From Tyto alba (Eukaryota; Chordata; Aves; Strigiformes; Tytonidae), in assembly GCF_018691265.1 (NCBI RefSeq), contig NW_024881321.1:12465387-12529386 (forward strand): a stretch of 64,000 nucleotides of DNA, given 5' to 3'. Position numbers and translations under genes: made by a program. The notes beneath the pieces are model-generated. The model searched no databases. It was not told where the DNA came from and worked only from the letters and a program-made list of their open reading frames with translations. Each line of letters starts with the position of its first letter. Within the stretch, counting starts at the first letter, position 1. Below are positions 1 to 64,000 of the stretch, in pieces.

Positions 1-340
1 GTAGACCTCCATGGGTGGCAGGAGGTTGCTGCTCTGCTGTCTCACCACAGGATACACAGTGTCTCTGCTCTGGATCATTTCACCCTCCCTTTCCTCCTCC
101 ATTCTTCACTGACCTTGATATTCACATAGATGTTGCAACTCATAACTTCAACTCCTCCTCCCAGGTCCCCTTCTTAAATATGTTATCACAGAGGTGCAGC
201 TGATTGGCTCAGCCTTGGTGCAGAGGTGGGTATGACTTGGAGACAGGGCAGCTTCAAGAAGCTTCTCACGGGGGCCAATGTTGTAGCCCCCTCCCCTGCT
301 AACAATGCTCCCCGCCCCCGCTTCACTCAAAACCAGGACA
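1..340 (-). mobile_element. Partial ERV LTR (family 1), cut by the window edge
   Basis: This is the 5' third of the same LTR family that is complete at 6721-7794, 22150-23219 and 26309-27384. It is read on the minus strand. The terminal TG...CA base pair is at 339-340 (plus strand ends ccaggaca). The Alu-like core promoter motif TATTTAAG of the family appears as cttaaatatg near 173-182, and the shared aagcttctc block lies near 260. The remaining two thirds must lie left of the window. It is more diverged from the other copies than they are from each other, so it is probably an older insertion. It is unknown whether it is a solo LTR or part of a provirus. Confidence 0.8.
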
Positions 341-3300
341 AACATCTGCCCGTAGATTATTCTTCCTATGTAACAATGGCTTGGGCTATTTCATCATAAG
401 CAAAGTTAGATGAGTATACAGTAATTATGTAATTTCACTTTATCACAATCTCCATAAATGCTTAGAGGATGTATATTTCATGCTTGTCCCTTTCTTGCAC
501 CCTTCCCAAGATACCCTGTAGCATACTGGGTTAGATGGACCTTTGGTTGACTCGGCACAGATAGTCTTCTGTTCTCACAGTAGCCAAGAAATGTATCATT
601 ATGTAATGTTAAACTCCAGATGACGTAAAATAACTGCACAGAACTTTCCCTTCATTCAGGAAATCCTAGGAACATAGTCATAATCATAATTTGTACATGA
701 TCATCCTCTGTTTGTACAATACACATATTTCTAAATGTATTTTGATCCCAACAAGAAGGGTGATATAAATGCAACTATGAATAATTCAAAAACATTTAAT
801 TAGGAACACTTGATCTCCTGTTAGTTAAAGTACTTTCTTGGCAAATGGAAGAAGTGGATGCAAATGGGACACACAGATGCATCGTCAGAATGTGGAAACA
901 CTTCAACCAGAACTGTTTTATGAATAATGATGGATAAATATACAACTGAGATATGAAATACTGTTACTGTATGCTCAAATTATATGTTTCTTAGTGTATG
1001 TGGTGTCTAAAATTTAAGATTACCAGAAATTTAGGTGTTGATCAGGTAACTGAACTATTAAATAATGCACTGTAGCTTACAGGTTCAATCTGCAGCAGCC
1101 TCGTTTAGAATTTCAGAAGTCTGAATCAAAAAAAAAAAAAAAATACAACCCCAAAACAAAAGACAAATCCCACTTCTGTTAGTTCAAAATGCTCCTTATG
1201 CTCCTTGCTAACAACATGGCTTTGCAAATATGTAATCTAGAATTGAGCAAGTTATGAAAATACAAGTAATATTATCTCAGAAGTTTACCATTGGAACAAT
1301 GAACAATTTGAAGCTCAGCTGTTGTTAAAAGAAATGTGAAGATCTAGAACAGGACAATTAGATATAGACCAAAAGTACTTTCGTCTCTGGCTGAAAACAT
1401 TGGGTATGTACAAAGAAAACTTGGCCATTCCTGTTATTTCTGACACACTGGAGATGGAAATAACTGCTCTGGAATTACTTAAGATTTTGGAGGTTACAGT
1501 TAGCTTAATCTACTAATTTTGAAACTATATTATAATTTGAGAGTATAGCACTGCATGGAAAAGGAATACATGTCAGATTTTTTTTTTTCTTTTTTTAAAG
1601 TGTTACATACAGGATAGATAAAACTATAGATCCTGCAGCTGATAAAAGCCTTAAAAGCAGTAATGTAATTTTGTGAAACTGAGTAATACTTTAATAAACA
1701 CATAAATTTATAACAACAGTCTTTGATAAAAGTCTAAAAAGGAAATTATCTGCCAAGCAAATATTATACAACTTGCCCCAGGTTGAAATTTATGAAAGAG
1801 TGAGAATATTTTGGCACTTTCAGTATCACAAAGAATCCAAAATGCTAGACAAAAAGAAGCAGAAATACATGCAGATGTCACAGTCAGAGTCCAGTGAAAA
1901 CAATCACAGAGCTGCATGCAATATGTAATACAGTCAAATGAACCAAAACCAAAAACATCAATAGTCTGAGACAATGCGAAACATACAGAAAAATTTTCAA
2001 AAAATGTAACAAGTCACATCACTACACAAGCATCAAAACCTACAAATAATAGCAGCAGAAGGATACTGAAGCAGATCTCTTGGCTCAGCTAGTTTCTCCA
2101 TAAAATGCATAACTAAAATGTCCTGAAATATTTGGACAATCTTCCTGAAAGGAAATAGGGTGTGAATTAGTTTTAAGCAGTATATAAGTGCTTTCTATCA
2201 TTATATAAATAAGGATATTAGCAAAAAGAAGCCATAAAAAATGCACTCATGATTATATAAATTTACAAAATCGTATCTTGCATAAATGTATGGATATGTC
2301 TCAAATCAGCAAAAAAAATATACGTTGTTATTGAAAGTATCAAATTAAAAAAAGACACCCAGAAAAATTAAATCTCAAAAGGATCTTAGTGTATTGACAA
2401 GGGCATAATAGTTGGAGGCAGGAAAGAAGTGATGTGTGAAAGGGGTAAGAGATGTAAAGTCATCTGAGTGATAGAGGGGATGTGACACTGGATTAAGACT
2501 ACTTTAATCCAGATGTTTTGTGATTTATACTTAGAGTGAAATTCTGATTGTGTGATAAATAAGGCTGAATAAATGGGCTGGATAGTCTAATTTTCCAGTT
2601 GTCCTGGTCCTGCCATATAGGAGTTTTAGAAAAAAAGGATAAGACTCTTTGTTTATGAAGAAACTGAAATAATAAAACATATAGAAATGTTAATATCTGT
2701 CACTGCTACCAGGAGAGAAAACTGTGGAAATGGCAAATCATGGTTTTTAAATTTAATGGTATTTTTACAGGTACTTTCGGAAGAACATCCCTATATCTCC
2801 TAGGATATAAGATATTTCTTCAGACATCTGTATGGATTTTATTCAGCCTCCAAAACATTCCATAGGATAATAAACATTTCAGTGTATAGACAGTTGTATA
2901 TGTAGAACAGATGGAAAAAAATGATGTGGGGAAGGGAAAAAGAAGAATTTTCTAAATAGAAACATTAAGAAATCTTTAAGTGTGGCTCTGTTAAAGCAGA
3001 AAAATCTAATGGGAATAACATGCATAAGAGAAAAAACAGACCCAGCAGAAGTCAAATAGCCCTAAGGAAGAAAATAATAAAAACTGGTGTAACTAATATT
3101 TCAAATACTTACCTGGAGAAAATACCACACCACACCCAATTGTCTGTCTGTTTGTCTCCTGAGACTGTGTTATTCCCCAACTGCTACAATTCCATGATCA
3201 AAATGTCACATTGTTATTTTGTACATTGATGGAGTTGACAAAAGTTTGGCTGGGATTCTCATCTTACACATTTGCTCTGAACAGAAGCGGGAAATTCTGG

Positions 3301-6300
3301 TGTATGAGTTATTTTAACAAATAAAGATGGTACTTTAGGGTGAGATAAATTTGCATTGAGAAATGTCTATTGACTATACAGACTGTCTAGGCTTACTAAC
3401 TCAAAGCAGACACATTTTAGAAAAAAATACTACCACACTGTGTATCTAGATACTTGCATTCAGGAGGATGATTTTCTTTATAATAAATATACACAATTTT
3501 TCCTGCTTATTTCTTTATTTGTAGCAATTACTGTGAAGGAAAAGTAATCATATTAACTAAAGAGCCATGGAAAAAAAACCAAAACCAACCTTCTAAATAT
3601 TCAGAATTCTATTTCTTTTGTTTTCCAGATTTACAGTCCTCTAATATATTCTGAAACCATGTAGGAATTTAGAAGAAGATTGTGGTTGTAGATATATCAT
3701 TTAAGTATTTGACAATATCTGTATTTCAGTATAGCAACGCATTAACAGTCAGTGAATTCTTTCAGATTTTGAAGCCTAAAATACATTAACTGTGCTTTCA
3801 TATTTTGCTATATATTTCAGTCCCCAAAATAATGGGTTTCTTAATTTAAAATAATTTCCTACTTTGTCATGCTAAACAGTAACCATCAGATAACTTCTGA
3901 TATTTTCTTTCATTTGTTGGTTTTCGTTCTACCTTAAGGTGCCTGATTTTATTTTAGCAACTGCTATTTTAGAAGGAAATCTTGAAGAATTAGTATAACA
4001 GCAAATATAACAGATGTCTGATAAAATTAAGTTCAATTGCTTCTATATGACCTCTGTTGAGGAAGTAAGACTCAAATTGAAGTCAGCAAGAGCAGCTGTA
4101 GATTCTGCTGTTAGATAACAGTGACCTGCATTCCCAAGGGTAGTGCCCATAAATAGAATTGTGGTCCTGCAAACAATAAATGTGATTAACGCCAGAATAA
4201 CTTAGTAAACATAGATTCAGCCACATAGTGATGTGACATCTTGGGTCAGAAAGAACAGATTCAATAACAACAATTAAGATATATCTACTAGGTAAGCAAA
4301 TCTCAGCTGGACTCATGAGAGAACCAGATACTGAGTTTTATGTTAGTTTGATTTTATCAACTTTGGGGTTTTTTTCTTCTCCTCCACTTCCTACTTTCTC
4401 TCTCTCTCTCTTATTTGTTATAAGTATCTTTTATAAGTATCTATATATTTAGGCAGCATATATGTTTCTATATATATGTATCAGTTTAGGTATATAATGA
4501 ATAAACTAAATGTCAAAAAAAGTATGAGAACAGCTCTCTTTCCTTTGCATGTCTTTTAACAGAGTTGAATCTAGAAGGGATGAGAGATGGTAGAGCAAAT
4601 ACTATAGTAATCACTAGATAACATATTGATAAATAAAACTTATGTAAAATGGGAATCACATGGACTAATGATCCACGTGTTTACTGAGCTTCTTGAGCGG
4701 GCTATGCAGCTCTCAAAAAGGTCTCCACTTTCACCATTATATATCTCAATATATGTCCATTTTAGGTTAGGTTATTAGAGAGTAGCAATGCTCAGATTTT
4801 CCAGGTCAGGGTAGTCATGACAATACAAGGGCAATGCCCATATAACTTTCAGATTTAGTTGAAGTGATATATTAAGACTGCTCTCCTCCTTTTGATATTT
4901 CTCAATCAGTTCAGCCCTCAGAACTTTTTAGGTGTGAGGAAGCCAGACATAATGTACACTAGGAATGTCTTCATGACTGTATCCTATGACATCAATAGAT
5001 TTTGCACATATACTTACAAATGCACAGATCAAAACTGCTTTATCCATGTACTGAATTAAATTTGCTCTTTCAAAGTGACTTTATATGTGGACCAGTTTTC
5101 AGAACTGATTAGGTAAAGTTACAGATTACCCAGTTGTTTTCTATATCTCTTGAAGTCCTACTTCTATTGTTCTAAGGTAGCACCACCCCCTTTCATGTAA
5201 AATCATCCACTGATGTTAGATACAAATAATTTCACAAATTATGTAGCAATCCTCAAACCTTGTTAGTAATCATATTTTTATTTAACAATGAAAACCACTG
5301 TTGCACATACATTCTGCTTTAATTTAGTTTTTTATCACCACTTAAGTGGTTGTTGGCAATTCTGAGTCTCTCTTAAGGACAGAAAACTACATAAACTTAT
5401 TCTTGGAAAGACCATGGTCAGTTATGTTAAAGAACTTATGCAGATTAAGTCTTTCAAGACAGACTAACATAAGAACCTGCTATGTTTCAAAGTGCTCCAA
5501 TGACATTTTAAGGTACCATGGATTCATCGTGAATTTAGACTGACTCTGTCACATACCTGTACGTCCTACAGCAATGAAAATTAGCATCCTGCCCAATATA
5601 ATGAAATATTTCTGAAAAGCAATTATATTTTTGCTCTAAAAGTTGACATGCAAAGATATAACATCCACAGCTCTATAACAGATGGTATAAAACCAAAAAG
5701 TATAATGCTATATACTAGATGCAACTTTCATCATAAGTGACTGCACCAAACATATGATGGAAGAGGTTGTCAGAGAACACAAGGAACGAGTACAGAGTAT
5801 AGACCTACAATTCAGTAAGTATAAATACTGTCACTACTAGTAACAATTGACGTGGTTTTTATCAACATAAGTTAGAGTTCTGGATTTGCCAACCTCTGTC
5901 TGAACCTGTGTTGGCCTGTTTGCATTTTTTTTTTTATCTTGCTTAGTTATAAAAACTGTGTAATGTCTACATGGCTAAAACATATTTCATCTAATTTTTG
6001 CTTAGGTTTCTATAATTGGGTGTCCTAACACCTCTTGTTAATAGATCTGATATATTGCAAAAAACAAGTAGTTAGTCTGTGTAGAATGACCTATCTATAA
6101 CCCTGGAATAATGATGCTGAGTAAAGGAGCACAGTTATGGGATGATAGCAGAGGCTTCAAACACCTGGATGCAGGATGATATAGGAAGTCCCAGTGTTCA
6201 GTTAGTGGCAGTAACACAAATTTAGGAAAACTAATTTCAGGGATGAGGAAAATGGCAAATAGAAAGCATCTAATATTTCTAGCATGTATCATATATAACA

Positions 6301-6627
6301 AAGTAAGGTGTAAAACAAAGTTGTAGACTGATGAATCAGTAAAGTGTAAAGAAATATAGAAAAGACACAGAAATGACCCCAAGTAAACTCAGCCTGAAGA
6401 TTAGGAAAAAAAAAACACCAACCAACCTAACAAACAAACAAACAACAACAACAACAACAACCACAACAACAATAACAAAACAACAACTAAATAAAAAGAC
6501 CCACAACACCATCATTGTGTTTCTGTTGGCAAAAAGAACATAGAAAACCCCATCATTAACATCACACTATTCTTGAGGAAGAGCGCAGGATGATTCCAGT
6601 CTCATATTCCCCCCCTACAGCTAAGCC
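341..6627. other. AT-rich intergenic DNA, no gene seen
   Basis: About 6.3 kb without a recognisable gene or transposon. Open frames are all short (under 100 codons), lack codon bias or motifs, and look like chance. Minor features are an A run near 1129-1143, a T run near 1579-1588, a CT tract near 4397-4410, and an A/C-rich simple repeat at 6400-6500. Old, unrecognisable repeats cannot be excluded. Confidence 0.5.
6403..6500 (+). repeat. A/C-rich simple repeat (AAC)n/(AAAC)n
   Basis: An imperfect run of caac and aaac units, starting as caaacaaa and moving into acaacaaca triplets. It lies about 130 bp left of the nested LTR pair at 6628-8282. It is ordinary low-complexity DNA. Confidence 0.85.
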
Positions 6628-6720
6628 TGTTGTGGTTTAACCCCAGCCTGCAGCTAAACCCTAGAGAACTGCTCACTCACTCCCCCTGCAGTAGGATGGG
6701 TAAGACAACTGGAAGAGTAG

Positions 6721-7794
6721 TGTTGTGGTTTAGGCCTGATTGACAGCCAAACACAATGCAGCAGCTCTCTTTTCCTTCCCCTCTGGCAATGAGAAGGGAC
6801 AGAGAGCCAGGATTGGGGTCTAAGATAGGACTGGGATGGGGAAAAAAAAAACCCTTTTATGATCACGAGCAAAAGGCAGACTCATTAGGGGAAGAAAAAA
6901 AAAGAACATACATTTATTACAGACACTAACAACACATAACAGAGCAGGACAGTGAGAAGCATTGCCACATCTTGAGAACACCTTCCCCCCACCCCTCCCT
7001 TCTTCCCGGGCTCACTTCTGCTCCCAATATCTTTACCTCCTCCCCCAGTGGCGCAGGGGCAGGGAATGGGGGTGCAGTCAGTGCTGCCACTTCCTTCATC
7101 TTCGGTGAGGGGAGTGTCCAAAACTTGTTCCTCCTGCTCCATCGTGGTCCCCCTCTCACAGGAGACAGTCATCCACAAACTTTCTCCCACATGAATTCCT
7201 CCCATGGGCCGCAGCGTTCCCCACACTGCTCCGTCATGGGTCACTAACTTCCTCCGACTGGATTCTCTCCCACGGCTGCAGCCCTTCCCGAGCTGCTCCG
7301 GCGTGGGACTCCCTCGCATGCTGCAATCCTCCCAGCGCTGAATTACAGCAGCGGGGCTACCTTTTCCCATGAGACCCCGGCCTTCTTCAGGCACAGAACC
7401 TTGATCAGCTGAGCTAGAGCAGCAGGCCATAAATCAATGTCTGCTCCACCGTAGATCTTCATGGGTGGCAGGGGGGGGCCGCCCTGCCGTCTCACCACAG
7501 GATACAGGAGGGTCTCTGCTCCGGCACACCTCCCTCCTCCTTTCTTCCTCCGTTCCTCCACTGACCTTGGTGTTCATTCAGCTGCAGCAACTCCTCCTCA
7601 CAAGTCCGACTGCCCGTCACCACGTCCCTTCTTAAATACGTTATCGCAGAGGCGCAGCCGATTGGCTCAATTTCCCAAACAGAAGTGGAGCTGATATGGA
7701 GCTGGGGGAGCTTCAAGAAGCTTCTCAGAGGGGGCCGCCCCAATAGCCCCCTCCCCTGCCACCAAAAACTCCACCACTCACTCAACCCAGGACA
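6721..7794 (-). mobile_element. Nested solo ERV LTR (family 1) with 5-bp duplication AGTAG
   Basis: A complete 1,074-bp LTR inserted into the family 2 LTR. The 5-bp target duplication agtag is perfect at 6716-6720 and 7795-7799, and the termini are TG...CA. Reading on the minus strand it has the family order: start TGTCCTGGG, a TATTTAAG core promoter, a GC-rich R region and an AATAAA signal (plus strand tttatt near 6911), then the terminal CCACAACA. A 5-bp duplication fits ERV-L or some ERV1 integrases. No internal viral genes are present, so this is a recombined solo LTR. It carries a 181-codon open frame on the minus strand (6885-7430), discussed with the other copies. Confidence 0.92.
6885..7430 (-). 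other. LTR-embedded open frame, 181 codons
   Basis: An open frame inside the R region of the nested family 1 LTR. Its product begins MACC and shares long collinear stretches with the frames at 22516-23217 and 26674-27387, including a Gly/Lys-rich middle and a hydrophobic stretch near residues 153-176 (VAMLLTVLLCYVLLVSV) that could span a membrane. This copy ends soon after that stretch, whereas the 237-codon copy continues. It may simply be open because the region is GC-rich and the copies are young. I do not recognise the protein and do not claim that it is made. Confidence 0.3.
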
Positions 7795-8282
7795 AGTAGA
7801 AGTGAGAAAACTCATGGATTGAGATAAAGACAGTTTAGTAGGTAAAGCAAAAGCCACACATGTAAGCAAAGCAAAACAAGAAATTCATTCACCACTTCCC
7901 ATTGGCAGTCAGGTGCTCAGCCATCTCCAGGAAAGCAGGGCTCATGCGTAACAGTTACTTGGGAAGACAAACACCATTGCTCTGAATGTTCCCCCTTCCT
8001 TCTTTTCCCCCCATTTTTTTATAGCAATGTTATATGGTATGGTATATCCCTTTGGTCAGCTGGGGTCAGCTGTGTCCCCTCCCAACACCTTGTGCTACCC
8101 CAGCCTACTCACTGGTGGAGTGGTGTGAGGAGCAGAAAAGGCCTTGACTCTGTGTGAGCACTGCTCAGCAATAACTAAAACATCCCTGTGTTATCAACAC
8201 CTTTTTCAGCACAAATCCAAAACATTGCCTTATATTAGCTACTAGGAAGAAAATTAAGTGTACCCCAGCCCAAACCAGCATA

Positions 8283-11200
8283 CTTATCAAGGTCAGGATT
8301 TAAAGGAATAGTGAGAGGGTAAGCATAACAGGAGAGCAGGCTTTCCTTGCATAACAAATTTAACCACATCATTGTTCATAATTTTTGTTTTGTTTGTATA
8401 AAAATTAGGTAATTTTGGGCTGTCAGTCCTAATTTACCATACCCAGATTAAAGTATCAATTATTTGCTGCATTTTGATTGTACAGTTTATTTATTTTTTT
8501 TTTAATTTAGATTAAGAGTAAATTCTTGGTTTCACATATGTGTTTTTTGTTTCTTCATAACAAGTTTTTGAGTGTAGCAGAGGTGAGAGATTTGAAGAGA
8601 CATTAGTAAAGTACAGAGAAAAAGCAGAGATAATTATAGAAATAATAAGAAATGAATCAGGAAAAAAAATCTGCATTATGTGACACCAACGGAAAGACAT
8701 GATTTACAGCTATACAGATATGACCTCTTTCATTTGGGTAAATTTTTCAGTATGTTACAAGAGGAAGTGCAGAATTTGTTGCTTGCCACCTGAGTTTGAA
8801 TGATGAACCAGGCCTCGTCCAATCACTCCAATGTATTCATGTAATGCAAATTCTGAATCAACATTAGTTTAATACAGCAGCTGTTTCCTTATAAATTAAA
8901 GTATTTGCTTTACACTCATAATGTTTTCTTCTATTTTTAATTTTTATTCATTCTTAATACTGGACCTTTGTCTGCCCTGTTATAAACAAGATTTGGATAA
9001 ATCCATTAAAATCAGTGGAGTACGGAAGTTTTAAAACCATGTTTGGTGTATGTATAACAGTGACACCGAGTGTATATGGATATCTGCAGTTTCTAATATG
9101 CTGTGTTTGAATTTAAAGTCTTTTACTAGACATCCTGTGATTTCTTACGGAAAATATTTTGAGGCAAGCAAGAAGAAAAAACATTTTTTCAGCCAACTAA
9201 ATAAAACTTTTGTTCCTATTCCAAGAAATTCTACATAAATATCTATTAATTAAGATCTCTGTCAAGCATACAGTTTCAAATCCATCCCACCAACAAAGTA
9301 GCCTAGAATAACCTATTTTAAAGTACAAATAAACTGTAAGTAGTTATTGCATAAAGTGATTATGCTTAAACGAAAGTATTTGTTGTAACTCTCAAATTTA
9401 AGTAAGATACACAATCTGGAATGTTTATACTGAGCAATGACAAAGTGGGTACAATTAAATAATGATTTCTACGTTAAAAACTACATTTTTCAACTATGTG
9501 TACTCATTTTATCAGTTTATGTTAATTTCTGAATGAATTCCCAATATCCATTTGTTAAATATTTCAAAGTCTAGACTACTCAAGATCTTGTCAATCTGTA
9601 TATCAAAATGATTTATTCATTAGATCGTTAGACATTTCCTAGCAACAGATTGTAGTTTTTGTAGAGTTGAAAAAGTTTTATGCAATACCATTTTTCTTTC
9701 TATAAAAATGTAGATGGATAATATAGTTTAGAATATTCCCCCATCAAACTGTAAATTCCTCTTTCAGTTTGCAGGAGTAACACTTGAGAAGTATAAAGTC
9801 TACACCAGAATAAGATATACCTCATCATACAGGAGAATATTTTTTTTTTAAATCCACTTTTGTCCTTCCTATTTTTAAAGATACTACTTTTTCTCTGCCT
9901 TTTTATCAGTTTCTTTCCTACCTTATTGATGTCTATTAATACAAGGCAATATAACCTCTTCTGTCTAATTTTAGATGTATTTAGAATATTGTTCTGTGGG
10001 TCAGCTAACAGAAAAAAAAAAAAGTCATCTTTCTTCTCTGTGGTCTCTTTCATTTCTGTACTTCAAAGTTATGACTCAAGAATAGCGGTTATTAATGTTT
10101 GTCTACCTTTCATCATGGAAATTATATGATGTAAAGTGTTTTTTTAAAGTATATGAACTAATCTTTTTACATTTTTTTTCTTATAGCAAAATTGAATTAA
10201 TCTTACTTGGGACTATATTAGTATGGTTTTATTGGTTGATGCAATATTAAAAACACATCATGATGTATACAAGGATTAATTACCTGCATTTTAGATGTAT
10301 TCCACAGCCTCTGATGAGATATATGTATTCATCTGTTAAAGGAATAGAAAAATCAGAATCTGATTAAGATAATGTAAGTTATAAAGTATATGCATCTATT
10401 TTCAGTACTCATCTTTTTTATTAGTGTAAATTAAATCTAATATGTCAACAAAATATAACATTTCCTTTTTTCTTCATCTTTCATTTTCCTGAATTATCTA
10501 TCATAAATTTGTTGTGGTTTCTCTGCCAGATATATTTCATAAGTGATCTTCTACATACACATTTGTGATGTTTTTAAATTAAAAAAAAAATGTGTATGTT
10601 TCATGCTGATCTTTGGCTGTCCATGTTATGGGTTTATATATTAAAAACATTATATAAAATAACTGTACAATATTTGTATACTTCCTTCTCTATGTTTAAA
10701 GTCATTATATTCTGTGAGGATATATGCACAAGTCTAAATTGAATGCCTGCTGATTTCAGAAATTAAAGTGCACAGTAAATTATATCTTCAAAAGTGTTTG
10801 ATTTTATGTATGCCTACCTAAACTTAACTTCAGGATTTTTGAAAGAAATGTCTGAAAATGTAACATTTCAAAGTAATTTTCAACATTAAGTAGCTTCAAT
10901 CATAACTGTACAATATAACCAGGTTGATATTTTAACTGTTGTCTCCCCATACAGAATGTGTGGGAAGTGGTGGGTTTATTTTTATAACATATTTTAATGT
11001 TTTATTCATCTTTGGGGATGAAGTTTTAAAATGTCAAATGACAATTATTACAATATTGCTTTTCAAAGTCTGTGTATTATTATAATTATCTATAAGGCAA
11101 AAAGTATGGCTTACTGCAGCCTAAGAAGGATAACAAAGGGAATGTAACTTTTCATGAGAATTCTGAAACCAATCCAGGTGAAATTAAGTTAGAAAACAGC

Positions 11201-14200
11201 AGAGCCCTAATAAAGTTTTCCAACTAGTATGATGGAAACTTGGCTTAAAATGGAAAATTCTATTCTGTAAAATTACATAGTCTCTAATACAACGAGCTCA
11301 TTGTCATCACTGACAGACCTAACATCATTCAGTAGAGGCACTGCAAGGCACAACTGAGTCCCTCAGCCAAGGTGATGTTGCCTTGGGGAAAAGGTAGTTA
11401 AGAAAGAGTAAAAATTCTGTGCAGTCAGTGAGGTGTGAGGAAAGAAGTAAAAGTATGCATGTTTAGTATGTTAGTAGTATGTTAGCCGAGGAAATGCAGA
11501 ATACAACTCACAGTGACTTCATTAGTATAAAAATCAGTCTAGAAACTAAGTATTCCATCTCTTTGGACCACCAGCTTCAGGTATGAAGTGAGACAGAGTG
11601 TATTAGGAGAGGTGACACATTCTATTCACATTTTGTGTGATATATGAAAAAACTCTCATATACTATAAGTCTCAGTGTGACTGAAAATTTGGAAAGGGAG
11701 TCCCAAACATCTAAAAACTCCCATTTGCATGTTTTAATTTATTTTTGACATAACAGTGGCAAAAAGTGGCAAGCATCCAAGTGAACCATTGGTTTAAGGA
11801 CAGCCTCTGTATTTCCTAATTGGGACTTTATCTGCATACTGCATGACATAAGTTGAACACCTGAAGCTGAATTACATTTTCTTCATTCCAAGGTCCATTT
11901 GTATTGTCAATATTCATTTATCTCCAAATTAATCTTCCTACATAGTGGAACAGAATAGGTACTCTGTTCTCTATAACTTGAAAAAGACATTGGAATCCAT
12001 TCCTGATTACATGAACTTTACATTTTTTGTGGGATCTTCACTGGTAAGGATACAGGAAAGGTTATATGTTTGATATTTTCAAATTTTGAAAACAATCATT
12101 CCTTCCAAAGAAGAGTTTGGAAATTTCTACAAGCCTCAGAAAACAATCCATTTCCATATTGAGAATGAGAACTTTCACCCTCCAATGACCTCTAGCACTT
12201 TCCTCATAAAGTATGGTCCTATGCATGGTTTCTGTTAGATATATTCAGAATGCTATAAAACAAATGCCCACTGTTTTGAGTACAATACTAATGAAAACTC
12301 AAAGAACTAGTCTAAACTACAACACCACCAAGAATGGAAGATCAGTTATTATTGTCCTGTAGAAAAGCAGCAGTTTATAATCTGCCTTCAGAGCACATGT
12401 TTCTCCTTTCATATGTAGTACACTGGTGAGATGAACAAAGCCTACTCATGAGAAATCAAGCAGAAGTCCTGAATTTGTCCCTTTCTTTCACTACATTGCT
12501 GTATTGTTGCCTTTTCTCAGTGGTTTCTCTGATAACAGGGCTGAACACTGGTTAGACATTTCTTAGTCTCAACATTTAGGAGACTTTGCTAGAGAAATAG
12601 AAGATGAGGTACTTACTCATCTCGGGGAAGATGACTCATATGGGGAAGATGATAGCGGAACATGACTAGGGATAATGTATTCTACATTTTCTGCCTATTA
12701 TCTAAAGTCAGGGAGGATAAATACCAGAGGAATCCAGAGTAAATAACTGAATCTTTGGAATGGAAACCATCAGTAACGTGTTTTATATGCAGTTTCATTA
12801 ATAAATCTGGACAAAGCTACTTTCTCTAAAACCGCTTGAATAATATCTGCCAAGTGCTAAGAGATACTGGCCACTCTAACGATCATGTAATTTTCTTAAT
12901 GACAATTTAACAGCCATATTGTATTGAGGAGAGTCGGTTGTGTTGTGGTTTTTTTTTGTTGTTTTTGGGTTTTGTTTGTCTGTGTGTTGTTTTTTTGTTT
13001 TTGTTTTATCAATGTGTTACTTATTTTATATTTCCTTTCATCTTATGCATGTGTAGATAGTGTGGTAGACAAAAATATAAGTAGAACATGGATTTCAAAT
13101 ATCATATGTAAATATTTGTGAACTGCATATATTACCTTGCAATACATAAATGCATTTCTCATTAGAAGTTGGACATCTATTTATCAACTTCAAATTTTGC
13201 TTGACACACACTGACTGGATTGAAGATTTTGATATGCCAGATGCAAGTACTAGGCAAAAGACCCTAATAAGTACATAACTTTGTTTTGCTCACTTTAAAT
13301 CTTAATTTTGCACTTTTCTTTTTAATCGCCCATAAGAATCCCTATGTCTGGTTATAATTCCTACCCGTGGGACACAGTATAGGCAAAAATTCTTTCATTG
13401 TGAATCCTGATGCTTGATTAGTGTACGTAAGAAAGTTTCTGCAAAATACTTTGAATGAGTATGAAGAAATAAATTCTGAATATTGCACAAGCTAATATGT
13501 GTTTTGCAGGTCTTCAAACTTATGATACTTCAGACAATATGAGTGTAGATTAGTGAGTCAGATATATTCTAAATTTTCTAATCTTTGTACTTCTACTGAG
13601 GCAGAAAGACCGATTTCTCTGTAACACTTTTCTAGCTTTAAGAATTGTGGATGTTCCTTGGGGAAGACATATTTGATATATCTGGGCAATCAGAACTAGG
13701 CAGCAGAGTTCAATTCTGATAATGGATCTGCTCAACAAAAAATCAATAACCAATAAAAAATAGTAACCAATAAAAGGCAAGCTATTATCTGTTTAAAATG
13801 TATCAATTTATTTTAATATGCTTTATTAATCATTGAATACAGTTATGCAGTTACTTTTTTGGTAAAAGTTACATGACATCCATTAGAACTTTTTAATAAC
13901 ACACATCATTAGTCAATGTGTGCCCCAATGCATGGGAAAAATAATACAGACAAAAAAAAATCAAAACCCTCACATCATTATCTTTGAGTACTGGTTACCT
14001 ATGTTGCGTGTTACAGAGGAAGATACAAGATAATATCCAGGGAGCAAAGACAGCATAATTTAAGAGGAAATAAAAGAAGGAATAAAAACTAGCTTTGTAA
14101 AAGTTTATACCTAGATCCAGAGGATTTGTAATTGGTTCATTACCAGAGACATTAAAGTTTATTGTTCTAATATTTTTTAAATGTATTTACTGTAGTTCTA

Positions 14201-15318
14201 CATATTGTCCTCATTCATATAAATGTATTGCCTTTTCTTGAGCATTGGTATGTTTTGCATTTAATTATGTATTTTGCATAATATTTCACTCTGAGTACAG
14301 ATGCACCACTTATTTATATAATATCCTCAGGTATTCTGGACAACAGTCAGATTGATCAGCAGAAGTGTTTATGAAAAGCATAATTTTGCGAAAATGCTCT
14401 GGAAATATATAACTAGAAAGACAGTTTGATTTGTTAAGTGAGACATTTGCAGTAATCATATTTGATGTATGTAATGAGGAAATAAGTGTAATTAAGAATG
14501 GGATTAATTTTACCTATATGCAGCTATATAGAAGTTACACTGGTAGTGCACACAGGTTATTCAATTACCTACAGAACCACCTGCAGGAAGTGATTCAACC
14601 CTCCTCTCGTCATCACTTACTCTAAACATAAATGCTATCATTTGTAAGAGGCTCCTTACCGTTGACTGTAGAGGGCATCTAGATAAATAGCCTACATTAT
14701 GTGCCTAAGTTTTAGACAACATCTTGGTACATGAATGTCACTTTACTCGCCTAATCAATATTAAACATTCTCAATTATTATTTATTTATAAACTAATGCT
14801 TGATGCTGTCAGATGCTTTGAAACCTAAGCATGATGACAGGAAAGTCTGTAAGGGTGTGAAATTCCAGTTCTTGCCAGAATGTTTGTCAAAGTTGTGGTA
14901 CAAACACAAAAATTACCTTGAAAGATAAGAGCAAAACAGTTGAACCATATTTTGTTGTATAGTTCTGACTTCTATAATATAAATTTTGAAAAAAAATCAT
15001 GTATAAGGTCTTGTTCATTTAAAATTCAGGTTGTATTTATATTCATTATCTCTCAAATTCATATTTGTTTAAACAGCTTCTAATAGGTATAAAGATATTA
15101 TGCCATGACTTGATAACATAAATTTGCAACAATTTTATGAACTAAATATGAGATCTAAATAGCTTTAGTCTATTTTTGTATATGATATAAGACTTAAATT
15201 ATAAATTAATGAAATTTATCTTGATAAAAACCTGTGGGGAACTAAAACAAAACAAAAAGCCTTCACCACTAGTACCAGATCAACATACTCTGAAACACTG
15301 ATGAAAAGTCACAAGATT
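8283..15318. other. AT-rich intergenic DNA, no gene seen
   Basis: About 7 kb of AT-rich sequence with only short, unconvincing open frames. A G/T-rich low-complexity patch lies at 12935-13005. Nothing else is recognised. Confidence 0.5.
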
Positions 15319-15895
15319 TGATGAGTTGACCCTGGCGAACTGCTAAACACCTTACCCAGCCTCTTGCTCACTCCCTCTCTCTCTGGACAGGAAGAAAATA
15401 GAAGGAAGAAGACTTGTGGATTGACATCATGACAGTTAAATAGGAAAATCAAAAGCTGCATGTGCAAACAAAGGAAAACAAGGGATTCATTCACTATGTC
15501 CCATCACCAGGCAGAGGTCTAGCCACTGCCTAGAAAGCAGAACCTCAACACTTGTAATGGTTGCTTGGAAAGACGAATGTCGTAACCATGAACAGCCTGC
15601 TTTCCTCCTCCTTTCCCAGAAATTTCATCACTGAGTATATCATATGGTATGGAATATCACTTTGGTAAGTTGAGGTCTGTTGTCTCAGCAATGTCCCTCT
15701 CAACTTCTTCCCTAGGCCACTCACTGAGGAATGATGAAGGTGGAAGGAAAGCCTTGTCTTTGTGCATGTATTGCTTATCAATAGCCAAAACACTGGTGTG
15801 CTACCAACAGATTTTTAGCCACAAATGCAAAACATAGCACCATATCAGCTGCTATTGAAGAAAGTTAATTCCACCCCAGCAAGATCCAATGTACA
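15319..15895 (-). mobile_element. Old solo ERV LTR (family 2)
   Basis: This 577-bp segment aligns by eye, block by block, with the outer LTR at 6628-6720 plus 7795-8282. Shared blocks include ctcactccc, gacagttaa/tag, gattcattcac, atggtatgga/gtatatc, and catagc..catat..agct. It is clearly more diverged than the copy at 6628-8282 and has small deletions. Ends are approximate (within about 10 bp) and no target duplication survives. Orientation is inferred from the same relationship as the other copy. Confidence 0.75.
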
Positions 15896-18800
15896 AGACA
15901 ATGAAGGAAATATATAAATCTACCTACTTCATTCATAAAGGCTGAGAACCTGAATTTCAAAAGAAAAATGAGAATTTAAAGGTGCTTTTATGTGTGGGAA
16001 AGGGTGAGTGAGTTAAAAAAACTATACTATATTACACATTTACAGTTCAGCTACAGACATGTTGAGAACTTTCAATGGAAAGAAACCTCACTGAAACTGG
16101 ATTGATATTTGTGCAATATATTTTATTTTAATGTATGTTTTTCCTTTAAAGAGATGCTTTTTGTTATGTAATATTGAATTGAATTTTTTCCTTATAGAGA
16201 CAGCCTGTTATTTTGTTATAAGTGTCATTGCTCCAAGGGGAAGAAAAGGACTAAAAACAGAAAAGGTATATCTGAAGTGAGAACCATGAATGGCAAATGG
16301 AGAACTGATACTCAGGGCACAGTATCACACTGAAAACACTGAAGAAATTCTGGTACAAAGTGAGGACAATGACTGCATGAGATCTAATTCATCAAGGCCA
16401 TAAAAGTCAGACCTGTAACTAACGTGGGCTGTATTTGTATTTATTCTGGAAAGTGTAAAATTTTCACAAAATTGAAAAAAAAAAAAAAAAAACTTAAATA
16501 AATAGTGAATACTAATATTTGCTGCTAAATCATATACAGAAATTTGTTCTTAAAAACTAGGTCTTCTTTTTAAAACAATATTTTAAAAGAGTGACCAAGC
16601 CAGAATCTCTGATGATATCAGTGTAGTTAACCTTACTGAATGAAGAAAATTAAGTTAATTATTGCATATTTTTCCCATGTTGATATGGAGTCTGATATGA
16701 ATGTTTTGTGATGACAAAAAAAAACCCAAAACATTATTTATGCATATAATATGTACATAGCTACACAGCATAAGTGTTGAGGCTTATTCTCAGATCAGGA
16801 ATTATTTGATATTATGTGTCAGACACTTTCAAAATTATTCTATAATAATTGTATGGTTTCAGTGGGGAATTCAAGTAAAGAGGTAGAATGTATCAAATGA
16901 AGTATTCACCTCAAACTACTCACTAATGCGCAATTTAAACACTGGAGGAATAATTAGTGAAAATTAGCTCTGTAGCTTTTGAAATAAAAATAGCTTTTTA
17001 TATACCTATACTTTAAAACATTAATCTATGATACTGCATTAGAATAAAATATTTAGTATGATTTTTGTGAAATATTGACTAGCTTATATGTGAGTTCAAA
17101 CTCTGATATTTTAAGTAAAGCAGTTTTCTCCTTGTTCCTAGGATTGAATGGGTTAATAATTTGAACAAAAGAAAGGCCTTTATTAGTAAAATGTTTCATT
17201 TGCCTGATAGAGTTGTGGTTTATCGTTGCTCAATACTACTTTCACTACATATTTGAAAAAGAACACAACCTAACACTCAGAAAACCACAAACCATCCCCC
17301 TTCAGTTCTCATTCATTAAAAAAAAAAAAAAAAAAAAAAAAAGAAATTAGAACCATAAAATAATTAAAACTATATTGTGGCCTTCCAATAACATTTTTTT
17401 GAGGGAATGTAGTAACCTCATCTTTTATTTCCTTTTCTTCTGTATCGGGAAAAAAACTCACAGTGGAATTTAATTATTTTCCAAGTAAATGTAATTAATG
17501 AGCAGAAGACTGAAGTATTGAGAAGTTAGTTTGACGTTTGAAGAAGTTAGACACATAAAGCCAGACTTTCTATACATTTTTGTTATTAGAATTTTTGCTG
17601 TTATCATCTTTTAAACTGATTGGAAATAGGACAAAGTCATTAAAAAAATGTAGGTGTTCTAAAACCAATTAAACTTTAAATCATAATGATGACCACACAG
17701 TAGCACGAAGTACTCACATACAAGTAACATATTAATTTGAACAAACAATAAATCAAATAAGGACCAAAAAAAAAAAAAAAAAAGCCCTTCACACAGAAGG
17801 TGAAACAATGGGGCACAGGTCACTATTAACATTCAAAATTTATAATGAAAGGAACTAAGAAATCACTGGTTTTCTACTGCACAGCATCTCACTCACTGAG
17901 CATACAGAAAGGTAATGTGAGCTCAGTGAAAGTTGAACATTTATTAAAATTAACATTTTTATCTCTTTATCGAATTTCTTAATCATCAGTTTATTATTAG
18001 AAGTTATGCATGGGGATGGAGGAATCTCCACTAAAGTTGTTTGCTCAAACAGTGCAAAGGCGGTTATTCAGATCTTAGTTCTCCTGCTACCCTGCTAGAG
18101 TAGAAGTCTGCAGAGAGAGAAACTACTGTTGTATTTCAAAATATATTTTAAAAACTAACTTTTTTCTGCCTTAAAATAACAGTATCAAAAGTATACATTC
18201 AAAGAAACAAAATATTTTTGCTCATTTTTGGTTTGAATGTGTATCCCAAGAATGAGAATACCAAGTCTGCCAAGACCTGAAATAGCAATATTTTTTGACA
18301 TTTGCAACTGTCTGATCAGATAATTCAATCAAAGTATTCTAGGAAAGGAGTAAAACAATTGGATCTGAACTCATCTCTGTAGCAATATTTTAGCAAATGT
18401 AGTTTTCTCTTAATTATCTCATTCTGTTTCCTTGTGTTGGTGTTTAGAGACAAAATCTTATTTCTCTTTTATTTATGTGTTTACTTTCTTTTCCTCTCCC
18501 ACAACTTCACTGTCATCAGAGTGAACTGTTATGCAAGGAAACCAGACAGGTCTTCAGGGCAGTGAAAAATGATTTTGACACACAGAACAACCACAACTTA
18601 GAAGATATATTCATTACTTTCTGTCATCTGATGGTTCTTCTGCTGTCAGAAAGAAATGGCCCTCTATTATGGAGATTTATGAGAATTTTACTTTTCAGTA
18701 AAACTTGAATAACTGTTTCCAGAACTGTCCCATTCTATACCCCTGGTTCCTTATGAAGTACTAGGAAACATAGTAGTAGGAATAAAATAAATAGTAGCTT

Positions 18801-21756
18801 GATAAAGGATCGGAATAGGTGGAATAAAAGGTGTGTGAAGCCTAAACAAAAACTGGCAGTCTCTTGTTCCTTTATAACAGAAAATAGTATGTTTTCTCCC
18901 ATGTCACTTGTTACAGCTAGCCAGCAGCCTAACAAGATTTTACAGTGGATCTTTTGAAAACATATCAACATAGATTCCCATTAAAACATTGTGTCTTGAC
19001 TAGCATCACTTTTTAGATATGAATAGTTTATCAAATACAGTTCAGTTTGTAGCAAGAAGACACTAAACATAAGAAAGTAATGACAAAGTTTGCTTATTTT
19101 AATTTAAAGATGTGTTCCAGAAACCTAAGGACCAAAAAATATAATTTTTCAGTTTTACAAATTTTTATCATTATCTTTGCTTCCTAACTTGCATATCTAT
19201 ATCTATGCCTTGTCCAAACATCCTCATGGGATACTGAAAACATATGAAATGAATTCAGTGATCTCACTCATTATTAAGACAATTAACACAGTGTACCAAA
19301 TATATTTGCTCACCAGTGTTGTAACATATCCTGTAACCTTTAATTATCAGATTTGTCTATCTTTTTCTGAAATGTAGTAAAACATGCAGTAATCGCTCAT
19401 ATGTAATGAGAGAAATTCATATGGCTATACATGAAAAAACACTAAATGATCTAACATACTCATTGCTCATACTTTGAAGTATGTGTCTTACATAAATCAT
19501 AAAAATATTTGACCTAAATTACTGGAAATTGTGTGACTAATCTGAAAGACAGCAAAATATTACAACATTGTTCCATCAGACACACACAGTTTTAAGAAAC
19601 CTTGGAATCTAATTTTGAACTTGTGGACAACCAATAATAAGTACAGCTTTAACTGTAATGTGGTTGTCTGTATCCCACAACTATCAAATCACTCTAATAC
19701 TCTAACTGATATTTATAGGATTTAGATAAGAAAATTTCCAAAATTTTCCCATCTGTGATGTATCTCTAACAGTCTATCTAGGCAAAGTTAATGATTTTTT
19801 TTTTTTTTTTTAATTCCTGGAATGACATAAAAATCATATGGTACGTATGGTGATTTAGGGATTCAGGAAATAATTCTGAAACCTGATGGTAATCAGAAAG
19901 ATCCAAAACAACACTAAGAATATCCTGAAGAGTTAAATGCTAAACAAGTTATCAATATGAGATGATGAACCGGATCTGACAACAGGCTAAATAAGAAGAA
20001 AAGCAAAGCAAGAAGTAGCTAGTTTAGAATCCAACTGATATAGACATGAATTGTCCTAAATTTCAAGCTTTGATTTAAGTATAAGTACCTGAATTCTGCA
20101 TAAAGTAAGTGATAAAAAATGGGGATATCTGAATAACTGAAGAATCTAAGTCTAAATGTCCCTCTTTCAGATGATGTTATAGGGCATTATCTCAGACAAT
20201 GCAGGGCATACCTTTGAAAAGCTGAAGTTAAACGTACTGGAAATTTTTAGATAAAGAAGGCTACCTACATCCATTCATTTATTTGTTCAGAGTCAGGAAG
20301 TCTTGGAAAGTAAGCAGAGAGTGACAGCTTCCCAAGTCTTCCCTGATTTTCAATTATCAGAATCTCGTTAGTCACACTGTCACAACTGAAGAGAAAGTAT
20401 TAGGCCTCTCAGACTGAAGTAACCACTTACAGAGCATCTGCTACAACAGTGTAAAACAGTTGAGTAACCAGTAACTTTTAGACATAAAGGCTATTTCCAC
20501 TCAAGAGGCAAGATTAAAGGAAGCATTTTGTTGTTTCTTTTTCTGTTTTAGATGTGATAATCATAGACAATCTTGATTTTTTTTAAGTACCAAACAGAAA
20601 AGTCATCAAAGAACACAAACATCTCGGAAAATGGGAATCTGAAGTAGAATAACAAATAAAAATGTAGCCAATGTAATGTTGGTTTGAATGTATGATATTG
20701 TCATCTGTTCACATAAAAATACACATTTTTCTAACATGTACCCATATACCTTGGAAATGTTACATGAAGTTTTAAGTTATTATGTTATTGTCATTCTGAT
20801 CCCCTTCCATGTCTTTTGTTTCTGAACACTTTTCCTTCCCTCTGCATTTTCCACTGAAGTTTTCTCTCTAGTTTCCAATTTATCATTCCTAATCAGAGAT
20901 CCCAAATGTAATTTCCTTCAAAAGGTATGTCCCTCATTAAGATATGTACTGGATTTCTTGCTAAACTATTACCATCAGATTTATATTTCCCACCTCTCCT
21001 TGCATAAAAATTTTTTCATGCCATGCTTCCAAAACTTGCTTGTTACCTGCCTGCATCCTGCCTATTCCTTCCTGAAATTATCTCAGTTACCACTTCTGAG
21101 TTCTGATTTCTATTCCATTCTTCAGTCTGACTCCCAAGATGTTGTGGCTCTGAATGTGAATGATATATAGGTCTCTTGATAAACCGTCAAGTCACTGAGA
21201 ACGTTTACATACAGATACATATAGCCTGTCCACACAAGAGAACAGATTCAGAAATATGCACCTAAGCAAATAAAAGTTTATGCCAGAACCCTCCCTCTGT
21301 CTTCTGTGTAGCCATAAATAGTTTTGAAATTCAAAGTAACTCACACCTTTACTCTGCATATGGAATTATAAGAAATAAAAAATATCTTCAATATTTAATT
21401 CAAATTCCACTTGAGTAGTCGGTCATTTTTTCTCCACTTGCTTGTTTTACATAAATTATGATGTGATAAGTAACTATGACAATCTAAAATAACTATGAAG
21501 CTGTTGCTGAACAATTACTGTGACTCTTACCGAGGTAATAAACCTATCTCAAGAAAAGACGTTCTAAACTGTGGAATTGTGGAATACATTACAAATGCTT
21601 TTCAAAAGAAAAATAAATGGGGATTCAGTCACCTAAATGCAGGCATCTAGCACAAGTTTAATTACCCTACAGTATCCCCTTGGACCTCAGTTACTTCTCC
21701 TGAAGAACATGTGTCTTTCTTAGATCATGTTGTATGTGCCAGGATGGATGTCCCAG
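15896..21756. other. AT-rich intergenic DNA, no gene seen
   Basis: No gene or transposon is recognised. It contains several homopolymer runs: A runs near 16475-16492, 17318-17342 and 17766-17783, and a T run near 19797-19812. Open frames are short and unremarkable. Confidence 0.5.
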
Positions 21757-21866
21757 ATTTATTGAGATATTCTAAATACCACTATATAGGTATCATGGAT
21801 TCAGTTGCATACTAGCAACTGAATCCATGATACCTATATAGTGGTATTTAGAATATCTCAATAAAT
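21757..21866. repeat. Perfect inverted repeat, 52-bp arms, 6-nt loop
   Basis: Left arm 21757-21808 and right arm 21815-21866 are exact reverse complements around the loop atacta. The arms carry no mismatch, so the structure is either very young or is maintained by gene conversion or template switching. The tip of the hairpin (about 26 bp, cagttgc-loop-gcaactg and flanks) occurs again directly downstream at 21867-21892. No target duplication or transposon ends are seen. It could fold into a long stem-loop RNA if transcribed. A cloning or assembly fold-back is the main alternative. Confidence 0.95.
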
Positions 21867-21892
21867 TTCAGTTGCATACTAGCAACTGAATC
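21867..21892 (+). repeat. Direct duplicate of the hairpin tip
   Basis: This 26-bp segment repeats the centre of the preceding palindrome (21799-21824) and is itself a short hairpin with the same atacta loop. Its position immediately after the right arm suggests that both arose in one replication template-switch event. Confidence 0.85.
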
Positions 21893-22149
21893 ACTACCAA
21901 ATTACACATCCAGTATGAACTTAAATAAATGCCTCATTAGACAGGCTGTGTATCTGTTGTGTAATCCTCAGAGTGGAATTGCATACACAGACCTGCCTGT
22001 AAACTGTATTCTCAAAAAGGTTATAAAATAATGGTTTTCTCTTCTTTCCATGAAAATATATGTAGTAAAACCCATTTGACCAAGTAGTTTGATGAAAGAC
22101 TTATTCAGACACAGTCACACATTCTTCTATGAACATTAGCTTAATTATG

Positions 22150-23219
22150 TGACCCGGGTTGAGTGAGTGGTAGAGTTTTTTTTGGTGGCAGGGGACGGAG
22201 CTATAGGGGAGACCCCCTGTGAGAAGCTTCTCAAAGGTCCCCCAGCTCCAAGTCAGCTCCACTTCTGTTTTGAAACTAAGCCAATCAGCTTCACCTCTGT
22301 GATAATGTATTTAGGAAGGGAGGTGGTGACGTGCAGTCAGACTTGTGAGGAGGAGTTGCAGCAGCTGCATGAACACCAAGGTCAGTGGAGGAACAGAGGA
22401 AGGAAAGAGTGGAGAGGTGTGCCAGTGCAGAGACCCCCCTGTATCCTGTGGTGACACGGCAGGGTGGCCCCCCCCTGCCACCCATGAAGATCTACGGTGG
22501 AGCAGATATTGATTTATGGCCTGTGGCTTCCGCCTGATTGATGATCAAGGTTCTGTGCCCAAAGAAGGCCAGTGTCTCATGGGAAAAGGTAGCCCCGCTG
22601 CTGTAATTCAGCGCTGGGAGGATTGCAGCATGCGGGGGAGTCCCACGCCGGAGCAGCTCGGGAAGGGCTGCAGCCGTGGCAGGGAATCCAGTCAGAGGAA
22701 GTTGGTGACCCATGACGGAGCAGTGTGGGGAATGCTGCGGCCCATGGGAGGAATTCATGTGGGAGAAAGTTTGCGGAGGACTGTCTCCTTGAGAGGGGGA
22801 CCACGATGGAGCAGGGGGAAGAAGTTCCAGAAGCTTCCTGCACTGAAGATGGAGAATGTGGCAGCACTGACTGCACCCCCCATTCCCTGCCCCTGCGCCA
22901 CTGGGGGAGGAGGTAGAGATATTGGGAGCAGAGCTGAGCCCGGGAAGAAGGGAGGGGTGTGGGGAAGGTGTTCTCAACATGTGGCAATTTTCTCACTGTC
23001 CTACTGTTACGTGTTGTTAGTGTCTGTAATAAATGTGCATTCTTTTTTTCTTCCACTAACATGTCTGCCTTTTGCTCGTGTCCATAAAGGGGAATTTTCC
23101 CCATCCCAGTCCTATCTTAAACCCCAATCCTGGCTCTCTGTCCCTTCTTATTGCTGGAAGAGAAGGGAGAGAGAGCCGCTGCATGGTGGTTGGCTGCTGA
23201 CCAGGCCCAAACCATGACA
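22150..23219 (+). mobile_element. Solo ERV LTR (family 1), plus strand
   Basis: A 1,070-bp LTR that starts tgacccggg and ends accatgaca. Flanks are ttatg (22145-22149) and ttgtg (23220-23224), a 5-bp duplication with one later change. The core promoter is represented by gtatttagg near 22308, weaker than TATTTAAG in the sister copy, and the AATAAA signal is near 23029. The distance between them implies an unusually long, GC-rich R region of about 700 bp. There is no internal proviral sequence next to it. Confidence 0.9.
22516..23217 (+). other. LTR-embedded open frame, 233 codons
   Basis: Open frame inside the LTR at 22150-23219, starting MACG. It is collinear with the frames at 26674-27387 and 6885-7430 over the first 130 or so residues. 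The hydrophobic stretch near residues 155-174 is altered relative to the sister copies, and the C-terminal part runs almost to the LTR end. The function is unknown. The reverse strand of the same DNA is also open for 162-175 codons, which argues that openness partly reflects base composition. Confidence 0.3.
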
Positions 23220-23224
23220 TTGTG

Positions 23225-26200
23225 ATAGCTAGATTTGTGTCACAAAATGTAATTGGGTTTCAATACTTACAAAACACTTGAAAATATAAAGATTTACATA
23301 TAAATGGAATAGAGATTAAAATCATACTTTTATAGAGCTACCATCTTGTTGATTTATCTAGTTCCTATTTATAAATAAAATATGATTGACACTTGTTAAT
23401 TGAATTCTTCATAACTGAAATGATTGCCAAAACCTTATTTCTCTTATTAGATATATGTTAACACCATCTGGATTGCAGATCTTTTTGATTACTGAATTTT
23501 TTCGGAGTGTTAAAGATAAGTGTAGTTTCAAGTGAGTAGCTGTATCCTTTTATTTTTGGAGGTATATTAAAAAAAAAAAAAAAAAAAGTAAAATCTCTCC
23601 AGATAAGATGCTCTTATCAGAAATAAGCAACAAAATAGCTTCCGTCTTGTTGCATGAATATCTGACATACCTTTAAGATGATCACAAGTGTTTATTTATA
23701 AATGGACACCTGCTAACTACCATACTGTTGAGTTTTGAAAATGGAAGTTCTCTGTCATCTTTTGCAATAAATTAATTAGCTATATACAAGATTCCTGAGA
23801 ACACCACCAAAAAAATTGAGACTTCTAATAGCAGGTGTAGTACAATGGGCAATTACATAATAAAGATACTGACTTTTTTGAAAAATGTTGGGTGGGGGTT
23901 GTTTGTAGTATATAGGACCTAAACTGAACAAGGGAAGTCTTTATCAACTAAACACTACACCTGCATATAATTATTCATAATGTCTTTACTTTTGTTTCCT
24001 ACTTAATGTTACAGAAAGTATTTGAAAGCCAGTTTGAATGTCATTGTTTGTCTTACTTACAGAAAGAAAGCCTTTATTTCCAGATGAATATATAAAACCA
24101 CAACAGACTTAAAAATAAAAAGAAACAAAAGACTATTCACATGCTGAAGAGTGTCCTTACTTTAGGGTTAAATCTAGCATCATAATCTTTCTTTTAGTCA
24201 AATACCTGTAAAATAGGAGAAAGAAAGTATTTGTTATCTAAAGTCTTTTAAGTGTTCAGCTATTTTTTTTTTTTTTTAATTTAGGGTAAAATTGTAAATG
24301 CCTGCTGTTATAGCTGATGAAAGACAGACATGATAATGTGGCTGAACCATCTGTTATTTAATAAAACACCACAGTTGTGTCAAGAAGTAATTCTGGCTAA
24401 CAACATATTCCTTTAGAAAAAAAAAAGACTTCAATTATTACTGTAGAAACTAAAGACAATGATTCTTGAATCTCTGTGAAAGATCGCTTATGTGTTCACT
24501 CCTTTCAGATAGTATTTCCTCCCCTCCTTTTCCCTCCACTCCTCTCTAGCATTGTTCTTTTACCAATTTTCAGTTTAATTCAAGAAACAATGATATCAAT
24601 AATGTTAGAAAACAGTCAGTAATTTCACCAGGAGAACAGACAGACATGAACAGACCTGTGGGTCAAGAGACAGACAAGTACTTTGGATAGACTCTGAAGA
24701 CAACACAAATAGGGAATGCTCAGAAAGACAGAACACTGAGTGAAAAATACAAGCAAGAAAATGTACAGAATTTCAAGGCATCAAGTAACAATGGTGAAAG
24801 TTCTCCCCTTCTCTTTTCCTCATAATATTTTTAAAATATTTTTTCTATGTTAATGCTAAATTTCATATTCATGCATCAAATAATTTCAGATTGCTTCAAG
24901 CTAGCATCATTACCTTTCCAAATATATTTCCAGTATAATGCATGTTGACCACACAGGATTGGGGAACAGATCGCTGTTTTCTGGTTGTTATTTTTCCCTG
25001 CAACCCAGTCAATATCCCTGAGAAATTCAAAAGATACACTGTCTACAGTAGCCATGAGAGTTACAGAGACATAAAGTTTTCATAAAGATAAGGTCATCTC
25101 TGTTGCTTTACACTGAATTTATTTTGCTGTATTCAGAGACCATAGGAAGATGAATGGGAACAACTAAATCAGATGATTTAGAGACAGATCCATTTAATAG
25201 ATTTTTGATCAGTTTAGCAGTACATTGTATAAAATGAAAATCTCAGCTTCAGTAGAATAGTTCTGAGTGTTGCACATGCTGTCTCAGTTCTCTAAATGTT
25301 AAAGTGTGAACATTTGCACATCTAGACAGTGGCTGCACACTTAGACAGTGGTTCACAGGACCCAGACTGCTGAATAGTATCCTATAAAAAAATGGCATTG
25401 AGGAATATTTATGGACACTTTTAGGTAGATTTAGCCACTAAACTTACAGTTGCAATTTCACACATCTATAAATTTTGACTCAGAACTAGAAAACTACTTG
25501 TGTCATCTCTCCCTATATGACTTTAATTGTCTAAACTACTGCTTGAATTTTCTCAAAGCAGAAAATTCATCTGTATTTATCACTGCTGTTGCAGTCCAGC
25601 AGCTTCTCTGATATGGGTTCTAGGCCTGTTACAGCTTTTGAGCCACAACAATCTGCTTATAATGACAATACAAGCCACACACCATAACATACTGTTTGAA
25701 GACAGAAACATCTGCACCTACATCACAAGTCTAACCACAAAAACCTAAATCAACCTGATGATGGTGGGGAAGGGAGTAGAGTGCTTGAAAGAACTTCTTA
25801 AATCTCATATTTGGTGTATTTTATGGATTATCTTCTGGCTAAAAACAATTAATTAATTAATCAAGTCCCATAAGAGTAAGAGAGACCATCTGGACCCAAA
25901 TGTCTCATATTTTATCACTGTGAATAAAAATGAGATTTCTTAGGGAAGTGCCTTAGACTTTTTCTGTTAGACAAATGAGAGATGGATTGAGGTTATCATC
26001 CTCTACTTATTCTATACTTAGGATGAAAATGCTTTTCAATATTGTTCAAGGAGAATCATTCCCTTGAAAATTAACCAAGTTCATGACTATAATTTCCTAT
26101 AAAACACTCTGTGAATTCATTTTGGAGGGGTTGTAATCAGTAAGGTCCAGAGCTTGCTTCCCTTCCTTGCAATAAAAGCACCTGCTTGGAAAATTGACCC

Positions 26201-26303
26201 AGTAACTTCACAGAAAAAATCCAAAGTATTAGATATGGTGTAATATTCCCTCATGCAATTTTCTTTCTGTTACTTTCTTCTGTAGCTTCTATAAATTCTG
26301 TAG
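23225..26303. other. AT-rich intergenic DNA between two solo LTRs
   Basis: About 3.1 kb with no retroviral gag, pol or env reading frames and no primer-binding site or polypurine tract recognised next to the LTRs. It is therefore host spacer, not proviral interior. An A run sits near 23570-23587 and a T run near 24263-24279. Confidence 0.6.
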
Positions 26304-26308
26304 TGAGC

Positions 26309-27384
26309 TGTTCTGGGTTGAGTGAGTGGTGGAGTTTTTTGGTGGCAGGGGAGGGGGCTATCAGGGCAGCCCCCTGTGAGAAGCTTCTCGAAGCTCCCCC
26401 AGCTCCACATCAGCTCCACTTCTGTTTGGGAAATTGAGCCAATCAGCTGCGCCTCTGCGATAATGTATTTAAGAAGGGATGTGGTGACATGCAGTCAGAC
26501 TTGTGAGGAGGAGTTGCTACAGCTGCCTGAACACCAAGGTCAGTGGAGGAACGGAGGAAGAAAGGAGGGGGGAGGTCTGCCGGAGAAGAGACCCCCCTAT
26601 ATTCTGTGGTGAGATGGCAGGGTGGCCCCGCCCTGCCACCCATGAAGATCTACGGTGGAGCAGACATTGATTTATGGCCTGTTGCTCCTGCTCGGATAAT
26701 CAAGGTTCTGTGCCCGAAGAAGGCCAGTGTCTCATGGGAAAAGGTAGCCCCACTGCTGTAATTCAGCGCTGGGAGGATTGCAGCATGCGGGGGAGTCCCA
26801 CACCGGAGCAGCTCGGGAAGGGCTGCAGCCATGGCAGGGAATCCAGTCAGAGGAAGTTAGTGACCCATGACGGAGCAGTGTGCGGAACACTGCGGCCCGT
26901 GGGAGGAATTCATGTGGGAGAAAGTTTGCGGAGGACTGTCTCCTGTGAGAGGGGGACCACGATGGAGCAGGAGGAACAAGTTTTGGACACTCCCCTCACC
27001 GAAGATGAAGGAAGTGGCAGCACTGACTGCACCCCCCATTCCCTGCCCCTGCGCCACTGGGGGGGAGGACGTAGAGATATCGGGAGCAGAAGTGAGCCCG
27101 GGAAGAAGGGAGGGGTGTGGGGAAGGTGTTCTCAAGATGTGGCAATGCTTCTCACTGTCCTGCTCTGTTATGTGTTGTTAGTGTCTGTAATAAATGTATG
27201 TTCTTTTTTTTTCCTTCCCCTAACGAGTCTGCCTTTTGCTCGTGATCATAAAGGGGAATTTTTCCCCATCCCAGTCCTATCTCGAACCCCAAGCCTGGCT
27301 CTCTGTCCCTTCTCATTGCCGGAGGGGAAGGGAGAGGGAGCTGCTGCATTGTGGTTGGCTGCCAATCAGGCCCAAACCACGACA
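26309..27384 (+). mobile_element. Solo ERV LTR (family 1) with 5-bp duplication TGAGC
   Basis: The best preserved copy of the family, 1,076 bp. It has a perfect duplication tgagc at 26304-26308 and 27385-27389, starts tgttctggg and ends accacgaca. A TATTTAA core promoter lies at 26466-26472 and an AATAAA signal at 27189-27194, so U3 is about 190 bp, R about 700 bp and U5 about 170 bp. The long R region is GC-rich and holds a 237-codon open frame. Confidence 0.93.
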
Positions 27385-27387
27385 TGA
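26674..27387 (+). other. LTR-embedded open frame, 237 codons
   Basis: The longest of the related LTR frames. It begins MACC shortly after the middle of the LTR and runs into the target duplication, so its last residue lies outside the element. A hydrophobic segment near residues 157-179 (MLLTVLLCYVLLVSVINV) is the only domain-like feature, and it is followed by several aromatic residues. No viral accessory protein is recognised. It lies between the inferred start site and the poly(A) signal, so it would be included in an LTR transcript. Confidence 0.3.
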
Positions 27388-27389
27388 GC

Positions 27390-30300
27390 CATTCTTACAT
27401 TCATAGAAGTACTGATATTCCAGTAAATTACTGCTGATTCCCTGAAGATGTATTATATTAGGCATTGAAAATACTTTCTGGAGTGAGATTTGTTTTGGTC
27501 AAGGCTGAAGAGATAAAATATTATAATATATTCAGAATTAAAAATTAGACAAAATTAAGTTGTGGAATGACACTGATTTCCATCTCCTTAGAAAAACTAG
27601 TGTTTTCTCTTAAATTTCACTTCAGCTGTAGTGACAGTGATATAACAATAATATGACAATATGTCTAATGGCATACAGGCTTTTTCTGAAGAGTACCTAT
27701 AGCACCTTTCAACTTCATAAGTTCAATGTGTGAACTACAATGTTTCTCTACTTTACAATAAACAGATCAAATAGATTAAAGATCTTTAGAAACAGTACTG
27801 ATATATGTGGATTTAATTATCTAACTTTGTCACAGTACATTCTATGAAACAGAACTTCAGAAGTTTATGACACAAATAACTTATGAACAAGATTTATGTA
27901 TGAAGTATTTAAAATAATATATATGTTTGGTATATAACAGAAGGAGAATCTTATCTATTACTTCTGATTATTAAATCTTCTGAGAGTTAATAGAAATGAA
28001 TTAGTCATATGCATATGCATTTAAGTAATTGAACTGTAGTACGGTAGGAATGTTTTAAAGTTTTACACAAGCAAGTTGAATCTCTGTATCTGGAAGTTCA
28101 GCGATGCTATGGAAATCTGTATGCATAGTAGGAGGTATACAATACTGTTTGGAACTAGACTAAATAGTTTTTCAAGCTAGTTTCCTAAGCAAAACTAACA
28201 ACACCATGTGACTTTGGCTCAGTTTTGCTTAGGAAATTGTTGGTGACCTGTGACAAAGTTCAGGCCATGCAGCATATGAAATGTTTAAACACATTTTTGA
28301 GATGGTAATAGTTTGCAGGTCAAAAATTCAAGAGAAAAAATATGAACAAGAAAAGGTAAAACCCCTTAGGAAGAAAGTAAAAAATCAGAAAATTGTATCT
28401 CATCAACACTGAGGATCAACATGTTCAAGGATAAAGAGAAGGTAATGCTTCTTCTCATGGTTTATGACCAGCTACCCAACAGAGACTTAAGGTGGTTAGC
28501 TAGTGCTTACCCTGTAACATCCTGACCCTAGGTATCTTCTGTACATGTTATTCAAAAGACAATCATTGTGTGATTTGAAGTTGTCTATGTCTTTCTTGTA
28601 GAATGGGAAGAGATATCTAACTAAAAGTAACCAAGTGAGTGAGAGTTACAAGATCCCTGAATTCTGACCTGAAGACAAGTGTCATGCTCACATATACACT
28701 ATTTAAGACCAACTGCCTCTAGAGCAATTTAGCTGTGTCTAACATATATAGAAAACAGCCCTCGGTATTCCAGAGAAATAACCAGTTCTGTGATATGAAA
28801 CTTCTCAGTCACTAACTGTGATACCTTATGACTTCCAAGAAGACATCATAAATCTATGATCATGCAACTGAATCCCAACATAATTCATGTTTCAGTCAAC
28901 AGAAATCCAACTCCTGGTACCTACCAAAAGAGAAGTTGATTTTAAATTTAGTAAGATGATAAAAGTGTGCATGTCCATAGAAGATATGAATAAACACTAA
29001 AGATGTGTGCATTGGTGTGCGTGATTTGATGTGCTCTTTAAAAAAAAAGCTGGAAAATTCTTTGATATACAAAAGTTGAGACAAGATGATAGAATCATGA
29101 CTTAATAAAGTAACCTGTGCTGAAGTGATCACTGTAAAATGGCCTCAGAATTCAGAGGCAGACTTGTTTGAATGAGAAGCGCCTGATCATTTTATATGAA
29201 ACATAATATTAAAATTATTACTGTAGATTTCCTAGTAGTGGAGAAAAAATTTCAGTTATTATATATTTCTGTGAATACATCAGAACAATCACATCAAACA
29301 GTGAAAAAAACACAACAGCTTGAGCCAGAGCTCTCTGAAGTAATTTACCTAAATATTGACTGAATTGGAACTGGACTGATTAGTCAATGAACACAAAGTA
29401 GATCATTTCCAAGTACTTAACAACTACAGAAGACTTTTAAAAGAAGAAAATCCTCACCAGGCTGAAATACATAGGAATTTCCAATTTTCAGGTTTACAAT
29501 GCCTAAAATTAATCTAGTACTTACACATGAGCCTGTCCAAATGAAAAGTTTGTGAAGCTTTATCAAAAAATCTAACTCATTGTTTGTTATTTTCATAACA
29601 TTGTTAACCATCTATGTATTTTTTCCCCTTAAGGATGATACCACGTGAAGCCAAATATTCTTATTGAAATTACATTAAAATATTTATGGTTATCTTCTGC
29701 CTGATGACAAAGTAGGTTTGTGTAGTTTTACCCAAAGTTATATTTGGTAAAAAAAAAAAAAAAAATCTTTCTGTTATTAATACAGATTTGTTGTCAAGAA
29801 TTCAGACAGGTATAATGAAGAGGAGCAAGTATACTTTATATTTCTGTATTTCAGAGACTTTAAATTCTGTACATATCACAAATACAGAATATGTAAGCCA
29901 CTTACATTTTAGTGTATTTAGTTGATATACTGATTTAATTTTCAAATTATATCATAAATCCTACAGTAATAAAAACATTCTCAGAATCTTTTAAATCAAA
30001 ACTCACCAACCTAATTTACTTATGATACTAGTGAAAATATGTGTATTCAAAATTCTTTTAAAAATAGAGGATTCATTAAAAAAAAAAAAAAAAAGAAAAA
30101 TCCTGATTAAATTTTTCACATGAAACTAGAAAATATTATGGAAAAATTGTGCAATCATTTGGGACTTCATTTCTCCCACTAAAATCTCTTGAATTCTTTC
30201 CTGTTTGTTTGTTTTGCCCACGATAGAAATGCTGGAATGATGTGACCTTTCATATACATCCAAAAAACTTCAATTGGCAGGTAGGGCACCTCTAGGAGAT

Positions 30301-33300
30301 GTTGGTTTTGAACACTCTCAGAGTAAAATAAGACTGGATTCCTGGTCTTCTAGTTTTGGGGTAAGTCCTATAAGCATTCTGTAGAAAGGGTGATATTTTT
30401 TTTTTTAATTTGTTCAAAGAAAAAAGGAAATTCCACTGATTACTGCTTAAAGAGGGAGTCCAGTACCATTAGTATGTGCCAAACCTGTTTTGAATGCATT
30501 ATGAATGTAACACCTCCAGAAAGAAAGCACAAGAATGTATTATTTCTTAAATCTAGACAACATTGAATTTTGATCCACCTTTTAAAATATTGATGACATT
30601 TACAAGTACAAAAATGTCAGGCAATTAAGGAGTTCTTGGAAGTACAAAGCATAAACATTTCCACTTTTAGACAGAAACAATGCTTTTCAAGATCATATAT
30701 TTTTAAGTTAGATGCCATAATTCTGCTTATACTAGGTATTATTGTTTTATTTGGTTTCCATATACAGGGTTTAAAATTGTCATAATATATCACAGTGTGT
30801 TGGCATAATGAACAAAGGTAGGTATGAAGTATTAACAATATTGTATGTTCAGTACAAACACTTCTGTGTTTTGTACAAGGATTTGATATCCTTGTAACTT
30901 AACTATTCAGATTCATGCTGGTAAATGTTCAAAACCTGTTCATTCATTGATTCTAAAATAGTCATTCTGAAATAAAAAAAAAAAACAAACCAAAAAACAA
31001 AAAACAAACAAACAAACAAACGAAAAAAAAACAACAGTCCTCCAAGACAATTGTTGAGATCCGATGCTGGAAATTCTTGATTTGCAGGCAAAAAGAGTTG
31101 CTGATGAAGTTGAACTAATTTTAAAATACAGTATTTGTGCAAGAATACTGCAATAAAAGTGCAGGTATCAGTAAATTTTCCATAATTATTACTAGGAAGG
31201 TTAAAAAATCTCATGAGCAAAACATAATTTGGCAAAATGTTACGTACCCAAATTTCAATGTATAATACCTTCAAATGGGTAGTTTTTTTCTTACAAACTA
31301 TAGATGTATTTTATCTTCATATAAATCATAAATGAAGTTAGCTAAATATATGTGGCTGTGAGAAAATGTAAAGTTTCACACCACTCAGATTCTGTTCAGG
31401 CTTCTGAAAGGCACTTTGAACTAAATGAAGCTCGGTCAATATGTTTCACATGATTAAAAGGATGAGCACAGTCATTAACAAAACTGACTAATGGAGTAGA
31501 GGGTTCTAAAACTCCCAAATGACATCATGATGAAATGAAGGCATTTTCTTATTAATTTTCCTGCATAGATCTTAGTTGGAGAACCAGGAATCTGTTATTA
31601 CTTTGGAACTTCCCAGGCTGTGTAGGTGTCATGGGTACATTGTGATATTATTTATCTTGTGACTAGCAGTCTTGTCTTTTGCATTTTAGCTGTAATATAA
31701 AATGTAACCTCTGTTTCATATCGCACAAGCTAAAATATAAGTTTTCATTTAGTTTCGTGGTGTTTTTTCAGGTTAATCCTGCTAGTTCAGTTAGGAGTTA
31801 ATATAAATTCTATATTGTTCAGAATTCAAGGAATAAACAAAAAAGATGCAGATATAGTATACATAGATACACTCTTCTTCTTTGACTCATTAAAGAATAC
31901 TGTTGTTTATCTAGTACATAATTTGACAGTTACATAATGTTCTGTAGAATATAATTTCAATCTCCTATGCAGACTTTACTTCTAAAGTTGGCATATTTAA
32001 ACATTGTTCCTGGGTTAAATATTACAGTTTAATAGTAACAGGTAAGTAACAAATATTTAATTAAATATAGATATATATCTTCATATTCTAGAATAAATAT
32101 CTATTCTGAGGCCAGATTCTGGTAGTTCTTATACGAGAGTGTATGATTTATCAAACTATCAACTATATTAAATAAGGAAAAAGGCTCCTTAAACTTTATG
32201 AGTTCATTATCCCCCAAGTGAAACAGTGTATTTTTAGGAGCAAAGACTACAGAGTATTTTCCCATTTACTTAATCTATTTCCTACTACATAAACTCGGAA
32301 ATTGATCCTCACAAATTTATGGATCATAGACTTAAAAGTTTCCAGGCTTCCTCACCTTGTGGCTATGATTGTACTCTCACCACATTAAGAGTAAAGATTC
32401 TCCTGTAATTTATTCATAGCCTGTATTTGCCATCTGGTGAATTTATAGATAGAAATCAAATAGCTGTTTCCTAGCCTTCATTGCTGAAGTAGTAGTAGCT
32501 CCCAAAATAAGAGTTCTAGCATACTATGTTTGTAATAATGCCTCCTCCCATTCAGTCCATTATCCAAAGAACTGGGTAATTATTTAGTATAAGATGGGAG
32601 ACCTATGAAAGAAAAAAGATTCTACTAGCCTGTTTTGCTACTCGGACTTGGGAGACAGATGTTGTAGTGTGCATCATCTATGTATTAATTTAATTTCTAA
32701 TGAGGATTTGGAGAACCACACACAAAGCCAAACCAAATGATTTAGATGACAGAATATGTTTTCAGAAATCCATGTTACATTGTGGTTCAGTGTTATTGTC
32801 AGAATAATCTGCTAATTGGATACTAATCTATGAGTTTGCTAGTGGCAAATACAAGTATCAAACTATTGTGTTAAGCTCAGCTGGAATTAACAGCAAAAAA
32901 ATATGTTCACAAATTATAATAAAATTGTAAAATGTTAGCTGATTGCCTCCTAAATGAAAATAAAACCTCATTTTAAACTTTTGTAGGTAAGAAACAACTT
33001 GCTTATTACCAGACTATTCCTTTTGTTATTGGTTACAGTTCACTGTAATTACATGATCCATAAAAAAGTGAGAGAGAACTACCCTTAATATTGAAGTTAA
33101 AAAAAAAAATATCCAATATTTTCATCTATTGTCTAACTTTGGAGAAGAAAGAGCCAATAGCAAACTAAATTTCAACTTTTTTTTTTTTTTTTTTTCTCAA
33201 TAAAAATTAACAGAATTCCTGAACTGTCAACACAGTTAGTCTGTGCATCTCCAGAAGTGGACAAGAAGTAATAGCATCAAAAATTCACTACCTCCTCACA

Positions 33301-36060
33301 AGAATAAACAGGTAAGATTCAAAAAATAAGCATTCCTCTCTCTACCATACCTGAGAAAAGTAATTAGATCATGTTATTCAATCATGTTTAACAAGTTATT
33401 TGAGAACACAAAACTAGGGCATGAAAGTAGTGTTTCTATTTTATAAATGAGTGGAGCAATTTCATGAGATACTGGAGAAATAAATCAAAAATCCCACCTC
33501 TGCCGAGGTCACTGCAGTATAGAGTTTCTACATTTCAGGAAGATGTAGCAGTCCCATGACTTTTGACTAATCTGAGACAGAGTTTTCTCTCAAGACTTGC
33601 TATTTCGCATGCAGTAATTAAATATACATAGATCCAGAGTGAGATCCCAGCTGGAGGGAAGAAATATCCCAATGAATATATATCTATTTTATTCAAAATG
33701 GAATAGGATCCTCAGACTTTTCAGAAAACAATATATTTTCACTATCTTTCATTCCCAGTGTTTCCTCAATAGTTTTTAAATTCTCTACTCACAAGGTTAT
33801 TGTAGCTAGGATACAAGGATGTGATCATATTTTTAGTATAACTTCTTTTTATGGAAAAAATAACTTGTTTATATAGTTATTTCCAGAAGATGAATCAAAT
33901 AAATTATCAGTGAAATACAAATAATCACACAGATTACAAAAGCAGAATTTAGTGTCTATCTTTAGAACAGCGGTCTAAGAATTAATGTCCTTACAAAGCC
34001 TATGTAAACAAAAGCCTGTAGTCCCACAGGTGCACATGTCTAGAAACACAGGTGCAAATAATCTAAACCATTTCCAGTTATGGTTGTTGAGAACTAGAAA
34101 CAGGATGTCATTCATCTTACCCAGTTTTAGAGACCTATGACTAGGTGTCAACTTGCAATCTAGTTGTCTAATGAAAAAAAAAAAAAAAAAAAACAAAACA
34201 CAAACAAAAAAAAAGGTATCATGCATTATGCATTAGAAATGCTTATTTATTTGCATTGGCTAGTTTAAGTGAGATGTCTAGAACCTACATATATGTTAAG
34301 CAAGTTGAATTTTATTCTGAGGGTCCCCATTTCTACATCTTTTGAAAGGCTTAATCTGATAGACATCTCAAAAGAACACCTCACACTGAGAACATTTGTC
34401 AAAACAAAGTTAGAGAAAATGGTGTTCCTAATTTTCTAGTAATTTAAACTTTTTGTCAGGAATTGATCTAGAGAAAATCAAGAAAATTTAAATATGACTT
34501 CACAGCCTATTACTTAAGTCATTCTACTGATTGTAGAATCTTTATTCATTCACTGTGTCCTGTTTTATTCTACAATGGGGGTGGAGGGCTGTTTTGTTTT
34601 TAATCTGAAGACTCTCTCAGGAGGAGGCAAATGTTTCCGCTTTCCTTAGTTTATGTGGGTGAATATGAATAAAAAGGCCTGGATTTTTTTTTGCTTACAC
34701 ATTGAATCTTCCTGACATGATAATTTTCAGCATAGACATTCTGAATAGTTGAATTCCTCCCCACCCTGCCTCCATCTTCACTCTGTACTCCACTGTCTTT
34801 TGCATACTGGTGCCCAAAGAAATGGGTGGCTTTTCTGTAGTACAGAATCATACTTAGGAAATTTCAGAATTATGAGTCCCCAGAGCTGGGGATCTAAGAC
34901 TTAGTAAGAGTGCAACACTAACTATTCAACTGAATGTGAAGGAGGAATTTTTCATTCTGATTATCAAAATCTCTAAAAAAACATTTTTATTTTGGCCCTC
35001 AGCCTCTAAAAGAGCAGATAGGAAAACTTTGACTAAGCACTGTCTAGTACGTCAGACAGTCATTACTATCATACTCAGATTTTTATCTGTGATGAACCAG
35101 TTTCTGGATTCTTCATTATTCCATGTATGTGAAGACACTCTCATCATAGTAATTTGATAATAAAAAGCATAATTTGGTGAGCACTGTGCAGCTTCTGTGG
35201 CATGAGGTTTTAAGTCAAAGTAGAGACATACCAGAAAAGAGACATATCTACTCACTCATGGCCATGGAGAGATATACTCATAAATTAGTAACTTATTTTC
35301 AAATAATAATAAAAGTATTTAGTACTTGATAAGAATAGTTCATACTTAAATCACCTAACAAACATAAACTTACTCATCATTTGCCGAAGCAGAGCCTATA
35401 AATGGTCTGGGCCATACCATCATGGTAAATTAATTAGACCATTATAATATAGACAGATTATATCAGATAGATATAATATAGTCTGATTATAGATAATAAA
35501 ATAATATTGAGGATATTCTAAAGTTAGAGTCAGTAAAACAAAAAAATTTTAGCGGGAAAGGAATTGAAATATCACAGTCTATCATTGACTTGTTTCCTTA
35601 CTTCAGCAAGAGGTCAGAAAACCATAGCAGGAACATTTCTATTGATGTAAAAAATGGCAATGAGGGCTGAGAAAAAGTAAGATTGCCTCCAATGTACTGT
35701 GCTGGCAAGTTTTATTTTTTGACAGTATATTACATGGGGAACTTATTCCAAATTTAATTTATTTTGAAAGAGAAGGAGAGAAGCTAAAAGATACAATTTT
35801 ATTCATGAGATTATACATATAGCAGTGATAGTTTACAGTAGTTCTATCGTGTAGAGTAGGTTGACATTACATATTTGTTATATAAAATGCCTAAACTGTT
35901 CCAAAAGCAGACATAATATTTCAGACTTCTCACAGCAACCAAGTACTCACTAAGGTACAGAGCTCAATACAGTGCAGGTGTACGAAACATGTAATATTTT
36001 CTCTCTAGTGTTGTAATATGAGTCAGCAATCAGTTCTACTGAAATAATCTAATTATGAGC
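27390..36060. other. AT-rich intergenic DNA, no gene seen
   Basis: About 8.7 kb, the largest stretch without a recognised element. It contains scattered homopolymers (A near 30079-30094 and 34174-34193, T near 33178-33195), an A/C-rich patch at 30974-31037, and a 16-bp inverted repeat at 28181-28236. Open frames are short. Deeply decayed repeats or conserved non-coding elements cannot be judged without alignment. Confidence 0.5.
28181..28236. repeat. Inverted repeat, 16-bp arms, 24-nt spacer
   Basis: The arms tttcctaagcaaaact (28181-28196) and its exact reverse complement (28221-28236) flank a 24-nt spacer. No wider repeat or target duplication was found. It could be a small hairpin or a remnant of a fold-back element. 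Confidence 0.85.
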
Positions 36061-36089
36061 CAGGCAGGAAGGAAGGCAGGAAGGCAGGA

Positions 36090-36137
<48 letters not shown>

Positions 36138-36300
36138 AGGAAGGAAGGAAGGAAGGAAGGAAGGAAGGAAGGAAGGAAGGAAGGAAGGAAGGAAGGAAGG
36201 AAGGAAGGAAGGAAGGAAGGAAGGAAGGAAGGAAGGAAGGAAGGAAGGAAGGAAGGAAGGAAGGAAGGAAGGAAGGAAGGCAGGAAGGAAGGCAGGAAGG

Positions 36301-36332
<32 letters not shown>

Positions 36333-36364
36333 CAGGAAGGAAGGCAGGAAGGAAGGCAGGAAGG

Positions 36365-36396
<32 letters not shown>

Positions 36397-36420
36397 AAGG
36401 CAGGAAGGAAGGCAGGAAGG

Positions 36421-36452
<32 letters not shown>

Positions 36453-36496
36453 CAGGAAGGAAGGAAGGCAGGAAGGAAGGAAGGCAGGAAGGAAGG

Positions 36497-36528
<32 letters not shown>

Positions 36529-36580
36529 CAGGAAGGAAGGAAGGCAGGAAGGAAGGAAGGCAGGAAGGAAGGCAGGAAGG

Positions 36581-36612
<32 letters not shown>

Positions 36613-37456
36613 AAGGAAGGAAGGAAGGAAGGAAGGAAGGAAGGAAGGAAGGAAGGAAGGAAGGAAGGAAGGAAGGAAGGAAGGAAGGAAGGAAGGAAGG
36701 AAGGAAGGAAGGAAGGAAGGAAGGAAGGAAGGAAGGAAGGAAGGAAGGAAGGAAGGAAGGAAGGAAGGAAGGAAGGAAGGAAGGAAGGAAGGAAGGAAGG
36801 AAGGAAGGAAGGAAGGAAGGAAGGAAGGAAGGAAGGAAGGAAGGAAGGAAGGAAGGAAGGAAGGAAGGAAGGAAGGAAGGAAGGAAGGAAGGAAGGAAGG
36901 AAGGAAGGAAGGAAGGAAGGAAGGAAGGAAGGAAGGAAGGCAGGCAGGAAGGCAGGCAGGAAGGCAGGAAGGCAGGAAGGCAGGAAGGCAGGAAGGCAGG
37001 AAGGCAGGAAGGCAGGAAGGCAGGAAGGCAGGAAGGCAGGAAGGAAGGAAGGCAGGAAGGCAGGAAGGAAGGAAGGAAGGAAGGCAGGAAGGAAGGAAGG
37101 AAGGAAGGAAGGAAGGAAGGAAGGAAGGAAGGCAGGAAGGCAGGAAGGCAGGAAGGCAGGAAGGCAGGAAGGCAGGAAGGCAGGAAGGCAGGAAGGCAGG
37201 AAGGCAGGAAGGCAGGAAGGCAGGAAGGCAGGAAGGAAGGAAGGAAGGAAGGAAGGAAGGAAGGAAGGAAGGCAGGAAGGAAGGAAGGCAGGAAGGCAGG
37301 AAGGCAGGAAGGCAGGAAGGCAGGAAGGCAGGAAGGCAGGAAGGCAGGAAGGCAGGAAGGCAGGAAGGCAGGAAGGCAGGAAGGCAGGAAGGCAGGAAGG
37401 CAGGAAGGAAGGAAGGAAGGAAGGCAGGAAGGAAGGCAGGAAGGAAGGCAGGAAGG

Positions 37457-37488
<32 letters not shown>

Positions 37489-38944
37489 AAGGAAGGAAGG
37501 AAGGAAGGAAGGAAGGAAGGAAGGAAGGAAGGAAGGAAGGAAGGAAGGAAGGAAGGAAGGAAGGAAGGAAGGAAGGAAGGAAGGAAGGAAGGAAGGAAGG
37601 AAGGAAGGAAGGAAGGAAGGAAGGAAGGAAGGAAGGAAGGAAGGAAGGAAGGAAGGAAGGAAGGAAGGAAGGAAGGAAGGAAGGAAGGAAGGAAGGAAGG
37701 AAGGAAGGAAGGAAGGAAGGAAGGAAGGAAGGAAGGAAGGAAGGAAGGAAGGAAGGAAGGAAGGAAGGAAGGAAGGAAGGAAGGAAGGAAGGAAGGAAGG
37801 AAGGAAGGAAGGAAGGAAGGAAGGAAGGAAGGAAGGAAGGAAGGAAGGAAGGAAGGAAGGAAGGAAGGAAGGAAGGAAGGAAGGAAGGAAGGAAGGAAGG
37901 AAGGAAGGAAGGAAGGAAGGAAGGAAGGAAGGAAGGAAGGAAGGAAGGAAGGAAGGAAGGAAGGAAGGAAGGAAGGAAGGAAGGAAGGAAGGAAGGAAGG
38001 AAGGAAGGAAGGAAGGAAGGAAGGAAGGAAGGAAGGAAGGAAGGAAGGAAGGAAGGAAGGAAGGAAGGAAGGAAGGAAGGAAGGAAGGAAGGAAGGAAGG
38101 AAGGAAGGAAGGAAGGAAGGAAGGAAGGAAGGAAGGAAGGAAGGAAGGAAGGAAGGAAGGAAGGAAGGAAGGAAGGAAGGAAGGAAGGAAGGAAGGAAGG
38201 AAGGAAGGAAGGAAGGAAGGAAGGAAGGAAGGAAGGAAGGAAGGAAGGAAGGAAGGAAGGAAGGAAGGAAGGAAGGAAGGAAGGAAGGAAGGAAGGAAGG
38301 AAGGAAGGAAGGAAGGAAGGAAGGAAGGAAGGAAGGAAGGAAGGAAGGAAGGAAGGAAGGAAGGAAGGAAGGAAGGAAGGAAGGAAGGAAGGAAGGAAGG
38401 AAGGAAGGAAGGAAGGAAGGAAGGAAGGAAGGAAGGAAGGAAGGAAGGAAGGAAGGAAGGAAGGAAGGAAGGAAGGAAGGAAGGAAGGAAGGAAGGAAGG
38501 AAGGAAGGAAGGAAGGAAGGAAGGAAGGAAGGAAGGAAGGAAGGAAGGAAGGAAGGAAGGAAGGAAGGAAGGAAGGAAGGAAGGAAGGAAGGAAGGAAGG
38601 AAGGAAGGAAGGAAGGAAGGAAGGAAGGAAGGAAGGAAGGAAGGAAGGAAGGAAGGAAGGAAGGAAGGAAGGAAGGAAGGAAGGAAGGAAGGAAGGAAGG
38701 AAGGAAGGAAGGAAGGAAGGAAGGAAGGAAGGAAGGAAGGAAGGAAGGAAGGAAGGAAGGAAGGAAGGAAGGAAGGAAGGAAGGAAGGAAGGAAGGAAGG
38801 AAGGAAGGAAGGAAGGAAGGAAGGAAGGAAGGAAGGAAGGAAAGAAGGAAAGAAGGAAAGAAGGAAAGAAGGAAAGAAGGAAAGAAGGAAAGAAGGAAAG
38901 AAGGAAAGAAGGAAAGAAGGAAAGAAGGAAAGAAGGAAGGAAGG
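36061..38944 (+). repeat. 2.9 kb GGAA/GGCA tetranucleotide array
   Basis: A nearly pure array of 4-bp units. Pure GGAA blocks lie at 36134-36280 (147 bp), 36598-36940 (343 bp) and 37474-38840 (1,367 bp). They are separated by blocks where GGCA alternates with GGAA, including a leading GGCA run at 36105-36135. At the right end (38841-38936) the unit changes to the octamer AAAGAAGG. From 37474 to 38944 the plus strand is uninterrupted purine (1,471 nt). The long open frames seen across it on both strands are by-products of the repeat, since a 4-bp unit without stops stays open in every frame. Confidence 0.98.
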
Positions 38945-39470
38945 CAGCAGCTCAGTTCCTTCACAAGGAGCTTGATGGAGGTCAGCTGGGTCACCCAGAT
39001 TCCCTCTACTCCTTTTGTTGGCCTGTGGTCGGGGAAGGGGCAGAGAAAGAGGTCTGTGAGACCCAAGACATTTTTCTCTCTCCTACTAGCTCAAGGAGTA
39101 CTTCCAAGAGACCCTGAAACACCCAGGTATCACCCATCAGTTGAACACAGAGCAGCAGCAGTGGTGAGGATAGGGCTGGACAGGTGATGTCTGCTAGGTG
39201 AAGCATCTCTACCAACAGCTGTGAGGACACCTCTCCCCAGCTCAGGAAAAGTGTTTCTGCATGTGACTACGTCTAGTGTATTCTCCCAGTGTGAACATGG
39301 TCCCCACGGACTGAGGTGCCAGACAGGGCTTACCCATGGAGTGTGCTGACGCACAACTCCTTCTCTACCCAGGAAATGCAGAAGGAGAGGAGAAACAGTC
39401 TGAGTGCCTGCTGCTCCCCAGCCTGTGGGCAGAGGTGGGCACCTGAACACAGGAACTTCAGTAATGTTCT
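38945..39470. other. GC-richer unidentified segment beside the array
   Basis: About 525 bp whose base composition is clearly higher in GC than its surroundings, beginning exactly where the tetranucleotide array stops. Open frames of 71-106 codons occur on both strands but none has a recognisable motif. It may be a diverged LTR, a retrocopy, or part of an unannotated exon or regulatory element. I cannot assign it. Confidence 0.4.
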
Positions 39471-40100
39471 TTGATGGGCTTACTGAGTCAAATGGACTTT
39501 TTTGACCCCCACAATATTATACGGCTGTTCAATATTGTCAGATTGTTTCTAAGCTTGTTTTAAATCAAATTCAGAAAATTGACACAACTGATACCAATTC
39601 CAACAGAAGTCATCTCACATAAACAACATGTAGGCAAGCATTATTTATGAGATTGTACTTTCAAAAAGGTTATTAATATCCATATGTGTATATATTGCAT
39701 ATATGAGTAATAACCAGAAAAAATATTTAATAACTAGTAGTTCTTTTTTCATTGTTACGCATAATTGCACTAGCCTGTGTCCAAATGGCCTAGATGCAGC
39801 ACTCTGCATAATTTTTTCTATACCTAAAATTTCCAAAACTGAAATGGAGAAATGCTGGCCAGGTTGTGTTATGATCAGTATTTAATAGAAGTAAATTTGA
39901 TGGAACACAGAATCTTAGTGTATAAAATTAACATATTTACCCAAAATCTTCCAGAAAGATTCTTCTATTGCCTAAACAACCTATAACTAATTATGGATTA
40001 TAAAACTGAGCATCAGTCAGAAAGCCAATAGTTTTGCCAAGGGAGCATGCTCAGAAGAAGCAGACTCAGAGAAGCCTCATCCTCCTTTCCATATGAGAGG

Positions 40101-40131
<31 letters not shown>

Positions 40132-41862
40132 AGTTGTGAAATATGGAAGCAAACTGTTTCCCACGAATTGCAGTGCACAAAAGCTGTAGCTGGAAAATCT
40201 AGGTAGATATTTTTGAATCTTCAGACTCAAAAACCTGCAACTTATATAATGTAGCAAATTCTGCCTTCATTGTTTATCATACAATCTCTTGGTTGTCAGC
40301 AGATTAAAGTGAAAAGCTTGCAAAACAGTTTTTCTGTTTGTGAGAAATCCCTTCTAGATTCCTGCCTAATAGGAAGAATAATTATGGATCCAGCAAGGAA
40401 ACAAACCATGAGAAAATCTGGTTTAAGACAGTGAACCAGAATACTGTCCTGCATAGGTAAAAGTATAAATAATAGGGGAGAGAATCTCAGCTTGCTTGTG
40501 TCGGGAGCCTTCCAGAAGTTTCTTGAGCAAGTCCTGACAGCCATACTGGGCCTTGTACTTAGGGTTAGAGATACCCATAGGTTAGCATGATTGACCGCTG
40601 TGTAACCCCATCAATATAACAGTAAACAGGAACAAGCTGGAAGGCTCTGGGCATGTACTGCTGCTGACTACAGTTCCTAGGTATGTGTAGCTACTGTTGG
40701 ACATTAAGAAAGAGATGGCATTCTTGTCTGTCGAAATAAGTTGTATATTTTTTTTTTTTTACTGCACTAGATATAAGGAACTGTGCTACTAGGGGTAAGG
40801 TGAATCTCTCTGCAGATGCACAACCTGTCGTGGCTGCCCACTAGCAATCTGTCCAAGTGCAGTTCCAGCATCTGAAGGAGTGCAAGATGTATTCACTATC
40901 TGTATTTCTCTTCCTATATATATTGTGTTATTATTATCATCCTTAAAGCTGTTTTGTTACACCATGTGCTGCTGTGCCTTTCTTACCAATATCCAGAAAG
41001 AACCCTGCACCCCACCCTTACTCCCCAATGCAGAACATAAGCTTATATTAGGTCTAGATGAGACTTCTTTCTGGCCACAAAATCTGCCATTGAAGACAGA
41101 ACATGGATTTCTGTGAGAACAAGATTTCACTCAAAACTTTTTACAGCTTCTATGGAGTTTGAAAAAGGAGCTTAATCTCATCAAAGGTCAAATGACTTGT
41201 TTTCTGATGTGGTTAATAATTTTTATCACTGGAGATGTTTTAGATAATAAACTTTTCAGATGTAATGATTTAATGTTTATAAAAGCTACTCCAGAACACT
41301 TTTAGTAGGAATTACATGTCCTACTAAGTGCACAGTAAGAATGTACAGTAAGAATGTACAAAACAATGTACAGTAGGAATGTGTGAGACATCTGTGGTAC
41401 AACTGTTCTTACAAAGCAAGGAACATATAAAAGGTTCCAAATTATTATTGTTGAATATATGTCATTTAACAATAAGCTTTCTGTGTCTTGAGTAGTATTC
41501 AGGATAACATAGTGTATATTTTTTTGTCAGTCACTCAATTATTTATTCATGATTGCATCATTCCTGAGAAATACAGATATTTCAAATATACACCAATATA
41601 GCCTTCATACTTCACCATATTTTCCCATATTTATTTTGACAGTCCCCTAGATATCTCATGCAGAAACAATTTTTACAGTGAAATTCTATAATTGCTTTAC
41701 TACAGCTTTTCCTTCACAAGGTAAACAAAGCACTTATTGAAGTTATGCATGTGCCTAAATATTTTGCTTTGTGGAAATGTCATTGTTATCCTCCATAATA
41801 CAGATGTATAAGTTGTCAAAAATAACTATACCCTGAAGACCTAAAGAGTAAGGATAGAAGGG
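39471..41862. other. AT-rich intergenic DNA, no gene seen
   Basis: No gene recognised. It holds a 31-nt A run near 40099-40129, a T run near 40750-40761, and a small tandem repeat of about 13 bp (gtacagtaagaat) in three imperfect copies near 41330-41380. Confidence 0.5.
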
Positions 41863-42558
41863 AAGAGTGTATTGGGTGTATATGGCAAGGTTTTGGTAGT
41901 GGAGGGCTACAGGAGTGGTGTCTGTGAGAAGATACCAGAAGCTTCCCCCATGTCTGACAGAGCTAATGCCAGCTGGCTCCAAGGTGGACCCACTGCTGGA
42001 CAAGGTCAAGCCCATAAGCAACAGTGGTAGCACCTTTGTGATAACATATTTGAGAAGGGAGAAAAACCACTCTGCAACAGCAGATGGGAGAGAGGAGTGA
42101 GAATATGTGAGAAACATCACCACGCTGGAGCAGTCTATTCCTGGAAGACTGCATCCTGTGGAAAGGACTCATGGTGTTCATGATGACACGCAATTCATGG
42201 GAAAAACCCACATTGGAGAAGTTTGTGGAGGACTGTCTCTTGTGGGAGGGACCCCACGATAGAGTAGGGGAAGATCATGAGGAGGAAGGAATGGCAGAGA
42301 CAACATGTAATAAGCAGACTGAAACCCCCATTCTCTAACCCCCATTTCTCATCCCCCTGCATTGCTCAAAGAGGTAGAGAAAATTGGGAGTGAAGTTGAG
42401 CCTGTGAAGAAAGGATGAGTGGGGGGGAAGGTGTTTTAAGATTGTTCTTATTTCTTCTTATCCTACTCTGACTTTTGATTGGCAATAAATTAAATTAATT
42501 TCCCTGAGTCAAGTCTGGTTTGCCTGTGAAGGTAATTAGTGAGTGATATCCTTGTCTT

Positions 42559-42584
42559 GCAGGAGTAACTATGACTCTCTTAAG
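42559..42584 (+). other. 28S rRNA leader fused to the R2 5' end
   Basis: Twenty-six bases match the vertebrate 28S sequence just upstream of the R2 insertion site, ending in gactctcttaag at the known cleavage position. The one difference from the remembered 28S sequence is at 42561, a G to A change in a CpG. This is the only rRNA sequence here, and it is far too short to be a functional rRNA gene. It begins where the predicted ribozyme would cut. Confidence 0.85.
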
Positions 42585-42680
42585 ACGGGATCATAGTTAC
42601 TAACTGGGCTCAGCTGCAGAGGTCACGCCTCCCAGCGGTCCTGCCGGATACCCTTCTGGGTAACTGAAGTGGCCTCTGCC
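42559..42680 (+). ncRNA. HDV-like self-cleaving ribozyme of R2
   Basis: R2 transcripts are known to free their 5' ends from the rRNA co-transcript with an HDV-like ribozyme. A matching double pseudoknot can be drawn here. P1 pairs 42559-42564 (gcagga, in the 28S leader) with 42639-42644 (tcctgc). P2 pairs 42616-42626 with 42669-42679 (11 bp, one G-U). P3 is short (gcc 42627-42629 with ggt 42637-42639, sharing one base with P1). P1.1 could form between the cc of loop L3 and gg at 42646-42647. P4 is a hairpin taccc/gggta at 42649-42662. The likely catalytic cytosine is C42664 in the joining strand. The J1/2 strand also forms a 10-11 bp stem between 28S leader (42564-42574) and R2 sequence (42591-42601). 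The fold was drawn by hand and no activity is shown. Confidence 0.7.
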
Positions 42681-42881
42681 CCAGTGTGATGAGATACTGT
42701 TACTTCCTCCCTATCAAGTGATTTCACGGACCACTTGATAGTATCTAATTGGTGATACAAAATTTCGGAGTCTAAATTGACTACCCAGAGCCTGGCCCAC
42801 GGGCCTATGTTGGGTGCAGTCTGACAGCTCGTAAGGGAGTACTGTCTGGCTTAAATTTGACCCTTACCTGGAATTGACAAA

Positions 42882-45800
42882 ATGTGTCTAGCAGCACGGA
42901 TAGCTTTCGTGTCTGTGGGCACCCAAACAAGTCTTCTAGACTTGCATGACGATGTGGTCCCTCGTACCATCAGAGACCACGCCAAATTGGTGGACGTTGG
43001 GATAAATTTTAGAAGATTGGAGTTTGTTAACTCAAGTGCGGAAGGATTGGAGGGGAGAGATCTATCCACCGTGACTGAGAGTTTATCCATGTTGCCGGAG
43101 GTGTATGAGGAACCTTCCCCTTCTGTACTGGAGGGCAAGGACATCAGCCCCCTCCTTCGGGAGAGTGAGTCAGAAGGGGAGGGGGAGCTCTCGCCCCCAG
43201 GGGCCATGGCTCAACTCTCCCCATTGCCATCGTCACCTATCCTGGCTTCAGGGGGAGAACCTTCACCGGAAGGCACACCTGTGGTGAAGGTTCTGGACAA
43301 AAATACACCTTGTCCATGTTGCGGAACCAGGATAGGAAAAGTGTCGGGACTGGTTGAACATCTAAGGAGAGTGCATGGGAGGAGAAAGATCTTGTTTCAG
43401 TGTGCGCTGTGTGGAAGAACGAATGAGAAACATCATAGTATTGCTTGCCACGTTCCCAAATGCAAGGGAGCCATAGAGGCAACCCCAAAAGAAGGGTTGG
43501 CGTGTGAGGAGTGCGGACGGATGTTTGAAACAAAAATCGGCCTGGGACAACATAAGCATTTGGCCCATCCAGTCACTAGAAATCTGGAGCGAATCATGGC
43601 CTCACGCCCTAAAGAGACTTCCACGAGAGGGGTACACCGAAAGTGTTGGATGGAAGAGGAAGTTGAGATCTTGCGTAAGTTGGAGAAGCAGTATGAAGAA
43701 AATAGAAACATCAATAAGCTGATTGCAGAGGAATTGCCCTTCAAGACAGCGAAGCAGATAAGTGACAAAAGAAGGATTCTGAACAGGAGTCCGGCTAAGA
43801 AGAGGGAAGAAGATCAAGAGTGGAAGAAACATCTAAGAGAAGGGGAACATCTGGCGAGCATTGGACCCCGGAAAAGAGGTGGGGGGCTGAGGTCCCATTA
43901 CCGAAAGACTATCTCAAAATGGATAACAGCTGGAAAACTGCGCATTCTTCATGCAACATTTGAGAAGGTAATCGAAGGCGGAGAAGATCTGCCAACGACG
44001 GTTGGTGGTGCGGTGGAGGACTGCTACGCACTCCTGTTCAGGAGGTCTTCCGAGTTGGAAGCGAGTCAAGGGCGGAAACTCCAGACGGCCCGCACGGCAT
44101 GCTCTTCGGAACCACCGAAGGAGTGGATGAAGAGGGCCAGGAAGAGAGGGGAGTTTCTACGGTTCCAGCGGCTGTTCCACCTGGACAGGGGGAAACCAGC
44201 CAGTATAATCCTGGATGATGTAGAGTCCCTGAAGTGCGGTCTGCCACTTGACGAGGTGCACCATGTGTTCAAGTCAAGATGGGAGTCGCTGGGAACATTC
44301 AAGGGCCTCGGATGTTTCAAGACCCTGGGTCACGCAGACAACTCAGCAGTCGAAGCCATGATCACGTCGAAAGAAATCTCGAAGAACATCAAGGAGATGA
44401 GCAAGAACTCAGCACCAGGGCCAGATGGTCTTAGTTTGAGGGGTCTCATGGCTATTGACCCCCACTATACCATGCTGGCGGAACTGTACAATCTGTGGCT
44501 GCTGACTGGTACCATCCTGGACATGGTGAAAGAATGTCGGACCGTGTTAATATCTAAATCAGCCCTGCCGGAGCGCCAGAAGGATATTAATAACTAGCGC
44601 CCCATTACCATCGGCTCGACGGTCCTGAGATTATTCTCAAGGATCATCACAGTGAGGCTGACTAAGGCGTGCCCGATCAGTCCACGGCAAAGGGGATTTA
44701 TAAGATCTGCTGGCTGTGCGGAGAATCTAAAGTTGCTGCAACTTCTGATTCGGAACGCGAAGAGAGAGAAGCATCCCCTGGGTGTGGTGTTCGTCGATCT
44801 AGCAAAGGCCTTCGACACAGTGAGCCATAATCATATTATTGAAGTGTTAAAACAAATGGGTGTGGACAACCACATAATTTCTTTAATTTCTAACATGTAT
44901 AGCAATACTCATACCTATATTGACATGAAGTCTGAACTGTCGGATCCCATCGGGATTCGGATTGGTGTGAAACAGGGTGATCCAATGTCTCTTATACTGT
45001 TTAACTTATCTGTGGATTCTCTACTGTGTGTATTGGAGAAAGAGGGGAGTGGGTACCAACATTATTCGATGAGTATAACATCTATGGCTTTTGTGGACGA
45101 TCTGGTACTGCTAAGTGGGTCCTGGGAAGGAATGCGGAGAAATATTGAAATTGTTGACGCTTTTTGTGATTTGACGGGTCTGAAAACACAGGGAGAGAAG
45201 TGCCACGGCTTTTATATACAGTCGACTAAAGACTCATATACCATCAATGATTGTCCTGCATGGACCATTAAAGGCACTCCCCTCAACATGATTGAGCCAG
45301 GCAGTTCGGAGAAATATCTGGGTCTGAAAATTGACCCGTGGGTTGGTATATCCAAACCGGAACTGCTGGCCAAAACTAAAGATTGGCTACATCGGATTGA
45401 CCGGGCTCCTTTAAAACCTATGCAGAAAGTAGACATCTTGAAAGTGTATACCATTCCGCGCATGATCTACTTGGCAGACCAGTCCGATGTAAAAGTCTCG
45501 TACCTTGAATCGCTAGATCTGACAATTAGAACTGCTGTCAAAGAGTGGGTACACTTGCCACCTAGTACCTGTGACGCCATCCTATATTCCAGCACAAGGG
45601 ATGGCGGTTTGGGACTCACCAGGCTATCGGGGTTAATTCCCAGTGTGCAGGCTTGAAGACTGCACAGAATTGCGCAGTCTTCGGATAAGGTGATCAGGGA
45701 AATTGTAAGTAAAGAGGGTATTGAGAAAGAGTATGAGAAATTATGGTTAGCGGCAGGGGGAAATAAGGAAAAGATTCCATCTATATGGGACCCGAGTTCG

Positions 45801-46646
45801 GTCATGGTGACCACAGAAGTGTTGGGCGGGATAGATCAATATTCGGAATGGGAAAGGCCCACTCCTAAAACCATATTTCCGAAACCTAGTGATTGGTGTA
45901 AGCAAGAATTTATAAAGTGGACCAAATTGGCTTCCCAGGGCCGTGGGATTACCAACTTTGAGGAGGATAAGATCAGTAACAGCTGGTTAGAAAGATACAG
46001 GGGCATTCCTCAGAGAAAGATCATCACCGCTTTACAACTACGGGCCAACGTCTACCCCACAAGAGAATTTCTAGTGAGGGGTAGGCAAGAGACACATGTA
46101 AGATCGTGTCGTCACTGTGGAGTGGAAATTGAGAGCTGTTCGCATATCATCGGATACTGCCCGGCGGTGCAAGATGCGAGAATAAAAAGACATAACCAAA
46201 TTTGTGAATTACTAATTGAGGAGGCAAAGAAAAAGGAATGGATAGCATTCCAAGAACCATTGATTCAAGACGAGAAAAAAGAATTGTTTAAACCCGATTT
46301 GGTATTTGTAAGAGAAGAAATAGCAATAGTAGTAGATGTGACCATCAGATACGAAAGTAAAGAAACATCCCTTGAGGATGCGGCAAAAGAGAAAATTAAG
46401 AAATATCAACATTTGGAAGATTAGATTCAGGAACTGACTAATGCAACAACTATTAAATTTATGGGCTTTCCCTTGGGGGCGCGTGGCAAGTGGTACCAGG
46501 GCAATTACACCTTGTTAAAGGAATTGGGACTCTCTAGTTCTCGGCAAGACAAAGTTGCACATCGATTGTCTATTCGTGCATTGTTTTCTTCTGTTGACAT
46601 TATTCATATGTTTAGTAGTAAAGTAAGAACTGTAGAAAATGTTTAA
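42882..46646 (+). pseudogene. R2 protein gene (zinc fingers, Myb, RT, endonuclease), three in-frame stops
   Basis: The R2 protein binds its 28S target, nicks it and reverse transcribes R2 RNA from the nick. One frame of 1,254 codons can be followed from ATG 42882 with no frameshift. It is broken by TAG at 44595-44597 (codon 572), TGA at 45654-45656 (codon 925) and TAG at 46422-46424 (codon 1181). Domains in order: three zinc fingers (C144/C147/H160/H165; C174/C177/H190/C194; C208/C211/H224/H229), a Myb-like domain near 241-290 (W246), RT with motif A FVDL (637), motif B GVKQGDP and catalytic FVDD (737), then a CCHC knuckle (from C1076) and a restriction-like endonuclease with PD at 1138-1139 and D1152. 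An upstream in-frame TGA at 42858 supports this start. The first stop falls inside the RT domain, so this copy cannot make a working protein. Confidence 0.93.
43311..43760 (+). other. R2 DNA-binding region: three zinc fingers plus Myb
   Basis: CCHH, CCHC and CCHH fingers in a row followed by a Myb-like helix-turn-helix. Three fingers, rather than one, is the mark of the R2-A clade. These domains select the 28S site in intact elements, which makes the off-target location of this copy notable. All zinc ligands are intact here. Confidence 0.85.
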
Positions 46647-46940
46647 TTGTATCATCACATTGTAGTTGTAATATCTGTGCACTGTATTACTTCCAAATAA
46701 TAAAATAAAATGGTGTGAAGAGCCGACATGGAAGGATCGTGGGGGGGTTAGATCAGGGGAGAAAATGATCAGAGTATTGGGATTCCAACATAGTAGGTGG
46801 GATCTTGTTCTTTTTATGACGCATCTCAACCGAAATTGACATTAACAATTGAACTTGACTAAATTTTTACCAATTTGGACCCAGGTGGATGGGCCACCTT
46901 TATTTAACTCGGAAAATAAACATATATATAATTTATATGT
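46647..46940 (+). other. R2 3' UTR, right end approximate
   Basis: About 290 nt after the terminal TAA/stop of the R2 frame. In R2 this RNA is folded and recognised by the protein for target-primed reverse transcription. An imperfect AT palindrome (acatatata...tatatgt) sits at 46920-46940, close to the inferred junction with resumed LTR sequence. Confidence 0.6.
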
Positions 46941-47064
46941 GTTTGATAAATGACCAATGAGTCTTTCATCATATTTTCTCTCCCCTGACCAGTTGAGGAT
47001 GGGGAATGATAGAGTGTCTTGGTGGACACCTGGCATCCAGCCATGGTCAATCCATCACAAAGAG

Positions 47065-47260
47065 CCCTCAAACTAGTTCAACCAATCTACAGTATTCCAC
47101 AGGCAACAATATAGTAGGAAGTATTTGATGCAGACTAGACCAGTAATTTGTGCTATCAGTTTGACAGTTAACTACTCATTTCTTGTAACTATGAAGAATC
47201 TTAAACATGTTACACTGCTCTGATTTCATTTCATATACTTTTTCTTTATTTTTTTACTTT

Positions 47261-47293
<33 letters not shown>

Positions 47294-49889
47294 TTAAAAT
47301 CTACGGACCATTTCAAAGCCACCTGTGCCCCAGGCACAAGTAGATACTGGTCGTGAACACTGCCTGGCCTGGTGAGAAAGTTTGTTCCTTTGTATCAGGG
47401 AGTCCATGTGTCACTGCCTCCATTAAATAAAATTTCCATCTCAGGTGTCATGAAGAAAGCATGCTGGGACTCCTGACTTCAGTTTCCTTTAGTGTGTTAG
47501 ACAGCATAGTATAACTGAGATAAGGAATAACTTGGAGCATCTAGGGTCATTGATACATGGCTATGTCAAACTTCTGGATATTGTAGGCTGATCACCCTCA
47601 TTAACCAGTAATTCTATATATCTTTTGAACTATTACATTAAATTGTACAGTAGTGACTCTGTCATTACCTCACTGTCTATCTGAAGAAACATATTTTCCA
47701 CCTCACCACAAGCGTAACAAATAAAAAGTCCAAACTCTAGGAATTACAGATGCATTAGATCATAAAAGTTTTATTTATTTGCTGACAATTTGCTATGAAA
47801 TATATGTTGCATTCTATAAAAATTTGGCTCAGCAGCAGAGAAGAAGGTGGAGAGGAAGACTCACCTTGTCTGCTGCACTCTAGACATGGAAATTGTACCT
47901 TCCTTCAGAGTAAATGATTTTTTCAGAGCTGGAAAAATATTCTGAAGTTCAAGATGGGGAAGGAAGGAATAAGACTGAAATGAAGGAGGGAAATATTGAG
48001 ACAATAACCCATAGTCAAAACACAGTATAATAGAAAGAGAGAGAAAGAAAGAGAAAATTATATAAAAATAAAGAAAACCCATTTTTTTACAGACTCCAAA
48101 GTAACTGTGTGGAGTTTACCACAGCCCAGGAAGACGTTAAGAATTACCGGGCTGAAAACAGGACTGAAGAAAATGGCCTATCATGCCAACACTGACATTG
48201 TAATATAAAGAAGAAATTCTTTCCAAGCAATCTCTATTTTTATCCTCTTGCTCTGAGTTTATTTATTTGAAAAACTTTGATTTTCTTTTTTGGATTCAGA
48301 GAAAACTTAACTTTAAAAATCCAAAATTCTTTCAGTATATTTTATGGTATTCTCTGGAAAAAGTATTGTGAGCACATCTGCCTCACAACTCTGACCAATA
48401 CAAGATTTCCTCATAACAAACAACAAATAAAAATTAAAATCTGTGTGCAGATAATGTGAAAAGAGAGAAACATGGAATGTATTTTTCATTAATTAACTTC
48501 AGTGAAAAATTCAAGTCTCTGTAGTATCAGGAATTGGAGTATTCTTAGCAGAAGTGAAAAAAAATTACAACTACAAGGCAGATCAATCAAAGTGTGTGGG
48601 AATATCAACAGAATTTTAAAAAATTATGTAACCTGTCAGTATTCCAACCATGGAAGCTAAAATTTTTCATAATTTAAATAGTTTATTGAGCTAAGGGGTG
48701 ATAAATACAGCTGAAAGGAACTGTGAAATTGCATGTATAATAACATGTTTATATATAAAATAATGTTTGCATTAATAAACAACAGAAAAAAACCCTACAA
48801 ATTATTTTGTGTGTGTCTGTGATTTAAAAATTAACAGAAGAGAAACCTATTTTCTTTACCCCGTAAATAAACTGGACACACTAACAGTATATTTCCCCAT
48901 GGAACAACAAACATTTCACATTTCACATAGTTTTTTGCTACATTTGGTACAGTAATCTCTATCAAGGGGTAAATTGACTTTCCTTTTACAGATCATTAGC
49001 AACTGCAATTCAACCAGTAGAGTTTGCATGAACTGATTCAAGATCATCTCTAAGTTCAGATATGAGTTCATTCAGCATTGTAAGGCACACTAAATAAAAA
49101 GAAATATTTCCCTGAACTGTAATGCACAACTTCTGGCTTGTAACCGTAATAAGTCATTTTCTATATTATTTCTGCATAATTTAAACCTTTCATTTGCAAA
49201 GAATTTGTGATTTCAAATACAGAAAATATATACAACCAAACAATATCTTATGAAAACGAACAGATTCTCAGGAGATTGAACTTGAATCTAATCCACATTA
49301 TTCCTGTATCCATATTTTGGTAAAGTTCATTCTAAACATTTCACTGAGTGTGAACAAGTGCAAGGTTGGCTTCCAAATTAACAAGCTAGAAGGCAGAGAA
49401 TGGCACACTTTTTCTGTCTTTAAGGTAAAATACTTTATTCTAAAATGATGTTGGTAAGCTTTTTGTAATGATCTAATGAAGTACTTAATGTGGATTTATG
49501 TATGAATGGACGTGAACTTCTTAATGTGTATCCTCTGTTAGAATTCATTCTCTAATATGGTTATGTTTGTCTTGTATATAACAAGCATTTTTGTGCTTTC
49601 CCTCAGAACTCCCACTGAAGTATCTACACAAAAATGAGAGCGTTAGTGATGCATTTTGTCACCTGATAGCAAATTTTTGAATGACGGTTCTGTCAGTATA
49701 GAACAACTAAAGCAGTTAGCTGGTTCTTAACATAGGGAAAGGAAAGGACAGGAGGCTTGCTTCATGAATTTGCTGTCCTTTTCTAAGGGTTTGCATTTCT
49801 AGAAATATAAATACAAAAGAGGAGCTCAAACTCCAAGTGGCTGGCGTCAAAAAAACTGAGAGACAGGAATGGCTTGGTTCACTTTCACC
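47065..49889. other. AT-rich intergenic DNA with a 30-nt T run
   Basis: No gene recognised. A run of 30 T at 47263-47292 is preceded by T-rich sequence and followed by about 200 bp of mixed composition. On the minus strand this looks like a sequence with a poly(A) tail, so it could be a retrocopy, but I cannot name the source. Confidence 0.45.
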
Positions 49890-51010
49890 TCCACAAATCA
49901 TAGAATTAATGAGTTTGGAGGGGAGGTCATCTGGTCCAAGCAAAGCAGATCGTATTGCTCAGGTCCTTATCAAATTAAATTTGACTGTTTCCAAGAATGG
50001 TACATCTACTGCCTTTCTATTAGACCATCTTCATGGTACACAATGTTTCTTAATGTCTAACTGGAATTTGTTGTCAACATGTATTCACTGCTGCTTAGCC
50101 TTTTAATATGCAAACTCAGTGATACTAAGTCTATCTGTCATCTTTGTGCCTTTTCAGTTACATCAGCCTTCACAAGCAAAGGCTATCAGATTTCTGTGCT
50201 TAGTGAAAAAGTTCAGGAAAGAGAATCAACATCAGTGAATTGTGATCACTTCAAAGACAAAAACTGAAAACATCTCCCCACACTTCATCCCAGCTCAACT
50301 TGACTCCTTCATTCCTGACTGTTCTTCCTTCCATCCTGCAAGTGGTACAGGGGAGATGGAGAATGGGGGTTTCAGGTTGCAGTCAGTTTGCTTTGTCTCT
50401 ACTGCTGAATCAAATTTCCTAAATCCATTCCTGCAAACTTAAGCAATGTATATATATTATTGCTGGGTACCCTGTCCCTGCTTCAGACTTCTGTGTACTT
50501 TATTTTTTACTCAGTGACAATTTTGTTATTCAGCATTAACAGCCCCCTACTATGCACACTTAACTTCCTGTGTATCAGAATGGATTATTCTTGTGTTTTG
50601 AGGATATTTTACTTATTAACTATCTCTTTGAGGCACGTCACCCTTCAAAACAGAACTCAGAAACAGACTCTGTTCCCTTATTATGGGGTCTGATACTGCT
50701 CCTCATCATGTTCCCTTCCCTCAAGACCTTAAACTTCACTCTCTCATTTCTTGTAGCCAAGGCTGTCATCGCCTTTACTGCTTTGGCCGATTCTTCTTTA
50801 ATGTTAAAGTGCAGGTCCAGCAGACTGTTTCTCTTAGCTATTGGTCACTCATGCCAATAAATTCTCTTGAGAACATTCCAAAAGTCTCCTGGATTTCTTG
50901 TAGCCAGCACCACCACGCTTCCATCAGAAAGTTCCCTGTGGTAACCAGGGACTTTGATCATGAGATTTCCAGTTGTCTGAAGCTGATTTCTGCTACCTTC
51001 CTTTCTTGAC
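49890..51010 (-). mobile_element. Old CR1 LINE, minus strand, with internal loss
   Basis: Two parts are recognised. At 49890-50050 the plus strand shows the reverse complement of a CR1 3' region (aaatcatagaat, then ggaggtcatctggtcca). At about 50590-51010 it shows the reverse complement of the CR1 ORF2 endonuclease region (ccaaggctgtcatcgccttt, gcaggtccagca, cctggatttcttgtagcc). Order and orientation agree with one minus-strand element lacking most of RT. It is strongly diverged and no frame is intact. Confidence 0.7.
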
Positions 51011-51092
51011 TATGTAATATGAGAAGATGTCTACCATGATGTTATATACGTTGGTGTCTCTGCTGATCTGCATCTATAAATTCTCAGCTTGG

Positions 51093-51160
51093 GTAAAAAA
51101 AAAAAAAAAAACAAACAAACAAAAAAAACAAACAAAAAAAAAAAAAAACAAAAAAGAAAC
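51093..51160 (+). repeat. A-rich low-complexity tract
   Basis: Poly(A) runs broken by caaac units. It lies about 80 bp beyond the outer end of the old CR1 and may be an unrelated expansion. Confidence 0.85.
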
Positions 51161-54100
51161 TGCTGACAATGAGTTTGGTAAATTGTACCATATACATTTG
51201 GGGTTTATGATAGTTTCAGAGAATAATCTGGAAGAAAAGTTTGATAGCTCATAGAAATAAGAATGTGATTAAGTCAAAGGTATGTACGTCAAATTTTGAT
51301 ACAAAGATCCTCGGTACCACTGGAGTTATAGAGGTGATATACTGTGAGCCTCATATATGAACAGAAGTTGTTAGAACCTGTAGCTGAAGAGAAATGAAAG
51401 AACCTCTAATAGTAGTGGGTTTCTCAGCTTGGAAAGAGTCTCAGCTAAACACGGTACCTACAATTAAATTGAAATATTTTGTTCTTAGTTCTGTCATATC
51501 AAAAATTAACTCAGTAGAAATAATGTTTTTAAAGGTATGTATTATGTTTTAGAAGTAAAAACAGATGGTCAGTTTATTCACATGTTTATAAGAGAAGAAC
51601 TGAAAAGAAATAACTTTGGTTAAGCAGAAATAATGATTAATAGTAGATGACATCAGGCATAATTTTGACCATTTTTAGCAGATTAATTTTTTTACAAGTC
51701 TGAAAATAAAAATCTTTCACTCAGAATTCATAGGAGATTGAACAAATGACAAAATTATCCCTACAGAATTTTTTTAAAAATATTTTTACTGTGTAATTTA
51801 GAACTGATTTAAAAGGTAATTGTTTTTCTCTGAAATTTTGTATTAAATAGACCTTTAGAGAAATTATGACAGCATCAAAGAATGTATAAAAATTTCTTAT
51901 TAGTGTAGTTTTGCAACTCTTTGCCACAGTAGAATAGATTTTTATAAGCAAAATTTATTTGGGGTTACAGAAAATGACCTGATTTTTGAAACGAAACTTT
52001 AGGGAAAAAGTTATCTTCAATGTCTTCTGGACCTTTTAAATGCTCTGACTGAGGCAGAATGATTAAGCATAAGTGGTCTGTAGCTGGGAAAGAGTAGAAC
52101 TCAATGTAGCATAAGCAGCTATCCTGGGAGAAAAATCAGAGAGGAACAATGGAATAAATTGCAGTTGAAGGTAAAATTGACTAAATTGTTTCACATTTTC
52201 ACTTAGCTAAAAACTTGTTCTGCTTTCACTAGTACCTTCCAGGGAGAAAATACATTTTAAAGTACTTTTTATGTATGGCAGGTATTTTTGGAAAAAAATG
52301 TCTTTTCAACCTGTCTGATTCCCACATGGAAACAACTATGATAAATTTACAGTGGTGGTCTGACCTGGTCATAAATCTGTTATATGTTATCCTTGACATT
52401 ACCATGCTGAGTCCTCACCTCAACATCAGTTCTTTGCTCAGGAATTTCATGACAGTTTTATGCTACTACAGATTACCCATATCACCCATTTATGCCAGCC
52501 TATCAGTTAACATACAATTTTCTGCCTTTCTCTTGAGGAAAAAAAAAACAAAATAACCAAATGAACAAATGACAGAAGAACACATCTAATAACACATAAG
52601 TTTTAATTTGTGGGGTGGGAAGCCCTGAAACTTTATTACATCTTTAGAGGTCTGTTTGATTTTAGGTTATTCTCAAAATGTAGAAATGTATACATAGGGT
52701 ACTTAAAGTACTACTGCTTCACTGCACGTTTAGAAGAGATGTATTATTAGTCCTGTAGCCCCTGAAGTACTATATAAAACCCATCTAATATAAAATCTGT
52801 AGAAATGAAATACTTTAAACTTGGCTAATGAGAACATGCTAATAATGGGAGCAAACCACAAAAAGGAGGCAGTTTAATATTGTGCCTGAAATAATTTGAT
52901 TGTGTAGGCCCCATTTTATAGCCAAGATAACTTACATGTTTCAAGGCACTATAGTTATCACAAGACCTTTCTGCAATTAATGTATTTTCTGAAAGTCAGT
53001 TCAAGGAGGTTTCACTCATTAAAACAGTCTCAAGCAGCTTCAGGCTCCTCTTTCACCCCCACTTGCTGTTTTCGGAGGAAAAGTATGTTATGAGGTCTAG
53101 TAATAACCATAATCTCCTGAGAGATGCAAATCAGTGAGATACACCAAGGACTTGCATAAGTTCACAAAGTTCTTTGAATCTTCTTCTGAGGTGTTATTAA
53201 ACTGTAAAGGTTCAGTGATCCATCTCTTTCAAGATCCATGCCCTATGCCTAACCATTGCTTCAAAAATAACTTTTAAAGCAAAATATTATCGATTTAAGG
53301 AAAAAGTAAAATTATCTCAAATAAGTGTCCTAGAACAAACATGTTTGATGATAGGTTTTAGATCAAAATATCCTATTGAGCTAATTTCAGTACTACTATA
53401 TAGCTGAAGCCTGGAAAAATTATATTAAATAGTGGCATTTTTGTTAAGTTTCAATTATTATAGTCATATGAGTTTACTAATCAATTACCTTTCTCCTTTT
53501 ATTTATTTATTTATTTGTTTGTTTATTTGTTTGTTTGTTTATTTATTTATTTATTTAGAGTGTTTGCCCATCATTTAAAGGAGAGAATTTAACATTAATA
53601 AAACCTAAAATTTATGTTATCTTTTCTGTTTAGTTTTTAAATAAAGTTGCAAAATCTTATATACAGAAATTATTGTAATTTTTCATAGGAATGATGTCTT
53701 AGAAAATATCAGTATTGTTATTTCATAAAAACTTTATCAACAAAACCTGAAAAATTTATTTAAGTATATTTTATTTCAGATTATAGTATTGTCTTTAGTT
53801 GCACTTATTTAATAATCTTCACATTGAAATTTCCTTTGAAATATTGTTGAGTGGCTAAGGCTTTCATCATGTATAGACACGGATCACTTAATCACCTCTG
53901 AACATGAAGCTTCTAAATTACAGTTTCCAAGAGGCAAAGTACTAAATAGGAAAATTGTATCCAAGTACTTGAAAAAAAATCACAAACTGTCTCCCAATAC
54001 CTTTTTAAATCATTTGCACAAATTTATATTTCTGTTTCTGTAATACTAAAGAGATCAAGAATGTTTTAAATCAATATTTTCTATTTCTTATAATTTTCAA

Positions 54101-55441
54101 AATCTTAAATTTTTGCCTCAGTTCAGTTTAAAAGAAATGAAGGGATATATAGAGACTAGACTACGGATTCCTAGAAACATCCCTTCAGAAAAGTTTCTTA
54201 AAGCCATAATTTTTCTTTGAAAATCAGTACTATAATTATTATAATGTATTTATTTACAAACATCTTAATCAGTTTCTTTCTCCTCTGGGTCTCTTTTTCT
54301 CATGAATCATTTGTGAATTATTAAGCAAGCTGGAGCAGTTAATTACATTCTTCATTACAAATTAAAACCTTTAAAAAGATCCCTACTTGTTCCTGCCTTT
54401 CAGCAATCTTCTTGAACTGGAATATTCCCCCGCTTCTTCCTAAAAAAGTTATTCATATAGGATCTTTATTTCTGCAAAATTAATTTTATAACATAAAATA
54501 AGGTGAAAAATTAAATTTTCTTCCCCAAAAATAATTCTTATATTTTGGCAAAAAGTAAAAAAAAAAAAAAATAAATAAAAAATCAACCCATTAGATAGAT
54601 AGACAAACAGACATAGAAGATAGATAAAAGAATTACTCTTTATATCTGTTTTTTAACCATTTTTGAAGTTAGCTGTCCTACAGGGCTGTCTGATTTATTT
54701 GACTTACAACATCTAAGAAATATGTTTAACAAGATTTGTGAAGGAATTACAGGAGAATGAAAACAGCTGTAGACAGTTCTCTAAATATAGGAGGAGGCAA
54801 CATATCCTTTTATATTTAGAATTTCTGAATGAGAAAGTATGGCCAGAAAAATTTAACCCATCATCTATAAATATACTCTCTCACATACCTTTGTCCAACC
54901 AAAACACTGTACACCAGATTTTTTGATAACTAAGTAGTAACAAAGCTGTGAAGTAATATACATATTTTAGTAATCTGCTCTAAGCTATCAGATACACCAA
55001 ATTAGAAAAAATGAACAGTTCAATACTACTGGTAAGCAAATTCATTTAAGTGTGCTTATGTAATGTTGAAGTAGTTATAATGATCATGGACAAAAGCTTC
55101 AGATACATGCCACATCACAGGACACAGGCAGTACTATTTGGGAGATTATATCTCCCTTCTCTGTGCTGATACCTACATGTCATACATCAAGACACAGGTG
55201 AATTCATATGTTCTGAAACATAGAAGATCACTGAAGTTGTAACAAGAACTAATATAGTCCATTATTTTAAAACTCAGGACATAAACTAACAAAATATAAT
55301 CAATTACTTTTTCATTGAAATGTGTTGTTTCTCATTTGAAACTTTGCTGTATTATTTACTGACCAAGCATAGCAGAACTCTCTGACTTTATATTCGTCCC
55401 ACTGTGACAGGTATAGAATTAAGTTTATAAATAAGAAAGAT
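51161..55441. other. AT-rich intergenic DNA, no gene seen
   Basis: No gene or transposon recognised. Simple repeats are (TTTA)n/(TTTG)n at 53500-53560 and an A-rich run near 54557-54583 followed by a short (GATA)-like patch at 54590-54625. Confidence 0.5.
53500..53560 (+). repeat. (TTTA)n/(TTTG)n microsatellite
   Basis: Alternating ttta and tttg units, about 15 copies. Confidence 0.9.
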
Positions 55442-55550
55442 TAAAATAAAATAAAATAAAATAAAATAAAATAAAATAAAATAAAATAAAATAAAATAAA
55501 ATAAAATAAAATAAAATAAAATAAAATAAAATAAAATAAAATAAAATAAA
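55442..55550 (+). repeat. (TAAAA)n pentanucleotide microsatellite
   Basis: About 22 perfect copies of TAAAA with no interruption, so it is likely to be variable in length between individuals. The minus-strand open frame across it is a product of the repeat. Confidence 0.97.
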
Positions 55551-55751
55551 AAATTATTTGATTATGTTTTAATATTAGCTTAAAAATTAATAATTTCATT
55601 AAATGATTGCAATAGAATTCTAATGGAATTACAGATAACAAAATTTTCTGTTCCAGCATACTTGGAGAATTCAGACACGGAATAGTTTTCTTTCATTTTT
55701 CAATGATTTGAGTGCCTTGATTTCAGTGGACTTACTTTTGACATACACTAG

Positions 55752-56405
55752 TGTCCTGATCTGATATTGGGGAGGGTTCTTAAACGATCCCAAGAGCAAG
55801 ATTAAGACACAAACAAGGTCAGATGCCATACAACCTTGTGAACTTTACTAAACAAGCAACTGATAACAGCGATAGGACAGGGAGAAAAAGGAAGGGAAAG
55901 TCAGAATCCCTAAGCTAGAAAGCGGTAGAGATGCAGGAAGACTAAGTACCACCACCGAGAATCCAGCGATGTTCTGCTGGCTCGGTCTCGATGCTGGTGA
56001 TGGTGTTCCAAGCTCCAAGCTCTGCCAAAGTCTCCGCTCCAAGAAGGCCCCCCTTTGATGCAGTCCTTTTATTGCCTCAGTCCCCACGATTTCTCAGAAA
56101 AGTCTGCCCATTTCCACGGAGCTCACTGTCGCCCCGTGGTCTTCCATGCGCGCATGCCCAGGTATTCACGGTGGTCTTGCGGGCGAGGGTGCACATCTTC
56201 CTCACCTCCTCCACACAGCTCATGCGCAGGTCCAGCTTGGCAGGCACTGCCAGGGATGTTGTTGTTTTAGCTTTGGGCAGATGTCGTGGTTTCATCGGGG
56301 ACTATTCGTCACCTTCCCTTTGCGGCAACAGGATGCTGAGGCCAGGAAGTGGTAGGGGTGCAGCAGAAATGTTGAGACAAACAGAGTCCAACACAGTCCC
56401 TTACA
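55752..56405 (-). mobile_element. Solo ERV LTR (family 3) with 5-bp duplication ACTAG
   Basis: A 654-bp GC-richer segment with ends tgtcctgat and cttaca. It is flanked by a perfect duplication actag at 55747-55751 and 56406-56410. Orientation is inferred to be minus because the only promoter-like AATAAAAGG motif (plus strand ccttttatt near 56065-56073) reads that way. It contains several CpG-rich blocks (gcgcgcatgc near 56148). It has no internal viral genes. Overlapping open frames of 69-139 codons on both strands have no recognisable motif. Confidence 0.85.
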
Positions 56406-56410
56406 ACTAG

Positions 56411-59400
56411 TCAAATATAAAAAATAGCATCAATGTCTGTGCTGCAGTACCTAAAATAATATTTAAATTGTATTTACTTACAGAGGTCTAAAAAAATACT
56501 ATTCTTAGAAAAGCAATGATTTTAAAGGATCTGAACAAATATGAAGAACTATTTCTATTACCAGTGTTGAGTATTTTTTTACATGAAAGAAACTAAAATA
56601 AACATGATATTAAATTTGTCTATTTAATTATTTATTTATTTTGCTTTCTGATGGACAGAGCATAGCCAACATAGGTGAGAGGTGTGGTGATTTTATTCCT
56701 TTTTTGTGCAGTATCAGCAAGATAAGACCCAGATCTACCATGTGATCTGGCTTTATCTAAACAGGGACATTTGGAAAACTTTCTGAGGGACTTTATATAG
56801 TGGATTAGTTAAAGAACATTACACATTGGATGTGAGGATTTTACCCCTCTTAAAAATGTTTAGTTTACACTGCTTCCTGAGTGAAACAAATAAGGCTTAG
56901 ATTCATTCCAACCCATTTTAGCTTCCAGCCAAGGTATCTAAATGACTTTCTAGTCAGGAGAGGCTCTATGGAGATTGTAACACCCATGAGCTCTTCCCAA
57001 AATGTTGATAAATAAATACTCTGACCATGACCTGAATCCAGGTCAGGATGAAACTCAGTTTCATACATCCTCTGCTTTGGGCTTTGTCCTTTCCAAAGGA
57101 AGAAAACGTGACTGCAATGACCAAAATGAAGCTGTGCTCTTTTTTAGTCTGAATTTGGACAGGAATTTTCTATGTGATTTAGTCATAGCCAGGAGAAAAT
57201 ATATTTTGTTTCAATTAAACTAAAGTAGAGATAGAAATTTAAACTCTTATATCTGAATTAGACACCCACACATCTCTTTATAGTCAATGGAAATATAACT
57301 TGTCACAAGAGAATTATTTTTCTCATCTTAAAATATCGGAGAAAGGTCAAATAGCTATGCAATGCAGGCACTTGATTCTCTTTGTTGGGTATAACTGGAG
57401 CATGTTATGCTTATTCCTTCAGCATGTCTGACTTTTAGATGCATAGGTTAGGGAAGATGGTTCTGTCCATAGGATTATTTAAGTGGGGAAATACATCAAT
57501 CAGTGACATCTGTTTATTGCTTTATAGAGACTTTAGAAGAATCATAGGACAGTTAAGCCTTTAGTTTAAAAGCATTAGTTAAGTTGAGGGGGTGAATGTG
57601 GTGTTTCTGTTCTGGAACAATAACATTAGTTCCTCATCTTAAAATGTATCATTTCTCTTAGTGCTATTGCCACAGGGATTGTCTCTCTATATGTATAAAT
57701 GTCAAGAGATCTATATTAATATTTATTTTAATTAAAAAAAAAAAAGCAACAAACTTTCTTAGAATATCTTCCCCATTGCTCCAACAGAGCATTACCTTTA
57801 GTTATCTTCTCTGTAACCTCTTCTGTCTAATCCTTGCTGTAAACCTGTGGCCATCTCAAGGGTGTAACTGTCTACAAGGACAGCTGTGGTATGATACAGC
57901 TGCACAGCTCTGGTGTGGACTGCTGAGAAAAACTGCCAGTAAGTTGGTAAAAAACACTAGGAATCTAAAAATCACAGACAGAAGTGAGGTTCCTAGTGCA
58001 TCAATGATTCAAGAGAGGAATTGTCAACATGGAAAGACATAAAATCTTAAAGGAAAATAAGCTACTCAGCATAAACAATAATTATAGGATCTTATAGTCA
58101 AACTATCAATGTTACCACCGATGACAGAACTGGTGACACCTGGCAAATCAGCAGCACCCAGGACCCATGCAGTCCCTGCCCATCTTGACTGAGACTTTCC
58201 TGGACAACAGAGACTCTTCAGGTGTGTTATAAGGAATGGTGATCACACTAAAGTTGAGCCTAATGTCTCATTTAATCCCAGCTATCTTTTTTGTGTATTA
58301 ATAGCTAATCAATACTTTTAAACTCTATACATTTTACTTGTAGAGTATTTTTACACTCAGCTAAAGATGTCCAAACAAACTGCCCCATAAGATGGGCCAT
58401 AATGTCTGTAAAGGCAATGTTATCTTCTAGATGTAACAGCTGAAGTTAGTTGTATCATGTAAACAGCAGGCCCTTTGAAGCAGTCTTTCTCATCATTAGA
58501 GCTAACATTCTTGAAACTCACACTTCCAACATAGATTTGTTATGAAGTTTTCCTTGCAGTCAAACCCAAACTTGTATATTAATAGTCCCATATGTTCTCT
58601 GATAGTACCAATTTCCATAATTTTTAAAAAGATGGCTGGTGATAGCATACCTTCTCCCATCCCACACATGGCATATTGGATTAGATAACCCCAGATGAAA
58701 TTCTGAATAATATTTGATATGTGTTGAGAATAAGGGAAAAAAAAAATGTCTTCTTTTATTCAATTTAATCTCTGAAACATTATTGTGAAACCTGAGTATT
58801 CTGCTGTTTTAAATCTTCTGAGTAAAAAAATAACTACAACAGATTTATATTTAAACTTAATATAATTTCTGTGCAACTTAATGGTAATCATGGTGCTATC
58901 TTGAAAGTGTCTTTAGTTAGTGAGAACTATTTTAGTAAATGTGGCAATGCCAATTTCCCACTCAGAACTTTGCAGAAATACTGCAAATTCAGTAAAAGTA
59001 AGCTTAAAATATGATTTATTGTTAAGATTTCTCATGTCTTCTAGATTGCACATGTATATTTACCAGCAGTAAAAAGAACAGTGTATTAGATACACATTAA
59101 TTTTATATATGAAGCCTTTAAATTTATACGTATTCTCTAAGGAAAAACTGATTATCTTATTTTATAAGGATAATTAAAATGCATTCAGATATAAATTAAG
59201 AGGTGAGATTAACCTATACAAACAAAATAATATATCATAATATGCCACTAATATGTATTAGAATATTTCTACTATTTTCAGTGCACAAAGGATTTCCTTA
59301 TTCTCAAATATATAGAAAGAGAAAAAAATACAAGTGATAGTATTATGCTGAGTTATAGAATTTTATATATTCACTGAGAACTGTCACATCAAACATGTCA

Positions 59401-59788
59401 AAATGTATTAGCTTTTCAGAATTATAAGGAGGAATATTCAAACAGAAACTGTAGCATCAGAATTTTCCAGAATATACTTCTGGTCTCCAAAAATTTGTAG
59501 CTCTGGAATTTCTATAGAAGAAATATTATATTTCTAGAGTTTTCTTTCCTAAGTTTGTCTAGTCTTGAAACTACGTGAACTTCGAGCATCCATAGCATCA
59601 TGTGGCAGTATATCTCACTATCTAAGTACTTGACTGTTTCTTTTTAGACTGATACCTACATTTTTTTATCTGATGATTTCTCTTCCCAGTATTAAGAAAG
59701 TGAAGACACAAAGGATCTTTACGACCAATAACAATCCCTGTTTTGTGCATTTCCACTATATTCTCCCTCACTCATTCTTCTTCCATAA
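56411..59788. other. AT-rich intergenic DNA, no gene seen
   Basis: No gene or transposon recognised. Open frames are under 90 codons and unremarkable. Confidence 0.5.
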
Positions 59789-59793
59789 GAAGA

Positions 59794-60663
59794 TGTGAGA
59801 GCCAACTTGTAACTCCCCAAAACAGAGGCTGAGAATAACAGCCTGAGAAAAACAGGGGCTGAGAAAGACAGCCTGAGAAAGAGATAACAGATGGGGGGGA
59901 CCAGAGGCCTTCTGAGCTGAGGAATGCCTCAAACACTTGTAAGTAACAAAACTATAATAATGGGGTAAATAATGTGGATTCTGGAGAAGATAAAGTGGCG
60001 TGATTAGCACAATATTCAGCTTGAGGAAGGAGCCTTGTGAAGGCAGGATGGCTCTGCCCTGGTACATCTTGTAAAGTTTCAAAGGCCATCTGACTGGTGA
60101 ATGACCTTTGCTTCATTATCCACAAAATGCTTATTAAAGTTGACACCCCTGCATATGCTAATGAAGATTAACAATATCATGCTAATTATATCATCCCATG
60201 AAGCACCTTACTCCTCCCTATGCATGTGACATGCAGATATGTGTGTCAATCTAGTGGACAGACTCAAGGAAAGTGTGTATAAATTGAGAGGAAGGGGGGA
60301 GGCAAGCAAGAGAGCAAGCAATAGACAGAAAGAAGCAAGCCAGCAAGCCAGACAGATGCATCCCTAAAGAACTTGGATGGGACACATCAGGACCCTGGAC
60401 TTGTGAACTCTATTTCTCTATTCTATCTCTCTCTTTTCTTTTTCCCATTTTCCCTTCATTATCATTAAGTAATACAAGGCATGTTATATTACTTGTAATA
60501 ATTCATTATATACTTAACCAATTATCATGTATCCAATTAGTACATTGTGAGGAATTAATAAAAGTTTGTGCATGGACTTTGAGACTTGTCTCACTGTTGT
60601 CCACTCCATTGGGGATTTATGAATCTAAGTCACTTGTCTCTCTCATCTGAGTGAGATGTGACA
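59794..60663 (+). mobile_element. Solo ERV LTR (family 4) with 5-bp duplication GAAGA
   Basis: An 870-bp LTR with TG...CA ends (tgtgagagcc to atgtgaca). It is flanked by perfect copies of gaaga at 59789-59793 and 60664-60668. The core promoter TATAAA is at 60278-60283 and the AATAAA signal at 60557-60562, giving U3 of about 510 bp and a short R. Between them lies an agcaag/gcaagccag repeat typical of an R-region leader. Short tandem repeats (gagaaagacagcctgagaa type) occur near 59829-59885 in U3. Confidence 0.88.
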
Positions 60664-60668
60664 GAAGA

Positions 60669-61789
60669 CCCTACTCTGTTTAGGAGTTCTTTATTAGGAA
60701 GCTATTGATTACCTTGTCTCTTTCTTGTCCTTGTTGCACCCAAAATATCCTCAGTGGCAAAAGGGAACACAACTTATGTATGGATCCTAGAACTTAATGT
60801 TAGTTCAATTAATGTTTTAACAGTCTAATACTCCAAATTACCCAATTAATTCAGAAAAAATCTTCAATAACAAATATCATTATATAAAAATGTCTGCCTA
60901 CATCCAACCCTTTCTACTGGTCTTAGCTGTCACCTTTCACATATTCCTGTAGATGCTAAAGCTGAGACTTTCAGTATCCTTCAAGAGGAAGGATAGCAGT
61001 TGTCATTAACCTGAGTTCCTTTGCCAGGAGTATAATATTGGCAAGTGTGAGCTCCTCCCTGTCTTGTTTTTCACAGGCATGTGTTTATTTCTATGATTTC
61101 TTATCATAGTGTTTTTTCCTTTGTATGTATGCCAAGCTAGAGCTTGAAAGTTGCACAGCACGTTCCCATGCCTCGGCTGACATAAACAGCTACTATCACT
61201 GCCTTGGGGGTGACAAGCCTTTACTATATGCAGTACTTCCAGTTGCAGCACATCAGACAATAGTCACTGGACCAATAGACAACAGTTACAGAAAGCTAAA
61301 ACCAGCTTAGATTAAATACCCCCCCCCCCCAAAAAAAAAATGAGATCCTGAAGGGCTGGATCATTACAAAGCCTTTTTCCTTCTATTAGTAAAGGTAAAG
61401 TTGTACTGTCTATACTTTTTCCTCATTTATGCTTTCACTGATGGTAAGATAAAACTTCATATAATGTTAAAGCAGTGAGTATAGCATGAGCTATTCAGCA
61501 GTATATGCTTCTTCTGGTTGTTGTGTTGGTTTTTCTTTGTTTGGTTTGTTGATTTTCTTTTAATCTTTATCTTTCCTAATAATTCCTAATATTCTATTAG
61601 GTTTTGGACTTTCTTCACCATTTAGTATACTGCAGAGATGATTTCACATAAGGAAGAAACGACTATAGCGGAATAATCTTTCTTTGCAATATTAGTCCAG
61701 ACAACAATTTGGGGTTTGAAAATAAATTTGGGGTATTTCTTCCCCATGTATATCACTATACCTATTTTCACTGTTTCATCTACAATTTT
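60669..61789. other. Intergenic DNA, no gene seen
   Basis: No gene recognised. It contains a 12-nt C run joined directly to a 10-nt A run at 61319-61340. Confidence 0.5.
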
Positions 61790-63400
61790 ATTCCCTCAAA
61801 TATTCAGTAAAATACTGTGCTTTGCAGCTCTTTTCAGTCATTTTTTGTCTTTCCTACTTTTAATAGCTTAGTAAGGTCAATAAACTTTGTTATGCCATTC
61901 TTAATAACTTTTTCAGATCATTTATAAGCATGTTGAATAGTACAAAACATGGATTCCTGTGGAAATTCTGGTGATATCTCTCCTTGTCAGAAATTAAATA
62001 TTGTTCCTATTCTGTTTTCCTTCTTTTTTAAATAACTACTCTGTGTTAGAATATTGCCTCTCATTGACTTCCTTTCTTTCTTTGCATTTTTGTTATGAGG
62101 CACTTTGAGACCCTCTGTTGATGGAAATACTGAATGTCTTTTGAAAAGCAAAGGAAATTATTTCATAGAATCATAGAATGGTTTGGATTGAAAGAGAACT
62201 TAAAGATTATTTAGTTCCAATTCCCCTGCCATGGGTAAGGACACTTTCCACTAGACCGGGTTGCTCAAAACCCCATTCAACCTGGACTTCAACACGTCCA
62301 GGGAGGGGGAATCCACAACTTCTCTGGGAAATCTGTTCCAGTACCTCATCATTCTCACAGTAAAGAATTTCTTCCTTATATCTAATCTAAATTTACCCTC
62401 TTTCTGTTTAAAGACATTATCCTTCATCTTGTTACTACACTACACTCCCTGATAAAGTGTCCCTCCCTATCTTTCCTGTAGGCCCCCTTTAATTACTGGA
62501 AGGCTGCTATAAGGTCTTCCCTGAGACTTCATTCCTCTATGCTGAACAACCCCAGCTCTCTCAGCCTGTTCTCATAGAGGAGATGCTCCAGATCCCTGAT
62601 CATGCCTCCTGTGGACACACTTGAGCAGATCCATGTCTTTCTTATGTTGGGGGCCACAGCGGCAGACACAGTACTCCAAGTGGGGTCTCACAAGAGCAGA
62701 ACAGAGGGAGAAAATGAACTACCTTGCCCTGCTAGCTACACTTCTCTTGATGCAGCCCAGGATGTGATTGGCTTTCTGGGTTGCGAGCACACATTGTTAG
62801 CTCATATTCAGTTTTTCACCTGTTACCACAGATGATTTAGAACAGGTTATATTGTACAGCTGGTAGCTCAGCTATATCTTACTTATTTTTCTTAGGTTTT
62901 TAGTATGATTTCTTACTCTTCATTTGGTTGTTCTGTAAGCTCTACAGAAATATCAGTTAGCAACAGATCCTGAAACACAACCCTCAAAAGACTCAGAGCA
63001 TGGAAAATGCTTCCACTTTCTGCAGGGTGAGCACAGATGCAAAAAATACATTTAACTTTTCTAACTGTACTCTAATATACTCTGAGAACTCTTCTTTTTA
63101 CTTTGGTTACCTATTGGCTCATCACATTCTATGTCCTTGAAAAATGATTTAGTATGGTTTTTATAACCTTGGTCAGCTGTTCCTCAAACTCTTTCTGAAT
63201 TACTGTGATGTTTGTCATTTGCTAAACTTTCTAGTTCATATATTTAGACACTACTGCAACTCCTTGAAAGATTCTTCTAATGACCACTCAAAACTTTTTC
63301 TTTAGTTGCATAGTTTTTTCTTAAACTCATTCTTTATAAGTGACAAATTCTGATTATTGGTGCTTAATATAATCAATTGTTTGTATGATTCTTTTCCATT
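61790..63400 (-). mobile_element. Ancient CR1/L3-like LINE remnant, minus strand
   Basis: The plus strand at 61915-62160 resembles the reverse complement of the LINE RT region (atcatttataagcatgttga, cctgtgga, gaggcactttg). The segment near 63025-63200 resembles the reverse complement of a more upstream ORF2 region. The order fits one minus-strand element, split by the younger CR1 at 62164-62822. It is highly decayed, limits are rough, and the call rests on remembered consensus sequences. Confidence 0.45.
62164..62822 (-). mobile_element. CR1 LINE 3' end, minus strand, 5' truncated
   Basis: About 660 bp of CR1. The 3' end is at the left, shown by the tandem ATTCTATG-type octamer (plus strand catagaatcatagaatgg). 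The remaining sequence covers the CR1 3' UTR and the end of ORF2, which on the minus strand corresponds to the familiar ALVRPHLEY-type region near 62690 with several disabling changes. It is a typical dead, 5'-truncated copy and younger than the surrounding remnant. Confidence 0.93.
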
Positions 63401-64000
63401 GACTCTTTGGCTGGAGTTCAGTCCCTTAAAAATAGACATTTAAAGTAATTTGAGATAAATTGGATATTCTGTTTTGCTTCCAGCTGCCACATGAGAAAGT
63501 TGAAGGTCTCCTGTAGATCCTGTGTCATAGCAGCCAGCCTCATGGAGATGGTATGGATATCCTGGAAAAGCTGATAGACACACTAGATAACTATGTCTAA
63601 GTAACTGAATCTCACCTGCTATAAGCCATTCTTGTACTTATATGGGTATATGAGACTCATTACATAATTGTGCCTCAACATTTTTAGTAATAGAGACTAT
63701 TCTTTTAAATCAAATTTTATTTCCTTCATAACATTTTATTGCCTCATTTCTTGTGTTGTTTTTTATGTTGTTATATCAAAATTAATCTAAAAAATTTCCT
63801 ACCTGAAATGAGAGGACTAGATCAACACAGTTTGCTTCCTTAGTATTATAAAGATTTTATATATATATGATTTAATCTCTTATTTTAATAATTGTAAGTT
63901 TCTTTGATATTAAATTACTCCTCCTCCTCTTCCTTTTCATTTTCTTTTTCTCTTTTGCTTTAATTTAATCACTGAAAAATAATACCTGTACAAACTAATT
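63401..64000. other. AT-rich intergenic DNA, no gene seen
   Basis: No gene or transposon recognised. A short TA run lies near 63856-63868 and a CT-rich tract at 63918-63956. Confidence 0.5.

Follow-up and report, generated by a model that had tools for sequence, protein, structure and literature searches.

The retrotransposon R2 as a rule enters rRNA genes alone. Five Drosophila species are known to carry R2 copies outside rDNA (PMC2718515), and a survey of 360 genomes defined R2 by its 28S site (PMC13188248). The cut made by the zebra finch R2 ribozyme was placed at -28 on structural grounds (PMC3774820), and self-cleavage in vitro has been reported for the white-throated sparrow ribozyme, whose cut is predicted at the same position (PMC11331408). 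According to a proposal in PMC3774820, the cDNA carries a 28S leader that as a rule anneals to the target; without annealing, leaders of 13-28 nt stay as duplications inside rDNA in several invertebrates. Where R2Tg inserts off target in human cells, homology to 28S extends over 4-5 nt downstream; the sites also match between -25 and -19, with T strongly preferred at -20, and about 9 bp upstream they have a T/C-rich followed by a T/A-rich stretch (PMC12222951). The locus described below, in a stretch of DNA of 64,000 nucleotides (the window), is an R2 copy at a site other than the 28S gene, and its two ends can be compared with each of these descriptions.

An R2 copy inside an ERV LTR

The insert and its surroundings were delimited as follows.

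41863..41867, no strand: AAGAG, left target duplication of the LTR, from the sequence
41868..42558, + strand: left part of an ERV LTR, from alignment of other LTR copies; the G at 42559 may be LTR or leader
42559..42584, + strand: 28S rRNA gene leader, -27 to -2, with a single substitution (G to A at -25, in a CpG)
42559..42685, + strand: predicted HDV-like ribozyme, with the 5' strand of P1 from the 28S leader and P1' at 42640-42645
42585..46950, + strand: R2 element proper, full length, from protein alignments and the R2 5' and 3' ends
42882..46646, + strand: R2 reading frame with zinc-finger, Myb, RT and endonuclease regions, in-frame stops at 44595, 45654 and 46422, and RT box FVDD
46647..46950, + strand: R2 3' untranslated region, ending in GATAAA, which is the R2Tg terminus (junction in PMC12222951)
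46951..47059, + strand: right part of the same ERV LTR, from LTR copies; its first two bases, TG (46951-46952), recur at the end of the left part
47060..47064, no strand: AAGAG, right target duplication of the LTR, from the sequence

The LTR spans 41868-47059, has the termini TG...CA and is bordered at both ends by AAGAG. The initial annotation had taken it for a single LTR in two halves with a perfect AAGAG duplication, and this is borne out, as the two parts complete each other. To obtain the empty site, we searched the genome (1.25 Gb, 70 contigs) with the right half of the LTR and scored 40 copies, including the window's own, out of 1097 first-look candidates. None of the 39 other matches begins before 46951. 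Aligning LTR copies across the site, a check that the initial annotation had proposed, covered 27 of these 39, the remaining 12 being left out; 26 of the 27 run uninterrupted from TCTTG into ACCC or a near variant, and the sole exception (L064) has a left side without alignment. TG borders the insert left and right, as a 2-bp duplication or through microhomology. R2 elements and LTRs are repeats and can mislead assemblers, which might have joined the two into a chimera; we consider this very improbable, given the matching AAGAG at two LTR parts that complete each other, the 125 private changes that separate the window copy from its two sister copies (L031 and L032), and the comparable stray R2 copies on other contigs.

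The insert as a whole, R2 with its 28S leader, occupies 42559-46950. Its start agrees with the limits first given (42559..46940), and its end had to be moved to 46950. The frame's three open pieces align with the solved protein of R2Tg (9dou) at E <= 4.1e-99, and the same bound holds against the vertebrate-type R2 proteins 9nl3 and 9nl2; the last open piece covers the endonuclease region. RVT_1 alone scored above its Pfam cut-off, the zinc-finger and Myb matches falling under theirs, and both of these regions are included in the alignments to full-length R2 proteins. Reading the translation by eye together with the R2Tg alignment, we recognized three N-terminal zinc fingers of types CCHH, CCHC and CCHH. 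The regions named in the initial annotation (zinc fingers, Myb, RT and endonuclease) are thus confirmed by alignment, whereas the single unbroken frame described there had to be abandoned because of the three stops. Protein homology over all four regions is what an A clade R2 would have, as is a 5' HDV-like ribozyme whose P1 is formed with 28S sequence, here a predicted layout; the reading frame is interrupted, and the location is an LTR, with no rRNA in the window, and not the R2 site of 28S rDNA. On these alignments the window copy is an A clade R2 by descent and a stray by position. The seven R2 proteins of the database that are nearest to it include four with bird names (Cyanistes, Willisornis, Cuculus and Ficedula) and three without a name, which makes the host most likely a bird. 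A tree grouped the window R2 with that of Cuculus at 93/99, which is under the tree tool's own star level, and we assign the host to no order. The earlier claim of a full-length R2 within an ERV LTR stands on the split LTR, the R2 3' terminus and the protein matches.

Some further features of the window were recorded in passing. Another LTR family of about 1.07 kb is present in three copies (6721-7794 on the minus strand, 22156-23220 and 26309-27385 on the plus strand) with 88-93% mutual identity; these are distant relatives of the R2-bearing LTR. We had considered them as evidence for the empty site and dropped them as too distant, using true copies from the genome instead. A pattern scan of viral contigs for the R2-bearing LTR gave no match. 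Elsewhere lie a 2.9 kb AGGA-type purine tandem array at 36062-38944, with about 360 copies of AGGAAGGA and 97% matches, and a near-perfect palindrome of 110 bp at 21757-21866.

Stray R2 insertions and their 5' edge

Searching the genome with the R2 5' region returned 20 matches: the window copy, seven that share the same flanks and were tallied as one duplicated event, and 12 others. This gives at least 14 separate R2-derived insertions, a lower bound, and the idea of a singular event was rejected. The flanks of different insertions have no similarity to one another (12 of the 14 served as queries, those of the window and L044 as targets only). The full-length stray copies, namely the window copy, L031 and L032, are 94.5-95.2% identical and contain 3, 3 and 12 in-frame stops. 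Private changes of the window copy within the reading frame number 95 and fall on the three codon positions in the ratio 28:25:42; this mild third-position excess is as expected if most of the changes arose by decay after insertion and some in a source under selection. Two much older R2-like copies, L043 (leader from -26) and L044, have about 40-50% protein identity in pieces, which suggests that leakage of R2 out of rDNA may be long-standing.

Several insertions are internally deleted, retaining 435+164 nt in the L029 family and 780+123 nt in L035. The 0.6 kb copy of the L029 family is present in at least seven copies by segmental duplication (L029, L030, L033 and L034, on contigs C9, C26 and C54, and the further matches L015-L017); five of the copies lie between 14.60 and 15.28 Mb of C54. 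L037, L038 and L040 are about 1.1 kb long and share a core without R2 protein similarity, which L039 has only in part; they form a non-autonomous, R2-ended family outside rDNA (L037:548-1612, L038:567-1714 and L040 on the minus strand, with L039:522-1610 belonging in part).

The opening 26 nt of the insert, GCAGGAGTAACTATGACTCTCTTAAG, are positions -27 to -2 of the 28S rRNA gene with one CpG change, a segment that went unmentioned in the initial annotation. For positions -12 to -2 the reference was what we take to be the 28S letters. Numbering follows the primer 28S(-32) in PMC3414825. Rfam found no rRNA family in the window or in 18 records covering the R2 loci, and plasmid sequences searched with the 28S site gave no match.

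A 28S leader survives in 11 of the 14 insertions, with unrelated DNA upstream of it; L036, L041 and L044, in which the first 53-116 nt of the query are missing, were left out of this count. With C-to-T and G-to-A changes inside the leader taken as matches, the leader starts at -28 in five insertions (the L029 family, L035, L037, L039 and L042), at -27 in four (the window copy, L032, L038 and L040), at -26 in L043 and at -24 in L031. At ten unrelated sites besides the window, then, the edge lies no more than 4 bases from -28. Counted letter by letter over the 11 leaders, matches to 28S rise from 6/44 at -32 to -29 to 5/11 at -28 and 9/11 at -27, are 7/11 and 6/11 at the CpG positions -26 and -25, and reach 33/33 at -24 to -22. 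The edge is not perfectly sharp: -29 matches the 28S C in one leader of 11 and yet is C or T in seven, so that its last base rests on -30 and -31 (2/11 and 3/11), and L031 counts against a uniform edge at -28.

An Rfam scan of the window for a ribozyme gave no match. HDV-like ribozymes have a characteristic helix order, and we used it as the template for a layout built by hand. In all 11 leader-bearing copies the leader would pair with P1' inside R2, so that an HDV-like layout appears to be kept. Predicted pairs are satisfied in 90.5% of 451 cells, against 29.6-44.4% in slid versions, an excess that is partly built in because the layout was hand-made on the same 11 sequences. Shuffled controls reached the observed paired percentage in 8/500 cases and the observed covariation score in 8/500, the number of double changes in 48/500, the cells with double changes in 50/500 and the pair types in 338/500; the covariation controls are mixed. 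In the window copy, A at -25 and U in P1' form a P1 pair that looks compensatory; we rejected this reading, two CpG changes being the simpler account.

3' junctions and the route of insertion

An end exactly at the R2 3' terminus could be read in nine of the 14 insertions, the other five (L032, L037, L042, L043 and L044) having no exact 3' end in the retrieved sequence. This bears on whether any reverse transcription took place at the LTR, since a fragment of 28S-R2 DNA might instead have been moved there by recombination or end joining. In favour of such a transfer, a stray copy was itself multiplied through segmental duplication in the L029 family. Random breakage would not, however, place the 5' edge between -28 and -24 in all 11 leader-bearing insertions or bring nine of 14 to the R2 terminus, and beyond the window copy there is no stretch of downstream 28S; we regard such a transfer as improbable.

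The five bases following the R2 terminus are TGACC in the window and TAGCC, TAGCG, TAAAC, TGAGC, TAAGC, TATGG, TAGTC and CAGGC in the other eight. TAGCC, the 28S bases past the normal site, is matched in 29 of 45 letters, or in 24 of 40 without the perfect junction, and none of 20000 random draws from window DNA reached 29; this comparison was picked after the junctions had been seen, and only for the window are the five bases known as target sequence from empty sites. Eight of the nine flanks start with T. The aligned LTR copies are pyrimidine-rich ahead of the site, and by our own count the -20 T of the human-cell motif is absent at the window site if the nick precedes TGACC. We discarded a likeness between the LTR segment TAATTAGTGA, directly upstream of the insert, and the 28S sequence that follows the R2 site, because it lies on the wrong side of the nick.

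These junctions also bear on how the primer arose. Instead of a nick by the R2 endonuclease, a break already present in the LTR could have primed reverse transcription of the same RNA, and the weak resemblance of the LTR site to the 28S target, with only three of five letters of TAGCC in the window flank, would suit such a break. Taken jointly, however, the nine flanks fit TAGCC far beyond chance (29/45), and the T that begins eight of them points to nicks at chosen sites, although such breaks could also have been selected simply by pairing with the primer. Use of a pre-existing break thus seems to us doubtful, if less so than transfer of a DNA fragment.

Read together, the interruption of the LTR, the 3' end of R2, the 28S leader, the HDV-like pairing and the recurrent edge near -28, all apparent at the level of sequence, make it probable that the decayed full-length R2 of the window entered the ERV LTR by target-primed reverse transcription (TPRT) from an R2 RNA whose 5' end had been cut by the ribozyme within the 28S leader. 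The initial annotation had proposed a genuine, nearly complete off-target integration, which these features support. We infer the following order of events, with R2 of 28S rDNA as the source of the stray copies. A 28S/R2 co-transcript would have cut itself at about -28, and R2 protein bound to the 3' end of the RNA would have carried it to the LTR, where the endonuclease may have made a bottom-strand nick just ahead of TGACC. At this nick a template with 28S TAGCC at its end could partly pair and so allow priming. Synthesis of cDNA would then have continued to the 5' end left by the ribozyme and run off it. Unable to anneal to the LTR, the leader presumably stayed, and the end may have been joined through about 1 nt of microhomology. 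The copy would have decayed after insertion.

For the genome as a whole, the most likely account is repeated departure of R2 from rDNA in the form of RNA cut by its ribozyme, with TPRT at weakly matching sites. A broader reading, which we hold with even odds, is that avian R2 has escaped rDNA repeatedly, that the -28 edge may serve as a genome-wide germ-line readout of the ribozyme cut, and that R2 may also drive a dispersed SINE-like family of about 1.1 kb outside rDNA.

Comparison with known R2 systems

Bird R2 proteins are under development as gene-insertion tools for their high site specificity, and this genome offers a natural record of R2 misses: at least 14 insertions, whose 3' junctions agree with the pairing rule reported from human cells. 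The common 5' edge would independently support, in vivo, ribozyme cleavage near -28, and a leader retained away from 28S would support the model in which it normally disappears as it anneals to the target upstream. Among the bird R2 copies described with flanks of 28S fragments (PMC5035012), some are possibly stray copies with a leader. In the open-licence literature we found no report of repeated vertebrate stray R2 with a leader ending at the ribozyme site, of a -28 edge outside rDNA, or of dispersed internally deleted R2 derivatives.

The closest known relatives are the avian A-clade R2 of 28S rDNA (R2-1_TG and relatives; PMC5035012, PMC12222951), which are alike in protein, ribozyme layout and 3' end, whereas the window copy sits in an LTR, has three stops and carries a 28S leader without surrounding 28S. 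The R2Tg off-targets in human cells (PMC12222951) likewise have a short match to 28S downstream of the nick; the window copy differs in being natural, inherited and full-length, and the -20 T is not clearly present. Drosophila R2 SIDEs (PMC3414825) are internally deleted and combine a ribozyme 5' end with the R2 3' end, as do L029, L035, L038 and similar copies, from which the middle is absent; the SIDEs lie in rDNA, whereas ours lie elsewhere, with no rRNA in those loci. The R2 families of planarians and the liver fluke that are not site-specific (PMC5035012) are R2 relatives outside 28S, as here, but those families have lost specificity, whereas here the leader marks each copy as a probable product of a 28S co-transcript. 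Stray R2 and R1 of Drosophila (PMC2718515) are also outside 28S, and stray R1 of the melanogaster type keep 7-28 bp of upstream 28S; the leader-bearing strays there are R1, with leaders ending at -9, whereas here they are R2, probably of a bird, and their upstream edge lies near -28.
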